Positions 1 to 64,000 of a DNA stretch of 64,000 nucleotides are shown piece after piece; the stretch's first letter is position 1, and each line of letters opens with the position of its first letter. The notes beneath the pieces were generated by a model. That model saw only the letters and a program-made list of their open reading frames with translations, ran no database searches and was not told the origin of the DNA. The position numbers were made by a program, and so were the translations under genes. Source of the stretch: Chloroflexota bacterium (GTDB lineage Bacteria > Chloroflexota > Dehalococcoidia > Lucifugimonadales > JACPQL01); contig JACPQL010000011.1 of NCBI GenBank assembly GCA_016190445.1, positions 1-64,000 of the forward strand, read 5' to 3'.

Positions 1-62
1 CAGATTGCCACGGCCCTTCGGAGCCTGTGGTGAGGACCTCGAACCATCGGGCCTCGCAATGA
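1..62. repeat. Partial copy of an intergenic inverted-repeat element
   Basis: The window opens inside non-coding sequence. It starts with CAGATTGCCACG and closes this stretch with CTCGCAATGA. The same two words bound the left part of the element near 40.27 kb, read on the opposite strand (CGTCGTTGCGAG through CGTGGCAATCTGG). The interior is a different hairpin sequence. It is probably another, truncated member of that dispersed family; identity was judged by eye only. Confidence 0.5.
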
Positions 63-116
63 GTTTGGCAACGAACTTCGGGGACACCACACTAGTCCCC
101 AGTCCAGTTGGAAAGT

Positions 117-206
117 TGTCATTCTGAACCCCGATTGCATCGGGGCGAAGGGTCTGGGGTGGGGCCCCACCCCAGACCCTTCGGCGCTACGCTCCTCAGG
201 GTGACA
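117..206. repeat. MITE-like inverted repeat with a 36-bp perfect palindrome
   Basis: Outer arms TGTCATTCTGA (117-127) and TCAGGGTGACA (196-206) are inverted with two mismatches. Inside are a short CCCCGAT/ATCGGGG hairpin (129-145) and a perfect 36-bp palindrome (147-182) centred on GGGGCCCC. The stretch 1-427 contains no convincing gene; this element and the partial repeat at the left edge are the only structure I see there. Confidence 0.75.
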
Positions 207-427
207 GAATCGGACGTTTTTTCTCGGACTGACCACTAGCACCAATGGAAGCCGGTGTGCTCCGCAGCCCTCCTCAACCCTGGCTGCGCCGCTCGTTCTT
301 TCACCCCGAGAATCCCGCCGAGGGAACAGCTTGCAGGAACGCGAATTGTCTGCCGAGGACGGATTGCCAGAACGGACGCCAGTCCTTACACTGTCGTTCG
401 GAAATCAAAGTGTGAGGACCTCTCATC

Positions 428-1120
428 GTGCCGAGTCAGCCCTGTGTCCTGGTGGTGGACGACGAAGCCTACGTGACCGAGATGCTGAAAGAGTGGCTGG
501 AGGAGGAGGGGTACCGGGCGTGCACAGCATCCAATGCCACTGAGGGGCTGAAGCTGTTCTATGACTGCCACCCCGATGCTGTGGTGGTGGACCTGCTCAT
601 GCCAGGCATGGACGGGTTCCAGCTTATCGGCCGGATCCGAGAGCTGTCCCAGGCACCCGTCCTTGTCCTCACCGCTCTCAGTGGTGACGACGATATTGTG
701 CGGGGACTGGACTTGGGCGCCGACGAGTACGTGGTCAAGCCGGTGTCCAGGAACTCCTTCCTGGCAAGGGTACGCTCTCTGTTGCGACGCGGCTCACAGG
801 AAGGAGAGGAGACCGGCAGCTACACCGACCCTGTGCTCAGTCTGGACACCAGCACCCATTCGGTATCCGTCAAGGGCCAAGAGGTGCACCTCTCTCCCCT
901 GGAGTTCCGGCTGCTCGCCTACCTGGTCCACCACCGGCACCGCGTGGTGACCCACGATGAGTTGCTCAATCGCGTCTGGGGGAGTGAGCTGGGCTCCCTG
1001 GAGAGCCTCAAATGGTACACATCGTCCCTGCGTCGGAAGCTGGAGGCCGGCTCCCCGGGCCTGGTCGTCAATGTACGGACTGTAGGCTACCGCTACCTTC
1101 CTCCTCAGGCACCGGAGTAG
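428..1120 (+). CDS. OmpR/PhoB-family response regulator
   Basis: A two-component response regulator of 230 residues, the usual length. The N-terminal receiver domain (about 1-118) shows the acidic pair D11/D12, phospho-acceptor D55 in VVVDLLMPGMDG, T82 and K104. The C-terminal winged helix (about 130-225) contains the LSPLEFRLLAYL and TVGYRYL signatures of DNA-binding OmpR-type domains. It probably binds direct repeats in promoters. The start is GTG, with GAGGA about ten bases upstream; no better start is in frame. Its 3' end overlaps the 3' end of the convergent kinase gene by 53 bp, an unusual arrangement if the two are partners. The target genes are not shown directly, but phased GTGTGA repeats nearby are candidates. 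Confidence 0.93.
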   Translation: MPSQPCVLVVDDEAYVTEMLKEWLEEEGYRACTASNATEGLKLFYDCHPDAVVVDLLMPGMDGFQLIGRIRELSQAPVLVLTALSGDDDIVRGLDLGADEYVVKPVSRNSFLARVRSLLRRGSQEGEETGSYTDPVLSLDTSTHSVSVKGQEVHLSPLEFRLLAYLVHHRHRVVTHDELLNRVWGSELGSLESLKWYTSSLRRKLEAGSPGLVVNVRTVGYRYLPPQAPE

Positions 1121-2459
1121 CTGGAAGCTGCACCTCCACGCGGGTCCCCTGCCCTGCCACGCTCTCCACATTGAGGCAGCCATGGTGCATCTCCACAATG
1201 TGCTTGGCGGAGAAGAGCCCCAGCCCAATACCGTTCCTCTTGGAGGTGTTGAAAGGCTCAAAGAGGCGAGCGTACTGCGCCTGGGGCATCCCGGGCCCGC
1301 TGTCCGTAATGCTCACCCGCAGATGCTCACCCTGGGCAACCGACAGCTCCACCCGGACCTTGCCGCCAGCAGGCACCGCCTCCACTGCGTTGCTCACCAG
1401 GTTGCTCAGGGCCTCGCGCAGCAGAATGGGATGACCCTCCGTATGCACGGCCTGCACGTCATAGGCCCGCTCAATAGTGACTGACTTGTTGACCCTGATG
1501 GTGGACATCCCGATGGCCTCTTCCAACAGGGGGACCAGGTTCAGCTTCACCCACCGTTGCCGCGCCACGCTCAGGAACGCCTCGGCGAGTTCGTTCATCC
1601 GCCAGGCCGCCCGGACGGCCTCGTCTATCTTGGGGGCCATCGGGTCTTCAGGTGACATCCGCCGTTGCAGGCTCTCCAGCCGCCCGATGACTATGAAGAG
1701 GGGGTTCTTCAACTGGTGGCTCAGGTCCAGGGTGAACGCGCCGACGGTGGCCAGCTTGGCGTTCTGCAACACCTGGCCCTCAAGGCTCTTCAGCTTGTCG
1801 TACGCTTCCTGAAGCAGCATGTTGGCCCTGGATAGCCGCGAGAAGGCAAAGTAGATGATGAACACTGGTACCAGCAGGGCCAGAATTGCCACCGGGTGCT
1901 CGTGATAGGCGACGGCAGCCAGATAGCCAAAGGCGAACAGGCTCAGTTCGGCTAGGCCGTTCTCCCTGGTCCCCCGCCACCATAGTCTCAACGGTGTGGC
2001 CCGTGTCTGGACGGCGGCCACCAGCGACACGAGAGAGCTGTTGACCAGGAACATGGAGAGAACTGGGACCGCCACCGCTGGTGTGGTCAGGTCATCCCCC
2101 GCCAGGGCATGAAAAGCCCAGGAGGCCAGGCCAACGGAGATAGCGACCTGCCCAGCGTTGAAGGGGTACTTGTACCACGGGAAACGTAATACAACCTGGT
2201 ACGCCACACCCCCCACCACCGCAGCCAGGGCCGCCACGCCAGGAGGTAGAAGAAGGACGATGGGAAAGAGTGCGGCCGTGGTGACTGTGGCCTTTATGCG
2301 CGGCCCCACCTGGAGCGGAAAGAGGCCAGCCGCCACCACCAGCACAGTAAAGAGGCTGGCGGTCTCGGCCACGGGCCAGCTCCACTCCACCAGCCTGAGC
2401 AGATAGACCAGCCAGCCCGCACCAGCCAGAAAAACGCCTACGATGACCGTGGCAAGCAT
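1068..2459 (-). CDS. Multi-pass membrane sensor histidine kinase
   Basis: The first ~205 residues are a series of hydrophobic segments (about six to eight helices) with no large extracellular domain, so the signal may be sensed within the membrane. A short coiled linker follows, then the H-box LDLSHQLKNP with the phospho-accepting histidine near residue 248. The catalytic domain has an N-box (LSNLVSNAVEAV), a G1 box (DSGPGMP) and a G2 box (GIGLGLF). The frame stays open to 2594, but those 45 residues look like intergenic sequence, and the ATG at 2459 directly precedes the first membrane helix. The OmpR-type regulator at the left edge, convergent and overlapping by 53 bp, is the obvious candidate partner. 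Which start is used is uncertain. Confidence 0.88.
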   Translation of the reverse strand: MLATVIVGVFLAGAGWLVYLLRLVEWSWPVAETASLFTVLVVAAGLFPLQVGPRIKATVTTAALFPIVLLLPPGVAALAAVVGGVAYQVVLRFPWYKYPFNAGQVAISVGLASWAFHALAGDDLTTPAVAVPVLSMFLVNSSLVSLVAAVQTRATPLRLWWRGTRENGLAELSLFAFGYLAAVAYHEHPVAILALLVPVFIIYFAFSRLSRANMLLQEAYDKLKSLEGQVLQNAKLATVGAFTLDLSHQLKNPLFIVIGRLESLQRRMSPEDPMAPKIDEAVRAAWRMNELAEAFLSVARQRWVKLNLVPLLEEAIGMSTIRVNKSVTIERAYDVQAVHTEGHPILLREALSNLVSNAVEAVPAGGKVRVELSVAQGEHLRVSITDSGPGMPQAQYARLFEPFNTSKRNGIGLGLFSAKHIVEMHHGCLNVESVAGQGTRVEVQLPATPVPEEEGSGSLQSVH

Positions 2460-2681
2460 GGCGTTTGCTCGTCTCTTCGGCAACAGGGACGATTCTGCCG
2501 GCTCAACCAGGCGAAAGGCCGGCTGCTTCAATGATGCGCCCCCTCCCCCCTCTCCGAGGCGAGACTCCCGGTGTGCAGCCTCCGGCCCCCACACCGCAGG
2601 GTCCCTTGGAATGTCAACGGCATATGACCCCCTGCTCTCTTTTACACCATACTACAAAGTCTGCAAAAGGGCCTGAAGATA

Positions 2682-2709
2682 GTGTAAAAATCGTGTGTTT
2701 TTCTGTGGG
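2682..2709 (+). promoter_or_regulatory. Phased direct repeats, possible OmpR-type operator
   Basis: GTGTAA (2682), GTGTGT (2693) and a weaker TGTGGG (2704) start exactly 11 bp apart. They lie upstream of the kinase gene, which runs leftward. This is a shorter, less perfect version of the arrays at 3.44 and 9.68 kb. The 11-bp period is the helical repeat typical of OmpR/PhoB-type tandem binding sites; that a regulator binds here is inference. Confidence 0.45.
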
Positions 2710-2742
2710 TCATTGATACGAAAATACGACCTCACCCTCCGG

Positions 2743-2768
2743 CTCCCTCTCCGTATACGGAGAGGGAG
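2743..2768. repeat. 26-bp perfect palindrome
   Basis: CTCCCTCTCCGTA is followed directly by its reverse complement, with no loop. It lies in the gap between the kinase and the secreted-protein gene, beside further pyrimidine-rich text. A similar CTCTCCC/GGGAGAG palindrome occurs at 3734-3761. It is probably a REP-like intergenic hairpin, and might act as a terminator between the two leftward genes. Confidence 0.7.
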
Positions 2769-2882
2769 TGGCCGAAGGCCGAGGGAGAGGTTCAACGGGC
2801 CGCATTTTCATCCCACCCTTGGCAAGATAAAGACACGAGGCCTGGGGATGTCTCCCCAGGCCTCTCCCAGAGTGTGTAACTC

Positions 2883-3320
2883 CTACCTTGCTGGCACGAC
2901 CCCGGAGACAACAATGCTCTGTCCCAGCCCTCCCTGGGCGCTGGCCAGGGCCACACCGTCAGCCACAAGAGTCACCGTAACGGTCTTGCCCGTTGCGCCG
3001 TTCAGCGCCGCGACCCTGTAGCTGGCCTGCACCTGCACCCCATCCGCCGTCCTGACCAGCTTATCAGTGGCCAGCAGGACCACCTTCTCTTTGTCGGTCA
3101 ACTGGCCCACCAGCGTCACATCGGCCCCTTTCGGATAGCTGAACTGAATGTTCGCCCTGTAGTTGTTAGCGCCATCAGGGTCGTCCACCGACCAGACCGT
3201 ATGAACGTCAGCGCCTTCTACATTCAACTGCGCGTTCCAGACCCAATCGCCCAGGGCAACACTGGTGGTCACCAGCAGGGTCGCCACCATGGCTACTCCC
3301 ACCATGCACAGCCTACGCAT
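2883..3320 (-). CDS. Secreted protein of unknown function
   Basis: About 145 residues. The start is ATG 3320, preceded by a strong AAGGAGGG site; the frame extends a further 45 bases upstream without such a site. The N-terminus MRRLCMVGVAMVATLLVTT is a typical Sec signal peptide, probably cut after VALG. The remainder is rich in Val, Thr, Asp and Ala, with alternating patterns (VTLVGQL, VQVQASYRV, VTVTLVADG) that suggest an all-beta, immunoglobulin-like fold. It has no cysteines in the mature part and no LPXTG or membrane anchor. I do not recognise a family. About 115 bp upstream lie four GTGTGA-type direct repeats with 11-bp spacing, so it is the best candidate target of one of the nearby OmpR-type regulators. 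Confidence 0.8.
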   Translation of the reverse strand: MRRLCMVGVAMVATLLVTTSVALGDWVWNAQLNVEGADVHTVWSVDDPDGANNYRANIQFSYPKGADVTLVGQLTDKEKVVLLATDKLVRTADGVQVQASYRVAALNGATGKTVTVTLVADGVALASAQGGLGQSIVVSGVVPAR

Positions 3321-3436
3321 CTTCCCTCCTTGCTCCCCAGGTGGTCTTGGTCTCTTTTCACTCACACTATGGTTACTACGGGAGACACAGCCCCCTGGGC
3401 CGCTCCCACAGGCACCTATCTAAATATCACAGGAAA

Positions 3437-3475
3437 GTGTGAATGTGGTGTGATAGTCGTGTGACAAAGGTGTAA
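3437..3475 (+). promoter_or_regulatory. Four direct GTGTGA repeats, exact 11-bp period
   Basis: GTGTGA at 3437, 3448 and 3459 and GTGTAA at 3470, separated by unrelated 5-bp spacers. This is the geometry of OmpR/PhoB-type response-regulator operators, where protomers bind head to tail on one face of the helix. It lies upstream of the leftward secreted-protein gene, and 430 bp upstream of the rightward ABC transporter gene. Repeats and spacing are seen directly; the binding protein is inferred. Confidence 0.65.
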
Positions 3476-3901
3476 ATCAGGCAGGTGTGGCGCCAGCAGC
3501 GCAAGACCAGCCTGTCATCCCTCCCATGCTAAAGAGAATTGCCGTACATTGTAAGACAAACACATTGCAATGGGTACCCCTTGAGGGTAAAGTCCAGGGT
3601 CTTCTAAAGTTGCTGACTCGACCCCCATCCCTTCGGCAAGTCCGACCCCGACGAGTCGGGGTCGCGACTCCGATGAAGTCGGAGCTCAGGGCAGGCCCTG
3701 ACCTTCCCCCGAAGACGGGGGAAGGAACGTGTGCTCTCCCCCTTCCGCGGAAGGGGGAGAGTCAGAGAGGGGGTAATAATTAAGAGACCCTGGGGCAAGG
3801 TCAAGGTGCCTTTTCTTGCTCTTGCCTAAGTGCTATGATACGGGCATGCGATAGTGGCGTTGGAGGTAGCAGACCTGGCCTGAGTATATTAAGGAGGGTC
3901 C
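3476..3901. other. Gene-free stretch with hairpins
   Basis: No convincing gene. It contains GACCCCGAC/GTCGGGGTC (about 3643-3663) and GACTCCGAT/AGTCGGAGC hairpins in tandem. A 28-bp perfect palindrome centred on CCGCGG lies at 3734-3761. A possible -10 box TATGAT (3834-3839) lacks a good -35 partner. AAGGAGGG at 3891-3898 is the ribosome-binding site of the transporter gene that follows. Confidence 0.6.
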
Positions 3902-5566
3902 ATGCGACGACTGCTCGGTAGCATGCTGCTGTTGGTTGCTCTCTCTTTCCTTAGTGGCGCCTGCGCCGCCGCCGGTCCCACCCCCACCCCGACCTCGGGC
4001 GTAGCCCTGGCGACCAATCAGGAGCTCCGCTCCAACCTGGCAGGGGAGCCAGACAACATTGACCCCAACCGCGCCTCTTTCTCCCACGAGATAACCGTTG
4101 TCAAGCAGGTCTTTGAGGGCCTCCTCAGCTTCGACGACCAGTTGGCGGTGGTCCCCGTTGTCGCCAACGAGGTCCCCACGGTGGCCAACGGTGGCATCTC
4201 CTCCGACGGCCTGACCTACACCTTCAAACTCCGCTCTGGCGTCAAGTGGAGCGACGGGAAGCCGGTCACTGCAAAGGACTTCGAGTACAGCGTCAAGCGG
4301 ATGCTGAAGCCGGAGACGGCGTCCGACTACGCCTCCTTCTACTACGACATCAAGGGCGCCCTGGAACTGAACAGTGCCCAGGCCACCACCGATGCCCTTC
4401 TGTCCGCCCTGGGGGTCCAGGCGGTGGACGAGTCCACACTGCGGGTGACCCTGGCCAGCCCACGCCCCGCCTTCCTCCAGATCATGGCGCTGTGGTCTGT
4501 CTACCCCGTGCGACAGGACATCATCGAGAAGTTCGCAGATAAGTGGACGGAGCCGCCCAACTACGTGGGCAACGGGCCTTACGTCCTCAAGGAGTGGGTG
4601 CACCAGGACCACATAACCTTGGAAGCCAACCCCAACTACTGGGGGACCAAGCCCAAGCTCCAGAAGATCGTGCTCAAGATGATGGCCGATGAGAACGCGG
4701 CGCTGGCGGCGTACAAGAACAACGAGATGGAGCTGGTGGCGGTCCCCGCCGGGGGCGAGAAGGCCATCTTTGACGACCCGGTCCTGAACAATCAGAGCCT
4801 CCGCTACCCCGACCTGGTGACCTTTGCCCTCCAGTTCAACGTGAAGAAGCCCCCCTTTGACAATAAGGCTGTGCGCCAGGCCCTGAGCAAGGCCATTGAC
4901 CGGGAGGCCTTCATCAACCAGGTCCGCAGGGGCGTGGGCAGGCCCACTACAAGCTGGATCCCACCGGGAATGCCTGGCTTTGACGCCAACCTGGGTAGTG
5001 GGAACAGGCTCAACGTGGCGGCGGCCAAGGACGGGCTGGCCAAGGCGGGCTATTCTGACCTGACCAAGCTGCCACCCATCACCTTCCAGTTCACCGACAC
5101 CACGGGCAACCGGACCATCGCCCAGTTCGTGCAGGCCCAGTTCAAGCAGAACCTGGGAATTGATATCAAGCTGGAGCCCATGGAGTCCAAGGCGTTCCAG
5201 CAACTGATAAAGGACAACAACATCAATAACATGGCCTTCCTGGGCTGGGGCGCCGACTACCCGGACCCGGACAACTGGCTGCCGGAGCTCTTTGGCACCG
5301 GCGCAGGCAACAACCACACCAACTACAGCAACCCGGAGTTCGACAAGCTGGCGGAACAGGCCAAGAAGGAGCTGGATAACACAAAGCGGCTCCAGCTCTG
5401 GGACCAGGCCCAGAAGCTGGTGGTGGACGACGCACCCGTCGTCTTCCTCTTCAACCGGGAGCGCTTCTGGCTGAAGAAGCCCAACACGGCCGGCCTGAAG
5501 ACCACGGGCATGGACGGTTTTGTCCCGGGCGACTGGTTCCTGGAACAGGGGTACATTACGAAGTAG
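3902..5566 (+). CDS. ABC transporter substrate-binding lipoprotein, family 5 (oligopeptide/dipeptide/nickel type)
   Basis: The extracytoplasmic solute receptor of an importer, 554 residues, normal for the SBP_bac_5 family. It has a signal peptide with a lipobox-like LSGAC (Cys21), so it is probably a membrane-anchored lipoprotein. A Pro/Thr-rich linker follows. The family signature lies around residues 100-125 (YTFKLRSGVKWSDGKPVTAKDF). FDNKAVRQALSKAIDRE and the C-terminal WGADYPDPDNW also fit the family. The start is set by AAGGAGGG five bases upstream. Two permease genes follow after a 150-bp gap containing a strong terminator-like hairpin, an arrangement that would let the receptor be made in excess. 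The substrate cannot be read from sequence. Confidence 0.95.
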   Translation: MRRLLGSMLLLVALSFLSGACAAAGPTPTPTSGVALATNQELRSNLAGEPDNIDPNRASFSHEITVVKQVFEGLLSFDDQLAVVPVVANEVPTVANGGISSDGLTYTFKLRSGVKWSDGKPVTAKDFEYSVKRMLKPETASDYASFYYDIKGALELNSAQATTDALLSALGVQAVDESTLRVTLASPRPAFLQIMALWSVYPVRQDIIEKFADKWTEPPNYVGNGPYVLKEWVHQDHITLEANPNYWGTKPKLQKIVLKMMADENAALAAYKNNEMELVAVPAGGEKAIFDDPVLNNQSLRYPDLVTFALQFNVKKPPFDNKAVRQALSKAIDREAFINQVRRGVGRPTTSWIPPGMPGFDANLGSGNRLNVAAAKDGLAKAGYSDLTKLPPITFQFTDTTGNRTIAQFVQAQFKQNLGIDIKLEPMESKAFQQLIKDNNINNMAFLGWGADYPDPDNWLPELFGTGAGNNHTNYSNPEFDKLAEQAKKELDNTKRLQLWDQAQKLVVDDAPVVFLFNRERFWLKKPNTAGLKTTGMDGFVPGDWFLEQGYITK

Positions 5567-5625
5567 CGCCGGGCTGCCGGGTAGCCTGCCTGGCGGGGTG
5601 CTGTTGAAACGGATTAGGGACTGCC

Positions 5626-5656
5626 GGGGGTCTGGGGGTGCCCCAGACCCCCTTTT
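5626..5656 (+). terminator. Hairpin terminator between receptor and permease genes
   Basis: GGGGGTCTGGGG, a 3-base loop, then CCCCAGACCCCC followed by TTTTCTCTC: a 12-bp perfect GC-rich stem with a short U-run. It probably acts as a partial terminator that lowers expression of the downstream permeases relative to the binding protein. Confidence 0.75.
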
Positions 5657-5715
5657 CTCTCTCCCCCTTCACCAGGTGGACATAGGGAGAAAGGGCTGGT
5701 GCGAGAGCAGTTACC

Positions 5716-6633
5716 ATGCTTCAGTACGCAGTGCGGCGGACTCTGTGGCTCATACCCGTCTTGTGGGGAGTGGCCACAATAACCTTCGTGCTCATGCACT
5801 CCGTGCCCGGCGGGCCCTGGGACCGGGAGAAAACTCTGCCTCTCACGGTACAACAGAACCTGAACCGGCGCTACGGGCTGGACAAGCCTGTCTGGCAGCA
5901 GTACTTCCGCTTTCTGGCTGGCGTCGCCCGGGGCGACCTGGGCGTATCCTATACCTACCAGGACCGAGAGGTGGTCAGCATCATCGCCGGTGGCCTTCCT
6001 GTGACGGCCACCGTCGGGCTCACCGCCTTCACCCTGGCCATCCTGGTGGGAGTCCCCCTGGGTCTGGCGGCAGCCCTCCGACAGAACTCCCTGTTGGACT
6101 ACGTGTCAGTGCTGTTTGCCACCAGCTTTGCCAGCATACCCGGCTTTGTGCTGGGCATCCTTCTCATCATCCTCTTCTCGGTGACGCTTCACCTGCTGCC
6201 CACCGGCGGCTGGGGCAGCGTGAAGCAGGTGATCATGCCCGCCGCAGCGCTGGGAGCGCTCCCAGCCGCATGGGCCGCCCGACTGACTCGCGCCAGCGTG
6301 CTGGAGGTGGTAGGCCAGGACTATGTTCGCACGGCCTATGCCAAGGGACTTCCGGACCGGGTCATCTATTACCGCCACATACTGCGCAACGCCCTGATCC
6401 CAGTGATAACTATCATGGGGATCGAGTTGGCTGCCCTGGTGACAGGCTCCTTCATCATTGAGAACCTCTTCTCCATCCCCGGCGTTGGGCGGCTTTTTGT
6501 ACAGGGGGTGTTCCAACGGGACTACGGGCTCATCATGGGGTCAGTGCTATTCTACGCCTTTGTTGTAGCGCTGTTGAACCTGGCGGTGGACCTGCTGTAC
6601 GGGGTGGTTGACCCCAGGGTCCGCTACCGGTAA
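5716..6633 (+). CDS. ABC transporter permease, DppB/OppB type
   Basis: An inner-membrane permease of 305 residues. It begins with the family's MLQYAVRRTLWLIPVLWGV first helix and has about six membrane helices. The coupling loop that contacts the ATPase is seen as DYVRTAYAKGLPDRVIYYRH (about residues 210-230). The end, LYGVVDPRVRYR, is typical of DppB. It forms the channel with the next permease. No ATPase (DppD/DppF) gene lies in the window, so the transporter must borrow ATPases encoded elsewhere. Confidence 0.95.
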   Translation: MLQYAVRRTLWLIPVLWGVATITFVLMHSVPGGPWDREKTLPLTVQQNLNRRYGLDKPVWQQYFRFLAGVARGDLGVSYTYQDREVVSIIAGGLPVTATVGLTAFTLAILVGVPLGLAAALRQNSLLDYVSVLFATSFASIPGFVLGILLIILFSVTLHLLPTGGWGSVKQVIMPAAALGALPAAWAARLTRASVLEVVGQDYVRTAYAKGLPDRVIYYRHILRNALIPVITIMGIELAALVTGSFIIENLFSIPGVGRLFVQGVFQRDYGLIMGSVLFYAFVVALLNLAVDLLYGVVDPRVRYR

Positions 6634-6643
6634 GGGGAGGCCT

Positions 6644-7582
6644 ATGTCCGCCGCAAGGGGCGGTGCGAGCCCTGGGCCCAGCGCTGCGGGGCAGCAGGTT
6701 GCGCTGCCCACCGCGCACCGGGGTCCCTGGAGCGAAGCGTGGCGGCGCCTGCTCTCCAACCGTCTGGCCGTGGCTGGCATGGCCACGGTGGCGTTCCTGG
6801 TGCTGGTGGCGGTGCTTGCCAACCTAGTAGGACGGAGTAACCCCACCTTCCAGGACTACTCCGCCATTCAAGAGCGGCCCAGCGCCCGCCACTGGCTGGG
6901 TACCGATGAGCTGGGCCGCGATGCCTTCAGCCGGTTGGTCCACGGCGCTCGGGTGTCCCTGGCAGTGGGGATGTTCACCCAGCTTATCGCCCTCTCCATA
7001 GGACTCCCGGTCGGCGCCATCGCTGGCTTCGCAGGGGGACGGACGGACAACGCGCTCATGCGCTTGGTGGACATAGTTTACGGTTTCCCCGACCTTCTCT
7101 TCATCATCCTGCTGCGCGCCGTCTTCGGGGGCAGCGTCTTCATGATCTTCCTGGCTATTGGGCTGGTGGTCTGGAGCAACATCGCCCGCCTGATCCGAGG
7201 CCAGATACTAACACTGAAGGAGCAGGAGTTCATCACCGCAGCCCGCGCCACTGGGGGCACGGGCACCCACATCGTGCTGCGCCATCTCATCCCCAACTCT
7301 CTCGGGCCGGTGACCGTGGCGGTGAGCTTTGGCATTCCCCGGGCCATCTTCACCGAGGCTGCCCTCAGCTACATCGGCATCGGCGTGAACCCACCCACGC
7401 CGACCTGGGGGAGCATGATCCGCGATGGCTACTCCCTCATCTTCTCCTCGCCCCACCTGGTGGCCATCCCGGCCGTGGCCATCGCCGTCACCATGCTGGC
7501 CTTCACCTTCCTGGGCGACGGCTTGCGGGACGCCCTGGACCCCCACACCCGGGGCGCGAGCCGCCTTGGAACCGGCAGGTAG
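6644..7582 (+). CDS. ABC transporter permease, DppC/OppC type
   Basis: The second permease of the importer, 312 residues from ATG 6644, which follows AAGGGGAGG closely. The frame opens 36 bases earlier, inside the previous gene, but lacks that ribosome-binding site. It has an N-terminal soluble segment, a first helix (LAVAGMATVAFLVLVAVLANL), the family motif HWLGTDELGRDAFSRL, and a coupling loop EQEFITAARATGGTG near residue 195. It ends with LGDGLRDALDPHTRG, as DppC proteins do. The gap to the upstream permease is 10 bp, so the two are co-transcribed. Confidence 0.95.
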   Translation: MSAARGGASPGPSAAGQQVALPTAHRGPWSEAWRRLLSNRLAVAGMATVAFLVLVAVLANLVGRSNPTFQDYSAIQERPSARHWLGTDELGRDAFSRLVHGARVSLAVGMFTQLIALSIGLPVGAIAGFAGGRTDNALMRLVDIVYGFPDLLFIILLRAVFGGSVFMIFLAIGLVVWSNIARLIRGQILTLKEQEFITAARATGGTGTHIVLRHLIPNSLGPVTVAVSFGIPRAIFTEAALSYIGIGVNPPTPTWGSMIRDGYSLIFSSPHLVAIPAVAIAVTMLAFTFLGDGLRDALDPHTRGASRLGTGR

Positions 7583-7948
7583 CTTCTAAAGGATACGCGG
7601 GGTGGTGTGGTGGTGGGTTTCGTTTCTCCACCCCCACACCAAGGCCTACCCTTTGCCCACCGACAGCCGCCTCGCCTTCTAGCCCGATTCCCTCTACTTC
7701 ATTATTTCCCTGCAAGAGCCACAGCACCCACGGCTGCGAGCTTGCCGTATCAGGATGGCAGGGTATCACAGGCCGTTGCAAAACTTCGTTTTGCAACGGA
7801 ATCCCCCGCTGCCCCTGGGCGGTCGCGGATACCCGCTGCAAGAGTCTTGGGGACTTCTGCAACAGTTTCCGGCAGAGCCGGTAAGTGTGGCTGCCCTCCT
7901 GCCGCCGCTGTGTTTGGGGCCAAAAGCAAAGGCAGCCCTGTTGGCCGC
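7583..7948. other. Gene-free stretch with a 12-bp perfect hairpin
   Basis: This 366-bp gap separates convergent genes. CCGTTGCAAAAC, TTC, then GTTTTGCAACGG (7773-7799) forms a perfect 12-bp stem with a 3-base loop. It has no U-run, so it is either a bidirectional terminator stem or an intergenic repeat. I see no gene, tRNA or riboswitch. Confidence 0.6.
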
Positions 7949-8488
7949 TTAGCCCTGTCGCTGCTCTTTCTGTGCCTGGGCCTCCTGCTCCTGCACCAGT
8001 TTTTCAATCTCGTCCATGTGGCCCAACTCAAACTCTTTGATGGGCCTAGGTAGCTGGGCCAGCAGTTCCTCCATAGCCTGGTTCACCTTGCGGGCAGTCT
8101 CGGGCTTGACTAGCTTCTGCTTTAACAAGTCGGCGACCGCGCGCACGATGATTGACCCGCAGCGGTGAGCAGAAGGATTGAACAGCTTTACGCAGGCCGT
8201 CTCCTCGCAGCAAGCCTGCACTATGGCCGCATCGGTGAAGTGATTGACCCGGTACTCAAAGCCAGGGCGCACAACGGTGTAGCCCCACACCCCCTTGATG
8301 TAGTAGCAGCCTGGTGGCACTTCTACTTCCAGATGTCCGCAGGGCGCCGGGAGCACCACATACTTCTTGCCGCACCATTGCAGCACATTGCCATCACAGT
8401 CATAGATGGTGATGTACCAGACCCTGTTGGCCACGCCGCACGGGTCGTCCATCGCCGAGACCCACACATTGATCTTTGCCAGCCCCAT
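7949..8488 (-). CDS. Cys-rich hypothetical protein with a beta N-terminus and helical C-terminus
   Basis: 179 residues; the start has AAGGAGG seven bases upstream. Residues 1-75 look like a beta-sandwich of the carboxypeptidase-regulatory or transthyretin kind (INVWVSAMDDPCG, WYITIYDCDGNVLQW, GHLEVEVPPGCYYIKG). This part holds several cysteines. Residues 85-120 add a second cluster (ACCEETACVKLF, HRCGS). Residues 120-179 are predicted helix ending in a Gln/Glu-rich tail (VQEQEAQAQKEQ). There is no signal peptide or membrane segment. The Cys residues could bind metal or form disulfides. I do not recognise a family. The gene lies 171 bp downstream of another uncharacterised leftward gene and may be co-transcribed with it. 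Confidence 0.75.
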   Translation of the reverse strand: MGLAKINVWVSAMDDPCGVANRVWYITIYDCDGNVLQWCGKKYVVLPAPCGHLEVEVPPGCYYIKGVWGYTVVRPGFEYRVNHFTDAAIVQACCEETACVKLFNPSAHRCGSIIVRAVADLLKQKLVKPETARKVNQAMEELLAQLPRPIKEFELGHMDEIEKLVQEQEAQAQKEQRQG

Positions 8489-8659
8489 TTTCTGCCTCCT
8501 TCTTCTGCTGCCACTTGGTGGCCTGAGATGTGTACCGTCGCTGCCCTATACTCTGTTCATGCCGACTGTGTCGAGACGCATCCGCTCCCATCCTAGAGGG
8601 TGGGGCATTGATGCCCCCGCCTCCAGTCGGGGGCCGAACAGGCTTCTTCCGAACAGCTT

Positions 8660-9475
8660 CTAGGTGAGGGCTGGAGTGGGGATGAGCCACACCATGAGGA
8701 GGGGCCGGTCGTCTTCTGGGTCAGGCTCAGCGGGGACACTTACGCGGGCTACGCACTCTACGCCCCTTAGCTCCTGCTCCAGGCACGTGGGCGCCAGTAC
8801 CCAGACCAGTACCTCTACCCCACCCTCCCGCTGGGCCTCCACACGCAGGATCCGGAGTTGAGGCCTCTTGGAGAGCGTGGCCACAAGCTGGGCCACCAGC
8901 CCGGTGTGGGTGCCTACGTCCAAGCTCAGCCTCACCACGCCTTCGTACACATCGCCATCAACGCGCCCCAGGAGTCCGTCACGGACTGCCAGAGCACTCG
9001 AAGGTCCGTCCTGAGACTCGCTCTCTGGCCCACGCGGATGGGGTTCTTGGAACGCGGCCTGTACAAACTGCAGCGTTTCCTCTTGGTCCGTGTTCAGAGC
9101 GCCGGCACTGCGGGTCTCCCCCGCGTTGCTGAACGCATCGTCGAAGGCCCGCCGGATCTCCTCCTGGATCACCCCCAGGAGCCGGGTCTTCGCCTCTGCG
9201 ATGGCCGCACGGATATCCGCGCGTACATCGCCAAGCTCCTGCGCAATCCTGTCAACAACAGCTCCCTCTCGCACTCCGGCGGCTGACTTTACCTCCGCCT
9301 CGGGCCGCGGGCTGTCGTTCAACTGCTGGTGGTCCGCAGAGTGTTGCCCGTCAGGGCGGTGCCCGTTGAGGGCAAGAGATGTCCGTGCATCCTGCCCCTG
9401 GAGCCCGCCACCGCCCATCAGGCTCACCAGCCTCCTGCCTGTGGCTGCGCGGTATACCTCTTCTTGGGCCACCAT
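8660..9475 (-). CDS. Hypothetical protein, two-part architecture
   Basis: 271 residues, with the start supported by GGGAGG six bases upstream. The N-terminal ~65 residues are low-complexity and probably disordered. Residues about 70-125 form an amphipathic, possibly coiled-coil segment (DRIAQELGDVRADIRAAIAEAKTRLLGVIQ). Residues about 175-250 form an alpha/beta unit (VYEGVVRLSLDV, LVAQLVATLSKRPQLRILRVEAQREGG as separate strands and helix) reminiscent of a small ferredoxin-like fold. There is no signal peptide or catalytic motif that I recognise. From memory, similar C-terminal units occur in other Chloroflexota proteins, but this could not be checked. The divergent neighbour is an orphan response regulator. 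Confidence 0.7.
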   Translation of the reverse strand: MVAQEEVYRAATGRRLVSLMGGGGLQGQDARTSLALNGHRPDGQHSADHQQLNDSPRPEAEVKSAAGVREGAVVDRIAQELGDVRADIRAAIAEAKTRLLGVIQEEIRRAFDDAFSNAGETRSAGALNTDQEETLQFVQAAFQEPHPRGPESESQDGPSSALAVRDGLLGRVDGDVYEGVVRLSLDVGTHTGLVAQLVATLSKRPQLRILRVEAQREGGVEVLVWVLAPTCLEQELRGVECVARVSVPAEPDPEDDRPLLMVWLIPTPALT

Positions 9476-9678
9476 TGGGCACCTCCCATGGGTTCAGCAG
9501 TCCCTATTTGGTTGAGGAAGCGGCAACAGGCTTGACTACCATCCGCCTGCAACCGCTAATCCGTCATCCTGGAGCGTCGCATCCATCTCTTGCATAAGCC
9601 GCCCCCTGGTGGTATCCTTACCGCTTGCCACTCTCACGGGGGTGTTCCATATCTGGACGCTACCAAAATAGACCATCC

Positions 9679-9717
9679 GTGTGAATACCGCGTGAGTGCG
9701 ATGTAAGAAATGGGTAA
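9679..9717 (+). promoter_or_regulatory. Four phased direct repeats upstream of an orphan response regulator
   Basis: GTGTGA (9679), GCGTGA (9690), ATGTAA (9701) and GGGTAA (9712) start exactly 11 bp apart. The geometry is that of the 3437-3475 array and the first box is identical. The array lies 55 bp before the regulator's ATG, consistent with autoregulation. It also lies in the region between divergent genes and could affect the leftward gene. Binding is inferred. Confidence 0.6.
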
Positions 9718-9772
9718 AAAAGGTGACTCTCTGACCCGATAGCCTCAGCTTGTCCTGGGGGGAGCTGACGAC

Positions 9773-10474
9773 ATGGAGCAGAAGGACGCCAAGGCCAAGA
9801 TTCTGGTTGTGGATGACGAGGGGCCCATCCGCGAGATGCTGCGGGACATCCTGGAGCAGGAGGGGTACGCGGTCCAGGATGTGGCGGATGGCGAAGAGGG
9901 CCTGAAGACCTTCTTCTCCTGGAAACCCTCGTTGGTGGTGCTGGATATCCTTATGCCAAAGATGGACGGCTGGCAACTTCTGGAGCGCATCCGCGAGATG
10001 TCGGAGGCCCCCGTAATAGTCCTCTCTGCTCTGGCGGAGGAGAGACACGCGGTCAGGGGGCTACGCTCTGGGGCAGACGACTACGTCTCCAAGCCGGTCC
10101 GCACCTCTGAGTTCCTGGCCCGAGTGGAAGCGGCCCTCCGCAAGGCCAAGATAGGCCCCAGGGTGGAAGAGGCATACAGGGACAGAGTCCTTTGTGTGGA
10201 CTTCCTGCGCCACCAGGTGTACGTGGAAGGCCGAGAGGTGGCGCTCTCCCCTCAGGAGTTCCGGCTTCTGGCCGCCCTGGTGCGACATGCAGGCATGGTG
10301 CTGAGCACGGACCAGCTTCTGGACCTCTGCTGGGGCACTGGAGAGGGCGGGCCCGAGCTGGTTCGGGTATACATAGGCCATTTGCGGAAGAAGCTGGGAG
10401 AGGACCCCAAGAACGCCCTGCTCATCGAGACGGTAAGAGAGTTCGGGTACCGATATCGTCCCCCCGAGAGATGA
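9773..10474 (+). CDS. Orphan OmpR/PhoB-family response regulator
   Basis: 233 residues. The receiver domain has the acidic pair D14/D15, phospho-acceptor D58 in VVLDILMPKMDGW, S85 and K107 (YVSKPVRTSEF). The C-terminal winged helix contains LSPQEFRLLAALVRHAG, a LDLCWGTG turn and TVREFGYRYRPP. It is clearly paralogous to the regulator at the left edge of the window. No histidine kinase is adjacent, so it either shares the 1.1-2.5 kb kinase or uses a distant one. Upstream lie four 11-bp-phased repeats like those before the secreted-protein gene, suggesting that this protein, or its paralogue, binds them. Confidence 0.93.
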   Translation: MEQKDAKAKILVVDDEGPIREMLRDILEQEGYAVQDVADGEEGLKTFFSWKPSLVVLDILMPKMDGWQLLERIREMSEAPVIVLSALAEERHAVRGLRSGADDYVSKPVRTSEFLARVEAALRKAKIGPRVEEAYRDRVLCVDFLRHQVYVEGREVALSPQEFRLLAALVRHAGMVLSTDQLLDLCWGTGEGGPELVRVYIGHLRKKLGEDPKNALLIETVREFGYRYRPPER

Positions 10475-10498
10475 GAGGGTCACGCCCCCCCACCGGGC

Positions 10499-10527
10499 TT
10501 GACAAGAAGCGGGAGGCGTGCTACTGT
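10499..10527 (+). promoter_or_regulatory. Sigma-70-type promoter of the T-box/ilvB unit
   Basis: TTGACA (10499-10504), 17-bp spacer, TACTGT (10522-10527). The -35 is perfect. Initiation would fall near 10534, just before the T-box leader begins, which supports the assignment. Confidence 0.75.
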
Positions 10528-10533
10528 CCCTAC

Positions 10534-10814
10534 GCGTGCTAAAGGCTGTGACGGAGACGAGTAAGCAGGGGTAGGTGCTCAGCGAGCCGGGTAAGGTGTG
10601 AGCCGGCGCCCCGATCCTGGCCGAAAATCCCTCCTGAGCCGCCAGCCGAACCACCAGTGTCCCGGGTGCAGTAGGCGAGGTCGGGGTCGCGGCCCGTTAT
10701 AGACCGCGGGGCATGAACACGTGCCTTGCTAGAGGGTCTCGCCGTTAGCGGCGAGAAAATAGGGTGGTACCGCGGGAATGCACTCCCGTCCCTATGGGAC
10801 GGGAGCTTTTTTTT
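10534..10814 (+). promoter_or_regulatory. T-box riboswitch leader with terminator, upstream of ilvB
   Basis: A tRNA-sensing leader RNA. The hallmark T-box sequence AGGGTGGTACCGCG is at 10761-10774. Stem I elements include GGTAAGGTGTGAGCC and, on its 3' side, GAAAATCCCTCCTGAGC. The likely specifier codon is ATC (10627-10629, Ile), which fits a branched-chain amino-acid gene; the exact register is my reading and could be off. The leader ends in a 10-bp terminator stem (CTCCCGTCCC, TAT, GGGACGGGAG; 10783-10805) and eight Ts. Uncharged tRNA-Ile pairing with the T-box would favour the antiterminator and allow ilvB transcription. Confidence 0.93.
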
Positions 10815-10871
10815 GGGCACGCCCGACCCATCCCTGGCAGGGACGCCCAAGACTGATTCTGGGAGGTCAAG

Positions 10872-12584
10872 ATGAGGCTTACTGGCGCACAGATAGTGTG
10901 TGAATGCCTGGTCCGAGAGGGCGTAGATGTGATATTCGGCATACCAGGCGGAGCTATCCTCCCCTTTTACGATGCCCTCTACCACTACCCTGGTATACGC
11001 CACGTGCTGGTCCGCCACGAGCAGGCAGCCGCTCATGCCGCCGAGGGGTACGCCCGCGCTGCCGGCAAAGTGGGGGTCTGCGTGGCCACGTCAGGGCCCG
11101 GCGCCACCAACCTGATAACGGGACTGGCCGCGGCCAAGATGGACTCCGTGCCCATGGTGGCCATAACGGGCCAGGTGGCCCGCCCCTTCATGGGTAAGGA
11201 GGCATTCCAGGAGTGCGACACCACCGGCCTGGCCAAGTCGGTGACCAAGCGTAGCTACCTGGTCCTGAGGGCCAGCGACCTGGCCCCCACCATGCGAGAG
11301 GCCATGGAGGTGGCCATGAGTGGCCGACCAGGGCCTGTACTGGTGGACGTGCCCAAGGATGTCCAGGCCGAGGTGGCGGAGTTCCAGTACCCCGATGCTC
11401 CAGTCCGGCCTTCCACCGGCGGGCTTCGCAGCAACGACCAGGTGCTCCGGGAGGCCGCCAGACTGCTGGCCGAGGCGGAGCGACCGGTGATCATCGCGGG
11501 CCACGGGGTGCTCATCTCCGGCGCCTGGGAGGAGCTGAGACAGGTGGCGGAGCGCGCCAACGTGCCAGTGGTCAACACGTTGCTGGGGCTGGGAGGCTTC
11601 CCACGAAGCCACCCCCTCAGCCTGGGTATGCTTGGAATGCACGGCATGTACTGGTCCAACATCGCCGTGGCGGAGGCAGACCTGGTGCTGGGCGTGGGCA
11701 TGCGGTTCGACGATAGGGTGATCGGCAAGCCTGGCACCTTCGCGCCCAAGGCAAAGGTCATTCATATAGAGGTGGAACCCTCCCAGGTGAACAAGAACGT
11801 CTTCGCCCACCTGCCGCTGGTGGGAGACGCCAGACAGGTGCTGAGAGCCCTGCTCCCTCTCCTGGAGCGCCGCGAAAGGTCTGCCTGGCTAGCCCGCCTG
11901 CGACTGCTACAGGAGCGCCACCCCAGCCTCTTCGTCCCCGATGGCCCAGGCCTGCCGCCCCAGTACGTGCTTGCCCGGCTGGACCAGATGCTGCATGGTC
12001 TCCCTGACTGGGTGGCGGTCACCGGCGTGGGCCAGCACCAGATGTGGGCTGCTCAATACCTCTCCGTGGAGCGTCCCAACTCCTTCATCTCATCGGGAGG
12101 ACTGGGGGTCATGGGGTACGAGCTCCCCGCCGCCCTGGGGGCCCAGATGGGCCGACCCGGCACCACAGTGTGGACCATAGCCGGAGACGGTGGGTTCCAG
12201 ATGACCCTCCAGGAGCTGGCCACACTGGCCCAAGAGAACCTGCCAGTCAAGATCGCGGTGTTCCACAACGGCTGCCTGGGCATGGTCCGCCAATGGCAGG
12301 AGCTTTTCTACGAGCGGCGCTACAAGGCGATCCCCGTGTCCAGCCCAGACTACGTCAAGCTGGCCGAGGCCTACGGGTTCCCCGGCCTCCAGGTCACCAC
12401 CAGGGAGGGGGTGGAGCCCGCTCTGGAGAGAGCAATGAAATACCCCGGACCTTTCCTTATTGATTTTGTGGTGAACACTGAAGAGAACGTTTATCCCATG
12501 GTACCTCCGGGCGCCTCCCTGGCGGAGACCATTGAAGACCCCCGGTCCCTAGCCGGAGTGAGCGTGGGAGCCCCGGCCCTCTAG
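10872..12584 (+). CDS. ilvB: Acetolactate synthase large subunit
   Basis: A ThDP-dependent enzyme that condenses two pyruvates, or pyruvate with 2-ketobutyrate, in the first common step of Val/Leu/Ile synthesis. It has 570 residues, the normal length. The catalytic glutamate is E50 (VRHEQAAAHAAEGYARA). The central FAD-binding domain lies at about 190-330. The ThDP motif GDGGF starts near residue 437, followed by HNGCLGMVRQWQELFYERRY. Expression is controlled by the T-box immediately upstream. No regulatory subunit (ilvN) or other ilv/leu gene follows, so those genes must lie elsewhere or the enzyme works alone. The TAG stop codon is also the end of a dispersed repeat. Confidence 0.96.
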   Translation: MRLTGAQIVCECLVREGVDVIFGIPGGAILPFYDALYHYPGIRHVLVRHEQAAAHAAEGYARAAGKVGVCVATSGPGATNLITGLAAAKMDSVPMVAITGQVARPFMGKEAFQECDTTGLAKSVTKRSYLVLRASDLAPTMREAMEVAMSGRPGPVLVDVPKDVQAEVAEFQYPDAPVRPSTGGLRSNDQVLREAARLLAEAERPVIIAGHGVLISGAWEELRQVAERANVPVVNTLLGLGGFPRSHPLSLGMLGMHGMYWSNIAVAEADLVLGVGMRFDDRVIGKPGTFAPKAKVIHIEVEPSQVNKNVFAHLPLVGDARQVLRALLPLLERRERSAWLARLRLLQERHPSLFVPDGPGLPPQYVLARLDQMLHGLPDWVAVTGVGQHQMWAAQYLSVERPNSFISSGGLGVMGYELPAALGAQMGRPGTTVWTIAGDGGFQMTLQELATLAQENLPVKIAVFHNGCLGMVRQWQELFYERRYKAIPVSSPDYVKLAEAYGFPGLQVTTREGVEPALERAMKYPGPFLIDFVVNTEENVYPMVPPGASLAETIEDPRSLAGVSVGAPAL

Positions 12585-12790
12585 GAGGCTGCGGAAAAAG
12601 GGGTGTGCAGAGGGGCGAAGCCCTGGAGCTTGCCCTGAGCGCAGCCGAAGGGCCGGGGGAACTGGGGTCCGATGAGCTTTGCTCATCCCGACGCAGTCGG
12701 GGCGAAGTCGGAGGCGTCCCCCAGATACAATTCCCACCCCCTTCCTGGACAGGAAGGATGAGAGTGTCCCCAGCCCTTCTGCGGAGGGTG
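12582..12790. repeat. Composite dispersed repeat beginning at the ilvB stop codon
   Basis: From TAGGAGGCTGC (12582) this closely follows, by eye, the reverse complement of the 40112-40259 element: the GAAAAAGGGGTGT end, CAGAGGGGC/AAGCCCT, CCCCCAGATACAATT and the CTTCCTGG/CAGGAAGG hairpin, in the same order. It differs by roughly 75 extra bases in the middle, containing CCTGAGCGCAGCCGAAGG and GATGAGC/GCTCATC words, so one repeat seems nested in another. The first three bases serve as the ilvB stop codon. Confidence 0.7.
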
Positions 12791-13186
12791 CCACGCTCCA
12801 CGGAGGGGCTACCGGTTTGTGCTGATATTTGCGCTGGAGAGCGCGGGTGCCCCGACGTGTCGGGGCGAGCCCTGCCTCAACCCAGTCCCGTCCGGCGCCA
12901 AAGAGCACGATTGTCTCATTGACAACAGGTGGGCACCGCCCTATTTTGTGAGTCGTGCCGCGAGGCCGTCAGGCACGCATGCAGGAGCACCCATGAGACA
13001 CGGCGGCGAGCGGACGTACCCTCTTCGGCGACTGGATCGCCGCCCGATGCTCTCTTTCGTCGTCCACCGATCCAACGCTGCGTGGAGCGTGGTGCGCGTC
13101 CATCCGGGTACTGGACGCGGGACGAGGCTCTGACCCAAGCAGCGTGACCTCACGAGCCTGTCCTCTTGTCAGGGTGGGGGTTACCT
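12791..13186. other. Gene-free stretch before the MBL hydrolase
   Basis: Includes a GCCCCGAC/GTCGGGGC hairpin (about 12849-12866). The rest has short open frames on both strands with no ribosome-binding sites or recognisable products. I see no RNA gene. Confidence 0.5.
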
Positions 13187-14026
13187 ATGTCAGATGGGAC
13201 TATCTCGGTCAAGCTCCTCAGCGACGGTATCATCAAGTTCGACGGCGGAGCCCTCTTCGGCCAGGTCCCCAAGGCTCTTTGGGAACGCAGTGTCGAGGCG
13301 GACCGCTACAACCGCGTCAAGCTAGGGCTCAACTGCCTTCTGATCCAGACCCAGGGGCAGAACCTGCTAGTTGAGACCGGCTGCGGCACCAAGGAGCCCA
13401 AGAAGGTCAAGGATATCTACAGCCTGGGCACCAGCAGGCTGCTTCGGGAACTCAAGGAGCACGGCCTCTCCCCCAAGGAGGTCCACGGCGTCATCCTGAC
13501 CCACCTCCACTTCGACCACGCAGGGGGATGCACACGCCTGGACCGCTCCGGCACCCCGGTGCCCACCTTCCCCAAGGCCACCTACTATGTCCAGCGCGCC
13601 GCCTGGGAGGAGGCCACATCGCCCAACGAACGTGCCCGTGCCTCCTACCACCCCGACGACTTCCTGCCCCTTCAGGAGCATGCCAAACTCAAGCTCCTGG
13701 ACGGCGACCAACAGATCGCCCCAGGGGTATGGGTGAAGGAGACAGCCGGTCACACCCGGGGGCATCAGATCGTAGTCATCAACAACGGCGGCGATCGGGT
13801 GGTGTTCCTGGGCGACCTCGTCCCCACCCCCATGCACCTGAATCTTCCCTATATCGCTGCCTTCGACTACTCCCCAGAGGATACCCTGGCCAAGAAGCGG
13901 GACCTCTTGCAGCGGGCCGAGCGGGAGGGCTGGCTTCTGGTGTTTCCTCACGGCGAAGAGGAGCGCGCCGGGTATCTGGAGAACGTGGGCGGCAAACGCC
14001 ACTTGAGGCCGGTCCAACTGGAGTAG
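13187..14026 (+). CDS. MBL-fold metallo-hydrolase
   Basis: A metallo-beta-lactamase-superfamily hydrolase, 279 residues from ATG 13187; the TTG 21 bases earlier is a weaker choice. The metal-binding motif HLHFDHAGG (HxHxDH) lies near residues 105-112. Further ligands are the His in TAGHTRGHQ and the Asp in VVFLGDLVPTP, and FPHGEEERAGYL supplies a late histidine. The pattern resembles lactonase/AHL-lactonase-like or uncharacterised MBL hydrolases rather than true beta-lactamases. It has no signal peptide, so it acts in the cytoplasm. It stands alone between repeat-rich DNA and the VKOR-like gene. The substrate is unknown. Confidence 0.9.
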   Translation: MSDGTISVKLLSDGIIKFDGGALFGQVPKALWERSVEADRYNRVKLGLNCLLIQTQGQNLLVETGCGTKEPKKVKDIYSLGTSRLLRELKEHGLSPKEVHGVILTHLHFDHAGGCTRLDRSGTPVPTFPKATYYVQRAAWEEATSPNERARASYHPDDFLPLQEHAKLKLLDGDQQIAPGVWVKETAGHTRGHQIVVINNGGDRVVFLGDLVPTPMHLNLPYIAAFDYSPEDTLAKKRDLLQRAEREGWLLVFPHGEEERAGYLENVGGKRHLRPVQLE

Positions 14027-14216
14027 CATCGCCGGTACCGCGCGGCCGGCCCAGCACCCCCAGCAGGCGGGCCGTGGCACACACCCTTCGGCCACCCCCT
14101 CAACATATGGCTGCACAGAGATGCGTGCCTACCCTTCCTTTATATATGCGCGAACCTGCCCCTCGGCCCGTCCAGGTATAGAAACGCCCGCCCCTGAATA
14201 GTAAACTGGTACTGAC

Positions 14217-14681
14217 GTGAGGATGCGGAGAGCTACTGCTGGCGCTGTGGGCGTGGTGGGGCTGAGCCTTGTGGGTACAGGCATCGCCGCCTACCTGACG
14301 GCTGAGTACTACGCAGGCAGTGCGCCTATCTGTGGCCCGACAGGAGGTTGTGCCGCAGTGACCTCCAGCTCCTATGCCACGGTCGCAGGTGTGCCGGTGG
14401 CCGTGCTGGGGCTGGCTATGTACCTGGCACTCCTGGGTATGGGGCTGCTCCACCTGGTCCGCGGCACGACTCTGCCCACGGCGCCTCTTCTGGTGGCAAC
14501 GGTGTCCGGCCTGGGCGTCGCCTTCTCCGCCTACCTTACAGCCCTACAGCTCTTCATTATCCATGCCATCTGCCCCTGGTGTGTGGGCTCGGCGCTCACC
14601 GTGCTCAGCATCCTGGTCATCTCGGTGGCGGGCATGGTCAACACTCGGCGGCGGGAAAGCCAGCTAGCCTTGCCCTCCTAG
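14217..14681 (+). CDS. Vitamin K epoxide reductase (VKOR) family membrane protein
   Basis: A quinone-linked thiol oxidoreductase that in bacteria reoxidises a DsbA-like partner for disulfide formation. It has 154 residues and four predicted membrane helices. Both diagnostic cysteine pairs are present: C39/C45 in CGPTGGC, followed by AAVTSSSYATVAGVPV, and the quinone-proximal C119-P-W-C122. The start is GTG 14217, or the ATG six bases on. No thioredoxin-like domain is fused and no DsbA-like gene is adjacent. The small gene 26 bp downstream is probably in the same transcript. Confidence 0.92.
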   Translation: MRMRRATAGAVGVVGLSLVGTGIAAYLTAEYYAGSAPICGPTGGCAAVTSSSYATVAGVPVAVLGLAMYLALLGMGLLHLVRGTTLPTAPLLVATVSGLGVAFSAYLTALQLFIIHAICPWCVGSALTVLSILVISVAGMVNTRRRESQLALPS

Positions 14682-14707
14682 AGGAGCGCTCGGATGGGGG
14701 TGCACTC

Positions 14708-14932
14708 ATGGCAGAGGTCGGAGACGTCATTCGGTGGGGCGGTAACTTTCTCACCGGCAGGATAGTGCGCATGGACCGGGACTACGCCTGGGTGGAGATA
14801 CTGCCTGACCTGGTGGTGGATGTGGATGCCCACGTCAGGAAGTTCTTCGTGCCTGGCATGGTGGTCCGCATCCACTGCTCCTCCCTGGAGACAGAGGAGG
14901 AGAAGCCTGTGGCCAGCCGGGCCGCAGCCTAG
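14708..14932 (+). CDS. Small hypothetical protein, SH3-like
   Basis: 74 residues from ATG 14708, with GGGGG about eight bases upstream. The sequence reads like a small beta-barrel (GDVIRWGGNFLTGRIVRM, YAWVEILPDL, GMVVRIHCSSL) with an acidic, disordered C-terminus. It has no signal peptide or membrane helix. The frame continues upstream inside the VKOR-like gene, where it is a shadow. It lies 26 bp after that gene and is probably co-transcribed. Its role is unknown; its regular strand pattern and position argue that it is real. Confidence 0.55.
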   Translation: MAEVGDVIRWGGNFLTGRIVRMDRDYAWVEILPDLVVDVDAHVRKFFVPGMVVRIHCSSLETEEEKPVASRAAA

Positions 14933-14954
14933 CCGGGTACAGCCCGAGAGCCCC

Positions 14955-14982
14955 TTGCCTCCCTGGGCAACCAGTGTATAAT
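14955..14982 (+). promoter_or_regulatory. Probable promoter of fabF-recJ
   Basis: TTGCCT (14955-14960), 16-bp spacer, perfect TATAAT (14977-14982). Transcription would begin near 14989, giving a leader of about 160 bases before fabF. Confidence 0.65.
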
Positions 14983-14991
14983 ACCCGCGAT

Positions 14992-15020
14992 GGCGTTCCT
15001 ACCTTTGGAACGCCGTTTTA
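14992..15020 (+). terminator. Leader hairpin with short U-run
   Basis: GGCGTTCC (14992-14999), 7-base loop, GGAACGCC (15007-15014), then GTTTTAAT. It sits at the very start of the fabF leader, directly after the promoter. It could end upstream transcription or protect or attenuate the fabF message. Confidence 0.5.
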
Positions 15021-15148
15021 ATAGAAGCGCTATCATCATGAGGACCACTCCATCAGTTTGTGCGCCTGAAGGCAGCAAGCGAGACCCCACGTACGTCCCT
15101 TTAGTCGCACATTGCTCATGATCTTCCTGGGTGGCAGGGGTGCGAACT

Positions 15149-16402
15149 ATGGACAACAACAGGCGAGTGTTTGTAACCGGCATCGGCACCGTGAGCCCTG
15201 TGGGGCTGGACATCGCATCCACGTGGGAGGCGTTGCTACAGGGTGTTAGCGGGGTAGACCGGATCACCAGCTTCAACGCAGAAGGGTTTGCCACTACCTT
15301 TGCTGCCGAGGTGAAGGGGTTTGAGCCGGAGCGGTTCATGGACCGGAAACAGGCCCGCCGCCTGGACCGGTTTGCCCAGTTCGCCGTGGTCGCGGCCCAG
15401 CAGGCCCTGTGCCAGGCCCAGCTCAAGCTGGAAACCGTGGACGCCACCCGGGTGGCCGCTATCCTGGGCAGTGGCATCGGCGGCATCCTCACTCTTTCGG
15501 AGCAATTTGGCGTTCTGGGCGAGAAAGGCCCCTCAAGAGTAAGCCCTTTCCTCATCCCCATGATGCTGGCCGACATGGGGTCGGGGCATCTCTCCATGAT
15601 CTTCGGCGCCAAGGGGCCCAACTTCTGCCCCGTCTCCTCGTGCTCTAGCGGCGCCGATGCCATCGGCCTTGCGAGTCAGATGATACGACGAGGAGAGGTG
15701 GACATTGCCCTGGCTGGCGGCACCGAGGCCCCCATCTGCCCCATAGCGGTGGCGGGCTTCAACTCCTGCCAGGCCCTCTCCACACGCAATGGTGACCCCA
15801 AAAAGGCGAGCCGCCCCTTCGACCTGGACCGCGACGGTTTTGTCATGGGGGAAGGTGCCGCCGTGCTCATCCTTGAGAGCCTGGAGAGCTTGCAGCGCCG
15901 CGGAGTACCGCCTCTGGCGGAGCTGGCCGGATACGCGGCCTCCTCCGACGCCCACCACGTGACCCAGCCCTCTCCGGGAGGCGAAGGGGCCGCCCGCGCC
16001 ATGTCCCTGGCCCTGTCCCGGGCAGGGCTTCAGCCCCACGAGATAGACTACGTCAACGCTCACGGCACCTCCACGCCCATGAACGACAAATACGAGACCA
16101 TGTCGGTGAAGAGCGCCTTCGGCGAGGCGGCGCACAAGCTTCGCATCAGCTCCACCAAGTCCATGACGGGCCACCTGTTGGGCGCGGCAGGCGCCCTGGA
16201 GGCGGCGGTGACCGTCATGGCGGTAGCCCAGGGGGCCATCCCCCCCACCATCAACCTGGAGACGCCCGACCCGGAGTGTGACCTGGACTACACACCAACG
16301 CAGGCGTATCGTAGGCCCATCAGCGCCGCCATGAGCAACAACCTGGGGTTCGGCGGCCACAATGCCTCCCTCATCTTCACCACCCCTGACCTGAAGGACT
16401 GA
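15149..16402 (+). CDS. fabF: 3-oxoacyl-ACP synthase II
   Basis: A condensing enzyme of fatty-acid elongation: acyl-enzyme plus malonyl-ACP gives 3-oxoacyl-ACP. 417 residues from ATG 15149; the GTG 18 bases upstream is less likely. The catalytic triad is C165 (SSCSSGADA), H305 (NAHGTSTPMND) and H342 (SMTGHLLGAAGALEA), within two residues of the E. coli FabF positions. N-terminal RRVFVTGIGTVSPVG is typical. The C-terminus is LGFGGHNASLIF. No acpP, fabD or fabG is adjacent, so it could serve a specialised pathway rather than general elongation. It shares one base with the following recJ gene. Confidence 0.95.
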   Translation: MDNNRRVFVTGIGTVSPVGLDIASTWEALLQGVSGVDRITSFNAEGFATTFAAEVKGFEPERFMDRKQARRLDRFAQFAVVAAQQALCQAQLKLETVDATRVAAILGSGIGGILTLSEQFGVLGEKGPSRVSPFLIPMMLADMGSGHLSMIFGAKGPNFCPVSSCSSGADAIGLASQMIRRGEVDIALAGGTEAPICPIAVAGFNSCQALSTRNGDPKKASRPFDLDRDGFVMGEGAAVLILESLESLQRRGVPPLAELAGYAASSDAHHVTQPSPGGEGAARAMSLALSRAGLQPHEIDYVNAHGTSTPMNDKYETMSVKSAFGEAAHKLRISSTKSMTGHLLGAAGALEAAVTVMAVAQGAIPPTINLETPDPECDLDYTPTQAYRRPISAAMSNNLGFGGHNASLIFTTPDLKD

Positions 16403-18093
16403 TGGTAGACCGGCCGCCCAGGAAAGCCTGGCGCCTTCTACCCAGGGCATCGCCCCAGGAACTGGCCACCTTGGGTGACCTCCCATCTCCCCTACCGCAG
16501 CTCTTGCACAACCGCGATATCCGCACGCGAGCGGAGGCAGAGGCCTTCCTGACCTGCGACGACGCCCTCTTTGGGGACCCCTTCCTGCTCCCGGACATGG
16601 CGCGGGCAGTGGAGCGCGTCCACAGGGCCGTCCAGGCGGGGGAGACCGTGGCCCTCTTCGGTGATTTTGACGTGGACGGCGTCAGCGGCACGGCCCTGCT
16701 GGCCCGGGCACTGTCCACCCTCGGCCTGCGGGTGGTCCCCTACATACCCCACAGGGTGAAGGAGGGCCACGGGCTGAACCTTGCCGCGCTCCAACTCCTG
16801 AGACAGCAAGGCGCCACCCTGCTCATCACTGTGGACTGCGGCGTTAGCTCCGTGACGGAGGTCGAGAAGGCAGCCGGGCTGGGTATGGAGACCGTCATCA
16901 CCGACCACCACACCTGCCCTGCCCTGCTGCCACCGGCGGTGGCCATCGTGAACCCCAGGGCCCCAGGCAGCCGTTACCCCTTCCCGCACCTGGCGGGTGC
17001 AGGCCTCGCCCTCAAGCTGGCCCAGGCCCTCCTCCTTCCCGAGAAAGGACCCCAGGAGTGGCACCACGGGCTGATGGGGCTTGCCACCCTGGGGACAATC
17101 GCTGACGTGGTGCCCCTCCTGGGAGAGAACCGGTACATCGTGAGCCACGGGCTACGCAGCCTCAGCACCCTGGGAAACCCCGGGCTCCGCGCCCTCTGCC
17201 GGCTGGTGGGGTTGCCTCCTGGCGCCATTGACACCGAGGCCGTAGGCTGGGTCATAGGCCCCCGGCTGAACGCCGCCGGGCGGATGGACCACGCCGCGGC
17301 AAGCTACGAGCTTCTGACCACAGACGACCCCGCCGAGGCGGACCGCCTGGCAGCCACACTGGAGGAGCTTAACGGCAGACGTAAGGCCATGACTGAAGAG
17401 GCCCTGGCAGAGGCCCAACAGCAACTGGCGGACCAGGCAGAGCTTGGGCCCCTTCTGATGGTGGGCGCAGAGTCGTTCTCCCCAGGAGTCATCGGCCTGG
17501 TGGCCGGCAGGCTGGTGGAGGGCTTCCACAGGCCCACCTTCGCTCTCGCCATAGGAGCGGAGGTGACCACCGGCAGCGGTCGAAGCATCCCTCAGTTCAA
17601 CCTGGCGGAGGCGCTGAACGACTGCGCTGACCTGTTCCTGCGGTTCGGCGGGCACCCTCAGGCCGCCGGGTTCACCGTGGCCACTCCTCGGCTGGCCGAG
17701 GTGCGACGCCGACTGGTTGCGCTGGCCAGCCAGCGCCTGGCGGGGCTGGTGCTCCAGCCCTCCATCACCATAGATGCGGAGGTGGCCCTGGGCGACCTGG
17801 CCGGAGAGACCTACCGGAACCTCCAGCGACTGGCCCCCTTTGGCGCCGCTAACCCGCCGCCCACCTTCCTCACCCGGGGGGTAGAGGTCGTCGCCGCCAG
17901 GCTGCTGGGGGCGCGGGGCCAGCACACGCGTCTCAAGCTGCGGCAGGGCCGCGCCGTATGGGAGGCAATGGCCTTTGACCAGCCATGGACACACGGGACG
18001 CGTCGCGCCGACCTGGTCTACTCCGTGGGCGTGGACAGGTGGAACGGAGAAGAGGTGCTGGGGCTTGTGGTGATGGACTGGCGTCCGGCGTGA
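16402..18093 (+). CDS. recJ: Single-stranded-DNA-specific 5'-3' exonuclease RecJ
   Basis: A DHH-family nuclease for recombination and repair, 563 residues, the usual bacterial length. The DHH domain shows DFDVDGVSGTALL near residue 88, VDCG near 148, and the DHH signature DHHTCP near 168. GLATLGTIADVVPL and WVIGPRLNAAGR follow. The DHHA1 part has GVIGLVAGRLVEGF, and the glycine/histidine motif FGGHPQAAGFTV supplies nucleic-acid contacts. A C-terminal OB-like domain ends with the family's RADLVYSVGVDRWNG. Its ATG overlaps the fabF stop codon (TGATG), so the two are translationally coupled. Confidence 0.96.
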   Translation: MVDRPPRKAWRLLPRASPQELATLGDLPSPLPQLLHNRDIRTRAEAEAFLTCDDALFGDPFLLPDMARAVERVHRAVQAGETVALFGDFDVDGVSGTALLARALSTLGLRVVPYIPHRVKEGHGLNLAALQLLRQQGATLLITVDCGVSSVTEVEKAAGLGMETVITDHHTCPALLPPAVAIVNPRAPGSRYPFPHLAGAGLALKLAQALLLPEKGPQEWHHGLMGLATLGTIADVVPLLGENRYIVSHGLRSLSTLGNPGLRALCRLVGLPPGAIDTEAVGWVIGPRLNAAGRMDHAAASYELLTTDDPAEADRLAATLEELNGRRKAMTEEALAEAQQQLADQAELGPLLMVGAESFSPGVIGLVAGRLVEGFHRPTFALAIGAEVTTGSGRSIPQFNLAEALNDCADLFLRFGGHPQAAGFTVATPRLAEVRRRLVALASQRLAGLVLQPSITIDAEVALGDLAGETYRNLQRLAPFGAANPPPTFLTRGVEVVAARLLGARGQHTRLKLRQGRAVWEAMAFDQPWTHGTRRADLVYSVGVDRWNGEEVLGLVVMDWRPA

Positions 18094-18171
18094 AAGCGGC
18101 GGGCTCCGCCCCTCCCGGGGCTCGCCCATGACCAGCCACGACGACGGAGGGCACGGTGACGTTGATTTGAT

Positions 18172-18381
18172 CTACCTTGGGTTCAAGATTTGGGACACCC
18201 GGTGCAGTGAGTAGTACGGGTCGGTACCATTGGATGTGGCGCAGAACCCACAGTTCATGTCTAACTTTACGATATGCCGTGCAGCACCCTTCGCCAGATC
18301 CTTAGTCAAAGAAGCGATGTTATGGGTTCGCCAGGCATAGAAGGCGGTTACTATTGCTAGACCTAATGTAGAGGCAGCCAT
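18172..18381 (-). CDS. Possible small membrane protein or gene remnant
   Basis: An open frame of 69 codons with lower GC than its neighbours. The N-terminus, MAASTLGLAIVTAFYAWRTHNI, looks like a membrane helix followed by a basic stretch, as in many single-pass proteins. The rest (KLDMNCGFCATSNG) matches nothing I know. There is no good ribosome-binding site. It may be the end of a decayed, transferred gene. The surrounding 18094-18501 stretch holds no other candidate. Confidence 0.35.
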   Translation of the reverse strand: MAASTLGLAIVTAFYAWRTHNIASLTKDLAKGAARHIVKLDMNCGFCATSNGTDPYYSLHRVSQILNPR

Positions 18382-18501
18382 TACTGCCCCAGAATTCCCA
18401 TTGAGTCAACTGACTATCTCCATCATGAGCCTCCAAAGATGGGGTGAGTTCGAGCAACCATGAGAGGGGACAACGGGGTGCAGGCAGAGGCCACTTAGGT
18501 C

Positions 18502-19161
18502 CTAAGTCCGCGGCTCGTCCAGCCCTATTCCCCGGCGCAAGGCATAAGAGATGACCTGGGCCCGGTTTTGGAGGTGGAGCTTCTGCATGATGTTCCGCAG
18601 GTGAAACTTGGTGGTGTCAGGACTGATGAACAGAGTCTGGGCGATGTCCTTGTTGGTGGACCCTCTCGCCACCAGCCGCAGCACCTCCATCTCTCGGTCC
18701 GTCAGCTCCTCCTCTGGAGATGCGCTGGGGTCCTGCTTTTTGGCAGCATGGCGAGCAAACTCCTCCAGGATCTTGGCCGCCAGGTGTCGCTGGATGGGGG
18801 CATCGCCACGGGCCATGCCATTGATGAGCTCGACGAACTCGGCCCCGGCTATGTTCTTCAGAATGTACCCCTGGGCCCCGCTCTTGATGGCCTCGAACAG
18901 GTCCTCCTCGTCTTCGGAGACGGTGACTATGACCACCTTCACCTCGGGCATCTCCGCTTTGATAAGGCGGGTGGACTCCAGGCCGGTGCACCGGGGCATG
19001 CGCACGTCCATGAGGATGAGGTCGGGATGGAGCTTGCGTGCCTGTTGAAGGGCCTCCAGACCGTCGCTGGCCTGGCCAACCACCTCGTACCCCCAGGCCT
19101 GGAGCAGGCTGGCGATGCCGTCGCGGAACAGGGCGTGGTCGTCGGCCAGAAGGACTCGCAT
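18502..19161 (-). CDS. NarL/LuxR-family response regulator
   Basis: About 219 residues. The receiver domain opens with MRVLLADDHALFRDG. Its phospho-acceptor is the Asp in LILMDVRMP (about residue 54), and the conserved Lys is in GYILKNI. After a linker, the LuxR-type HTH begins at ELTDREMEVLRLVARGSTNKD and ends with HLQNRAQVISYALRRG. ATG 19161 has GGGG six bases upstream; a second ATG lies six bases earlier. It directly follows its kinase gene, with only about 10 bp between them. It closely resembles the regulator at 59.7 kb, suggesting a duplicated system. Confidence 0.94.
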   Translation of the reverse strand: MRVLLADDHALFRDGIASLLQAWGYEVVGQASDGLEALQQARKLHPDLILMDVRMPRCTGLESTRLIKAEMPEVKVVIVTVSEDEEDLFEAIKSGAQGYILKNIAGAEFVELINGMARGDAPIQRHLAAKILEEFARHAAKKQDPSASPEEELTDREMEVLRLVARGSTNKDIAQTLFISPDTTKFHLRNIMQKLHLQNRAQVISYALRRGIGLDEPRT

Positions 19162-19170
19162 AGGCATCCC

Positions 19171-20625
19171 CTACCCTACTTTCTTGAGCGGGAACCGGAC
19201 GGTGACCCGCGTGCCCTGGCCCGGGACCGAGTCTATCTGAAAAGCACCGCCCACTGCCTCCGCCCGTTCCCGCATGGTCTGGAGGCCAAAATGGGGCCAG
19301 TCGTCCCGCTCCAGGTGCGCCGGATCGAAGCCCCGGCCGTTGTCTTCAACGGTGACGGCAAGCCATCCCGACTCATCTTGCTCCACGCGCACCTTGGCCT
19401 CGGTGGCCTGAGCGTGCTTGCGGGCGTTGGTGAGGGCCTCCTGAATGATGCGAAAGAGCTGGATCTCCGTGCGAGGCGTCAGCTCCACCATCGCCTCGCC
19501 GATGGAGGAGTCCAGCCTGGTCTGGATCTCGCTCATCTGGCTGAAGCGGGTCAGGTACTCCCCCACCACCCCTATGAACGACCTCTCCGACACCAGTGGG
19601 ACCCTCAGGCCCAGGACTGCCTCCCGCACGTCCGCGTAGAGCTGGCGCGCTGCCTCCTCCATCCCGGACATCTGCTCCTCCGCCCTTTTCACATCCCCCA
19701 GCTCCAGGAACCTCCGGGCCGCCTGGGTCTTGGTGTTCACGTACCCCAGCACCTGGGCAAAGTTGTCGTGCATCTCCCGGGCAATACGCTCCCTCTCCTC
19801 CAGGACCGCCACATCCTGGGCCTGCTGGTAGAGCCGGGCGTTCTCTATGGCCACGGCGGCGTGGCGTGCGAACAGGAGGAGGACATCCTCGTCCTCAGGG
19901 GAGAACTCCTCGGCCCCCAGCTTGTTGGTGAGGTACAGGCTGCCCAGAGCCCGCCCGCGGAAGATGATGGGCACTCCAAGGAAGCTCTTCATGGCTGGGT
20001 GATGAGGGGGAAACCCCGCCGACCTGGGGTCCCGGGAGAGGTCGGGGATCCGGATGGCCTGTCCGGCCAGGACGGCTCCCAGCAGGCCGCGACCCTGAGG
20101 CAGGTCACCGATGGCGGCGCGCTGGACCCGGTCCATGCCGGAGGTCAGGAACCAGCCTGTCTCTTTCTCGACCCGTACCAAAAGCGCCCCATACTGAGCG
20201 CCCACCAGCTCGCGGCTCTGGTCCACCACCTTCTGGAGTAGCGTCTCCAGGGTCATATCCTCAGTGATAGTGGCGCTGGCGGCGCTCAGAGCGCGGAGCT
20301 TCTCCACCATCTGCTGGGCGGCGGCATGGACCCTGGCCAGTTCCGCGTTCCTCTCCCGAAGCTCTTCGTACAGCTCAGCCAGCCTGGCCTGCACCCGTTC
20401 GATGAGCGTGAAGACCACCTGGGTGAAGATGGCGACCGCCACGAGGAGCAGGAGGTTAAGGAGGAGGAAGCCCCACCACGTCCGTACAACGGAGGGAATG
20501 ACGTAGTACCCTGTGTAGTTCACCAGGACCAGGAAGGTCACAGGGACTACCAGCCCGACCCACTTCAGTAGCCGCAGCCCTGGCATCTGCTTTCCCTGTG
20601 ATTGTGCCACGCCGCCCTCTACCAT
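19171..20625 (-). CDS. NarX-type sensor histidine kinase with GAF domain
   Basis: About 484 residues. Two membrane helices (about 25-45 and 55-75) flank a very short loop. A coiled-coil follows (ERVQARLAELYEELRERNAELARVHA), then a GAF domain (about 125-270) and the HisKA_3 dimerisation helix with the phospho-accepting His in REMHDNFAQVLGYV. The ATPase domain ends with DNGRGFDPAHL and FGLQTMRERAEAVGG. With no periplasmic domain, input probably comes through GAF or from the membrane. It is cotranscribed with the LuxR-type regulator downstream. The sequence upstream of 20625 is gene-free for about 100 bp. Confidence 0.93.
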   Translation of the reverse strand: MVEGGVAQSQGKQMPGLRLLKWVGLVVPVTFLVLVNYTGYYVIPSVVRTWWGFLLLNLLLLVAVAIFTQVVFTLIERVQARLAELYEELRERNAELARVHAAAQQMVEKLRALSAASATITEDMTLETLLQKVVDQSRELVGAQYGALLVRVEKETGWFLTSGMDRVQRAAIGDLPQGRGLLGAVLAGQAIRIPDLSRDPRSAGFPPHHPAMKSFLGVPIIFRGRALGSLYLTNKLGAEEFSPEDEDVLLLFARHAAVAIENARLYQQAQDVAVLEERERIAREMHDNFAQVLGYVNTKTQAARRFLELGDVKRAEEQMSGMEEAARQLYADVREAVLGLRVPLVSERSFIGVVGEYLTRFSQMSEIQTRLDSSIGEAMVELTPRTEIQLFRIIQEALTNARKHAQATEAKVRVEQDESGWLAVTVEDNGRGFDPAHLERDDWPHFGLQTMRERAEAVGGAFQIDSVPGQGTRVTVRFPLKKVG

Positions 20626-20721
20626 CTGCCCCACTTTGGCCGCACGCTCCGTGCCACCATGCCTCCTCTATGCCTTTTATGCTACTACCCTACTCTGGCC
20701 TGTATCCACCGGGCCCGGCCG

Positions 20722-21462
20722 CTATGCGTGGGCCTTGGCCAGCGAGTCAATGAGTGAGCCGAAGCCGGAGTTTGCCCTAATTATGTCCAGGCGCCTGAAG
20801 GTGGCCCAGATGGTGGCTTGGTTGGCGCTGACCACTGGCTTGCCGGTGCGCTCCTCCAGGGCTTTCACCACCTCCAGAGAGCGCCAGGCGGTGCAGGGGC
20901 AGAGCAGGACGTCGGCCTCAGGATGGCACACCCTGGAGGCAAACTCCAGCACCGACTCCGGCGGCTGGTCGCAGTGGCCCTGGGCGCCTGCGCGGGACGC
21001 GACCGGCTCGCCTTCAACGTTGAGCACCCGGAAGCCCAGCGATGAGAAGTACTCCCGCAGCCTATCGTTCTGCCAGGCGTTGTACGGGGTGGCCACGGAT
21101 ATGCTCCTGGCCCCAAAGAAGCGCAGGGCCTGCACCATCGCGGGGGCAGTGGCCACGGCAGGGGCGCCGGCGGCCCTCTTCATGCAGGCCACCATCTCCT
21201 GATCGTAGCCGGGGCCTTTGTAGAAGCTGCCGGTGGTGCAGGCGTAGGCTATGGCGTTCACCTTCGCCGTGGCCAGGTAGGTAGCCCCCTGCTCTACCTC
21301 CGCGTTCATCCGGTCCATCCCCTCCCCACTCAACCCCTCGTTGGTCAACCACAGTCGGTGGGAGTGGATGGTGACATCCTTGGGGGCCACCATCTGGAAG
21401 TCGGGCTCGGCGGTGCTGTTGGTGGAGGGCACCAGAAGCCCGATACGAGTGCGAATGGCCAT
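20722..21462 (-). CDS. Asp/Glu racemase superfamily: maleate isomerase / arylmalonate decarboxylase-like
   Basis: About 246 residues. The pseudo-symmetric fold carries two cysteine motifs, CTTGSF (about residue 80) and CPCTAW (about 190). These are the positions that act as catalytic acid/base or nucleophile in maleate cis-trans isomerase and arylmalonate decarboxylase. GLLVPSTNSTAEPDF at the N-terminus is typical of maleate isomerases. ATG 21462 has GGAGG upstream and overlaps the stop codon of the preceding FAD-oxidase gene (TGATG). Its place in an operon with an oxidase and an HpcH-type aldolase suggests a role in breaking down a dicarboxylic or ring-cleavage intermediate. The substrate is unproven. 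Confidence 0.85.
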   Translation of the reverse strand: MAIRTRIGLLVPSTNSTAEPDFQMVAPKDVTIHSHRLWLTNEGLSGEGMDRMNAEVEQGATYLATAKVNAIAYACTTGSFYKGPGYDQEMVACMKRAAGAPAVATAPAMVQALRFFGARSISVATPYNAWQNDRLREYFSSLGFRVLNVEGEPVASRAGAQGHCDQPPESVLEFASRVCHPEADVLLCPCTAWRSLEVVKALEERTGKPVVSANQATIWATFRRLDIIRANSGFGSLIDSLAKAHA

Positions 21463-22652
21463 CACGCGCCTCCTCTCCCTGGGGCGAAGCGGGCGGGAGA
21501 AAAGGCATCCATGGGCACAGGGACCTCCGTCTCACCCCTGGTGATCTGGTCAGCCACTATGCGCCCGGTGATGGGCGCCAGGTGAATGCCCTTGGTGCCG
21601 TGGCCGGTGGCCAGATACGCACCACGCCAGCCGGGGACAGGCCCGATCAGGGGCATCCGGTCAGCGCACAGGGGACGAACTCCGGCCAAGTGGCCAGTCA
21701 CCTGAGCATTCTCCAGGGCAGGCATGATAGCGAGCACCCGCTCCAGGATGAACCGCCGCGCCTCCTCCGTGGGGCGAGAGTCGAAGTCCCAAGGCCCCTG
21801 GTCGGCGGGATCGAACACGTGCTTGGCATCCACATCCATGCCGCTCATACTCACGCCGCCAGTGCTGCCTATAAGGAGCACGCCGTCTTTCCGGGGAAGG
21901 ATGGGGCCGTGTCTGGCGGTGAGGATGAACACACGAACAGGGTCGCTCTCCAGCCTGGCGTGAAGCACCTCCCCCTTGAGAGGGCGCACCGGCACGGGGA
22001 AATGGAGCCACTGGCTGGCGACTCCGCTCCAGGCCCCCGCGGCGATGACCGCTGCCCCACACTCCACCTCGCCCCCAGGGTAGAGCACCCCCGTCACACG
22101 GTCGCTCCCTGCCTTCAGCCCCGTGGCCTGGCGCAGGAGGAGCGAGCCGCCTCGCCTCTCTATCGCTGTGGCCATGGCCAGGCAGAGGCGGTAAGCGTCC
22201 ACCTGCCCGTGGTCGTACATCACCGCGCCGATGGCTGCGGGGGTGACGCGGGGCTCCAGCCTGCGGACCTCGTCCCCATCAATCCACTTGAGGTCAACGT
22301 AGTACTTTTGCCAGGCCATGGCCTCGCGAAAGATACGCTCCTCCTCATCCACCAGGGCAAGGCTGAGGCCAGTCCTCTCGTGGTACAGGGGGTCTACACC
22401 GCTCTCCTCCATCAGCCCGGCGATGAACTCCGGGTACATGCGCTTTCCCGCCAGCCCCAGCAGGAAGTGGGGGCCTCGGTTGAAGTCCTTACCCACCAGG
22501 GAGAGAACGCCGTGGCCGTGGGCGGATGCCCCGCTCCCCACCGCCTCTCTCTCCATGAGGCAGACTCTCATCCCCTCTTTGGCCAGGAAGTAGGCCGTGG
22601 CGCACCCCACCACACCGGCGCCTATCACGACCACATCTGCGGTCTCAGGCAC
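21462..22652 (-). CDS. FAD-dependent oxidoreductase of the DAO (glycine/sarcosine oxidase) family
   Basis: 396 residues. An N-terminal Rossmann FAD-binding motif VVVIGAGVVGCATAYFLA is followed by EREAVGSGASAHGHG. The central substrate domain is of the D-amino-acid-oxidase type. The C-terminal flavin-contact region GVRPLCADRMPLIGPVPG and ATGHGTKGIHLAPITG is characteristic. It probably oxidises a secondary or primary amine (N-methyl amino acid, D-amino acid or glycine-like) in the cytoplasm. It lies 12 bp after the aldolase gene and overlaps the racemase-family gene by one base, so the three form one operon. Confidence 0.9.
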   Translation of the reverse strand: MPETADVVVIGAGVVGCATAYFLAKEGMRVCLMEREAVGSGASAHGHGVLSLVGKDFNRGPHFLLGLAGKRMYPEFIAGLMEESGVDPLYHERTGLSLALVDEEERIFREAMAWQKYYVDLKWIDGDEVRRLEPRVTPAAIGAVMYDHGQVDAYRLCLAMATAIERRGGSLLLRQATGLKAGSDRVTGVLYPGGEVECGAAVIAAGAWSGVASQWLHFPVPVRPLKGEVLHARLESDPVRVFILTARHGPILPRKDGVLLIGSTGGVSMSGMDVDAKHVFDPADQGPWDFDSRPTEEARRFILERVLAIMPALENAQVTGHLAGVRPLCADRMPLIGPVPGWRGAYLATGHGTKGIHLAPITGRIVADQITRGETEVPVPMDAFSPARFAPGRGGA

Positions 22653-22664
22653 GAGCCCATCTCC

Positions 22665-23498
22665 TCACTGGCGGTTGGCCATGTAGGGGTTGTGGGCCAT
22701 CCTGGGGCCTGTCACCCAGCTCCTCTTCTCCTCCGGGACCTGGCGCCGCACCTCTTCCAGGAACTGGGACAGCGTGTGGGCCAGGAGCCAGCCTGACGCC
22801 ACGTTGAAGATCTGCACGCCCTTCTGCGCGTAGGCGCCCACGTTGCGGAGTCCCCAGGGGGCCACGGCCCCCAGGGCGACGGCCTTGCCCGCGGCGCGGC
22901 ACTGCCGCACCACCTCGTCTATGGTGCGGTCCAGCTCCTCCCTGGGCGGGTAGCCCATGGACTGGGCCAGGTCCAGGGGCCCGATGTGGAAGGCGTCTAT
23001 TCCCTGAACGCTCAGGATCTTGTCCAGGTGCTCCACAGCACCCAGGTCCTCTATCATGCCGATGACCAGAAGCTCTTCGTTGGCCCGCCGGGTCCACTCC
23101 GACTCGTCAACGCCAACGCCGTACCTGGCGGCGCGCCCCTGGGTGTAGTAGGTCCGGCGGCCCAGCGGGTAGAAGCGGGTCATCTCCACCACGCGGCGAG
23201 CGTGCTCGGGTCCCTCAATCTGTGGCACCTGCACACCCTGGGCACCCACGTCCAGGAAAGGGACCAGGCGTTCGTTGCAGGGCATCCGCACGATGGGGGT
23301 GAGCCCGGCGCCATCGGCGATTCGGATGAGGTCAGCCACCGACTCGTCGTTGAAGGGCTCGTGCTCCACGTCAATGACCACAAAGTCGAAGCCCACAGCG
23401 GCCATCATCTCCACCAGCCAGGGGGCATTGTATCCCAAGAGAACGCCTATGACGGCCTTCCCGTCCCTGAGCTTGGCCTTTGTCGCGTTGATGCGCAT
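22665..23498 (-). CDS. HpcH/HpaI aldolase/citrate lyase family protein
   Basis: A class II, divalent-metal-dependent aldolase, 277 residues from ATG 23498, which has GGGGAGGG just upstream. The frame extends 60 bases further into the divergent control region. Metal/substrate motifs are FVVIDVEHEPFNDES near residue 40, VRMPCN near 73, and AFHIGPLDLAQSMGYP near 170. Members cleave 2-keto-4-hydroxy acids to pyruvate and an aldehyde, for example 4-hydroxy-2-oxoheptanedioate in aromatic degradation. It is the first gene of the leftward operon. The next rightward gene starts 125 bp away, so the two share a control region. Confidence 0.92.
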   Translation of the reverse strand: MRINATKAKLRDGKAVIGVLLGYNAPWLVEMMAAVGFDFVVIDVEHEPFNDESVADLIRIADGAGLTPIVRMPCNERLVPFLDVGAQGVQVPQIEGPEHARRVVEMTRFYPLGRRTYYTQGRAARYGVGVDESEWTRRANEELLVIGMIEDLGAVEHLDKILSVQGIDAFHIGPLDLAQSMGYPPREELDRTIDEVVRQCRAAGKAVALGAVAPWGLRNVGAYAQKGVQIFNVASGWLLAHTLSQFLEEVRRQVPEEKRSWVTGPRMAHNPYMANRQ

Positions 23499-23623
23499 AT
23501 ATCCCTCCCCGCGGGCACTGTACACCGGAAGGAACGCGGCGTCTAGCGTCGTGTCCACGGCTTGCCGAATTGGATTCCAGGGAGGAGAATCATGGTGCCT
23601 ACATCTGGCAGAGAGAGGTGCGC

Positions 23624-24565
23624 ATGGACAAATCAGTGATCATCCAACTGGCGGAGAAGTACCGGAACTGGGGCCGCTGGGGGCCAGAGGACGAGTTGGG
23701 CACGCTCAACTTCGTCACACCGGAGAAGGTGACCCGGGCCTGCTCCCTGGTGAAGAAGGGGCGGGTCTTCAGCCTGGCCATCCCCTTCGATGCCACCGGG
23801 CCTCAGCACCCCAGCCCCACCAACCGTCGCTTCAATCCCATCCACGTGATGCTCCGCACCGGAGGTGACGCTTTTGCCCAGGGTGAGCCCCCCATAATGG
23901 CCAGTTCTGATGACATGGTGTCCATGCCCCTCCAGTGTGCTACCCAGTGGGACAGCCTGGCCCACGTCTTCTACCGAGGCACCATGTACAACAATCGCCC
24001 CGCGACTCTTGTGACCGGAACGGGGGCGGAGAAGAACAGTATTGACAGGACCAAGGACCGGATGGCAGGCCGGGGCGTTCTTCTGGACGTGGCCCGTCAC
24101 AAAGGAGCCCGGTGGCTGGAGCCCGGGTATGCCATCACCGCCCAGGACCTGGACGATTGCGCTCGGCGCCAGAGGGTGCAGGTCGAGCAGGGCGACTTCC
24201 TCCTGGTTCGGACGGGCCACCAGACCCTGTGCCGCTCCCGGGGCGATTGGGGAGAGTACGCTGGAGGCGACGCCCCTGGCCTCTCCCTGATGACGGTGCC
24301 CTGGCTGCACGAGAAGGAGGTAGCATCTGTCGCCTCCGACACCTGGGGCGTGGAGGTGCGCCCCAACGAGGTGCCCGACGTCCGCCAGCCATGGCACGCG
24401 GTGGTGATCCCTAATCTGGGCCTGGCGGTGGGGGAGATCTTCCACCTGGACGAACTGGCCGAGGCCTGCGCCGCCGACGGGGTGTACGAGTTCCTCTTCG
24501 TGGCGCCGCCCATTCCCATCACCCGGGCTGTGGGCTCCCCGGTGAACCCCATGGCCATCAAGTAG
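23624..24565 (+). CDS. Cyclase-family (PF04199) hydrolase
   Basis: 313 residues from ATG 23624 (GAGAGAGG upstream). It belongs to the large group within the kynurenine-formamidase-like cyclase family, with the signatures DELGTLNFVTPEKV and GRVFSLAIPF. The metal motif, usually HxGTHxDxxxH, reads QCATQWDSLAH here: Asp and final His are kept, while the first histidines are Gln/Cys/Gln-like, as I recall for the long subgroup. GRGVLLDVARHKG and WHAVVIPNLGLAVGEIFHLDEL complete the pattern. Members hydrolyse cyclic amides or N-formyl compounds. It is divergent from the aldolase operon and 74 bp upstream of the ferredoxin gene. Confidence 0.88.
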   Translation: MDKSVIIQLAEKYRNWGRWGPEDELGTLNFVTPEKVTRACSLVKKGRVFSLAIPFDATGPQHPSPTNRRFNPIHVMLRTGGDAFAQGEPPIMASSDDMVSMPLQCATQWDSLAHVFYRGTMYNNRPATLVTGTGAEKNSIDRTKDRMAGRGVLLDVARHKGARWLEPGYAITAQDLDDCARRQRVQVEQGDFLLVRTGHQTLCRSRGDWGEYAGGDAPGLSLMTVPWLHEKEVASVASDTWGVEVRPNEVPDVRQPWHAVVIPNLGLAVGEIFHLDELAEACAADGVYEFLFVAPPIPITRAVGSPVNPMAIK

Positions 24566-24639
24566 TGGCAAAGGCCGTTTGCCGCCGGGGCGCTGGCCGG
24601 GTACAATGGCGGCACCTCAACCGGCACGAGAGGTGGATC

Positions 24640-25440
24640 ATGCTGGTAGACAAGGCCAAGTGTGTTGGCTGCGCCAACTGCGTCTCCGTCTGCCCCATGG
24701 GCGCTATCCACATAGGCCCAGACAGGAAGGCGGAGATCAACCAGGACGAGTGTGTGGAGTGCTACACCTGCTACCGCGGGCTGAGCACCGAGCACCTGCC
24801 TCCCTTCCTTGTGCGTAGCGTCCGTGGTGTGCTGCGTCTCTTCAGGCTCAGGTTCGAGCCGGACCCGGATGTGTGCCCTACTGCCGCCCTTACCCCTAAC
24901 GAGATCACCTGGCCCCGGCTGGTGCGTCGGGCCTTCAGCGACCCTGTGGTGCCCCACGAGTCCACCGGGACAAAAGGCAGGGGCACCGCCGAGGTGAAGA
25001 CCAACGACGTCACAGGCCGGGTCGGGCCTGGACAGGTGGGGTTCGTGGTGGAGTTGGGCCGGCCAAGCGTGGGGGCGCGGTTCAGGGAGGTAGACAAAGT
25101 CACACACGCCCTGGCGGATGCAGGCGTGACCTTTGAGCCCAACAACCCTGTAACATACCTCATGTCGGATGTGGAGGCCGGGCAGATCCGTCCTGACATC
25201 TTGAATGAGAAGATCCTCTCATGCATCGTGGAGTCCAAGGCGCCCCTGGAGAGGGTGCCAGCAGTCCTGGACGCGATAGAAAAGGTATCCAAGGGGTTGG
25301 ACACGGTGGTGAGTGTGGGCGTCTCCAGCCGGTGTGACTCGGAGGGAAATGACCCGCTGAAGAAGATTCTGGAGGACGCGGGGTACACCTTCTATCGGGG
25401 CAAGGTCAACCTGGGCCTGGGGAAGCCAGCCAAGGCGTAG
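24640..25440 (+). CDS. Ferredoxin-domain protein with split second cluster motif and novel C-terminal domain
   Basis: 266 residues from ATG 24640 (GAGAGGTGG upstream). The first 4Fe-4S motif is standard (CVGCANCVSVCP, residues about 8-19). The second starts normally (CVECYTC) but its last cysteine (VCPTAAL) comes 34 residues later, after a basic helix-like insert (LVRSVRGVLRLFRLRF). The C-terminal ~150 residues (GQVGFVVELGRPSVGARF, NPVTYLMSD, DILNEKILSCIVE, VVSVGVSSRC) form an alpha/beta domain I cannot name. It is probably an electron-transfer or iron-sulfur sensing subunit. The next two genes, 19 and 11 bp downstream in series, are likely partners. Confidence 0.85.
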   Translation: MLVDKAKCVGCANCVSVCPMGAIHIGPDRKAEINQDECVECYTCYRGLSTEHLPPFLVRSVRGVLRLFRLRFEPDPDVCPTAALTPNEITWPRLVRRAFSDPVVPHESTGTKGRGTAEVKTNDVTGRVGPGQVGFVVELGRPSVGARFREVDKVTHALADAGVTFEPNNPVTYLMSDVEAGQIRPDILNEKILSCIVESKAPLERVPAVLDAIEKVSKGLDTVVSVGVSSRCDSEGNDPLKKILEDAGYTFYRGKVNLGLGKPAKA

Positions 25441-25459
25441 GCACGCCAGAGGGAGTGTC

Positions 25460-26140
25460 ATGACTAACACACTGCACAGGTACGGAAACCCGGAGAGTCT
25501 AAGAGACGACTACATCGTCTTCGCTATCCCCGCTAGGGGCATCAACGACCAGGGGTGTGTGGAGAAGCTGCGCACTTTTCTGCGGTCGGCACTGAAGTAC
25601 AACCCGGTGAACGTGGGCGAGGGGGCCAAGGGGGGCATCTTCAGGCCCTCCAAGTCCCTGAACCTGATAAGCACCTACCTCCGTCCTCGCAAACATGGCG
25701 TCGCGCCTCAGGAAGTGGCGGAGGGCGTGGACGGTCCCGGCACGGTGGCCGCCGTCTTCGACAACAAGGAGTCCATGGAGCGGTTCCTGGAGGAGGTGAA
25801 GAGCCTGGACCTGGGCATCTCGGTGAACGTCAGCGCCCTGGTGGACGACACCAGGGAGGCCTGCCGGCTGGTGGGCATCTGCCCTCACAGCGTCGAGTAT
25901 TCCCTGGGCTTCAGGGGCAGGACCGAGCGGCTGGCCAGCCGCCGCGTTCTGGAGCTCTCCACCATGTGCGGCCACGGCATGGTCTCTTTCCGGCTGGCCC
26001 AGAAGATGATTGACCAGATAAAAGAGGGGAGGCAGACGCCCGAGAAGGCGAGCACTTTCATGGCCAAGTTCTGCACCTGCGGAGTGTTCAACGTCTCCAG
26101 GGCGCGGAGGCTCATGGAAGAGGCCAGGGTGTCCGACTAG
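25460..26140 (+). CDS. Cys-rich conserved protein of unknown function
   Basis: 226 residues. The N-terminal half looks like an alpha/beta sensor or ACT-like fold (VFAIPARGINDQG, GTVAAVFDNKESMERFLEEV, LGISVNVSALVDD). The C-terminal half carries four cysteine motifs: CRLVGICPHSVEYSLGF, TMCGHGMVSFRL, and FCTCGVFNVSRA. That arrangement could hold a metal or iron-sulfur cluster. It has no signal peptide or membrane helix. It is co-transcribed between a ferredoxin-domain protein and an iron-sulfur flavoprotein (OYE/FadH type), so a redox-chain role is likely. I do not recognise the family. Confidence 0.82.
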   Translation: MTNTLHRYGNPESLRDDYIVFAIPARGINDQGCVEKLRTFLRSALKYNPVNVGEGAKGGIFRPSKSLNLISTYLRPRKHGVAPQEVAEGVDGPGTVAAVFDNKESMERFLEEVKSLDLGISVNVSALVDDTREACRLVGICPHSVEYSLGFRGRTERLASRRVLELSTMCGHGMVSFRLAQKMIDQIKEGRQTPEKASTFMAKFCTCGVFNVSRARRLMEEARVSD

Positions 26141-26151
26141 GAGCAGACGGC

Positions 26152-28098
26152 GTGACAAGTCAGGATGGCAAGTACCCCGCACTCTTCTCCTCGGGACGCA
26201 TAGGCACCATGGAGCTGCCCAATCGCGTGGTCATGGCGCCCATGGTCACCCGGCTGGCCACCGACACGGGCGCCGTCTCCCAGCGCCAGATTGACTACTA
26301 CGAGGAGCGCGCCCTTGGCGGAGCGGGCCTCGTTATCGTCGAGGCCTCCTGCGTCCATCCCACCGGCAGGGCCTTCGTCAACCACCTGCGCATTGACGGC
26401 GACGAGGTGGTCACCAGCCATTTCGAGCTCACCGAGGCGGTGCACCGCGCCGGCGCTAGGATAGCCATCCAGCTTCACCACGGCGGGCACCGCTCCACTC
26501 CCCAGCTTGTCGGCGGCAACCTTGTGGCCCCTTCCGAGGTACCCGAGCCCGGCTCGACCCACGTCCCGAAGGCGCTCACGGTGGAGGAGATCGAGGAGCT
26601 AGTGGAGGCCTTCGGGCAGGCGGCGATTCGGGCTGTTCGGGCAGGGTACGACGCCGTGGAGGTCCACGGGGCCCACGGGTACCTCATCCACCAGTTCCTC
26701 TCGCCTGGCACCAACCGCCGCACCGACAAGTTCGGGGGCAGCCCTGAGAACAGAGTCCGGTTCGCCACCATGGTGGTGCAGCGGGTGCGCCAGGCAGTGG
26801 GGCCAACCTACCCTATCATCTTCCGGCTCAGCGCCGAAGGCGGGTACGGCCTGGAGGAAGCGGTCCCCTACGCCCGGTGGGTCGCCGAGGCCGGGGTAGA
26901 TGCCCTGCACATCTCCGCTGGCGGCACGGGCCCGCTCATCTCCATCCCGCGCCATACCAGCCCCATGGCCTACCCCGATGGATGGCTGGTGGAGCACGCC
27001 GCCACGATCAGGAAGAACGTGTCGGTGCCGGTCATAGCCGTGAACCAGATAAGGGAGCCCGCCATGGCCGAAGCCGTGGTGGCCCAGGGAAAGGCCGACT
27101 TTGTCGCCCTGGGCAGGCCCCTCGTCGCCGACCCCTTCTGGCCCGCCAAGGTCAGGGACGGGCGTGAGGCTGAGGTGTGCCCCTGCATCTCCTGCGACTA
27201 CTGCCGCACCGGCCTGCGCATCAACCAGCCAATCCGCTGTCTGGTGAATCCCACAGCCGGGCGCGAGGCCTTTTTCCGCAGCCTGGGGCCTGCTCCCCTC
27301 CCGCGCCGCGTGGTGGTCATCGGCGGCGGCCCAGGAGGCATGGAGGCGGCCTGGCGGGCGGCAAAGCGGGGGCACAAGGTCTCGCTCTACGAGCGCGAGC
27401 AGGAGCTGGGCGGCCAGCTTTGGCAGGCGGTCTTGGCCCCGGACAAGGAGCGCATCTGGCGGCTCCAGGAGTTCCTGACGGGCCAGCTAAAGAGGGGCGG
27501 AGTGCAGGTGCACACCGGGGCCGAGATTGACGGGGCCTCCCTGGAGTCGCTGCGCCCCGACGCCGTCATCCTGGCCAGCGGTGCCGAGCCGGTGCCTGCG
27601 GAGGTCCCCGGGGCCAGCGCGAGCCAGGTGGCACTGGCCAGGGACGTGCTCATGGGGAAGGTGTCGCCCCAGGGCCAGGACGTGGTGGTGCTGGGGGGTA
27701 GGCAGGTGGGGTGCGAGACCGCCGAGTTTCTGGCACGCAGGGGCCACCGGGTGACTGTGGTGGCCAGGTCTCCAGAGCAGGACCTGGCCAAGGAGTCCCC
27801 CTGGACCTACCGGGAGGCCCTCCTGGGCCGGCTGCGCGACCTGGGGGTGCGTTTCCTCACCCGCCACGATGTCCGTCGCGTGCAGGGGAGAAAGGTGGCC
27901 CTGGATGGGTCCGATGGCCAGACCAGCACGGTGGAGGCGGACCTGATTGTGATGGCCCGGGGCTCCGCGCCCCAAGGCCAGATGGCGGAGGCGCTGCGGC
28001 GATGGGTGAGAGAGGTGCATGTGGTGGGCGACTGCGTGGAGCCCAGGACCATCGCTGAGGCCGTGTACGAGGGTGCCCTGGCGGGGAGCCGGGTGTAG
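26152..28098 (+). CDS. NADH:flavin oxidoreductase / 2,4-dienoyl-CoA reductase-type iron-sulfur flavoprotein
   Basis: 648 residues from GTG 26152. An old-yellow-enzyme TIM barrel with FMN (about 1-340) has VHGAHGYLIHQFLSPGTNRRT and GGSPENR. Next is the 4Fe-4S site CISCDYCRTG...IRCLVNP near residue 343. Then come FAD- and NAD(P)-binding domains (VVVIGGGPGGMEAAWRAA near 388; VVVLGGRQVGCETAEFL near 510). This is the FadH / trimethylamine-dehydrogenase architecture. It could reduce an enoyl or dienoyl substrate, or act on amines. It is the last gene of the cyclase-ferredoxin-unknown series and could accept electrons from the ferredoxin. Confidence 0.93.
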   Translation: MTSQDGKYPALFSSGRIGTMELPNRVVMAPMVTRLATDTGAVSQRQIDYYEERALGGAGLVIVEASCVHPTGRAFVNHLRIDGDEVVTSHFELTEAVHRAGARIAIQLHHGGHRSTPQLVGGNLVAPSEVPEPGSTHVPKALTVEEIEELVEAFGQAAIRAVRAGYDAVEVHGAHGYLIHQFLSPGTNRRTDKFGGSPENRVRFATMVVQRVRQAVGPTYPIIFRLSAEGGYGLEEAVPYARWVAEAGVDALHISAGGTGPLISIPRHTSPMAYPDGWLVEHAATIRKNVSVPVIAVNQIREPAMAEAVVAQGKADFVALGRPLVADPFWPAKVRDGREAEVCPCISCDYCRTGLRINQPIRCLVNPTAGREAFFRSLGPAPLPRRVVVIGGGPGGMEAAWRAAKRGHKVSLYEREQELGGQLWQAVLAPDKERIWRLQEFLTGQLKRGGVQVHTGAEIDGASLESLRPDAVILASGAEPVPAEVPGASASQVALARDVLMGKVSPQGQDVVVLGGRQVGCETAEFLARRGHRVTVVARSPEQDLAKESPWTYREALLGRLRDLGVRFLTRHDVRRVQGRKVALDGSDGQTSTVEADLIVMARGSAPQGQMAEALRRWVREVHVVGDCVEPRTIAEAVYEGALAGSRV

Positions 28099-28108
28099 GG
28101 GACACCTA

Positions 28109-28879
28109 CTACTCCCAGCGGGGTGGGCGCTTCTCCAGGAAGGCGGCGGCGCCCTCGGCGGCGTCCCGGCCCGTTCTGCCCAGGACTCGGAGGTCGCGGC
28201 CACGATCTATGGCCTGGTCCAGGTCCAGTTCCGTGGCCATGTTCACCACCTCCTTGCAGAAAGCCAGCGCCGTGGCGCTCTTTTCCACCAGCCGCCTGGC
28301 CAGAGAGCGGGCCTCATCCATCAACCGTGAGGCTGGCACTACCCAGTTCACCAGCCCCAGCCGCAGCGCCTCCTGGGCGTCCACTATATCGCCCGTGAAG
28401 GCCAGGCGGAACAGGCCCTTGCGGTTCACCGAGCGGGCCAGCACCGCCATGGTGGCCCCGGGGAACAGGCCGATGTTGATCTCCGTCTTGCCGAAGCGGG
28501 CGGAATCGGCGGCTATCGCCAGGTCGCAGGCCGCCACCAGTCCACACCCTCCTCCCAGGGCGTAGCCGTTCACTGCTGCGATGACAGGCTTGGGGTAGTG
28601 GAGTAGCCCCTTTATCAAGCGGACGATGTCGTTGTACTCCTCCCGGTCTTCCATTGGCGTCATCACCCGGAAGCGGCGGATGTCCGCTCCGGCGCAGAAG
28701 GCAGGCCCCGCGCCTGTGACGATCAGTACCCTGGCTTCGCCGTCGGCGCGCAGAGCAGCCAGCGTCTCCAGGAGTTGCCCGACCAGTTGGGGACTCAGGG
28801 GGTTGCGCTTTTCCGGCTCGTTCAGGGTCAGGGTGGCGATGCCCTCGGACCTCCCCAGCAGTACATGGCTGTGCGGCAT
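28109..28879 (-). CDS. Enoyl-CoA hydratase/isomerase family protein
   Basis: A crotonase-superfamily protein, 256 residues. The oxyanion-hole segments are AGPAFCAGADIRRF (about 58-72) and VNGYALGGGCGLVAACDLAIA (about 100-120). LFPGATMAVLAR follows at the position where hydratases usually have a catalytic Glu. In the motif I see PGATM rather than PGAGGT, so the hydratase pair Glu/Glu may be incomplete and another crotonase activity is possible. It converges on the OYE/FadH-type gene with a 10-bp gap. No acyl-CoA dehydrogenase or thiolase is adjacent. Confidence 0.9.
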   Translation of the reverse strand: MPHSHVLLGRSEGIATLTLNEPEKRNPLSPQLVGQLLETLAALRADGEARVLIVTGAGPAFCAGADIRRFRVMTPMEDREEYNDIVRLIKGLLHYPKPVIAAVNGYALGGGCGLVAACDLAIAADSARFGKTEINIGLFPGATMAVLARSVNRKGLFRLAFTGDIVDAQEALRLGLVNWVVPASRLMDEARSLARRLVEKSATALAFCKEVVNMATELDLDQAIDRGRDLRVLGRTGRDAAEGAAAFLEKRPPRWE

Positions 28880-28912
28880 TGGACCCTCCGCTGGCAGGAT
28901 TCATGATAGCCC

Positions 28913-29233
28913 TAGTGTCCCGTCCCCGAGGTCCGATGCATAGGCTCGTCCTTCCTGTAGGGAAGGACGGTCTCCCCTCCCGGGGTTGGTGCCCACCCAC
29001 CCACCCCTTCTCGACGCATTCGCGTCGGGAAGGTCAGAGGTAGCCCCCCATCCCAACAGTAATCAGTCTTGTTTGGTCTCCCCCAATAGCTTCGAGGGGG
29101 CGGGGATACCATGGCCGTCCCGATGCAATCGGGACGGGGTGGGCAGGGTGGGAAACAACCTGGGGTGGGGGTGCATTTCCACCTGTGGATAGCACCGCTG
29201 AGTTTTGCAACGTTTCTCTGGGACGGGACACTA
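28913..29233. repeat. MITE-like element with 14-bp perfect terminal inverted repeats
   Basis: TAGTGTCCCGTCCC (28913-28926) and its exact reverse complement (29220-29233) bound 321 bp with no coding capacity. Internal hairpins include CGTCCTTCC/GGAAGGACG (28947-28969) and CGACGCATTCGCGTCG. Both ends begin with TA, as expected for a Tc1/mariner- or IS630-mobilised miniature element. It fills almost the whole gap between two leftward genes. Confidence 0.75.
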
Positions 29234-29246
29234 ATGTACCCCCCTG

Positions 29247-30200
29247 TCACCGCGGCAGGCCGGGCACGGGCAGGCTGCGCAGCAGCTCGTCAATGATCCG
29301 GCGCCCGTCTATGTTGCGGGCCCTGGCCTCTACCGTCAGCACCAGTCGGTGCGCCAGCACCGGGGAGGTCATCTCCTTCACATCGTCCGGGATCACGTAT
29401 TCCCGGCCTCGCAGCAGGGCCAGGCTTCGGGCGGCGCGGAAAAGGGCCAGGGATGCCCGGTGGGACGCTCCGTAGGCCACGGAGGGGTGCTCTCTGGTGG
29501 TGCGCACCAACGAGACGATGTAGTCCCGAACCGAAGCCTCCACCTGCACCTCACTGGCCGCGTGTCGGAGCAGCACCACCTGTTCAGGGCTGGCCACCGC
29601 CTCCAGCTCCTCGATGGGGTGTCCCCGCTCCTGGCGCGCGATGATGGTCAACTCCTCCTCCTTGGAGGCGTAGCCCAGGTGAATGCGGGCCATAAAGCGG
29701 TCCAGTTGCGCCTCGGGCAGAGAGAAAGTGCCCTGGTACTCGATGGGGTTGAGGGTAGCGATGACCATAAAGGGATCAGGCAGCGGGTATGTCACCCCGT
29801 CAACAGTTATCTGCTGCTCCTCCATGGCCTCCAGCAGGGCTGCCTGGGTCTTGGGCGGGGCGCGATTGATCTCGTCGGCCAGGACCACCTGGGCCATGAT
29901 GGGCCCAGGTCGGAACTCAAAGTCCCCCGACCTTTGATTGAAGACGTTCACCCCCATCACATCGCTGGGCAGGAGGTCTGGCACAAACTGGATTCGTTTG
30001 AAAATGCAGCCCGTGGAGATGGCCAGACTCTTGGCAAAGGTGGTCTTGCCCACTCCAGGCACATCTTCGATCAGGAGGTGCCCGCCCGCGATGAGTGCGA
30101 CCAGCCCCTGTTCCACTGCGTGCTGGTTGCCGACTATCACTCGCTTGATGTTGGCGGCCAGCGCCCCGGCGATAGTGGCCGCGGCCTCGATCTGGATCAT
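29247..30200 (-). CDS. MoxR-family AAA+ ATPase
   Basis: 317 residues. Walker A is DVPGVGKTTFAKSLA (about 46-60), Walker B is LADEINRAPPKTQAALLEAMEE (about 110), and sensor 1 is ATLNPIEYQGT. The C-terminal lid has the family's YVIPDDVKEMTSPVLAHRLVL. MoxR ATPases act as chaperones that mature or activate partner proteins, usually encoded next to DUF58 and transglutaminase-like proteins, exactly as here. Its ATG overlaps the stop of the upstream transglutaminase-like gene by four bases (ATGA), so it is the last gene of a tightly coupled operon. Confidence 0.95.
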   Translation of the reverse strand: MIQIEAAATIAGALAANIKRVIVGNQHAVEQGLVALIAGGHLLIEDVPGVGKTTFAKSLAISTGCIFKRIQFVPDLLPSDVMGVNVFNQRSGDFEFRPGPIMAQVVLADEINRAPPKTQAALLEAMEEQQITVDGVTYPLPDPFMVIATLNPIEYQGTFSLPEAQLDRFMARIHLGYASKEEELTIIARQERGHPIEELEAVASPEQVVLLRHAASEVQVEASVRDYIVSLVRTTREHPSVAYGASHRASLALFRAARSLALLRGREYVIPDDVKEMTSPVLAHRLVLTVEARARNIDGRRIIDELLRSLPVPGLPR

Positions 30201-32839
30201 GCACGTTCTCCTACATGGTTGGGGAAACCCTCGGCTTTGAGCCCGGCGATAGTGAGGGTGCGCCGTAACTGGCGCCAGGCCAGCAGCAGCCTGTAGCGCT
30301 CCTTGAGAGTCAGCTTACGCCCGCCGTAGCGGCCCTCCACGAAAGCCTCGCCAATAAGCCGGATGTCCCTTGTTGCTTCGGGGACTACTATAGATAAGGC
30401 CCTGCAAAACTCAAAGGGTGTCTGCCACGGGTGGGGCCCAACGCCCAGAAAAGCGGCCAGACGCCCCATTCGTTGGTAGGCATCGTTCACGTTCCACAGG
30501 ATGAACACCCTTGTTGCCCAGAGCAGGCCGATGGCCAAGGTCAGCCCTCCCAGGGCGAGCAAGAACACGGCACCACCGGCGCCCAGGGGAGCCCCAAAGT
30601 AGTTGAGGGGTATGGGGAACGGCCCTCGGCCTCCAGGGAAACGGCCGCCCAAGTCCTCCGGCAGCTCTTCCTCATCATCTCCACCCCCTTCGTCGCTGGG
30701 CTGTTCCTTGGCAACCTCTTCCGTAGTGCTGCCCCCTTCCCCAGGTGCTTGCATGTCTATCTGCCCCAGGGCCACCGCCAGGGCCAGGGTCTGGAGGCTT
30801 CTGGGGCCCTTGGGATATATAGGAGAGGGCTCGAACTCAATCCAGCCATAGCCGGGGAAATAGACCTCAGGCCAGGTGTGGCTGTCCGAGTCGCGGATGA
30901 CGTAGCTGCCCAGCCGTTCATCCTGCGCTCCGGGCCCGTACCCCAGCACCAAGCGCGCCGGGATGCCCATAGACCGCAGCATGACCACCATGGCCGATGC
31001 GAAGTAGTCGCTGTTTCCCTCTTTGGTCTGGAAGAGAAAGTAGTCCACCCCATCGGCGTCAAAGGGGATCTGGAGCATGCGACGGCGATGGGTGAAGTGG
31101 CGGAGGTACTGCTCGATGGCCATGGCCTTGTCATAAGGATTATCGGCCTCTTTGGTGATCTCGAAGGCCAGGTCCCTTACTCGCTGGGGCAGGGTTTCAG
31201 GGAGCTGAAGATACCTGTCCACCATCCAGTCTGCGTAGTCCCCATTCGCACCCCGCAGGTCGGCGGCGCTGGCATTGGGCAGGTTGCCCGCGGCCGTGTA
31301 CAGGGGGCCGCGGCTCTGGCGCTTCAACCCCAGGAAGTCTTCATAGGGCGCTCGCAGGCGCACCTCCAGGCCGCTCACCAACTCCCCGTTCTTTAGCTCT
31401 TGTTGCAGAGCATCCCTTTGGCCCGTTTCCCCTTCATCCACCTGGATGCTCTTTCGTCGCCCGGACTTCGGGTCACGGACAACCACTTCTATTACCTGGA
31501 CCTCAGGGGTGTCCAGGGCGCCCGGGCTCTGGGCGAGGAGGCTGGTCGCTTCTGGGCTGCCGGGCAGGGTGTTGGCCCAAGCACGGACCTCAGAAGGTAG
31601 ACCATCCCCTGAGGTGGGGGCTGCCATGTCCAGACGGTAGGTTGGAGCCTTGGCCACTTCCACCTTGGCGGGCTGGTCCACATACACCACGTCGCCCGCT
31701 GTGAGGAAGTAAGGTATGTCCGCAACCAGCCGGATGTCATATATGAGGTTGGCCTCTATGGGCAGCCCTAGAGGGAACTCCTCTTCTGCGGGGTCCAAAT
31801 AGTCCGGTCCCTGGATGGTGGTTGCCGCGCCAGGCGCGGGCCTGAGCGCAGTATCTGTGACTTTCCACGCCTTGGAGGTATAGGTGTCGTACACCCGCAC
31901 GCGCCAGAACCAGGGGGCGTAGGTGGCGGCTACGGGGGTCCGCTTGTCAGGCACCGGCCGGACTAACGGCAACACCTGGCCGAAAAAGTGGAGAGAAGAA
32001 GGTACCTGGCTCCCGCTCTTGACGCCGCCAAACAGCCGTTGGAACTCTTCCTGAAGGCCCACGTAACGGTCTATGGCCCGGGACACTGGCCGCAGGGGCC
32101 TGGCGGGCTTGGAACCGATGGGAAACAACGCCGCCACCAGCACAGCAGTCAAGGCCAGGGCCACCGCCAAAGCGAGGAACACGTATCCAAGAGACCGCGG
32201 GTGCTCGATCTTTCGGACGTCCAACCCTTTGACCCAGTGCGCCACAGTGGTCTGTGCGATGAGCAGGAGGGCTAGCTGAAGGTACAAGAAAAAGTAGAGG
32301 AACTGGCTCCGGGGCAGATGGGCCAGGTTGAACAGCACGCCAGCACCGACGGGGACCACGGCCAGCCATACATTGTGGTGACGGAAAAGGGCCCAGGTTG
32401 TCGCATATCCCACGCCCCAAGTGGCAGCGGTCAGAACAAAAGCAAAAGGCAGGCTGTCTGTGCTGGCGTCCGTCACAAGGACGGCCTTCCACCACCACCC
32501 CATCCTGGAGTTGAAGTCGGCAAACTTGGCCAGCCAGCCCTCGCTGTCCACCACGGCGACGCTGCTGAGGTAGATGACAATCGCGCCGAGAGTGACGCTC
32601 AGCACAAGTTTGACCCAGAGGGGCCGTTGCAAGCGGAGGACCAGGAGAGCGCTGACGGTGGAGATGGCCATGATCAGGACTAGTGGTGGAGTACTGGCCC
32701 AGTGGGCCAGTCCCACACTCCAGGTAGCCACCAGCAACGCGCTGAGGTGAAGAAGGAAGGTCAGCGGCTCGGCAGCTAGCGTCCTGGGCAAGCCACCTAC
32801 CCTTCCAGACAAGCGTTGCCACATGGACCCAGCAGCCAT
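30197..32839 (-). CDS. Transglutaminase-like membrane protein (TgpA type) with altered catalytic position
   Basis: 880 residues. About six or seven N-terminal membrane helices (to ~230) precede a large extracytoplasmic region. The transglutaminase-like core lies at about 590-690. Another membrane helix follows near 775-800 (GGAVFLLALGGLTLAIGLLW), then a C-terminal DUF4129-like cytoplasmic helix pair. In the core, the expected catalytic Cys (as in GYCEYFASAM) is Ser: GNSDYFASAMVVMLRSMGIP. The His (DSHTWPEVYFPGYGW) is kept and the acid is Glu (EFEPSP). The Ser codon AGC is clear in the sequence. It may be a non-catalytic or Ser-dependent variant. It starts one base after the DUF58 stop codon. 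Confidence 0.92.
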   Translation of the reverse strand: MAAGSMWQRLSGRVGGLPRTLAAEPLTFLLHLSALLVATWSVGLAHWASTPPLVLIMAISTVSALLVLRLQRPLWVKLVLSVTLGAIVIYLSSVAVVDSEGWLAKFADFNSRMGWWWKAVLVTDASTDSLPFAFVLTAATWGVGYATTWALFRHHNVWLAVVPVGAGVLFNLAHLPRSQFLYFFLYLQLALLLIAQTTVAHWVKGLDVRKIEHPRSLGYVFLALAVALALTAVLVAALFPIGSKPARPLRPVSRAIDRYVGLQEEFQRLFGGVKSGSQVPSSLHFFGQVLPLVRPVPDKRTPVAATYAPWFWRVRVYDTYTSKAWKVTDTALRPAPGAATTIQGPDYLDPAEEEFPLGLPIEANLIYDIRLVADIPYFLTAGDVVYVDQPAKVEVAKAPTYRLDMAAPTSGDGLPSEVRAWANTLPGSPEATSLLAQSPGALDTPEVQVIEVVVRDPKSGRRKSIQVDEGETGQRDALQQELKNGELVSGLEVRLRAPYEDFLGLKRQSRGPLYTAAGNLPNASAADLRGANGDYADWMVDRYLQLPETLPQRVRDLAFEITKEADNPYDKAMAIEQYLRHFTHRRRMLQIPFDADGVDYFLFQTKEGNSDYFASAMVVMLRSMGIPARLVLGYGPGAQDERLGSYVIRDSDSHTWPEVYFPGYGWIEFEPSPIYPKGPRSLQTLALAVALGQIDMQAPGEGGSTTEEVAKEQPSDEGGGDDEEELPEDLGGRFPGGRGPFPIPLNYFGAPLGAGGAVFLLALGGLTLAIGLLWATRVFILWNVNDAYQRMGRLAAFLGVGPHPWQTPFEFCRALSIVVPEATRDIRLIGEAFVEGRYGGRKLTLKERYRLLLAWRQLRRTLTIAGLKAEGFPNHVGERA

Positions 32840-32840
32840 C

Positions 32841-34079
32841 CTAGAGCCTCTTCCCCGTGACCTCTGCCTCCGGGTCCTGCCACGGTGTGGTACCGGTCAC
32901 AAACTGCTTGCCAAGGCTTATTCCCTTGCGTATCACGTACGTGGGCACCCTTGCGGCCCTGAGTGCAAAGGCCAGGGGCCCCACTTCGCTGGCACCTCCA
33001 AACGACGCGGCGTCTATCAGAAGCACCAGGATGGAGTTGCCGAACCTGGACAGGGCCGCCAGTTGAGAGCCCCAGGACGGGTCAGTAGAAGGGGTGATCA
33101 GCACCACCGTTCCCGGTGGGCTGGAGACCATGTCCACCATGGCGCCCAGGGCTGTTGACAGCGGCACCGTCCCCTCCCCTCGGACGGAGGCCAGCATACG
33201 CAGGGCCTCCTCTAGGGCTGACGGACCTGACTGAGGCCACATAGCGTAGTGGGCGTCGCCTGTGCCAGCCACGCCCACGGACCACTCCAGACCGACATAC
33301 CGGTTCACCACCGAGGCAGCGAGCGTAACAGCGCACTCCTCCGTGCTATGGGGAGGCTGGCCTGCCTGCACCTCGCGGTGCAAGTCCAGGAGCACCCACA
33401 TCCGCCTCTCCTTCCCAGCATCGAACTGCTTCACCATCAGCTCGCCCGTCCGTGCGGTGGTCTTCCAGTGGACGTACTTGTAGTTGTCACCAGGCAGGTA
33501 CTCTCGCACCGAGGATATGGCGCCTCCCGTGGTATGGGCCCTGCTGTGGGAGCCCTCCTCGCCCAACAGGTCCACATACGAGGTTACGAAGTCAGGTATG
33601 GGTTGCACCGCAGGCACTACCACCAACTCGGCGGTCCCCGGGGCCCGCCTGGAGCGCCTGAGGACGCCCAGAGGGTCTACGCTCACCAGCGCCGGACCCT
33701 TGAGGGTATAGATCCCCCGCCTGGTAGCAGAGCCCCGGAGGACTATCTCCTTCGTCTTGCCCGCGCCCAGGTGTACGACCTTGCCGCTTCCTCCCCCGGG
33801 GAGATCAAGGAGGTCCCATACTTCTACGCCGAGCATCGGGATGGGGCCGGTGTTGTTCACGGCGACTCGGGTCTCCACACTATCCCCTACCTGCACCCGT
33901 TTGGCGGGGCGTTCAAACGTCAGGCGCACCCAGCGCAGGCTAAAGTACGACCACGCCAGGCCTGCCCCGAGGACCAAGACTAGAAGAACAAAGAGCCGGT
34001 AATAGAGAGGAAACCCTGTGGACAGGCCGGACACGAGCACAAAGAGGGCCAACACAAGTAGAAAGAGGAACCGCTTCAT
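32841..34079 (-). CDS. DUF58 family protein
   Basis: About 412 residues. Two closely spaced N-terminal membrane helices (FLFLLVLALFVLVSGLSTG and YYRLFVLLVLVLGAGLAWSY) precede a beta-rich region (about 60-170). The DUF58 signature VREYLPGDNYKYVHWKTTAR follows near 195, with LMVKQFDAGKERRMWVLLDL. A von Willebrand A-like C-terminal half follows. DUF58 proteins partner MoxR ATPases. ATG 34079 overlaps the stop of the upstream membrane-protein gene (ATGA); a GTG 18 bases earlier is in frame. Confidence 0.93.
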   Translation of the reverse strand: MKRFLFLLVLALFVLVSGLSTGFPLYYRLFVLLVLVLGAGLAWSYFSLRWVRLTFERPAKRVQVGDSVETRVAVNNTGPIPMLGVEVWDLLDLPGGGSGKVVHLGAGKTKEIVLRGSATRRGIYTLKGPALVSVDPLGVLRRSRRAPGTAELVVVPAVQPIPDFVTSYVDLLGEEGSHSRAHTTGGAISSVREYLPGDNYKYVHWKTTARTGELMVKQFDAGKERRMWVLLDLHREVQAGQPPHSTEECAVTLAASVVNRYVGLEWSVGVAGTGDAHYAMWPQSGPSALEEALRMLASVRGEGTVPLSTALGAMVDMVSSPPGTVVLITPSTDPSWGSQLAALSRFGNSILVLLIDAASFGGASEVGPLAFALRAARVPTYVIRKGISLGKQFVTGTTPWQDPEAEVTGKRL

Positions 34080-34900
34080 GAGTAGTTGTCTCTCCACAAG
34101 AGCGTTGTCCAGACCACCACGACCATGATTCCGGGAATGGTGCCTGCCAGCATCGGCAAGGTGGGGAAGTACCCGCTCGCTCTAGGTGGGAGAGAGAAAA
34201 CAAAGTCCGGGCCGGCGTACAGAGTCGTCGAGCCCGCCACCAGCACGAACCCCACAGCCAGCAGAATCGCACCCCCCCAGAGAGGCACCCCTTTCCTGAC
34301 AAGGACCGTGCCCAGTACCAGGGAGCCACAAGCGCCGAAAGCGGCCAGGTACGCCAGAAAGAGCCGGCCAGGTAGGAGGAACAGCTCCGACTCGCTGGCC
34401 ACAATGCTGAGCAGGGCTACGGTGAAGAAGAGCTGCATGATTGCGGCAGCGGTCCCCCCAACGAGGCTGAGGGTGGAGCCACCGTTACCTCTTATGGTGG
34501 GGATTGACAGCTCGGCCAGAAGAAGGAGCAAAAGCGGCAGCGCCAGCGTGTAAGGCCAGGCCGGAGGGAACAGCCCCTCCCAGTCCACAAGGTAGACGCC
34601 CCGGTAAATGGGCGGAATGAACCGTCCCAGGCTGAGAAAGAGGGAGAAGAAAACCGCCAGGCCAAAGATGACCATGGCCAGGCGCCTGCGGTTTTCCATG
34701 GCAGCGCCCACTCCAAGGAAGACCCCCACCCCGGCGGCGCCTGTGATTAGAATAGCGGGGACGTGCTGCAACGGGTGGTTAAGGGCGCGGGCTTCAAAAG
34801 GCAGCACGGACGCCGCAGCCAGCAGGGAGGCTCCGGCTAAGGTGCCTGCGAGCCTGATCAGGGTCGGCCCCGCCGATTGCCATTCTCTGGTGACCGCCAT
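34076..34900 (-). CDS. Multi-pass membrane protein of unknown function
   Basis: 274 residues with about seven or eight predicted membrane helices (LAGTLAGASLLAAASVL, ILITGAAGVGVFLGVGAAM, LAMVIFGLAVFFSLFLSL and further ones) and almost no soluble domain. It has no recognisable catalytic motif. It is the first gene of the MoxR/DUF58/transglutaminase operon and overlaps DUF58 by four bases, so it probably belongs to the same membrane complex. A promoter lies in the 170-bp gap upstream. Confidence 0.8.
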   Translation of the reverse strand: MAVTREWQSAGPTLIRLAGTLAGASLLAAASVLPFEARALNHPLQHVPAILITGAAGVGVFLGVGAAMENRRRLAMVIFGLAVFFSLFLSLGRFIPPIYRGVYLVDWEGLFPPAWPYTLALPLLLLLLAELSIPTIRGNGGSTLSLVGGTAAAIMQLFFTVALLSIVASESELFLLPGRLFLAYLAAFGACGSLVLGTVLVRKGVPLWGGAILLAVGFVLVAGSTTLYAGPDFVFSLPPRASGYFPTLPMLAGTIPGIMVVVVWTTLLWRDNYS

Positions 34901-35037
34901 CCGCCGCCTCGTTCGATAGATGCACCATGGCCCGCCGGCTCTACGGAGCGAAATCGGCAGGCCATTGCGGTGCTGTCCGGTATTCCCCCACCCGACTCAG
35001 GAATGGCGTACCGGATCTCTCAGTGAATTGAACTTTT

Positions 35038-35067
35038 ATCATGAATCGGCATGCCCCTGGCTGTCAA
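35038..35067 (-). promoter_or_regulatory. Promoter for the MoxR/DUF58 operon
   Basis: On the minus strand: TTGACA (35067-35062), 18-bp spacer, CATGAT (35043-35038). It sits just beyond the stop codon of the hydrolase gene and points to the membrane-protein gene starting at 34900. The -35 is perfect; the -10 is moderate. Confidence 0.5.
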
Positions 35068-35074
35068 CCCTCTG

Positions 35075-35878
35075 CTATGGTCTAGCGGCTCTCAGTGCTG
35101 GGGGGCAGACCTCTTGCAGGAACTTGAGGACCTCTCGGTTAAACAGGGCTGGCTGCTCATAGTACACTGCGTGGCCTGCGTTGGGCATCCGCGCTAGCCG
35201 TGCCTGGAGAATCTGGGAGGCCGCGATCTCGATGGTCCTGGGAGGAGCTAGCGCGTCCTCCTCACCCACAACATAGAGAATGGGCACACCCGCCTCCGCC
35301 AGCCGCTCATGAGTCGAGCCCCGATAGTTTGGGGGGACGGCCAGAAAGTCCGGGCCGTGCCTGGGGTTCAGTCGCATTATCTGGCGGTACAGGAAGGCCC
35401 GCTCCGGGTGCCGGGCTATGTAGCGGGGCGACAGGGCCAGTATGGTGCCCTTGGGCATTGCCCTGTTGCGTTCGAGTTGCTCCGCCCGGATTGCCCGCGA
35501 CTCGTCGTTCACCGAGCCGCCGTTGGAGCCGGAGAGCACCAGCGCCCAGACTCGCCCTGGGTTCCGTAGCGTGAAGCCTACTCCCGTCCTGCCGCCCATG
35601 GAGTGGGCGACGATGGCCATCTGTTGCACGCCCAGGTGGTCCAGCAGGCCCCTGAGATCGTCGGCAAAGGCGCGACGTCCCTGGGGCTCGGCGCTATCCC
35701 GGGACAGGCCGAAGCTACGGTGGTCGAAGGTGATGCAAGTGTAGTGTCGGGAGAAGAAGGGGACTTGCTGCCACCAGGACAGGTGGTTTCCCCCAGCGCC
35801 GTGGGCAAAGACCAGGGCCGGCCCACTGCCGTGGGCCTCGTAGTAGAGATCAATGCCGTTCACCGATACGAGGGGCAT
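35075..35878 (-). CDS. Alpha/beta-fold hydrolase
   Basis: 267 residues from ATG 35878, the position where relatives begin (MPLVSVNGIDLYYEAHGSGP); the frame opens nine codons earlier. It has an oxyanion segment HGAGGN, a nucleophile elbow VAHSMGGRTG (Ser near residue 95), an acid in YVVGEEDALAPP and a His near the end in MPNAGHAVYYEQP. These motifs are typical of carboxylesterase / 3-oxoadipate-enol-lactonase-like enzymes. It is the last gene of the five-gene enolase-superfamily operon and may open a lactone or ester made by that pathway. Confidence 0.9.
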   Translation of the reverse strand: MPLVSVNGIDLYYEAHGSGPALVFAHGAGGNHLSWWQQVPFFSRHYTCITFDHRSFGLSRDSAEPQGRRAFADDLRGLLDHLGVQQMAIVAHSMGGRTGVGFTLRNPGRVWALVLSGSNGGSVNDESRAIRAEQLERNRAMPKGTILALSPRYIARHPERAFLYRQIMRLNPRHGPDFLAVPPNYRGSTHERLAEAGVPILYVVGEEDALAPPRTIEIAASQILQARLARMPNAGHAVYYEQPALFNREVLKFLQEVCPPALRAARP

Positions 35879-35919
35879 ATATGCCGCTCGCCGGCGGGGT
35901 GTCATTTGGCTGTGGTCAC

Positions 35920-37113
35920 TTACTCTTTATGGGTCACAGCCCGCCCCGCCGTCTCCTTGGCCAGCCACGCGAACAGGATACCAGGGACCAGGAAAGCCAT
36001 GGCGTTGACCACCAGGCCCCAGGAGATGCCTACCATGTCTGCTATGAACCCTAACAACGGGGAGCCCACCACCAGGCCCACGTCGCCAAAGGTGCGGTAT
36101 GCTCCCAAGGCCACTGCCAACTGGCGCCGGGGTGCCAGGTCGGCCACATAGGAGTTCCCAGTGGGCGCCTCGACTGCCTGCCCTACACCGTAGAGGGCCA
36201 TGGCGAAGGCGAACACCCATACATTTGGACTCACCGCGGATAATAGCAGGGAGGCCATGAATAAGACCACCGTCGGAAGGATGAGGGTTTTCCGTCCCAG
36301 GCGGTCAGCCAGGGCGCCGACGAAAGGCTGACATATGAGGTTGGTTGCCGATGGAACAGTGAAGAGGAGTCCAAGGGTCCCAGGTCCCAGGAGGAAGCGC
36401 TCCTTCCCCAGGAGGGGCCATAGATTGAAGAGGGCGCCTCCTCGAGTGAAGAACACCGCCATGGCGATGAGGCCCATGGCGATGAAACCGGGGCTCCGGA
36501 ATACCGAGCCCGTGTTCGCCGGTGTCTCCCGGCCTCGCTGCACAACAGGCAAGCCCGGCGGGTCTGCGGCAGGCTCGGAGACCCTGGCCACGGTGGAGGG
36601 GACCTTTGCCGTGACCCAGACCGCTGCCAGGAGAGATACCCCCGCCACCAGGAAGAAGGGCGCGTGCAGCCCAAAGAGGTCGGCGACGATGCCTCCCGTG
36701 GATGGGCCCAGGGTGATGCCCAGTAGAAAGGAGGCGTGGTAGATCGTCATGAGCCGTCCCCGGTTCGCTGGGGTGCTGATCGCCGCGACAAATGCGATAG
36801 CCGCCGTGATGAACAGGGCCGAGCCGAGCCCCGCTATGAACCGGAACACGATGAGGGGTCCGAACCCGGAGGTGAGCGCCACCATGAGGTTCCCAAAGGC
36901 GGAGAACAGCGCTCCCAGGACCAGGACGTCCCTTGCGCCACGGAACCTGGTAAGCACTCCTGCGGGGATGTTGGCGAAGACCCGGGCAACCGCGAAGACG
37001 CTGACCGCAACCCCTACCATTGCGGCTGACATGCCAAAGCTCTTCACCAGAAGGGGCAAGATAGGCACCACTATGCCCTGCCCCATGGTGATGAACATAG
37101 TGGAGAGGGCCAA
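35920..37113 (-). CDS. Major facilitator superfamily transporter
   Basis: About 397 residues with 12 predicted helices and the MFS loop signatures LTRFRGARDVLVLG and ALADRLGRKTLIL. It probably imports or exports a small organic acid or drug. The only in-frame start before the first helix is TTG 37113. The same frame stays open back to the stop of the upstream gene, with hydrophobic, helix-like sequence (PSVLLLALSTMF) before the TTG. So the true N-terminus may use a non-ATG codon, or one may have been lost. It sits within an operon of enolase-superfamily enzymes. Confidence 0.88.
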   Translation of the reverse strand: MALSTMFITMGQGIVVPILPLLVKSFGMSAAMVGVAVSVFAVARVFANIPAGVLTRFRGARDVLVLGALFSAFGNLMVALTSGFGPLIVFRFIAGLGSALFITAAIAFVAAISTPANRGRLMTIYHASFLLGITLGPSTGGIVADLFGLHAPFFLVAGVSLLAAVWVTAKVPSTVARVSEPAADPPGLPVVQRGRETPANTGSVFRSPGFIAMGLIAMAVFFTRGGALFNLWPLLGKERFLLGPGTLGLLFTVPSATNLICQPFVGALADRLGRKTLILPTVVLFMASLLLSAVSPNVWVFAFAMALYGVGQAVEAPTGNSYVADLAPRRQLAVALGAYRTFGDVGLVVGSPLLGFIADMVGISWGLVVNAMAFLVPGILFAWLAKETAGRAVTHKE

Positions 37114-37218
37114 GAGCAGGACGGATGGCTGTTGGCGGGCCGGCTCTACAAAAGAGTAGCGGACCGCGTTGCTGAGGCCGCGCCCAAGGTTTGCCGTGGC
37201 AGTGCCCTTCTCTTTAGA

Positions 37219-37530
37219 TTAGTTGATTCGCCTGTAGGCCCCGCGGATGCGCCTGGTCACATGGGGGCGTATCTTGGTGACCCAGTCGCCCTTGTCCGAC
37301 TCCCTATGCCACGCGGCGCTCTGGGGGATGTCGGGCGAATCTATCTCGTAGATGGCGATGTACCGCACTGCATCCTTTGTGTCTGCGACCTCCAGCTTGT
37401 AGCGGGTGCAGCTACGGACGCCGGGAACGGTCAAAAGGTTAGGCACGTGCTGGGTATCATAGACGCGATTGAACTCCTTTTCGAACTCCGGGGGAATATC
37501 CAACTGGACCACGTAAATGTAGTCTGCCAT
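37219..37530 (-). CDS. Small dimeric alpha/beta-barrel (EthD/DUF4286-like) protein
   Basis: 103 residues from ATG 37530, with TAAGGAG nine bases upstream. The long frame before it is a shadow of the neighbouring gene. The sequence MADYIYVVQLDIPPEFEKEF, then YDTQHVPNLLTVPGVRS, a Tyr-rich strand and VRYIAIYEID fits the ferredoxin-like fold of EthD/Dabb/DUF4286 proteins, which dimerise to bind hydrophobic or aromatic intermediates. Its place between an MFS transporter and an enolase-superfamily enzyme points to an accessory role in catabolism. Confidence 0.85.
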   Translation of the reverse strand: MADYIYVVQLDIPPEFEKEFNRVYDTQHVPNLLTVPGVRSCTRYKLEVADTKDAVRYIAIYEIDSPDIPQSAAWHRESDKGDWVTKIRPHVTRRIRGAYRRIN

Positions 37531-37564
37531 GGCAAGCGAACTCCTTACAGATGCTCGGCTTGCG

Positions 37565-38764
37565 TCACGCCTTCCTGCGTAGCCGCGCCGCTTCAGCGTG
37601 GTCCCAGGGCTGTATCCACTCCTTCCGGATCTCCATACCGAAGCCAGGCGCATCCGAGGGGGTGACATAGCCGTCCTTGGGCATGGGCATGCCGGGTATC
37701 GGACACACCTCCTCCAGGGGTACGCCCGGGTCAGTGTTGATAAAGTACTCCGCCATGGGCGACTCTGGCATGGCGATGGAGAAGTGCTGGCCGAAGGGGG
37801 TGCCGCCACCCAGGTGTGGTATGGTGATGACCCCTGCGGCCTCGGCGATGTTGTAGACCTTCACCGTCTCCGAGAGCCCGCCGCACCATCGGATTTCCGG
37901 CTGGACAACGTCAACGGCGCGGTTCTCTACAAGCTCGCGGAAAGCATGTCTGCCTTTGTGGTCCTCGCCTGTGGCCAGCGGAATCCCGGTCATGGCCCTT
38001 TTCAACTGGATGTGTCCCTCCAGGTCGCCGGGGACCAGGGGCTCCTCCAGCCACCGCAGCCCGTACGGCTTGAGCCGCTCCGCCAGACGGAGGGTGAACT
38101 CCACGTTGAAGGTCATCACCGGGTTGAACATGAGCTCCGCCTTCGGGCCCACGACGTCGCGGGCTTTGGCAATCTTTTCCTCCACCATGTTCAGGCCCGC
38201 GATCCCCATGTCGTAGTGAGCGGGGTTGCTGACCTTGAACGCAGTGAAGCCCAGCTCCATTGCCCAGTCCAGGTCGTCAGAGGTGGCGTATAGAAGGGAC
38301 TTGTCGCGGCAGGGACCTCCCAGGAGGCTGTACACAGGCTGGCCCAGCAGCTTCCCCTTCAGGTCCCACAGCGCCAGGTCAATCCCAGACTGGGCCACCG
38401 CCGTCACGCCCCCCGGGCCAAAGCGCTGCGTTGAGCGCCACATCAGGTCGTTGAGGTACTCCATGGCCAGGCAGTCCCGACCCTCTAGCAGCGGGGCGAA
38501 GTGGTAGTCAACCACGGCAGCCGCGAGCTCCCCAAAGGCGCACTGGCCCAGGCCCCAGGTGCCGTCCTCCGCAGTCACCTGGACCCATACCACTGCTGCG
38601 GTGTTTGCCCCAGGCATGGGGCGTTGCACCCTTGGGAACTCCGGGTACTTGTTGATGGGAAGCGCCCGTTCAGCAAGGTTGTACCAGTTGGGCCGCCTGG
38701 ACTTGCTCTTCGGTTGGACCCTGGGGATATTTACCGATACTGCCCGGATTTCCTTGATCTTCAC
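37565..38764 (-). CDS. Enolase-superfamily enzyme, rhamnonate-dehydratase-like, with altered metal ligand
   Basis: 399 residues. It resembles sugar-acid dehydratases, with closest resemblance by eye to L-rhamnonate dehydratase. The N-terminal capping domain is followed by the barrel. The first metal ligand is normally Asp (as in LMLDCWM) but reads Asn here (ELMFNPVMTF, codon AAC). The other two ligand positions are kept: Glu in WLEEPLVPGD and Glu in TGEDHKG. The candidate base His is in TIPHLGGGTPFG. It may use a modified metal site, or be inactive. It lies between another enolase-superfamily gene (37 bp upstream) and the small barrel protein (34 bp downstream). Confidence 0.9.
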   Translation of the reverse strand: MKIKEIRAVSVNIPRVQPKSKSRRPNWYNLAERALPINKYPEFPRVQRPMPGANTAAVVWVQVTAEDGTWGLGQCAFGELAAAVVDYHFAPLLEGRDCLAMEYLNDLMWRSTQRFGPGGVTAVAQSGIDLALWDLKGKLLGQPVYSLLGGPCRDKSLLYATSDDLDWAMELGFTAFKVSNPAHYDMGIAGLNMVEEKIAKARDVVGPKAELMFNPVMTFNVEFTLRLAERLKPYGLRWLEEPLVPGDLEGHIQLKRAMTGIPLATGEDHKGRHAFRELVENRAVDVVQPEIRWCGGLSETVKVYNIAEAAGVITIPHLGGGTPFGQHFSIAMPESPMAEYFINTDPGVPLEEVCPIPGMPMPKDGYVTPSDAPGFGMEIRKEWIQPWDHAEAARLRRKA

Positions 38765-38801
38765 ACGGCCTCCTTTCAGACCTGCGCAGTGGGCTTTGCG
38801 G

Positions 38802-39902
38802 CTACTTGAGCACCTGCACCGTGTTCCGCTTCACCAGACCCCAGTCTATCTCGTACCCCAGGCCGGGTTTCTCCGGCGCGTGCACCAGCCCCTTCTCGTC
38901 TACCTCGATGTCGGCGACGAGCCCGTACTTGTTGGCGCCGCTGGCCGGGAACACCTCGTAGTAGTCGCAGTTGGGGATGGCCATGGTGACGTGCAGATTG
39001 GCCACGTTGTTCAGGGAGTTCCCGCCGTGGTGCAGTTCACACTTCATGTGGAAGGACTCTGCCAGGTTGGCGATCTTCACGAGGGGCGTGATACCTCCCG
39101 ACACCGCCACGTCGCCCCTCAGGATGTCGGTGGCTCCCTGCACTACCCACTGGGCCATGCCATACAGGCCGCCCGGGACGTACTCGGTGGCCATGATGGG
39201 GATGTCCAGCTTGCTGTGTAGCTTCACGTAACCATAGATGTCTTCCTCGGCCAGGGGGTCTTCGTACCAGAAGTAGCCTAGCTTTTCGATCTGCCTGCCT
39301 ACTCGAAGGGCCTCCTCATAGTTGTAAGACCACATGGAGTCCAGCATCAGCACCATGTCGTCGCCCACGGCCTTGCGGACGGCGCGGGAAATGGCTACGT
39401 CCTCCTTGGGTACGCCGTGGGGGTGGATCTTGTAAGCTGTCCACCCCAGCGACTTGAAGTGCTTCGCCTCCTCGGCATAGGCCTCGGGAGAGGGAAGGTA
39501 GGCGGAGCTGGCGTAGGCCGGGACGTGCTCCTTGCAGGAGCCGAGCAGGCGGTGGATGGGGAGGCCCGCCACCTTGCCCGCCACGTCCCACAGGGCCACG
39601 TCCACGGCCCCTATGGCGCGGACCGCCACCATCCGGTTGAGACGGTACATCTCTGTCCAGATGGCCCCGATGTCCAGCGGGTTGCGGCCCACCACCACCG
39701 GCTTGACCAGCTCCATGAGCGGCCCGGCAAAGACCTCTGCCCCCTGTCGGGAGGAGCCCAGGAAAGCGTGGCCCTCTACCCCTTCGTCGGTGTGGACAGT
39801 GACGATCCCCAACTGCCTCTCGCCGCCGAAGTGGGTCCGGCCGGTGTGCCACGGGGCGCTTGGCCACTTGAAAAGCGTCAGAGAGAGATCGGTGACCTTC
39901 AT
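38802..39902 (-). CDS. Mandelate racemase / muconate lactonizing enzyme family protein
   Basis: 366 residues, the first gene of a five-gene leftward operon. The capping domain covers about 1-120. The barrel shows KIHPHGVPK (likely acid/base Lys/His), metal ligands Asp in LMLDSMWSYN, Glu in WYEDPLAEED and Glu in MATEYVPGG, then ELHHGGNSLNN near the C-terminal end. All three metal ligands are intact, unlike its neighbour. Family members abstract the alpha proton of a carboxylate (dehydration, racemisation or cycloisomerisation). The substrate is unknown; sugar acids or lactones are likely given the transporter and hydrolase downstream. Confidence 0.92.
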   Translation of the reverse strand: MKVTDLSLTLFKWPSAPWHTGRTHFGGERQLGIVTVHTDEGVEGHAFLGSSRQGAEVFAGPLMELVKPVVVGRNPLDIGAIWTEMYRLNRMVAVRAIGAVDVALWDVAGKVAGLPIHRLLGSCKEHVPAYASSAYLPSPEAYAEEAKHFKSLGWTAYKIHPHGVPKEDVAISRAVRKAVGDDMVLMLDSMWSYNYEEALRVGRQIEKLGYFWYEDPLAEEDIYGYVKLHSKLDIPIMATEYVPGGLYGMAQWVVQGATDILRGDVAVSGGITPLVKIANLAESFHMKCELHHGGNSLNNVANLHVTMAIPNCDYYEVFPASGANKYGLVADIEVDEKGLVHAPEKPGLGYEIDWGLVKRNTVQVLK

Positions 39903-40111
39903 GCTTGCCTCCTCAGGTGGTGTTTGCCTCTGGGGATGTGCCCCTGCGGTACTATAGCATTTTCCCGGTGGTAAGGGAGCTTGGCACAGCTACGAGCCGT
40001 TGCCCTATCGTCTCAGGCACCTTCTTACATCCAAGAGAAGCAATTGGCTCCCGTAGGGCATCCCGACAAGTCGGGACGACCTACACACTTAAAGAGCCGT
40101 GCGTGGACTCC

Positions 40112-40259
40112 TAACAGGGTGATGAAAAACTCCTTCGACCAGCCCCCCGACCCCCTTCCTGGCCAGGAAGGGGGTGAAAATTGTATCTGGGGGACACCCC
40201 CAGACCGCCGCCAAGAGGGCTTTGCCCCTCTGGACACCCCTTTTTCAGCAGCCTCCTAA
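40112..40259. repeat. Dispersed inverted-repeat element (family A)
   Basis: Ends TAACAGGGTGATGAAAAAC (40112) and, inverted, TTAGGAGGCTGCTGAAAAAG (40259) are related. Inside are three tandem hairpins: CCTTCCTGGCCAGGAAGG, CTGGGGGACACCCCCAG and AGAGGGCTTTGCCCCTCT. A near copy lies at 12582, and one end recurs at 48338. The ends start with TA. Confidence 0.75.
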
Positions 40260-40271
40260 TCCATGCGATAC

Positions 40272-40558
40272 CGTCGTTGCGAGTCCCGACGGAGTCGGGA
40301 CGTGGCAATCTGGCGGTGTGGCGGTGCGTCCCATCCCCGCCAGATTGGCGTGAAAATAGGTCTTGGGGGAGGGGCTGTCATGCTGAGGAGTCGGTTGAAC
40401 TCATCTGCCTTCAACATTCCTCTGCCGACGAAGTCCCGACTCCGTCGAGGACTCGCGACAGAGTCGGAGCATCTAGGGGGTTTCCCATCCCACAGTGGCG
40501 CCCCGATTGTATCGGGGCATGACCGATTGCTTCGCTCGCCCACTCGCTCGCAATGACG
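40272..40558. repeat. Inverted-repeat element (ATTGCGAG family)
   Basis: CGTCGTTGCGAG (40272-40283) and CTCGCAATGACG (40547-40558) are inverted, with one mismatch. They bound 287 bp of nested hairpins such as GTCCCGAC/GTCGGGAC and CCCCGATTGTATCGGGG. It has no coding capacity. It resembles the CGTCATTGCGAGCGA repeats common between genes in many genomes, and the left edge of this window. Confidence 0.7.
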
Positions 40559-40631
40559 AGGCGCTGCCCTGGGTCAGGCGTATTTAGCTCTCCATGCAAG
40601 TCTCCGTAATCGCCTCCAGGCACACTCTCGT

Positions 40632-40793
40632 CTCCAGAGGGTAGTGTGTCAGGTAGGTTCTCGTCATTCCGGCGAAGGCCGGAATCCATCAGGGCATCTC
40701 AACCGCGGCCGTACCTGGACACCGGCCTCCGCCGGTGTGACGGGTAGAGCCCCCATCACCTGACACAGCAAACTGACACACTACTCTCCAGAG
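40632..40793. repeat. MITE-like element with 23-bp imperfect terminal inverted repeats
   Basis: Left arm 40632-40654 and right arm 40771-40793 match inverted at 19 of 23 positions, including 12 in a row (GTAGTGTGTCAG). Inside are ATTCCGGCGAAGGCCGGAAT (40665-40684) and CACCGGC/GCCGGTG (40720-40737) hairpins. It has no coding capacity. It ends 75 bp before the flavin reductase start, so it may have displaced or supplied that gene's promoter. Confidence 0.75.
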
Positions 40794-40868
40794 TTCACCG
40801 GAATGGGGGCAGGCGCGGTATACTAGCGAGCACCCGTGACGGAACGTACTCAGAGCAGGAGGAGCAGA

Positions 40869-41459
40869 GTGGTCAGGACATTGCGAAACTCGGCGGACTC
40901 TTTCTATTGCCATTACCCGGCGGGGGCGACCATCGTCACCAGTCACGCCCACAGCCGTGACAACGCCATGGCAGTGGCGTGGCACGCCGCAATTTCACGG
41001 CAGCCCCCCTACTACGCAGTCTCCATTTCGCCGAAGCGCTTCACCCACGGCCTCATCATGGAGTCAGGCGAGTTTGTGGTGAATTTCATGCCCTTCGAGA
41101 AGGGTGACTTGGTGGCCCGGGTCGCGGGCTGTAGTGGTCGGGACGTGGACAAGTTCAGTGCTTTCAAGATAGCCGGATGTCAGGGCTCTCGGGTGAGGGC
41201 GCCCGTGCTGGCCGATGCCGTTGCCGCCTACGAGTGCCGGCTCGTGGGCCGCCATACCTACGGCGACCACGACCTCTTTGTGGGCGAGGTCGTGGCGGTG
41301 CACGCGGAGTCCTCCGCGCTCACAGATGACGGGAGAGTCAACCTTGAGAAGGTCCGGCCCATCGTGTACATGGGGGAGGACTGGTACGCAACACTCGGCC
41401 AGCCTGCGCACATAGAGCGTCAGGCGCGGGCGGGAGCGGCCCTGGGGACGGGCCGGTAG
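40869..41459 (+). CDS. Flavin reductase-like FMN-binding protein
   Basis: 196 residues from GTG 40869, with AGGAGGAG four to five bases upstream; the GTG at 40836 has no such site. The fold and motifs fit the flavin-reductase-like split barrel: YCHYPAGATIVTSH, NAMAVAWHAAISRQPPYYAV, GEFVVNFMP, and HDLFVGEVVAVH. It probably binds FMN and either reduces free flavin with NAD(P)H or transfers electrons from ferredoxin. It runs in the same direction as the FadR-type regulator and the 2-oxoacid:ferredoxin oxidoreductase genes 39 bp downstream. A possible TATACT -10 box is at 40819. Confidence 0.9.
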   Translation: MVRTLRNSADSFYCHYPAGATIVTSHAHSRDNAMAVAWHAAISRQPPYYAVSISPKRFTHGLIMESGEFVVNFMPFEKGDLVARVAGCSGRDVDKFSAFKIAGCQGSRVRAPVLADAVAAYECRLVGRHTYGDHDLFVGEVVAVHAESSALTDDGRVNLEKVRPIVYMGEDWYATLGQPAHIERQARAGAALGTGR

Positions 41460-41472
41460 CGCGCTCACCATC

Positions 41473-41500
41473 TTGACACGGGTGCTGTGGGAGGTAAAAT
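41473..41500 (+). promoter_or_regulatory. Near-consensus promoter overlapping the regulator's start codon
   Basis: TTGACA (41473-41478), 16-bp spacer, TAAAAT (41495-41500). The -10 box overlaps the SD-supported ATG at 41499. A transcript from here would begin near 41507, beside a second in-frame ATG at 41508, implying a leaderless message for the shorter form. Confidence 0.6.
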
Positions 41501-42245
41501 GCGCAGCATGGTCAGACCAGCAGGCCAGCAGACCAATTCCTCCAACGCTGCCTTCACCGCTATACGGCGTACACGTTTGTTCGAAGGCGTGGTGGAGCAG
41601 GTGAAGGAGCTGATCCGCGACGGGCGGCTCCGTCCCGGTCAGAAGTTGCCCTCGGAGCGGGAGCTGGCCCAGCGCTTCCAGGTCAGCCGCGCCTCTCTCC
41701 GGGAGGCCATCCGCGCCCTGGAGCTGGAGGGCCTGGTGGTCACCAGGCCAGGCGCGGGCTCTTTTGTGAGTGAGGAAGGGTTCGACGCAGCCGTGGAGGC
41801 ACTGGCGCGCCGGCTGCTGGCGGGGCGAGAGGAGCTGGCCGACGTTGCGGAGCTGCGCCTGCTGTTGGAGCCCCAGGTGGCAGCTTTGGCCGCGCAGAGG
41901 GCGGTACAGGAGGACAAAGACCGGCTAGAGGCTATCCTTCAGGAGCAGTCGCAGCAGGTCCAGCAAGGAGGGAGCGGCGCTGACGCTGATGTCGCCTTTC
42001 ACTCCCAGGTGGCTGCGGCCTCTCACAACCAGGCCCTGGTCAACCTGAGCGGCGCCCTGGCAGACCTCCTCGCTCCCGTGCGCGACGAGACGCTCCAGAC
42101 CCCGGAGAGGTCTCAAGCGTCTCTGGCCTCTCACCGCACCATTCTGGACGCCGTCATGCGGGGTGGCGCTGAGGCTGCCCGCCAGGCCATGAGAGAGCAC
42201 ATTCTGGGCGTGAACCGGAGCTTGCTGGAGAAGAAGGGAGGATAA
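41499..42245 (+). CDS. FadR-type (GntR family) transcription regulator
   Basis: 248 residues. The N-terminal winged helix (about 25-95) has the GntR signature LRPGQKLPSERELAQRF then VSRASLREAIRALELEGLV. The C-terminal FCD all-helical ligand domain shows ELRLLLEPQVAALAA, DVAFHSQVAAAS (metal ligand region) and SHRTILDAV. FCD regulators sense small carboxylates and mostly repress adjacent catabolic genes. It lies 6 bp upstream of the oxidoreductase genes, so the ligand is probably that enzyme's 2-oxoacid or its precursor. ATG 41499 has GGGAGG five bases upstream. Confidence 0.93.
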   Translation: MRSMVRPAGQQTNSSNAAFTAIRRTRLFEGVVEQVKELIRDGRLRPGQKLPSERELAQRFQVSRASLREAIRALELEGLVVTRPGAGSFVSEEGFDAAVEALARRLLAGREELADVAELRLLLEPQVAALAAQRAVQEDKDRLEAILQEQSQQVQQGGSGADADVAFHSQVAAASHNQALVNLSGALADLLAPVRDETLQTPERSQASLASHRTILDAVMRGGAEAARQAMREHILGVNRSLLEKKGG

Positions 42246-42251
42246 GCAGCT

Positions 42252-43418
42252 ATGACGACGTACGCCGTGGAGGTGGTCTACAGGGGCGTTTTCCAAAAGA
42301 CCCTCTCCAGGAACATCTGCCGAGGCATCGTGCTGGCGGCACACAAGGAGGGAAAGGTGGGGACGGCCTTTGGCCGCTACGGGGACTCTCCCGAGCGCAA
42401 CGGGGTCCCCGCCAAGTACTTCGCCGTGGTGGCTGATGACCGCATTGAGCTGGAGGAGAGCCTGGCCAAGTACGAGCCCAAAGAGGTGGACGTTACCATC
42501 TGCGCGGACGACACCCTGTGCAGGGGACTGGAGTCCTGGGGATGGTACGGGCTCCAGGCCATCAATGCCCTTACCAAGGAGAACGGCACCCTCATCGTCA
42601 CCTCCAAGCAGACCCCGGAGTCGCTCCTGGAGGACATTCACAGGACGGACACTCCGTACAACCTGGCCATTCTGAGCGGCCCGGCCAGCTTCTCCGGCCT
42701 CTGGGTGTACAAGGACGACCACACTGACGTGCGTATTCTGGGTGCCCTGGCCAAGGTGCTCCCAGGCCTGGTCGGGCTGGAGTCTTACTGCCAAGCGATT
42801 GAGGAGCAGTGGAAGAGCGGGGCCAAGGTGGTCTCGGCGCGGCGCTCCTACGAGCAGCTTCACGTCAGGCCTGTGGAGCCCGGGGAAGGGAGTTCGGCGC
42901 CACGCTTCTCCTTCGAGAAGCCCGGCTGGGAGGAGATGAAGGAGGCACTGGTGGTCCAGGGCGTCGCTAAGGGGGCGGGCTTTCGGGGTGGGGACGGCGG
43001 GTTCCAGGCGGGCCGCAGCGAGGTGTTCAAGAAGTTCAGCACCCGCACCATGCGCCCTGTTATCAACTTTGAGATTTGCACCAAGTGCACCCTCTGCTGG
43101 CTCCAGTGCCCCGACACCTGCTTCGATGTAACGCCCGACGGCCTCTACGATGTGAACACGGAGGCCTGCTGTGGCTGCGGCGTCTGCGAGGATGTGTGCC
43201 CGGTGCCCGACTGTATAACAATGGTCGGCGAGGAACACTTCAAAGATAACTTCAGCCAGTACGACTGGTACCAGCGGGACAAGGAAGGCTACCGTCAGTG
43301 GCTGAAGGGGATAACCGCCGCGCAGTCGGCGCAGAAGCGCTCCCATGGCCTCCATCACTGGGGACAGTACCAAGAGGAGCTAGCTGCCGCCGGAAGGGGT
43401 GACAACGATGACAACTAG
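42252..43418 (+). CDS. 2-oxoacid:ferredoxin oxidoreductase, fused gamma and delta subunits
   Basis: 388 residues. The gamma domain (about 1-200) starts with a RGVFQKTLSRNICRGI segment that recalls the gamma-subunit nucleotide-binding region. A linker is followed by a two-cluster ferredoxin domain with CTKCTLCWLQCPDTC and CCGCGVCEDVCPVPDC (about 275-320). In oxalate oxidoreductase the gamma and delta parts are also fused; in pyruvate and most other 2-oxoacid oxidoreductases they are separate or arranged differently. The enzyme oxidatively decarboxylates a 2-oxoacid and reduces ferredoxin. The substrate is not determinable here. Confidence 0.9.
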   Translation: MTTYAVEVVYRGVFQKTLSRNICRGIVLAAHKEGKVGTAFGRYGDSPERNGVPAKYFAVVADDRIELEESLAKYEPKEVDVTICADDTLCRGLESWGWYGLQAINALTKENGTLIVTSKQTPESLLEDIHRTDTPYNLAILSGPASFSGLWVYKDDHTDVRILGALAKVLPGLVGLESYCQAIEEQWKSGAKVVSARRSYEQLHVRPVEPGEGSSAPRFSFEKPGWEEMKEALVVQGVAKGAGFRGGDGGFQAGRSEVFKKFSTRTMRPVINFEICTKCTLCWLQCPDTCFDVTPDGLYDVNTEACCGCGVCEDVCPVPDCITMVGEEHFKDNFSQYDWYQRDKEGYRQWLKGITAAQSAQKRSHGLHHWGQYQEELAAAGRGDNDDN

Positions 43419-44631
43419 GACGCAGACCCCGGTCGAGAGGGAAGAGCTGATCAGTGGAAGCGAGGCCATCGCCAGGGCATGCGCCCTGGCAGACATAGAC
43501 GTGGTCACCGCCTATCCCATCCGCCCTTACGACACGGTCATGCAGTTCGTGTCCAAGCTCATCGCCGATGGGGAGCTGAAGTGCGAGTTCATCATCGCCG
43601 AAAGCGAGCACTCCCAGTTTGAGATCGTCAAGCACGCCTCCGCCGTGGGTGCGCGCACCTTCGTAGGCTCCAGCGGCGTGGGGTGGTTCTATGCCATGGA
43701 GGCCATTGCGGTGACCGCTGGCCTCCGGCTCCCTGTGGTCGCCATGGTAGGCAACCGGGCGCTGGACGACCCGGGCGCCTTCGGTTGTGAGCACAACGAC
43801 GCTCTGGCGGTCCGGGACCTGGGCTGGTTGCTGACCTGGGTCTCCTCGGGCCAGGAGGCGCTGGATACGGCGCTCATAGCCTGGCGGGTGGCCGAGGATC
43901 CACGGGTGTTCCTTCCCTGCGCCATCAGCGCCGACGGCGCCTTCCTCACCCACGCCCAGCAGATGGTCCGCGTGCCGGACAAGGGCCTGGTGGAGCGTTT
44001 CCTGCCCCCCTACAGGCGGGGCGAGTTCCAGCTTCACCCGGACAACCCCATCACCATCGCGCCCCAGGTGAACGAGGACTGGCTAATGGAGATGCGCAAG
44101 CAGTCTGACGCCGCCATGCGCCGGGCCCGCGGGGTCATTGTTGAGGCGTGCGATGCCTTTGAGCGCGTCTTTGGCCGCAAGCTCACCCCCTTTGTAGAGG
44201 AGTACATGACGGAGGACGCGGACACCATCCTGGTGGGCATGGGCACGCTGGCCATGCCGATAAAGGTGGCGGTGCGGCGCCTCAGGGCCCAGGGCCAGAA
44301 GGTGGGGTTCCTCAGGCTCAAGTGGTTTCGGCCCTTCCCTGTTGAGGATGTCCAGAGGGTGCTCTCTCGTGCCAAGGCCGTCGGGGTGATTGACCGGGAC
44401 TACTCCTTCGGCTCTCCATTCCACTCCGGCGTGCTGTCCCACGAGGTTCGCTCCGCGCTCTATGATGCGGCGGCCCGTCCACCCATGGTCAGCTTCGTGG
44501 CTGGCCTGGGAGGACGCGAGGTCACGCAACCACTGGCCACGGAGATGTTTACCATAGCCGGACAGGTAGCCCGGTCCGGGAGATCGGATAACGAGACCTA
44601 CTGGATAGGAGTGAGGGGGAAGCAGTCATGA
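43408..44631 (+). CDS. 2-oxoacid:ferredoxin oxidoreductase, alpha subunit
   Basis: 407 residues from ATG 43408, overlapping the previous gene by 11 bases; a GTG nine bases earlier is in frame. The N-terminal pyrimidine-binding domain has SGSEAIARACALADIDVVTAYPIRPYDTVMQ, the equivalent of the alpha-subunit substrate/TPP segment. FIIAESEHSQFEIVKHASAVGART matches the glutamate motif that activates ThDP. The C-terminal domain starts around residue 265 (TILVGMGTLAMPIKVAVRRL). It forms the catalytic core with the beta subunit. Confidence 0.93.
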   Translation: MTTRTQTPVEREELISGSEAIARACALADIDVVTAYPIRPYDTVMQFVSKLIADGELKCEFIIAESEHSQFEIVKHASAVGARTFVGSSGVGWFYAMEAIAVTAGLRLPVVAMVGNRALDDPGAFGCEHNDALAVRDLGWLLTWVSSGQEALDTALIAWRVAEDPRVFLPCAISADGAFLTHAQQMVRVPDKGLVERFLPPYRRGEFQLHPDNPITIAPQVNEDWLMEMRKQSDAAMRRARGVIVEACDAFERVFGRKLTPFVEEYMTEDADTILVGMGTLAMPIKVAVRRLRAQGQKVGFLRLKWFRPFPVEDVQRVLSRAKAVGVIDRDYSFGSPFHSGVLSHEVRSALYDAAARPPMVSFVAGLGGREVTQPLATEMFTIAGQVARSGRSDNETYWIGVRGKQS

Positions 44632-45626
44632 CCACCCAGCAGCTAAGACCCATAAGGGGAGTCCACAACGCTCCGCTGGAGGAGTTCTACACGTCAGGCC
44701 ACAGGACTTGTCAGGGGTGTGAGTCGGCGCTGGTGCTGAGGCTGATGGTGAAGGCGGCGGGTCCCAGGACCATCGTCCTGGGGAGCACCGGGTGCATGTA
44801 TGTGGCCAACACCACCTATTACAGCACTCCCTGGGTTGTGCCGTGGATGCACACGCAACTGGGCTCCTCTGGCTCCGCCGCTACAGGCACCGCGGCAGGT
44901 CTCAAAGCCCTCATGCAGAAGGGCAAGATGAGGGATGAGCCCATCAACGTCATCTCCTTCTGCGGCGACGGCGGCGGCGTGGATATGGGGCTCTCCGCCA
45001 TCTCCGCCTCGCTGACGCACCCGGAGTACAACCACCTGGTGCTCCTGTATGACAACGAGTCCTATGCCAATACCGACATCCAGGCATCCGGCTCCTCTCC
45101 CTGGGGCGCCAACACCACCTTCAGCCCTCCCGGCAGGGAGCGCCGCATCATGAACACCCGCTGGAAGAAGAACACGGCCATTATGCTGGCTCACGGGCAT
45201 CCCAAGTCCAGGTACTTTGCCACCGGCTGCCCCTCCTACTCCCTGGACCTGATGAACAAGGTGCGCAAAGCCCTGACCATCGGCGGGCCCACCTTCATTC
45301 ACACCTTTGACCCTTGCCCCAAGGGCTGGGACTACGACCCCAAGTACTCCCACGAGCTGGGCATGATGGCGGTGGAGGCGGGCCTGTGGGTGCAGTGGGA
45401 GATGGAGGATGGAAAGCTGACCTACAACGGTCCTTCTCGGATGATCGCCACCGGCCGCCGCAAGCGCAGGCCCGTCGTAGAGTACCTGAAGCGGCAAGGT
45501 AGGTTTGCCCACTTCACTGAGGAGGACATAGCGTATTTCCAGGCCCAGGTAGACGAGATGTGGGAGAAGTGGGGGACCCCCGGCATTTCATCGGTGAAGC
45601 TGGACCTCACGGGGGACAGAGCGTAG
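44628..45626 (+). CDS. 2-oxoacid:ferredoxin oxidoreductase, beta subunit
   Basis: 332 residues, overlapping the alpha gene by four bases (ATGA). ThDP/Mg is bound by FCGDGGGVDMGL and the following DNESYANTDIQASG (about 110-155). The proximal 4Fe-4S cluster is held by C24 and C27 in TCQGCE, a TGCMY cysteine, and a late DPCPKGW cysteine. The long aromatic segment NTTYYSTPWVVPWMHTQLGSS is characteristic of the family. With alpha and gamma-delta it makes a complete enzyme. A perfect hairpin 28 bp after the stop probably ends the operon. Confidence 0.94.
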   Translation: MTTQQLRPIRGVHNAPLEEFYTSGHRTCQGCESALVLRLMVKAAGPRTIVLGSTGCMYVANTTYYSTPWVVPWMHTQLGSSGSAATGTAAGLKALMQKGKMRDEPINVISFCGDGGGVDMGLSAISASLTHPEYNHLVLLYDNESYANTDIQASGSSPWGANTTFSPPGRERRIMNTRWKKNTAIMLAHGHPKSRYFATGCPSYSLDLMNKVRKALTIGGPTFIHTFDPCPKGWDYDPKYSHELGMMAVEAGLWVQWEMEDGKLTYNGPSRMIATGRRKRRPVVEYLKRQGRFAHFTEEDIAYFQAQVDEMWEKWGTPGISSVKLDLTGDRA

Positions 45627-45653
45627 ACCTCCAACGGGTCCTCCGGCGGACTA

Positions 45654-45690
45654 GGCAAAGGACGCCCCAGCGGCAGGGGCGTCCTTTGCC
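45654..45690. terminator. 15-bp perfect hairpin after the oxidoreductase operon
   Basis: GGCAAAGGACGCCCC, a 7-base loop, then GGGGCGTCCTTTGCC. It lacks a run of Ts, so it either ends transcription with factor help or protects the 3' end of the message. Confidence 0.7.
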
Positions 45691-45725
45691 ACTTGTAGCG
45701 AAGAGATGGTGGAACGGCATGTTCA

Positions 45726-45755
45726 TTGCATGACGCCCGCAGGGATGTGTAGTAT
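45726..45755 (+). promoter_or_regulatory. Probable promoter of the kinase-regulator pair
   Basis: TTGCAT (45726-45731), 18-bp spacer, TAGTAT (45750-45755), 52 bp before the GTG start of the kinase. Confidence 0.5.
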
Positions 45756-45807
45756 ACCTTGGTCAGCATAGGCACGTGCACCCTAGACCGACGGGGGGAG
45801 AAGCGGC

Positions 45808-47706
45808 GTGGACTGGTTCCGCAGGCTCGGGCTTCAAAGACGCATCATGCTCTACGTCGCCGTAGGGCTTGCGCTGATGTTTGTTATTGGAGCCTACGTG
45901 GGCTTCCTGGCCATCCGCCAGGCGACGGAGCTAGTGTACCAGGAGCGCCTGGGCACCGCCTTCACCACCGCCACAATCCTGGAGCTTAACCTACAGGACC
46001 TGGCCCATGATGTGAAGTCCGCGCGAAGCCAATTACTCAAGGCAGCTTCCCCGCAAGACCTGGAAGAGATAGGGAGCGACCTACTCGCCCGGGTATCGGC
46101 CGCCGAGGAGTTTCCATTTTTCCACGCAGAAAATCTCTGGCTGATAGACTGGGGACGCGGGACCCAGCTTGCTGTACCCGCTTCCGGCGAGGCGGCGCAG
46201 ATGTCTTTGCCTGTGAGCACACTGAGCACTATTCAAGAGCTGTCCCTTCTCGCGCCACTGGGCTCTTCAACAAGCACATCCTTCGGCACCTTTGCTGTGC
46301 CGGTGAAAGACGCCTCTGACAGCTTGCGCTGGACGGTGGTCCTACAGCTAGCTGCCATGCACCGAGACGAACCTTACATTGTGTCCCTTTCCTCTTCCAA
46401 TACAACCCCCCAGGGAACACCGGAGAAGGAGGCGTTGGCGAACATTTATGGCCTGGAGGTGCTGGGTCCGGATGGCACAGTAGCGCTTTCTAGAAAGGGG
46501 GGAACGGCGCCAGGCAAACCCAGCCCCCATTGGCGTCTCCTCCAGCAAGAAGCGCCAGAAACCATGGCACCTTTTGTTTTCCTGCATAAACCCCAAAAGG
46601 ACCAGAAGTTTGCCCCCCACGTGATTGCGGCGGTGCCCCTCACCTCTGGCCCCTTCTGGGTCATTCTAGAGCAGCGGGAGGACGTGGCACTGGCCCTACC
46701 CATCCGGCTGCGACAACGCCTTATCCTGTTTGCTGGCCTTGGTTTTGTAGCTACAATGCTGGTGACCTGGGTTACCACCCGCCACGTGGTAACGCCAACG
46801 GAGCGCCTGACGGTAGCGGCCAGGCTCATAGCCGAAGGGAAGGTGGAAACCCCCATTACAGTGGCGGCCCAGGACGAGATCGGAACGCTGGCCGAAAGCC
46901 TGGAGATCATGCGCCGCCGCTTGCAGGCCTGGGGATCGGAGCTGGAGAAGCAGGTCCGGGAGCGGACTGCGGAGCTGGAGGAGAGGAACCGGGACCTTCA
47001 GACGCTTTACCATACACTCCAGCGGAATGACGAGCAGCTCCGTACCCTGCTGGGAAAGGTGCTCAGCGCGCAGGAGGATGAGCGCCGGCGGGTGTCTCGG
47101 GAGCTTCACGACGGGATAGGCCAGGCCCTTTCAGCCCTGACCCTGGGACTGGAAAGATTGGCCCATGCCAGGCCCGACCAGTGGCCACAACTGGAAGAGC
47201 ACGTGGAGAGGCTGAGGGGAGTTGCAACGGATACACTAGCCGACCTGCGGAGGCTGACCATCGCGCTACGTCCCGCAGCCCTGGATGACCTGGGGCTTGT
47301 GCCAGCCATTCGCCGCTACGCGGAGCTTTACCTTGGGGACGCCGGCATACAGTTTGATGTCCAAGAGGAGAGGCTGGACACCCGGCTGGCCCGTCCTCTG
47401 GAGACGGTCATCTACAGGGTGGTGCAAGAGGCCATCAACAACATCTCGAGGCACAGCGATGCAACGCAGGCCACGATCCGTCTTCGGGCCACCGAGGACG
47501 CCGTTGCCGTGACAGTGGAAGACAACGGCAAAGGGTTCGATCCAACCCTTGTATCCTCGGAGCAGGGCATGGGGCTCCAGGGGATGCAGGAGCGGGCATC
47601 CCTGACTGGGGGGAAGCTCACGGTGGACAGCCAGCCCGGCAATGGAACGAGGGTGCATCTGGAGATACCGCTTTCGAGAAGGGCGGAAGGACCCACCGAT
47701 GCCTAA
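45808..47706 (+). CDS. Membrane sensor histidine kinase (NarX/LuxR-coupled type) with HAMP domain
   Basis: 632 residues from GTG 45808 (GGGGGAG upstream). One N-terminal helix (IMLYVAVGLALMFVIGAYVGFLAI, written in parts) and a second near residue 300 (LILFAGLGFVATMLVTWV) enclose a large extracytoplasmic sensor domain (about 40-295). HAMP follows, with a coiled coil (LEKQVRERTAELEERNRDL). The HisKA_3 helix has the phospho-accepting His in SRELHDGIGQALSALTLG. The ATPase domain has VQEAINNISRHSDA, EDNGKGFDP and MQERASLTGG. It overlaps its response-regulator gene by eight bases. Confidence 0.94.
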   Translation: MDWFRRLGLQRRIMLYVAVGLALMFVIGAYVGFLAIRQATELVYQERLGTAFTTATILELNLQDLAHDVKSARSQLLKAASPQDLEEIGSDLLARVSAAEEFPFFHAENLWLIDWGRGTQLAVPASGEAAQMSLPVSTLSTIQELSLLAPLGSSTSTSFGTFAVPVKDASDSLRWTVVLQLAAMHRDEPYIVSLSSSNTTPQGTPEKEALANIYGLEVLGPDGTVALSRKGGTAPGKPSPHWRLLQQEAPETMAPFVFLHKPQKDQKFAPHVIAAVPLTSGPFWVILEQREDVALALPIRLRQRLILFAGLGFVATMLVTWVTTRHVVTPTERLTVAARLIAEGKVETPITVAAQDEIGTLAESLEIMRRRLQAWGSELEKQVRERTAELEERNRDLQTLYHTLQRNDEQLRTLLGKVLSAQEDERRRVSRELHDGIGQALSALTLGLERLAHARPDQWPQLEEHVERLRGVATDTLADLRRLTIALRPAALDDLGLVPAIRRYAELYLGDAGIQFDVQEERLDTRLARPLETVIYRVVQEAINNISRHSDATQATIRLRATEDAVAVTVEDNGKGFDPTLVSSEQGMGLQGMQERASLTGGKLTVDSQPGNGTRVHLEIPLSRRAEGPTDA

Positions 47707-48340
47707 AGCAAAGGTACTGCTGGTGGACGACCACGCGGTGGTGAGGATGGGCGTGCGCGCCTTGCTGGAAGCCGAGGAGGACTTCGAGGTGGTGGGAGAG
47801 GCTGGCTCTGGCCTCGAAGCCCTGGAGGGGGTCAGGCGTTTGAGCCCTGACTTTGTACTCATGGATATCACGCTGCCAGATATGAACGGCCTTGAGGCAA
47901 TGGCCAAGATCAAAGAGGCCGCCCTCGGAACCCGGGTGGTGATTCTGACCATGCACGAGGACCAGGACTACTTCTTCCGGGCCATCCAGGCGGGCGCTGA
48001 CGGATACGTGGCAAAGGGCGGCGGCTCAGAGAACATCCTGGCCGCCTTGCGGGCCGTGCGTGAGAACGGGGTCTTCCTCTACCCCTCCCTGGCCAAGTCC
48101 CTGGTCGCCGAGTACATGCAAAAGGGAGAGACTTCTCAAGAGAAGAGCCTCAGCGACCGGGAGCTTGAGGTGCTGCGCCTCATTGGGGAGGGCCTGGGCA
48201 ACAAAGAGATAGCCTCCCGGCTGGGCATCAGCGTAGCCACAGCCCAGACCTACCGCACCCGCATCATGGAGAAGCTGGGGCTTCACACCGTGGCCGAGCT
48301 TATACGCTACGCCATCCGCAAGGGAATTATCCGGCCCTAG
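47699..48340 (+). CDS. NarL/LuxR-family response regulator
   Basis: 213 residues from ATG 47699, overlapping the kinase stop by eight bases (GAAGGA upstream). The receiver domain has LLVDDHAVVRMG, the phospho-acceptor Asp in FVLMDITLPDMNGLEA (about residue 55), and Lys in GYVAKGGG. The C-terminal LuxR HTH runs from LSDRELEVLRLIGEGLGNKE to LGLHTVAELIRYAIRKGII. It is translationally coupled to its kinase. The TAG stop is also the first three bases of a dispersed repeat. Confidence 0.94.
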   Translation: MPKAKVLLVDDHAVVRMGVRALLEAEEDFEVVGEAGSGLEALEGVRRLSPDFVLMDITLPDMNGLEAMAKIKEAALGTRVVILTMHEDQDYFFRAIQAGADGYVAKGGGSENILAALRAVRENGVFLYPSLAKSLVAEYMQKGETSQEKSLSDRELEVLRLIGEGLGNKEIASRLGISVATAQTYRTRIMEKLGLHTVAELIRYAIRKGIIRP

Positions 48341-48372
48341 CAGGGTTCTGAGAAACCCCTTCGACCATCCTC
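48338..48372 (+). repeat. Family A repeat end overlapping the regulator's stop codon
   Basis: TAGCAGGGTTCTGAGAAAC then CCCTTCGACCATCC matches the 40112 element end at most of 35 positions by eye. The repeat's TAG is used as the stop codon. I cannot identify the other end with confidence; a truncated copy is likely. Confidence 0.6.
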
Positions 48373-48447
48373 CCTTTCCTTTCCCAAGGGATCGCACGAG
48401 GCCGGGTCAATAAGCGTCGGCGAGTTGGCCGAGTCTCCACATGCCAA

Positions 48448-49305
48448 CTACGTGGTCAAGCGCCCGAGGGTTTGCAGCAACTGGTCAACGTTTATGGGCT
48501 TGCTCAGGATCGCGTCTATGCCCTGGGGTTTCCCGCCCGACGCCGTAAGCTGTCCTGCAAACCCGCTGACAAGGATTACCGGCATGGCAGGAGCTATCTG
48601 CTTGGCAACGCTTGCCAGGCCAATGCCGTCCATCTCTGGCATTGCCAGGTCTGTCACCAAGGCATCGAACCTGCCAGTGCGAAGCTTCTCTACGGCTTGG
48701 CGGCCATCGGGCGCAGTCTCAGCGGCATGTAGTTTGCTGGTCAGGTATGCCACGATCGTTTGCAGAGGTACCGGCTCGTCATCCACCAAGAGGACCCGCA
48801 GAGGGCGTGTGGGTGCAGGTACCAGGGTCCTGCCCCCACTGACCTCCTGTCGGGTGGGGACCGGGATTCGGATGGTAACTGTCGTTCCCTTGCCCACCTC
48901 GCTCCCGATGTTCATGTTACTCTGGTGCCGCTGGACCACGTCGTGGACCACCTTCAGCCCGAGGCCTGTCCCCCGAGGACCCTTGGTGGTAAAGAAAGGC
49001 TCAGTACAACGCCGCAGGACTTCGGCAGTCATGCCTACCCCCGTGTCTTTGACGCAGAGGAACACGTGACCCTCTTCAGAACGGGTGAGGATGGTTAGTC
49101 TCCCACCCGCAGGCATTGCGTCCACGGCATTGAAGATCAGGTTGGTCAGCACCTCCCGAAGTTCTATCTGGTCTCCCTGCACTGGGGGAATATCTTGCAA
49201 GCTGGTCTCAACGGCGATGGTGGTGCCGCTGGCCTGGGCCTGAGTCCTCCAGCGGGGCTCCGACAGGGATATGGCCTCATTTACCAGGCTGTTCAGTTCT
49301 GACAT
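48448..49305 (-). pseudogene. Truncated hybrid histidine kinase: ATPase plus receiver, no phospho-accepting domain
   Basis: 285 residues. It starts near the end of where a dimerisation domain would be. The HATPase domain has REVLTNLIFNAVDAM (N-box), DTGVGM (G1) and GTGLGLKVV (G2). A linker follows, then a receiver with DD near 175, phospho-acceptor Asp in DALVTDLAMPEMDG and Lys in LSKPINVDQ. The H-box, input domain and membrane segments are all missing. An in-frame TAA lies six codons before the ATG and no ribosome-binding site is visible. It is most simply the 3' part of a deleted gene, though a free ATPase-receiver protein is possible. Confidence 0.65.
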
Positions 49306-49375
49306 AGTTTGGTATTTTGTTTAAGCTTCCTCCCAAAAGGATGGGAGGATGGCGATGTCAGAGACAGAGGTGTCA

Positions 49376-49492
49376 ATGGTAGGTGATAGGTGGCGGGTTC
49401 ACGACGCCTTGTGGACGCGCGTTGAACCCCTTCTGCCACCTGAGCGGCTCCGTTCCCATCTGGCAAGCGTGTTCGTGCACAAATGGGTGTGA
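49376..49492 (+). pseudogene. Possible transposase N-terminal remnant
   Basis: A 38-codon open frame with VHDALWTRVEPLLPPERLRS. The W.RVEPLLPP pattern resembles the N-terminus of IS5-group (DUF4096) transposases. It then stops at TGA. No catalytic DDE region follows in any frame, and I see no clear terminal repeats. It is the only feature in the 627-bp gap between the truncated kinase and the hydrolase. The match is short and could be chance. Confidence 0.3.
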
Positions 49493-49932
49493 ATGGGAGC
49501 CTTCCTCGCGACGATTGGACTCGCGTTCACGGCGGACTTCCGCTGAAAAGCCTTGCGACCGTGCGGATATCGGCGACGGCTTGACGGCCTCCTCAGACAT
49601 CGTTGCCACACCGTCGCCCATCCGGCCTTGGTGGGGGCATTGGAGTGACGCCGCTCGGAGGCCGTCAATCAGGAAAACTGCCACGGCTACCTAATGGTGC
49701 TACGCTGGCAAGTGCAGTGTACTGCTTCTGCACGGTGCGGTGGACCTCTGGGGACAGTGCCGGGACTTTCTGCGCCTTGACCTTGCATCCAGGCTCACGG
49801 TCCTCTTGTGGCCAGGCAGTAATCCAACCGCTGGCCGCCCTCCTCAGGGGACTCGAACTCGCGGGTCCATAAAGTAGTCCTTGCGGCAAGCCCGTCCAGG
49901 TCGTATTCTAGGGGCCGCGCAAGGAGGTGCCC

Positions 49933-50742
49933 ATGCCCTACTTTGAGAGCGACGGCGCACGGCTGCACTATGAGGACGCCGATTTCACTGACCCATGGCG
50001 TGCCCCGGCGCCAGCAGTCCTGCTTCAGCACGGCTTCGCCCGCAACGGGCGCTTCTGGTACGCGTGGGTGCCGCTTCTGGCCCGATGGTACCGGGTGGTG
50101 CGCCCCGATCTTCGGGGGATGGGCGGGTCCACCATGCCACCGGAGGAGTTCCGCCCTGACCTGGACACCTTTGTGGGGGACATCCTCCACCTGCTGGACC
50201 ACCTGGGAGTGCATCAGGTGACCTACGTAGGCGAGTCCTTCGGGGGGCTGGTGGGGCTGAAGCTGGCCCATGACCATCCGCAGCGTGTCCGCGCCCTGGT
50301 CCTGGTGAACACGCCGTGCCGTCTATCCGACGACTGGCGCCGCGACATGCGCTCCGACTGGGGGGGCGCGGCTGCCACGGTGGGCGACTGGTCTCGCCGC
50401 ACCCTGGCCATGCGCCTGGACCCGGACCGGTCCTCGCCAGGCCTCCAGGATTGGTACGTCCGGGAGATGGACAAGACCAACCCGGAGGTGGCGCGCAAGC
50501 TCCAGGCTTACCTGAGCACCCTGGACTTCACATCACACCTGAAGGACGTGCGGGTGCCTGCTCTGCTCATCAGCGGTTCCAAAAGCCCCACCTCCCGCAT
50601 TGACCAGCAGCACCTAATGCAGCGGGAGATGCCCCACGCAGAGCTGGCAGTGTTTGAGGACGTGGGGCATGGCGTGAACGTGGTGGAGCCTGAGCGGTGC
50701 GTGGAGCGGGTGGTCCGGTTCCTTGAGGGCCTGCCGAAGTAG
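49933..50742 (+). CDS. Alpha/beta-fold hydrolase
   Basis: 269 residues from ATG 49933, with AAGGAGG five bases upstream. HGFARNG provides the oxyanion hole and VGESFGGLVGLKLA the nucleophile elbow (Ser near residue 98). The acid is likely the Asp in MQREMPHAELAVFEDVGHG or in ISGSKSPT, and GHGVNVV provides the His. The cap domain lies at about 130-200. It belongs with 3-oxoadipate enol-lactone hydrolase-like and related esterases. The TAG stop begins another repeat. Confidence 0.9.
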   Translation: MPYFESDGARLHYEDADFTDPWRAPAPAVLLQHGFARNGRFWYAWVPLLARWYRVVRPDLRGMGGSTMPPEEFRPDLDTFVGDILHLLDHLGVHQVTYVGESFGGLVGLKLAHDHPQRVRALVLVNTPCRLSDDWRRDMRSDWGGAAATVGDWSRRTLAMRLDPDRSSPGLQDWYVREMDKTNPEVARKLQAYLSTLDFTSHLKDVRVPALLISGSKSPTSRIDQQHLMQREMPHAELAVFEDVGHGVNVVEPERCVERVVRFLEGLPK

Positions 50743-50927
50743 AGCTGGTTGCAAAAGTCAGCTTGGCTGGGCGCCTTTTTCGCCTTGAAAAGCAGACCTG
50801 TTCTTTCCCACCCGCCCGCCCTTGGTATGTTTTTGAGTTTGAGGGGACACCCCTCAAACTCCCCAGGAGGGGGCAAAGCCCTCTGCACCCCCTGTAGGGC
50901 AGTTCCGACTTTTGCGACAGCCGCCGG
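50740..50927. repeat. Inverted-repeat element starting at the hydrolase stop codon
   Basis: Left end TAGAGCTGGTTGCAAAAGTC (50740) and right end GACTTTTGCGACAGCC (about 50909-50924) are inverted with a few mismatches. In between are GAGTTTGAGGGG/CCCCTCAAACTC and AGGGGGCAAAGCCCTCT hairpins. No coding capacity. The TAG of the left end is the gene's stop codon. Confidence 0.65.
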
Positions 50928-50947
50928 TACGGGAGGCCTCGGCCAGA

Positions 50948-51748
50948 TTACGGACGACTGCGTGGGCGGCGCTCCTCCCCTACCCTATTCCTTAGCACAC
51001 CCACTCCCTCCACATCCACCTCAACCACGTCCCCGCGATTCATGTTCTCAGGCGCGCCCGTCGTCCCCGACCAGATGATGTCGCCGGGCTTCAGCGTGAC
51101 CCACTGGCTGATGTAGCTTACCAGCGTGCCAAAGTCGAAGTGCATGTCCCGGGTGTTGGCCCGCTGGACCTCCCTGCCATTCAGTCGCACCACCATGTAG
51201 CTGCCGCGCCGGGGGTCGAACTCCGTCTCTATCCAAGGTCCAATGGGAGAGAAAGTATCGGCGGCCTTGGCACGCCAGAAGGACCGGTCAGCTCGCTGCC
51301 ATCCCCGCTCACTCACGTCGTTGCCGCACGTGTAGCCAAGGATACAGGCCCACCCCTCCTCGGAGGAGACACGTCTGGCCCTGCGGCCGATCACCGCCAG
51401 GCACTCGCCCTCATACTGGATTCCTGCCTGCGAGTCGTAGGGGATGACGATGGTATCCTCCGGCCCGATCAGCGCGTTCACGCCCTTGTGCCAGGGATTC
51501 GGCGTCTCCGCCATCCTGGTCTGCCCGGTGATGCCTGAAGCATGCGCCAGGTGTTCGGCGAAGTTCAGCCCCGGGCCGAACATCTGGGAGGGCACTACGG
51601 GTGCCAGAAGCTTGACCTCGCCGAGCGGGTAGCGGGACCCTGTGGGCTGGGACCGACCGAATATGCTGCCCCGTACCTCCGCGACCTCATTGCCTTCCAC
51701 GATGCCATACCTTGTACGCGCCCCATGCCTGAAGCGAGCAATGCGCAT
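50948..51748 (-). CDS. Fumarylacetoacetate hydrolase (FAH) family protein
   Basis: 266 residues from ATG 51748, with GGGAGGTGG just upstream. The ORF's earlier codons lie in the intergenic region. FAH-type C-terminal domain: metal ligands Glu/Glu in QYEGECLAVIG and Asp in YTCGNDVSERGWQ, with KAADTFSPIGPWI, NGREVQRANTRDM, VTLKPGDIIWSGTTGAP and GDVVEVDVEGVGVLRN. Members hydrolyse or decarboxylate 2-keto-dioates from ring cleavage. It diverges from the LLM-type oxidoreductase gene across a 182-bp region. Confidence 0.94.
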   Translation of the reverse strand: MRIARFRHGARTRYGIVEGNEVAEVRGSIFGRSQPTGSRYPLGEVKLLAPVVPSQMFGPGLNFAEHLAHASGITGQTRMAETPNPWHKGVNALIGPEDTIVIPYDSQAGIQYEGECLAVIGRRARRVSSEEGWACILGYTCGNDVSERGWQRADRSFWRAKAADTFSPIGPWIETEFDPRRGSYMVVRLNGREVQRANTRDMHFDFGTLVSYISQWVTLKPGDIIWSGTTGAPENMNRGDVVEVDVEGVGVLRNRVGEERRPRSRP

Positions 51749-51930
51749 GGCCACCTCCCGTTTGTGGTGAGCGTGTCGGGGGCATTCTACACCCTCGGGC
51801 ACGGGCCTCGCAGTCTGGCCTGCACGCTTTCCCTCAAGGGATTTGTTGGCAAGCGCCAATCGGCTTGGATTGCGGGCGATGGGCCTGGTTGGCTACAATG
51901 GCGCTGTCCGTTGCCAGGGAGGGCTGAAGG

Positions 51931-52974
51931 ATGAAGTTCATGTTCTTTGTGGCCAACCAGTTCCTTCCCCACGAGTCCTACACCACCAAGATCCAGGAGT
52001 GCGTGGAGCAGGTGAGGATCGCGCGAGACGCTGGGTTCGACATGGTCTCGATGGGACAGCACTTCCTGGCGGTGCCATACCAGATGCCGCAGCCGGTGCC
52101 CTTCGCCGCGCGACTCGCAGCAGAGACGGGCGACATGCTGGTGGGCATAACCATCTTTCTGCTCCCGCTGCTCAACCCGGTCCAGGTAGCCGAAGAGGTG
52201 GCGACCCTGGATGGTATCACTGGAGGCCGCTTTGTCTTCGGCGCTGGCCTTGGGTACCGTGAGGAGGAGTACGCTTCGTTCCGGGTGGAGGTCAAGGAGC
52301 GCGTGCCCCGCATGATGGAGGCGCTGGAGGTCATAAAGCGGCTGTGGACGGAGGACGAGGTGGAGTTCCAAGGCCGGTTCTACACGGTGCCCAGAGTGAA
52401 GGTGTACACCAGGCCGGTGCAGAAGCCCCACCCGCCCATATGGATAGCTGCCAACTCCGATTCGGCGGTTGCCAGGGTGGGGAGCGTGGGCGCGTCGTGG
52501 ATCATCAACCCCCACGCTACGGTGACCACCGTGGAGCGCCAGTTGCAGCTTTACCACCAGGCCCGCTCAGAAGCTGGACATCCGATGCCTGCGTACCTGC
52601 CCATGCTGCGAGAGGTCTTTGTGGATGAGGACAGGGACCGTGCGTGGAAGGAGGCTGCGCCGTACGTCGGCGAAAAGTACGCGACCTACGCCGCGTGGGG
52701 CCAGGACAAGGTAATGCCAGGTCAAGAGAGCTTCCATGTGGCGCTTCAGTCGCTGGCGAAAGACCGGTTCATCATCGGGACGCCCGAGGATTTCGTGCGG
52801 GAGGTACAAAGGTACGAGGAGCGTCTGGGGGTCAACATGATTGGCCTGCGAATGCAGTGGCCAGGCATGGCCCACGAGAAGGTCCTTCGCCAGTTAGAGC
52901 TGTTCAAGACCCGAATCATCCCCGAGTTCAGACGGCTCCGCCCGCGAGACGATGCTCCCCATGTTCGGAGTTGA
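51931..52974 (+). CDS. Luciferase-like (LLM class) flavin-dependent oxidoreductase
   Basis: 347 residues. An alpha/beta barrel with LLM markers: VRIARDAGFDMVSMGQHF, TGDMLVGITIFLLPLLNPVQVAEEVATLD, and GRFVFGAGLGYREEEYASF. HPPIWIAANSDSAVARVG lies in the F420/FMN region and GTPEDFVREVQRYEERLGV near the end. It could be an FMNH2-dependent monooxygenase or F420-dependent. A ribosome-binding region GGGAGG is upstream. The MmgE/PrpD gene follows after 76 bp, in the same direction. Many such genes are typical of SAR202-like Chloroflexota. Confidence 0.92.
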   Translation: MKFMFFVANQFLPHESYTTKIQECVEQVRIARDAGFDMVSMGQHFLAVPYQMPQPVPFAARLAAETGDMLVGITIFLLPLLNPVQVAEEVATLDGITGGRFVFGAGLGYREEEYASFRVEVKERVPRMMEALEVIKRLWTEDEVEFQGRFYTVPRVKVYTRPVQKPHPPIWIAANSDSAVARVGSVGASWIINPHATVTTVERQLQLYHQARSEAGHPMPAYLPMLREVFVDEDRDRAWKEAAPYVGEKYATYAAWGQDKVMPGQESFHVALQSLAKDRFIIGTPEDFVREVQRYEERLGVNMIGLRMQWPGMAHEKVLRQLELFKTRIIPEFRRLRPRDDAPHVRS

Positions 52975-53050
52975 CCCAGTCATGCCCGCGACCCGGCCAT
53001 GGGAAGGTCCGTGGCCTTTTGGCAAGGTAGCCTGAAAGGAGCGCGACCGG

Positions 53051-54415
53051 ATGGACACGATAGTGGACTACCTGAGTTCGTACGCGGTGGATATGAGCTA
53101 TGACAGCCTGCCCAAAGAGGTTGTACACAGGGCCAAGCAGATCACGGTGGACGCGCTGGGATGCGGGCTGGGGGCTTTCAACACGGATGCAGGCAGGATA
53201 GTGCGAGAGGTGGCCTCAGCGGTGACGCTGAAACAGCACGGGGCCACCATACTGGGGACCGGCCACAAGACGACAGCGGACCTGGCGGCCTTTGCCAACG
53301 GTACCATGGTGCGCTATCTGGACTTCAACGACGCCTACATGGGAAGCGACGCTGGCCATCCCAGCGACCAGATACCCATCATCCTGGCGGCGGCGGAAGC
53401 CGCGGGCGCCGACGGCAGGACCACTGTGGCCGGCATTGTGCTGGCCTACGAGGTACAGTGCCGTCTCGTGGACGCCGCCTCTATCCGTCCACGGGGGTGG
53501 GACCAGGGCACGTATGGCGGCATCGCCTCCGCGGCGGGAGTGGCAAGGGTGATGGGCCTTAGCAAAAGAGAGGCCTACAACGCCATATCCCTGGCTGCCA
53601 CCACCAGCGTCGCCCTCGGGCAGGCGCGATACGGCACCTTATCCATGTGGAAGGGAGCGGCCGTGCCCTACGCGGGGCGCACTGGAGTGTTCGCTTGTCT
53701 GCTGGCACAGAGAGGCATGACCGGGCCCGACCCTGCCTTCCAAGGGAAGGCGGGCTTCTTTGCCGCTGTGGTGGAACGGCCCTTCACTCTGGGACCCTTT
53801 GGGGGCGGTGGACACGCTTACAAGATCATGGAGAGCCGCATCAAGCGGTTCCCATCGGGGTACCACTCGCAGGCGGTAGCGGAGGCGGCGCTGGCACTGA
53901 GGCCCAAGATAGGGAGGCCGGAGGACGTGAGGGAGATACTGCTGGAGATACACCATCACGCGATAGATGTCATGGCTGGCGACGAAGAGAAGTGGAAGCC
54001 CGCCACGCGGGAGACGGCAGACCACAGCATTCCCTTCGTCATCGCCATGGCCCTCACCTACGGCGATATCCGGCTGGAAGACTACGAGGAGGGGCGCTAC
54101 CTGGACCCCGGGATACGCGAGACCATGTCCAAGGTGAAGGTGCGCGAGAGCGAGGAGTCCAACCGGGCCTGGCCCGAGGCCACTCTCACCGACCTGGCGG
54201 TGACGATGAGGGATGGCTCAAGGCACGCGCTTCGGGTCTCCTATCACCGAGGCCACTACAAAAACCCCATGACCGACCAAGAGCTGGAGGCCAAGTTCCG
54301 CTCCCTGGCCAACAAGGTGCTGCCGCCTCGGCAAATCTCCGCTGCGCTGGAGTGCATGTGGCACCTCGAGGATGCGAAGGACATCGGCAGCCTGATGGCG
54401 TCGCTGAAGGCGTAG
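53051..54415 (+). CDS. MmgE/PrpD family protein (2-methylcitrate dehydratase-like)
   Basis: 454 residues, normal length, ATG with AAGGAG nine bases upstream. The all-helical domain holds the family motif FANGTMVRYLDFNDAY near residue 83 and GHPSDQIPIILAAAEAAGADG; a later GGGHAYKIMESRIKRFPSGYHSQAVAEAAL near 255 is also typical. The C-terminal domain has KVKVRESEESNRAWPEATLTDLAV. Members include 2-methylcitrate dehydratase, cis-aconitate decarboxylase and iminodisuccinate epimerase. With no prpB/prpC nearby, the substrate is open; a tricarboxylate or amino dicarboxylate is likely. Confidence 0.92.
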   Translation: MDTIVDYLSSYAVDMSYDSLPKEVVHRAKQITVDALGCGLGAFNTDAGRIVREVASAVTLKQHGATILGTGHKTTADLAAFANGTMVRYLDFNDAYMGSDAGHPSDQIPIILAAAEAAGADGRTTVAGIVLAYEVQCRLVDAASIRPRGWDQGTYGGIASAAGVARVMGLSKREAYNAISLAATTSVALGQARYGTLSMWKGAAVPYAGRTGVFACLLAQRGMTGPDPAFQGKAGFFAAVVERPFTLGPFGGGGHAYKIMESRIKRFPSGYHSQAVAEAALALRPKIGRPEDVREILLEIHHHAIDVMAGDEEKWKPATRETADHSIPFVIAMALTYGDIRLEDYEEGRYLDPGIRETMSKVKVRESEESNRAWPEATLTDLAVTMRDGSRHALRVSYHRGHYKNPMTDQELEAKFRSLANKVLPPRQISAALECMWHLEDAKDIGSLMASLKA

Positions 54416-54562
54416 CGCTCAGTCCTGCCAGTGCTTCAAAAGCAGCCTCTCCCTGCGGTGTAGGTCAGGCGGGGTTCGAGCGTGGGACCCTCTGCCTATG
54501 GGCGCCCGATCCTAAGAAACAAACCCAGTCTCATTCCCACGCAAGCGCGCGGTATATCCAGA

Positions 54563-55204
54563 CTATCGTATCTGTTCACCCAGGCTCCTCACGGCTGCCT
54601 GGAGCACCCCCTCGCCGACGACGTTCATCAGCGCAAGCCCAAGGGCTCGGGCCTTCGCAGCCTCTGGCATCTCGGAGTCGGCCAAGGCAGCCACCTCACG
54701 CGCCAGGCGCTCCTGTTCGTCCTGGGGAACGTTCTGCATGAGCACGAGGCAGTAAGCAGGAAGAGCCGCCTGGGCCTTTTCGAAAGACACGCCCTCCATG
54801 GCGCGGTCCACCGCCAGAGCACGCTGGGTGGCCCGGGTGCGGTCCACCTCCCTGTCCGCTGCCTGGAGAACGATCTGGAGCAATGCACTGGGACCGACTG
54901 AGACGTCCTGGTTGCCAGCTCGAACCGCGAAGACCGAAGACCTGAGCACCGCCACTGCCCCGAAGCCCGCCGCCAGGACCCAGCCCAGGGGGATGTCACC
55001 TCTATCCGTTGCCATGACCCAGCCGAGCTGCCGCGACAGAGCAAGGGCCGCCACGCCCGCAACCGCGTTCAGGACGATGTAGACGACGCCGGGCGGCGAT
55101 GTCGCCGCCCGGAAGGGTGCGTCTCGGTAACGAGAGACCAATTCCCCCAGCCCCACAAGACCCCCGATGAGGGTCACGACCACCCACGCCAGCCAAGGGG
55201 TCAT
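54563..55204 (-). CDS. Membrane protein of unknown function with cytoplasmic tail
   Basis: 213 residues. Three hydrophobic segments (LAWVVVTLIGGLVGLGEL; VVYIVLNAVAGVAALAL; WVLAAGFGAVAVLRSSVFAV) are followed by about 110 charged, helix-rich residues with a Tyr/Cys stretch PAYCLVLMQNVPQDEQERLA. No catalytic motif and no known family. It is the second gene of a pair, three bases after a small winged-helix gene, which suggests that gene controls or partners it. Confidence 0.75.
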   Translation of the reverse strand: MTPWLAWVVVTLIGGLVGLGELVSRYRDAPFRAATSPPGVVYIVLNAVAGVAALALSRQLGWVMATDRGDIPLGWVLAAGFGAVAVLRSSVFAVRAGNQDVSVGPSALLQIVLQAADREVDRTRATQRALAVDRAMEGVSFEKAQAALPAYCLVLMQNVPQDEQERLAREVAALADSEMPEAAKARALGLALMNVVGEGVLQAAVRSLGEQIR

Positions 55205-55207
55205 GGC

Positions 55208-55501
55208 CTAACGTTCGCCTTTGGCAGCCCGCTCTCCCAGTGGCGTCAGGCTCACCGTCTCCTCGCCCCGCGGCCCCTCAAGCTTGACCAAGCCATCTCC
55301 CAGCATATGGTCCAACGCCTTCAAGAAGTCGGGAAGCCCTAGACCTCCCATCCTCCTCAGCTCCTCCACGCGCTGGGGCCCTTCATACGCCAAGACAGCC
55401 AGGAGCTTCGTCTGCCCCTCGTCTGGGGCCGAGCGCCCCTTGGAGTGCTTGAGTCCCCGAAGGAAGGGCCCGAAGTTCTCGCCTCTTTGCTGAGACTGCA
55501 T
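55208..55501 (-). CDS. Small winged-helix protein
   Basis: 97 residues from ATG 55501; a TTG 18 bases earlier is also in frame. The core GQTKLLAVLAYEGPQRVEELRRM, LGLPDFLKALDHMLGDGLVKLEG and VSLTPLGERAAK is a typical wHTH like those of MarR/PadR and DprA-C-terminal-type domains. It could be a small transcription regulator of its own operon or a subunit for the membrane protein after it. No receiver or ligand domain. Confidence 0.75.
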   Translation of the reverse strand: MQSQQRGENFGPFLRGLKHSKGRSAPDEGQTKLLAVLAYEGPQRVEELRRMGGLGLPDFLKALDHMLGDGLVKLEGPRGEETVSLTPLGERAAKGER

Positions 55502-55679
55502 TACAGTAGACCCCTTCAAGTGAGCTCGCCCTTCATTATACCACCGCTACCCCAGGCGAGAGCAGCCTCCTCCCAATCCCCACGACAGGGCCTTGTTGCT
55601 GGATCCGACGACCTGGCCCTGCACCTTGTTCAGTACCCGGCTATGGCTGAACAGCTATCGCCCCTCCTGTCCGTGAGCA

Positions 55680-56708
55680 TCAGCCTGCCAGTCCGATGAC
55701 CGTGACCCACATGGGCTGCTTGCCAACGTCGTAGATTGCCATGGGCTCGAGGTCGCCCGTGTTCTTGTTAATGCGGAAGGAGGCCAGCCTCCCAGATTCG
55801 AAGCCAGCCGAGTAGAGGAAGTTCCCTGTGGGGTCAATGGTGAATGCCCTGGGTATCCGCTCGCTCGGCACCTGCCTTATCGGCTTGAGACTGCCCGTGG
55901 AGGTATCCACCGAGAAGCAGGCGATGCTGTTGTGACCACGGTTCGGGGCATACAGGAACTTCCCCGAGGGCGATATCTGGATTTTGGAACAGCTATTTTT
56001 GCCCTGAAAACCAGCAGGGAGTGTCGAAACGGTCTGGAAGGGTGAAAGGGTGCCCTTCGCCCGGTCGAACCTGTACGCCGTCACACTACAGCCCTGCTCA
56101 TTGGAGAAGTAAACGGCGTCCAGGCTCGGATGGAAGCAGAAATGGCGAGGGCCTGTTCCCTCTTGCTGGCTGACCCTGTCGGGCGAGTTGGGGGTTAGCC
56201 TGCCGGTGGCTTCGTCAAACCTGAACTGTAGGATCACGTTGCCGCGATCGGGGCCGCTTATGTGAGGGACAAAGGCAAACCTGTTGGAGGGATCGGTCTG
56301 GAAACAGTGCGCCCCGATGTAGGTCTTGAGCGCCTGGACTGGTGGACTGGCGACGACGCCGTTGTCGCCAATGGCGTGGACCGCCGCCGCGCCGGCGAGA
56401 TAGTAGGCGGAGAGCAGGAATTTCCCCTTCCGGTCGGTGGCCAGCCAGCACGGCTCATTCTCTAGGGCCGTCGCCGCAATGTGTGACAACGCCCCCGTCT
56501 TCAGGTCAATCCGGTAGCTGGAGACCTGGAGGACATTGCGTCGCCCTATGTAGAGAAACCTGCGCCCCGGGTCCACTGCGATGGGCGCCGGCCGCCCCTG
56601 CACAGGCACATCGTCCCTGGGCGTGAGGGCGCCCGTTGCCGGGTCCATGGCAAAGCGCGCAATCCTGTCCTCTCCCGAAATAGAGACATACATCATGTAC
56701 GAAGGCAT
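55680..56708 (-). CDS. Seven-bladed beta-propeller lactonase family protein
   Basis: 342 residues from ATG 56708 (GGAGGGAG just upstream). It matches the lactonase/6-phosphogluconolactonase YbhE-type family (PF10282), with repeats of the form PxGRFLYIGxR, PSGKFLYAPNRGHNSIACF, DPTGNFLYSAGFESGRLASF and GPRHFCFHPSLDAVYFSNE. It may hydrolyse 6-phosphogluconolactone or another sugar lactone. No signal peptide. It diverges from the formate-THF ligase gene. The much longer frame upstream is a shadow. Confidence 0.93.
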   Translation of the reverse strand: MPSYMMYVSISGEDRIARFAMDPATGALTPRDDVPVQGRPAPIAVDPGRRFLYIGRRNVLQVSSYRIDLKTGALSHIAATALENEPCWLATDRKGKFLLSAYYLAGAAAVHAIGDNGVVASPPVQALKTYIGAHCFQTDPSNRFAFVPHISGPDRGNVILQFRFDEATGRLTPNSPDRVSQQEGTGPRHFCFHPSLDAVYFSNEQGCSVTAYRFDRAKGTLSPFQTVSTLPAGFQGKNSCSKIQISPSGKFLYAPNRGHNSIACFSVDTSTGSLKPIRQVPSERIPRAFTIDPTGNFLYSAGFESGRLASFRINKNTGDLEPMAIYDVGKQPMWVTVIGLAG

Positions 56709-56839
56709 CTCTCTCCCTCCTTCCTGTTGGCGATGTGTCTTCTCTCGACCTTTGGTGCGTCCCTGGCACCACCACGGGAGTATACCAGGGAACCGACGCA
56801 GCAACAGAGGCCACGCCATGGCGGTGAGCATGGAAAAGG

Positions 56840-56869
56840 TTGACAGCGACGCCGTCGGAGGCGGATGAT
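56840..56869 (+). promoter_or_regulatory. Probable promoter of the formate-THF ligase gene
   Basis: TTGACA (56840-56845), 18-bp spacer, GATGAT (56864-56869), about 100 bp before the ligase start. The -10 is weak. No riboswitch is apparent in this leader. Confidence 0.4.
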
Positions 56870-56972
56870 AGCATCGTCGGATTGTGAAATTAAGAACAGA
56901 CTCGCGGTGTACTTCCAGGAGATGGTGGGAGCACCAGGCTGCTGAAAACAGAGCAGCGAATGTGAGGTGGCC

Positions 56973-58634
56973 ATGCGCCCAATTGTGGAAGTAGCAAGAG
57001 AGCTGGGGCTGCCCTGTGATGCCCTGATCCCCTACGGGCGCTATATGGGCAAGGTCCCCCTTGACGCGTTTCCACCCGGGCCCGCCCGTGGGCGGCTGGT
57101 GGTCGTCACGGCCATGAGCCCAACCCCCGCTGGAGAAGGAAAGACCACCACCGCAATAGGGCTCGTAGACGCCCTGTCCAGGCTGGGCAAGCGGGCTGTG
57201 CTGACGTTGCGGCAGCCATCGCTGGGGCCTGTATTTGGACTGAAGGGAGGCGGCACCGGCGGAGGAGAGGCCCGCGTGGTGCCAGAGGAAGATATTAACC
57301 TGCACTTCACAGGGGATGCCCATGCAGTCGCTGCCGCCCACAACCTTCTGGCCGCCCTGGCGGACAACGCGGTCCACCACCAGCTTATCCCTGGTCTTAG
57401 CGCCTCGGGGCTGGAGTGGCACCGCGTCACCAACATCGAGGACCGGGCTCTCAGAAGGGTTGTGACAGGGCTGGGTGGCAGAGGCAACGGGCCCCTGCGT
57501 GAGACCGGTTTTGACCTGGACGCCGCCTCAGAGATCATGGCCATACTCGCCTTGGCCAAAGGGTATGAAGACCTCCGCAAGAAGCTTGGGCGGATAGTAG
57601 TGGGTTATGACCAGGACCGTCGCCCGGTTGCTGCGTCGGCTCTGAACGCCGTGGGGTCTATGATGGCCCTGCTGAAGGACAGCCTGATGCCAAACCTGGT
57701 GCAGACGCTGGAGGGCCAGCCTGCCCTGGTGCATACCGGCCCCTTTGGCAACATCGCTCACGGAGCCAGCTCCATCCTGGCTGACCGGCTGGCCCTGGGC
57801 TGTGGCGATACTGTGGTGACGGAGGCAGGGTTCGGGGCTGACTTGGGGTTGGAGAAGTTCGTGCATATCAAGGTGCGGTCGGGCGGTCCAGCCCCCGCTG
57901 CGGCGGTGGTCGTGGTGACAGTGCGGGCACTGAAGTGGCACGGGGGCGCCCCTCTGCGCGAGTTAGAGAGCCCCAACCTGAAAGCACTCCAGAACGGCTT
58001 GGCCAATATGGAGCACGCTCTCGGCATTGCCGGGATGTTCGGCCTCCCGGCGGTGGTCGCCATCAACCGATTTCCGGCTGACAGGGCAGAAGAGGTGAAG
58101 GCCATCAAATGTGCAGCCCTTTCCGCGGGTGCGGTTGCGGTGTCCGAGAGCTTCGCCTTCTCCCGTGGGGGCGCCGGAGCCGTTGAGCTTGCCGAGGCCG
58201 TGGTCGAGGCATGCAAAAGAGGGCCTTGTCAGGTCAACTACCTTTACCCACTGGAAGCCTCGCTGGAGAAGAAGGTGGAGACTGTGGCACGCCAGGTGTA
58301 TGGCGCAGGGGAGGTCCAGTGGGACGCCAACGCCTTGCGGCAGGCTCGAACGTACACCGAGCTGGGCTGGGGTAGCCTGCCCATCTGCATGGCCAAGACT
58401 CACCTGTCTCTATCCGCCGACCCGCGAATGGTGGTCTGTCCACAGGGGTACACCTTTCCTATTGGCGGCATACGTATCGCAGCGGGTGCCGGTTTCGTGT
58501 ACCCAATGGCCGGCGAGATACAGACTATGCCGGCGCTGCCAAGAAACCCGAAAGCGTTTCAGATTGATGTGGACGACCATGGCAACTTGGTGGGCCTAGC
58601 CAAAGACGTTACGATGGTACCGGCACACGCCTGA
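56973..58634 (+). CDS. fhs: Formate--tetrahydrofolate ligase
   Basis: Catalyses ATP-dependent formation of 10-formyl-THF from formate, in one-carbon metabolism and in the methyl branch of the Wood-Ljungdahl pathway. 553 residues, full length. The ATP-binding P-loop PTPAGEGKTTT lies near residue 50. GLKGGGTGGGEARVVP and EDINLHFTGDAHAVAAAHNLLAAL follow, with LLKDSLMPNLVQTLEG and GFGADLGLEKF later. A GTG six bases upstream is also possible; GAGG precedes the ATG. No folD, metF, formate dehydrogenase or CO-dehydrogenase gene is adjacent, so the pathway direction is open. Confidence 0.96.
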   Translation: MRPIVEVARELGLPCDALIPYGRYMGKVPLDAFPPGPARGRLVVVTAMSPTPAGEGKTTTAIGLVDALSRLGKRAVLTLRQPSLGPVFGLKGGGTGGGEARVVPEEDINLHFTGDAHAVAAAHNLLAALADNAVHHQLIPGLSASGLEWHRVTNIEDRALRRVVTGLGGRGNGPLRETGFDLDAASEIMAILALAKGYEDLRKKLGRIVVGYDQDRRPVAASALNAVGSMMALLKDSLMPNLVQTLEGQPALVHTGPFGNIAHGASSILADRLALGCGDTVVTEAGFGADLGLEKFVHIKVRSGGPAPAAAVVVVTVRALKWHGGAPLRELESPNLKALQNGLANMEHALGIAGMFGLPAVVAINRFPADRAEEVKAIKCAALSAGAVAVSESFAFSRGGAGAVELAEAVVEACKRGPCQVNYLYPLEASLEKKVETVARQVYGAGEVQWDANALRQARTYTELGWGSLPICMAKTHLSLSADPRMVVCPQGYTFPIGGIRIAAGAGFVYPMAGEIQTMPALPRNPKAFQIDVDDHGNLVGLAKDVTMVPAHA

Positions 58635-58887
58635 AGCCCAGGCCGCCCGGATAGCCTGGCCGGTAGGAGCCTGCCGCCGCTTTCTCAAGCGATCTAGCCC
58701 ATCACATGTTTCTGGCCGGATGGCGCCTCTGCCGTGTTCCAGTCCTCGCCACAGCACGCATGACCCAAGGCCTGGTCCTCTCGACAAAGTACAGCGGCGA
58801 AAGACGTCGCAATTGACACGTTTCAGGTCGCTATACGAAGCCGCGCCTATATTTCAGTACGAAGTGCTTGTGAGAATATGCACAATC
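58635..58887. other. Gene-free stretch
   Basis: I see no gene, tRNA or strong hairpin here. It has a TTGACA at 58813 with no matching -10 box. It forms the first part of a 484-bp gap that also holds the promoter described next. Confidence 0.5.
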
Positions 58888-58916
58888 TTGACAAACCCGC
58901 CTCGGATAACTATGGT
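58888..58916 (+). promoter_or_regulatory. Promoter candidate for the NYN-domain gene
   Basis: TTGACA (58888-58893), 17-bp spacer, TATGGT (58911-58916), about 200 bp before the gene. A tandem repeat of CTGTGGCAGGG occurs at about 59001-59030 in the leader. Confidence 0.5.
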
Positions 58917-59118
58917 GCCGCCATCGGACCCTGGTCGCTGACGGAGAGCGAGAATGAGGCTGTGACGGGACCTCTTGCAAGGCTTTTGGTCGGAGCGGAG
59001 CTGTGGCAGGGCTCCAGGCTGTGGCAGGGCCAGGGAGCCGGGCTCACCGAAGGCCAATGCCCAGGCGGGAGACCGAAGATGCGTGGGTAGGACATCCGGC
59101 GAGTGGGGGTGAACCAGC

Positions 59119-59706
59119 ATGGCTGTCGTAGCTTCATCCCAACGTCGAGAATCGGGCCAACCGTGCTCTCCCCATCGGACTCTGGTGGTCATTGATATGG
59201 CGAACCTGGCGCACATGCTGGCGCCCGTTCGCGGCCAGGGCTATGAGCTGGATTACGGCGCCTTCAGGACCTGGCTCACCCGGGGGCGCCAACACGTAAG
59301 TCTGAGGGTCTACACCGGCCTTCCTGTTGACAAACGGGAGATCCGCGCCTTCCTGCGGAGACTACAGTTGTTCGGCTTTGAGATAGTGCACCTCCGTGGG
59401 AAGACCTACAAGGATGGGTCTGTGAAACGGCCCAATGCGGACACGGCCATGATCACGGACCTGGTCCGGGAGGCGCCGACCTACGATGAGGCTGTTCTCG
59501 TCAGCGGCGACGGCGACTTCGAGTATCCAGTGCGGGCACTGTTGGCCATGGGGAAGCGTGTGCAAGTTGTGAGCACGCGGGAGCACCTGGCGCGAGACCT
59601 CAGAGAGTCTGGTGCCGATATCACTTTCCTGGACAAGGAGCTGCCCCGGCTCCTTATGGGGCGACGGCGTGGCCTTGATGCCGAGAGCCGCACCCCCGGC
59701 AGCTAG
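59119..59706 (+). CDS. NYN-domain (LabA/DUF88) putative ribonuclease
   Basis: 195 residues. A PIN-like NYN fold with acidic residues in VVIDMANLAHML (Asp near 30), NADTAMITDLVREAP (Asp near 100-105) and LVSGDGDFEYPVRALLAMGK (two Asp near 130). These form the metal site of the family. Members cleave RNA or act in regulation. The C-terminal 20 residues are basic and likely disordered. The gene converges on the NarL-type regulator and shares four bases with its 3' end. Confidence 0.92.
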   Translation: MAVVASSQRRESGQPCSPHRTLVVIDMANLAHMLAPVRGQGYELDYGAFRTWLTRGRQHVSLRVYTGLPVDKREIRAFLRRLQLFGFEIVHLRGKTYKDGSVKRPNADTAMITDLVREAPTYDEAVLVSGDGDFEYPVRALLAMGKRVQVVSTREHLARDLRESGADITFLDKELPRLLMGRRRGLDAESRTPGS

Positions 59707-60353
59707 CCGGTGGGTCTCGGTGTCAGCCCGTGTTCCAGGGCCCAAGCCACCACCTCGGCCCGATTCCTGAGGTGGAGCTTGCTCAGAATGTTCTTCATGT
59801 GGTAGTTCACGGTGTTCTCAGAGATATACAGAGCAGCGGCGATCTCTTTGTTAGTTCGCCCGCGGGCCACATGCTCCAGCAACTCCCTCTCCCGGTCGGT
59901 CAACCCGGGCAGGACCTCCGCCCGGGGTCTGTCTTCCCTTAGCCGGGCGAACTCTTGCAGGAGCTTCTTTGCCAGGATCGGGGACATGACAGGCTCGCCC
60001 CGGCTGAGCCGACTCACAAGGTCAGCAAACTCCTCCTCACGCAGGTTCTTCAGGAGATATCCCTCTGCCCCACTCTTGACCGCCTCGAAGAGGTCCTGCT
60101 CGTCGTCGGAAACGGTAAGAATCACGACCTTGATGTCCGGGAGTTCAGTCTTGATGGCCCGTGTAGCCTCCAGGCCATTGGGGGCAGGCATGTGGATGTC
60201 CATGAAAATGAGGTCGGGATGAAGCTCCCGGGCCATGGCTATGGCCTCCTCCCCGTTGCCTGCTTGGCCCACTACCTCAAGCCCCCAGGCCTTGAGGAGG
60301 CTCGCCAGCCCCGCGCGAAACAGGGCATGGTCGTCTGCCAGCAAGACCCTCAT
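59703..60353 (-). CDS. NarL/LuxR-family response regulator
   Basis: 216 residues. The receiver has MRVLLADDHALFRAG, the phospho-acceptor Asp in LIFMDIHMPAPNGLEA (about residue 54) and Lys in GYLLKNL. The HTH covers LTDRERELLEHVARGRTNKE to LHLRNRAEVVAWALEHG. Its ATG overlaps the kinase's stop by four bases (ATGA). It is closely similar to the regulator at 18.5 kb across its length, suggesting a duplicated two-component module with kinase-specific inputs. Confidence 0.94.
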   Translation of the reverse strand: MRVLLADDHALFRAGLASLLKAWGLEVVGQAGNGEEAIAMARELHPDLIFMDIHMPAPNGLEATRAIKTELPDIKVVILTVSDDEQDLFEAVKSGAEGYLLKNLREEEFADLVSRLSRGEPVMSPILAKKLLQEFARLREDRPRAEVLPGLTDRERELLEHVARGRTNKEIAAALYISENTVNYHMKNILSKLHLRNRAEVVAWALEHGLTPRPTG

Positions 60354-62263
60354 CGCACCAGGCCTCGGTCCCCCCTCTGGGCCAGTGGGATACGCACGTT
60401 GACTCTGGTGCCCTGCCCCATCGCCGTTTCGATGTTGAAGGTCCCGCCAAGGGCTTCTGCCCGCTCCCGCATCGTTTGGAGGCCAAAGCGCGGCCAGCCT
60501 GTGGATGGAAGGCGTGTCAGGTCAAACCCTTGGCCGTTGTCAGCTATCATGACATGGAGATCGCCGTCATTGCGCTCAAAGGTCACAGCCACGCCTCTAG
60601 CCTTGGAGTGTTTCCTGACGTTGCTCAAGGCTTCCTGAACGATGCGCATGAGCTGGATCTCGGCCGATGGCGCTAACTGAGCCTGCTCCGCCTCAGAAGA
60701 GGCCTTGACCTCCACCTCAATGCCACACATCTCCGTGTAGCGCTCAGCGTACTCACGCAGCGCGGTAAGCAGGCCGTCCTTTCGGCGGGAGGCCGTCCGG
60801 AGCCCCAGGATCCCCTCTCGAACGTCGGCGTACAGGTCGCGGGCTATCTCCTCCATTTTTGTGAGCTCTTCCCTGGCCTCGCTCAGATGTTGGGTGGCGA
60901 GAAGCCTCCTCACCGCGATGGTCTGCGCGTTGATGTAGCCGAGCAACTGGGCCATTCCATCGTGCATCTCCCTCGCGATGCGTTCCCTCTCTTGTAGCAC
61001 CGCCACGTCCTGCACCTGCTGGTACAAACGGGCATTTTCTACAGCGAGGGCCAGCCATTCGCCGATGCCCTCCAGGAGGCGGACCTCCCTCTGCCCATTC
61101 AAGGCATCCGAGGAGAGGGCGGCCACGGCGAGAACGCCCACGGGCTTGCTCCTGTAGGACAAGGGCAACGCGCAGAGCGTCCGGAACCCGGCCTTGACGA
61201 CTCCAGGGCGCAGGAACCTTGCGTCGGAGGCGAGGTCGTTCACCAGAATGAGTTCCTGTTTCTGGGCCACGATGCCTGGGATACCTTCGCCCAGGCGGAA
61301 CTGGGTCCTCTCCAGGAACGCCTCAGGATGCGCCCCACGGTGACATTGCAAGACCACCTCTTCATTACCCTCAGCAAGCCAGACCTCCGCGGCATCCGCC
61401 GATGTCACCTCGATAATGGTGTCCAGGGACGCAGCCAGCAACTCCTCCAGCTTGAATGAGGAGGTGACCACCTTCCCGACGGCAAGCAGCGCGCTTAGCT
61501 CCCGGTTTTGAAGCTGCGACTGCTCGTAGAGCACGGCGTTCCTTATGGCCATGCCCAGTTGGCCACCAATGCCCTCAAGGAACTCTTTGTCGGTGTCGGA
61601 GAAGTGGCGCTCCGTGCGCGTGGCGACGACCAGGATGCCATTCACCTCGCCCTCAGACTTCAGTGGTGCGCTAATGGCCGAGACGATACCTTCCCGCTTG
61701 CCCGCCTCAGAAACTCTCGGGTCTTCAAGGACCCGCTCCACGACCACTGGCTGGCCTGTGCGCACCACCTCTGAACCAATACGGTCATTGCTCAACTTGG
61801 CCTTCTGTATCCTTCGCACGAACTCCGGGGAAAACCCCCGGTGGCATACCGCGGAGTGCTCTTCCTTCTCCATGTCCAACAGACAGATAAGTCCAGCGTC
61901 CGCCCTCATGTCGGACAAGACGTGGTCCAGGCTTGTGTCCAGCAGGTCTTCTAGTCGCAGCTTTGCCGCGGCAGCCTTGGCTATGTCGTTCAACGCTGAG
62001 AGATGGCGGTTCTGGTCTACAATCTTGTGCTGGAGTCGGCCAATGAAACCGAAGATGGTGTAAGCGAAGACGATAACGGCCACGGCCATGACCACGTGGA
62101 CCCCGATGAAGCCTCGCACAGTGTGAAGCTGCGCCGCGAAAACGGTATGCCTCAGCACATCAATGGTTGCCAGGAACACGATGGGAAGGACTATGGCAAC
62201 CCATCGCAGAATACGCATGTTGAGACCCCACGCCCCTTTGTGCTCGCTATCTTTCGGATTCAT
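60350..62263 (-). CDS. Sensor histidine kinase with two GAF domains
   Basis: 637 residues. Two N-terminal helices (about 15-35 and 45-70) enclose a short loop. GAF1 lies at about 95-250 and GAF2 at about 265-420, each with a preceding coiled coil. The HisKA_3 helix follows with the phospho-accepting His in REMHDGMAQLLGYINAQT. The ATPase domain has VQEALSNVRKHSKA, ADNGQGFDL and LQTMRERAEALGG. It is related to the kinase at 19-20.6 kb but has an additional GAF domain. The start may be ATG 62263 or the ATG at 62218, just before the first helix. It is coupled to the downstream regulator. Confidence 0.93.
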   Translation of the reverse strand: MNPKDSEHKGAWGLNMRILRWVAIVLPIVFLATIDVLRHTVFAAQLHTVRGFIGVHVVMAVAVIVFAYTIFGFIGRLQHKIVDQNRHLSALNDIAKAAAAKLRLEDLLDTSLDHVLSDMRADAGLICLLDMEKEEHSAVCHRGFSPEFVRRIQKAKLSNDRIGSEVVRTGQPVVVERVLEDPRVSEAGKREGIVSAISAPLKSEGEVNGILVVATRTERHFSDTDKEFLEGIGGQLGMAIRNAVLYEQSQLQNRELSALLAVGKVVTSSFKLEELLAASLDTIIEVTSADAAEVWLAEGNEEVVLQCHRGAHPEAFLERTQFRLGEGIPGIVAQKQELILVNDLASDARFLRPGVVKAGFRTLCALPLSYRSKPVGVLAVAALSSDALNGQREVRLLEGIGEWLALAVENARLYQQVQDVAVLQERERIAREMHDGMAQLLGYINAQTIAVRRLLATQHLSEAREELTKMEEIARDLYADVREGILGLRTASRRKDGLLTALREYAERYTEMCGIEVEVKASSEAEQAQLAPSAEIQLMRIVQEALSNVRKHSKARGVAVTFERNDGDLHVMIADNGQGFDLTRLPSTGWPRFGLQTMRERAEALGGTFNIETAMGQGTRVNVRIPLAQRGDRGLVR

Positions 62264-62503
62264 GGGCAGGCAAACTCTACCGCGAATTGCACCCTAAAGC
62301 AATTGTACCAGAGGCTGGCAGCTCAGGACATTCAAGTACATGCACAGCCCGTGGATACAGCGTGAGGCGTACAGACAGACGCTGGCCAGGACCGGAGTGG
62401 AATGCTGGAACCCAGGCCTCGCTCCTCCCCCTCTGCCAGCCCGTAGGGTATACTTGGGTCACTGTCTTTGCACTGCAACCTGTCTGAATGAGGGAGTGAC
62501 GCC

Positions 62504-63970
62504 ATGATGACCGGCGAGGAGTACCGCCAGAGCCTGCGACGACTTCGGCGCACCATCTACGCCCTGGGAGAGCGGGTAGAGGATGTGACCGGCCATCCCC
62601 TCTTTCAGGACCACATCAACACCGCCGCCCTCACCTACGACCTGGCCCACGACCCCCAACACCAGGCGTTGCTCACCGCCACCTCCCATCTGACTGGGAA
62701 GCGGATCAACCGCTTCACCCACATCCAGCAGGACACCGAAGACCTGATGAAGAAGGTGCAGATGCTTCGGCTGCTGGGCCAGCTCACGGGGAGCTGCTTC
62801 CAGCGATGCGCCGGGCTGGACGCCCTGAACGCGGTGTACAACGCCACCTATCAGGTGGACCAGAAGTACGGCACCGACTACCACCGGCGCGCCCGCGACT
62901 ACGTGGCCCGCGCCCAGGACGCGGACCTGATGTGCGAGGCCGGCATGACCGACCCCAAGGGCGACCGGAGCCTCCGCCCCAGCCAGCAGGCCGACCCCGA
63001 CCTGTACCTGCACGTGGTGGAGCGTCGGAAGGACGGCATTGTGGTGCGGGGCGCCAAGCTCCACCAGACGGGGGCGGTGAACTCCCACGAGATCATCGTC
63101 ATGCCCACCACGGCCCTGCGCGAGGACGACAAGGACTACGCCGTCGCCTTTGCAGTGCCCTCGGACACTCCTGGCCTGGTGTTCATCTTCGGGCGCCAGA
63201 CCAACGACCAGCGCAAGCTGGAGGGGGAGCTGGACCAGGGCAACGCCCGCTACGGCTACACCGGCGGCGAGGCCATGGTGGTCTTCAACGATGTCTTCGT
63301 GCCGTGGGAGCGCGTCTTCCTCTGCGGCGAGCACGACTTTGCCCTGGTGATGCTGGAGTACTTCTCCTGCTACCACCGCAGCAACTACGGTGCCTGCAAG
63401 GCGGGGGTGGCCGACGTGCTCATAGGGGCGACGGCGCTCCTCGCCGAGTACAACGGCGTGGGCGCCAACCCCATCGTGCGCGACAAGCTGGTGGAGATGG
63501 TGCACCTGGCGGAGACCCTGTACGCCTGCGCCAACGGGGCATCGGCCACGGGCCGCGCCACGCCCGCGGGCGGATGGTGGGTGAACCCCATCATGGCCAA
63601 CGTCACCAAGCTGAACACGGCGCGCTTCACCTATGACCTGCTCCGCCTGGCCCACGATGTGAGCGGGGGCCTGGTGGCCACCGTGCCATCGGAGCGCGAC
63701 CTGCGGCACCCGGAGATAGGCAAGTACCTGGAGAAGTACCTCAAGGGCGCGGGTGGCGTCCCTGCGGAGCACCGCATCCGGCTGTTCCGACTGGTGGAGG
63801 CCATGTCATCCTGCCCCGTTATGCTGGAGGCCGTACACGGCGCCGGCTCCCCCGCGACCCAGCGCATACCGATGCTGCGGCAAGCGGAGCTGGACAAGAA
63901 GGTGGCGATGGCGCGGGAGCTGGCGGGCATCCCCGCCCCGGCCCCAGGGGAGGCAAAGGCGCGAGGGTAA
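62504..63970 (+). CDS. abfD: 4-hydroxybutyryl-CoA dehydratase-type flavoprotein (4-HPA hydroxylase family)
   Basis: 488 residues, FAD-binding, of the 4-hydroxyphenylacetate 3-hydroxylase superfamily. Unlike true hydroxylases it has the four iron-sulfur ligands of 4-hydroxybutyryl-CoA dehydratase: C98 and C102 in SCFQRCAG, and H291 and C298 in CYHRSNYGACKAG. These sit exactly one residue before the known C99, C103, H292 and C299 of the Clostridium enzyme. Nearby active-site residues Q100, T189 (KLHQTGAVNSHE), E256 (YTGGE), Y295 and K299 also line up. The likely reaction is the dehydration of 4-hydroxybutyryl-CoA to crotonyl-CoA (and vinylacetyl-CoA isomerisation). GGGAG is nine bases before the ATG; a TATACT -10 box is at 62449. 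No partner genes of that pathway are in view. Confidence 0.88.
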   Translation: MMTGEEYRQSLRRLRRTIYALGERVEDVTGHPLFQDHINTAALTYDLAHDPQHQALLTATSHLTGKRINRFTHIQQDTEDLMKKVQMLRLLGQLTGSCFQRCAGLDALNAVYNATYQVDQKYGTDYHRRARDYVARAQDADLMCEAGMTDPKGDRSLRPSQQADPDLYLHVVERRKDGIVVRGAKLHQTGAVNSHEIIVMPTTALREDDKDYAVAFAVPSDTPGLVFIFGRQTNDQRKLEGELDQGNARYGYTGGEAMVVFNDVFVPWERVFLCGEHDFALVMLEYFSCYHRSNYGACKAGVADVLIGATALLAEYNGVGANPIVRDKLVEMVHLAETLYACANGASATGRATPAGGWWVNPIMANVTKLNTARFTYDLLRLAHDVSGGLVATVPSERDLRHPEIGKYLEKYLKGAGGVPAEHRIRLFRLVEAMSSCPVMLEAVHGAGSPATQRIPMLRQAELDKKVAMARELAGIPAPAPGEAKARG

Positions 63971-64000
63971 GGCGGATCCAGAGGGTCGGGGGTGGCGTAT

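Follow-up and report, generated by a model that had tools for sequence, protein, structure and literature searches.

What controls the gene for a small exported protein in an uncultured Chloroflexota genome, and do the phased repeats in front of it form the operator of a nearby two-component system? The window, i.e. the whole stretch of 64,000 nt that was analysed, is contig C7 of genome G000 (2.02 Mb, 81% complete). Its relevant features are collected in Table 1, in which SEC denotes the gene for the exported protein, HK the neighbouring histidine kinase, and RR1 and RR2 the two response regulators.

Table 1. Positions of the putative operator and of linked features in the window
Feature	Position	Strand	Remarks
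Operator (putative)	3437..3475	-	Half-sites TTACAC 3475-3470, TCACAC 3464-3459, TCACAC 3453-3448, TCACAC 3442-3437, 11 bp apart
Putative extended -10, TGA-TATTTA	3421..3429	-	Inferred; 10 bp separate the last box from the hexamer
SEC, secreted 145-aa beta protein, likely target gene	2883..3320	-	No Pfam family
Terminator-like hairpin, 12 pairs, directly after SEC	2837..2864	-	Computed
HK, multi-TM histidine kinase with MASE9-like region, HisKA and HATPase_c	1068..2594	-	Domain matches
RR1, OmpR/PhoB-family response regulator	428..1120	+	Convergent with HK, 53-bp overlap; favoured array binder (predicted)
Divergent peptide-type ABC transporter genes (SBP_bac_5 protein, two permeases)	3902..7582	+	Linkage to SEC seen in several relatives
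Second, weaker four-box array, TTACCC/TTACAT/TCACGC/TCACAC	9679..9717	-	11-bp steps; between RR2 and ORF 8660-9475
RR2, second OmpR-family response regulator	9773..10474	+	47% identical to RR1

The four-box array in the window

Read on the minus strand towards SEC, the array consists of four 11-bp units (ATTTACACCTT TGTCACACGAC TATCACACCAC ATTCACACTTT CCTGTGATATTTAG). The initial annotation had described four GTGTGA boxes on the opposite strand, which slightly overstated the case, as the word is exact at 3437, 3448 and 3459 and the box at 3470 is GTGTAA, with one mismatch. The other two parts of that description stand: all three steps measure exactly 11 bp, and no similarity is seen among the spacers ATGTG, TAGTC and CAAAG. 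Because the spacers are unrelated, a slipped tandem repeat was rejected as the origin of the array, which shows a defining feature of OmpR/PhoB-family tandem operators, a word of 6-7 bp repeated directly every 11 bp.

The chance of such an object was estimated by searching for any hexamer, at any spacing from 8 to 21, repeated in four boxes with at most 1 mismatch and dissimilar spacers. The real window contained one, the array itself, and 2 of 200 dinucleotide shuffles also gave one (post hoc p ~0.01), thus the window by itself provides good though not decisive evidence. Two boxes with up to 1 mismatch were matched 4 times where 0.39 matches were expected. Three boxes, allowing up to 3 mismatches, were matched 4 times in the whole 2.02-Mb genome; three of these matches fall within this 6.3-kb neighbourhood, namely two overlapping frames of the array and one at 9679, and the array is nearly unique genome-wide.

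Conservation of boxes and phase upstream of SEC relatives

Comparison of orthologous control regions had been set beforehand as the test that could refute the operator reading, and upon running it we found both the boxes and the 11-bp phase conserved upstream of SEC relatives. They are kept in G025, G524, G567, G570 and both copies in G062, are weaker in G048 and G084, and the proteins that share the array have 23-55% identity. Upstream of the G025 orthologue (55% identity) the units read ATTCACACCCT GTTCTATCCTT ATTCAGGCTAC ATTCACACCTT; the boxes are TCAAAC/TCAAAC/TACCAT/TCACAC in G524 and GCACAC/TCACAC at 11 bp in G567 and G570, and the two G062 paralogues show three plus three boxes with steps of 11, 11, 21, 11 and 11 (counted by hand). 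No strong array was found upstream of the distant SEC matches in G094, G114, G351 and G385 or of the degenerate copy in G573. The latter (L029, 7631-7951) is truncated and diverged, and the stretch fetched around it has no match to HK or RR1.

The phase was scored with the fixed word TCACAC in ten upstream regions of SEC relatives against shuffles, leaving out the window itself and G570, a near-duplicate of G567. Spacing 11 gave z = 9.3, 12.3 and 14.2 for two, three and four boxes, respectively, and the next-highest spacings, 13 and 9, reached at most 7.6, as expected from the self-overlap of CACAC. Moreover, in 275 kb of related DNA nine four-box placements reached 19/24 at spacing 11 (some are overlapping frames of one array), and none did so at the control spacings 8, 10, 12, 14 and 16. 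A genome-wide search of 40 relatives returned only background outside the window's own array; matches in G003, G033 and G035 appear to be such background, since real and control patterns gave 4 matches each with up to 2 mismatches in the 39 other genomes. The relatives therefore provide an independent confirmation much stronger than the window-only statistics. The arrangement is conserved upstream of orthologous genes, as is typical of OmpR/PhoB tandem operators, and the operator geometry first proposed for this site is supported.

Genome G062 has a clear excess of three-box matches, 17 against 2 for the control pattern, with array loci at L054/L072, L060/L071, L063/L066 and L080/L081. One array (C19:41318-41376) lies near a gene for a predicted exported protein, and another (C19:29951-29989) near a small winged-helix-like gene followed by a predicted exported-protein gene; arrays beyond the two SEC copies suggest a wider target set in this genome. 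A four-box array in G035 (L131, C67:54924-54962; TCACAC/TCACGC/TCACGC/TCACAC at 11 bp) precedes a recombinase-like gene; SEC was not found in this genome, and the array may be due to chance.

SEC and its neighbouring genes

SEC had been annotated as a secreted beta protein, in agreement with its signal-peptide-like N terminus and a predicted fold that is all-beta after a helical signal peptide. The structure prediction was poor from the single sequence (pLDDT 55) and improved with a five-sequence alignment (pLDDT 81). Comparison of the latter model with solved folds gave no significant match, and no Pfam family was found at cut-off; by these two comparisons SEC has no sequence or fold relation to a known accessory protein. 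The gene is rare: within the order it is present in 6 of 250 genomes, and the class adds a few more. Searching genome contigs with SEC alone gave no matches, and the relatives recovered by a contig search with the kinase alignment are Chloroflexi/Dehalococcoidia MAGs. The operator type is already known, whereas for the SEC family and the SEC-HK-RR1 module we found neither a curated family nor a paper.

The same gene order, with SEC and HK on one strand and RR1 convergent, was observed in six loci, the window (G000), G025, G062:C71, G524, G570 and G048:C13. The 3′-ends of HK and RR1 overlap by 50-62 bp in five of them and are 4 bp apart in G048. A small exported gene is thus conserved beside a kinase and a regulator, as in two-component systems with exported accessory proteins, and this order supports the circuit of sensor, regulator and exported protein that the initial annotation had proposed. 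Hydropathy indicates no large loop in HK, and the kinase has no sizeable extracytoplasmic domain. The kinase beside the second G062 copy of SEC (L016, G062:C53, 8802-10748) has the same membrane sensor region at 57% identity, but it contains a PAS domain and its kinase core is another one, i.e. the sensor region stays with SEC and the output part changes.

As in known OmpR/PhoB operators, a regulator gene is conserved near the site, with two exceptions. G306 and G370 have HK and RR1 in the same convergent, overlapping arrangement but lack SEC; their RR1 shares 63% identity and has an almost unchanged recognition helix, and neither an array near HK/RR1 nor an excess of arrays elsewhere was found in these genomes. 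Hence the array travels with SEC, not with the kinase, and RR1 need not use the TCACAC word everywhere.

Genes similar to the divergent peptide transporter lie immediately upstream of SEC in G524, G567 and G570. We do not favour the transporter genes as the target of the array, being 426 bp away, in opposite orientation and without an array of their own. Further along the window, a T-box leader (RF00230, 98.9 bits, 10539-10796, plus strand) precedes an acetolactate-synthase-like gene (10872-12584).

A gap of 10 bp between the last box and a -10-like hexamer was observed in G000 (TATTTA), G025 (TATGAA) and G524 (CATAAT), and the distance differs in G062, G567 and G570; a promoter scan gave no sigma-70 match at the putative -10. 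In the pho regulon, pho boxes take the place of the -35 element at roughly 10 bp from the -10, and in the window the array has a similar distance to its putative -10. Due to the terminator-like hairpin between SEC and HK, SEC may be a separate transcript in this genome, and HK is not necessarily under control of the array; in G524 SEC and HK nearly abut, and no such hairpin was found at the corresponding position in G025, G062 and G570.

The likely regulator and a proposed circuit

Both OmpR-type regulators that had been noted within 7 kb were confirmed. RR1 consists of a receiver and a Trans_reg_C domain, and its nearest solved relative by sequence is PhoP of Mycobacterium tuberculosis (E 1e-42). 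Its scores are below all the NCBIfam equivalog cut-offs considered (MtrA 175 of 300 bits, PhoB 168 of 296, YycF 140 of 340), thus it is an unnamed member of the family. The helix GSL[ED]S[LV]KW is kept in RR1 across six genomes and differs in RR2. On TCACAGC-N4-TCACAGC, M. tuberculosis PhoP forms a compact tandem dimer; the 4-bp spacer is required, and affinity is higher for sites with three and four repeats (PMC4832192). Because the SEC-HK-RR1 order is conserved and the nearest solved relative recognizes repeats with a near-identical core, RR1 is the predicted binder, and on these sequence grounds we favour it, the nearer regulator, over RR2.

An operator of this type bound instead by RR2 or by another OmpR-type regulator, with RR1 serving other targets, is unlikely. 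RR2 stays in contention because the second array sits between RR2 and ORF 8660-9475, 55 bp upstream of the RR2 start; it reads towards that ORF (minus strand, 271 aa, no Pfam or NCBIfam match) from 204 bp upstream. In G567 and G570 the transporter genes have RR2-like genes as neighbours, genomes with RR1 and no SEC have no arrays, and since five OmpR-type DNA-binding domains are encoded in G000, other binders exist. However, the conserved module with SEC and HK contains RR1, not RR2, in G567 and G570 no strong array lies in front of the RR2-like genes, and on the stretches fetched from the array-bearing genomes G025, G062 and G524 there is no relative of RR2 closer than RR1. In addition, G025 (74% complete) encodes only two OmpR-type DNA-binding domains, one of which is RR1.

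Operators of a different regulator family, e.g. a CRP/FNR-type site, would account for the TGTGA in the boxes, which is the CRP half-site word, and for one inverted pair, TCACA-N6-TGTGA, at 3428-3441. Yet the arms of this pair are opposite to the consensus TGTGA-N6-TCACA and the pair is absent in G025, whereas the repeats of the array are direct, 11 bp apart, and conserved in phase over many boxes; a CRP-type site was therefore rejected, and this family of readings is highly improbable. Chance or repeat slippage without function appears even less credible. A post hoc p of ~0.01 from the window is not negligible in a genome scan, but the unrelated spacers argue against slippage, and the same word and phase occur upstream of diverged relatives and not at control spacings.

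The period of 11 bp is shared by the boxes of Streptomyces coelicolor PhoP (GTTCACC-N4), Escherichia coli PhoB and WalR/VicR (TGTWAH-N5-TGTWAH) (PMC4832192; PMC4168254). With the M. tuberculosis PhoP operator the array has in common this period and a near-identical half-site core, TCACA; the phylum, gene targets and kinase differ, RR1 is not an orthologue by curated cut-offs, and its binding to the array is predicted. The pho box and the WalR/VicR box are likewise direct repeats for OmpR/PhoB-family regulators. However, the opposite strand of the array reads TGTGAH three times and TGTAAA once, so that only one box fits TGTWAH, and the orientation of the box relative to the gene differs from that of the E. 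coli pho box CTGTCAT.

With a probability of roughly 0.7, we read the array as an OmpR/PhoB-type tandem operator at which RR1, phosphorylated by HK, activates SEC, and SEC may in turn act back on HK; this reading is based on sequence comparison. In this model, the membrane kinase HK would phosphorylate RR1, which would bind head-to-tail along one helix face, occupying up to four TCACAC half-sites, recruit polymerase and activate, rather than repress, a promoter whose -10 would lie about 10 bp beyond the last box. SEC would then be expressed, exported beside HK, and influence the kinase in turn, as its partner in feedback or signal sensing. Taken by itself, the feedback on HK is a tentative proposal to which we give somewhat less than even odds. 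It draws on analogy with CpxP-CpxAR (PMC4160245), DbfQ-DbfRS (PMC12714742) and HbpS-SenS-SenR (PMC4991794), where a small exported protein is encoded beside, or controlled by, a kinase-regulator pair. As in those systems, SEC is a small exported protein whose gene lies beside HK and RR1, and it may modulate HK in a similar way. Different from them, SEC belongs to no Pfam family and is predicted to fold as an all-beta protein, HK is a multi-TM MASE9-like kinase that lacks a large external domain, the RR1 gene is oriented convergently to that of HK, and the modulating role is assigned by analogy.

A broader and rather doubtful extension is that SEC founds an exported sensory or feedback family that serves as the missing external domain of Chloroflexota MASE9-like multi-TM kinases; the array would then close an autoregulatory loop, and the linked peptide transporter would supply or remove the signal.

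With this work, a regulatory guess made by eye in the genome of an uncultured Chloroflexota bacterium becomes a result of comparative analysis, with an operator word, its phase, a target gene and a likely regulator. It also defines the SEC family together with its kinase and regulator partner. TCACAC-N5 repeats offer a concrete box for finding target genes, e.g. in G062, and SEC-HK-RR1 would constitute a small circuit of sensor, regulator and exported protein that is directly testable.
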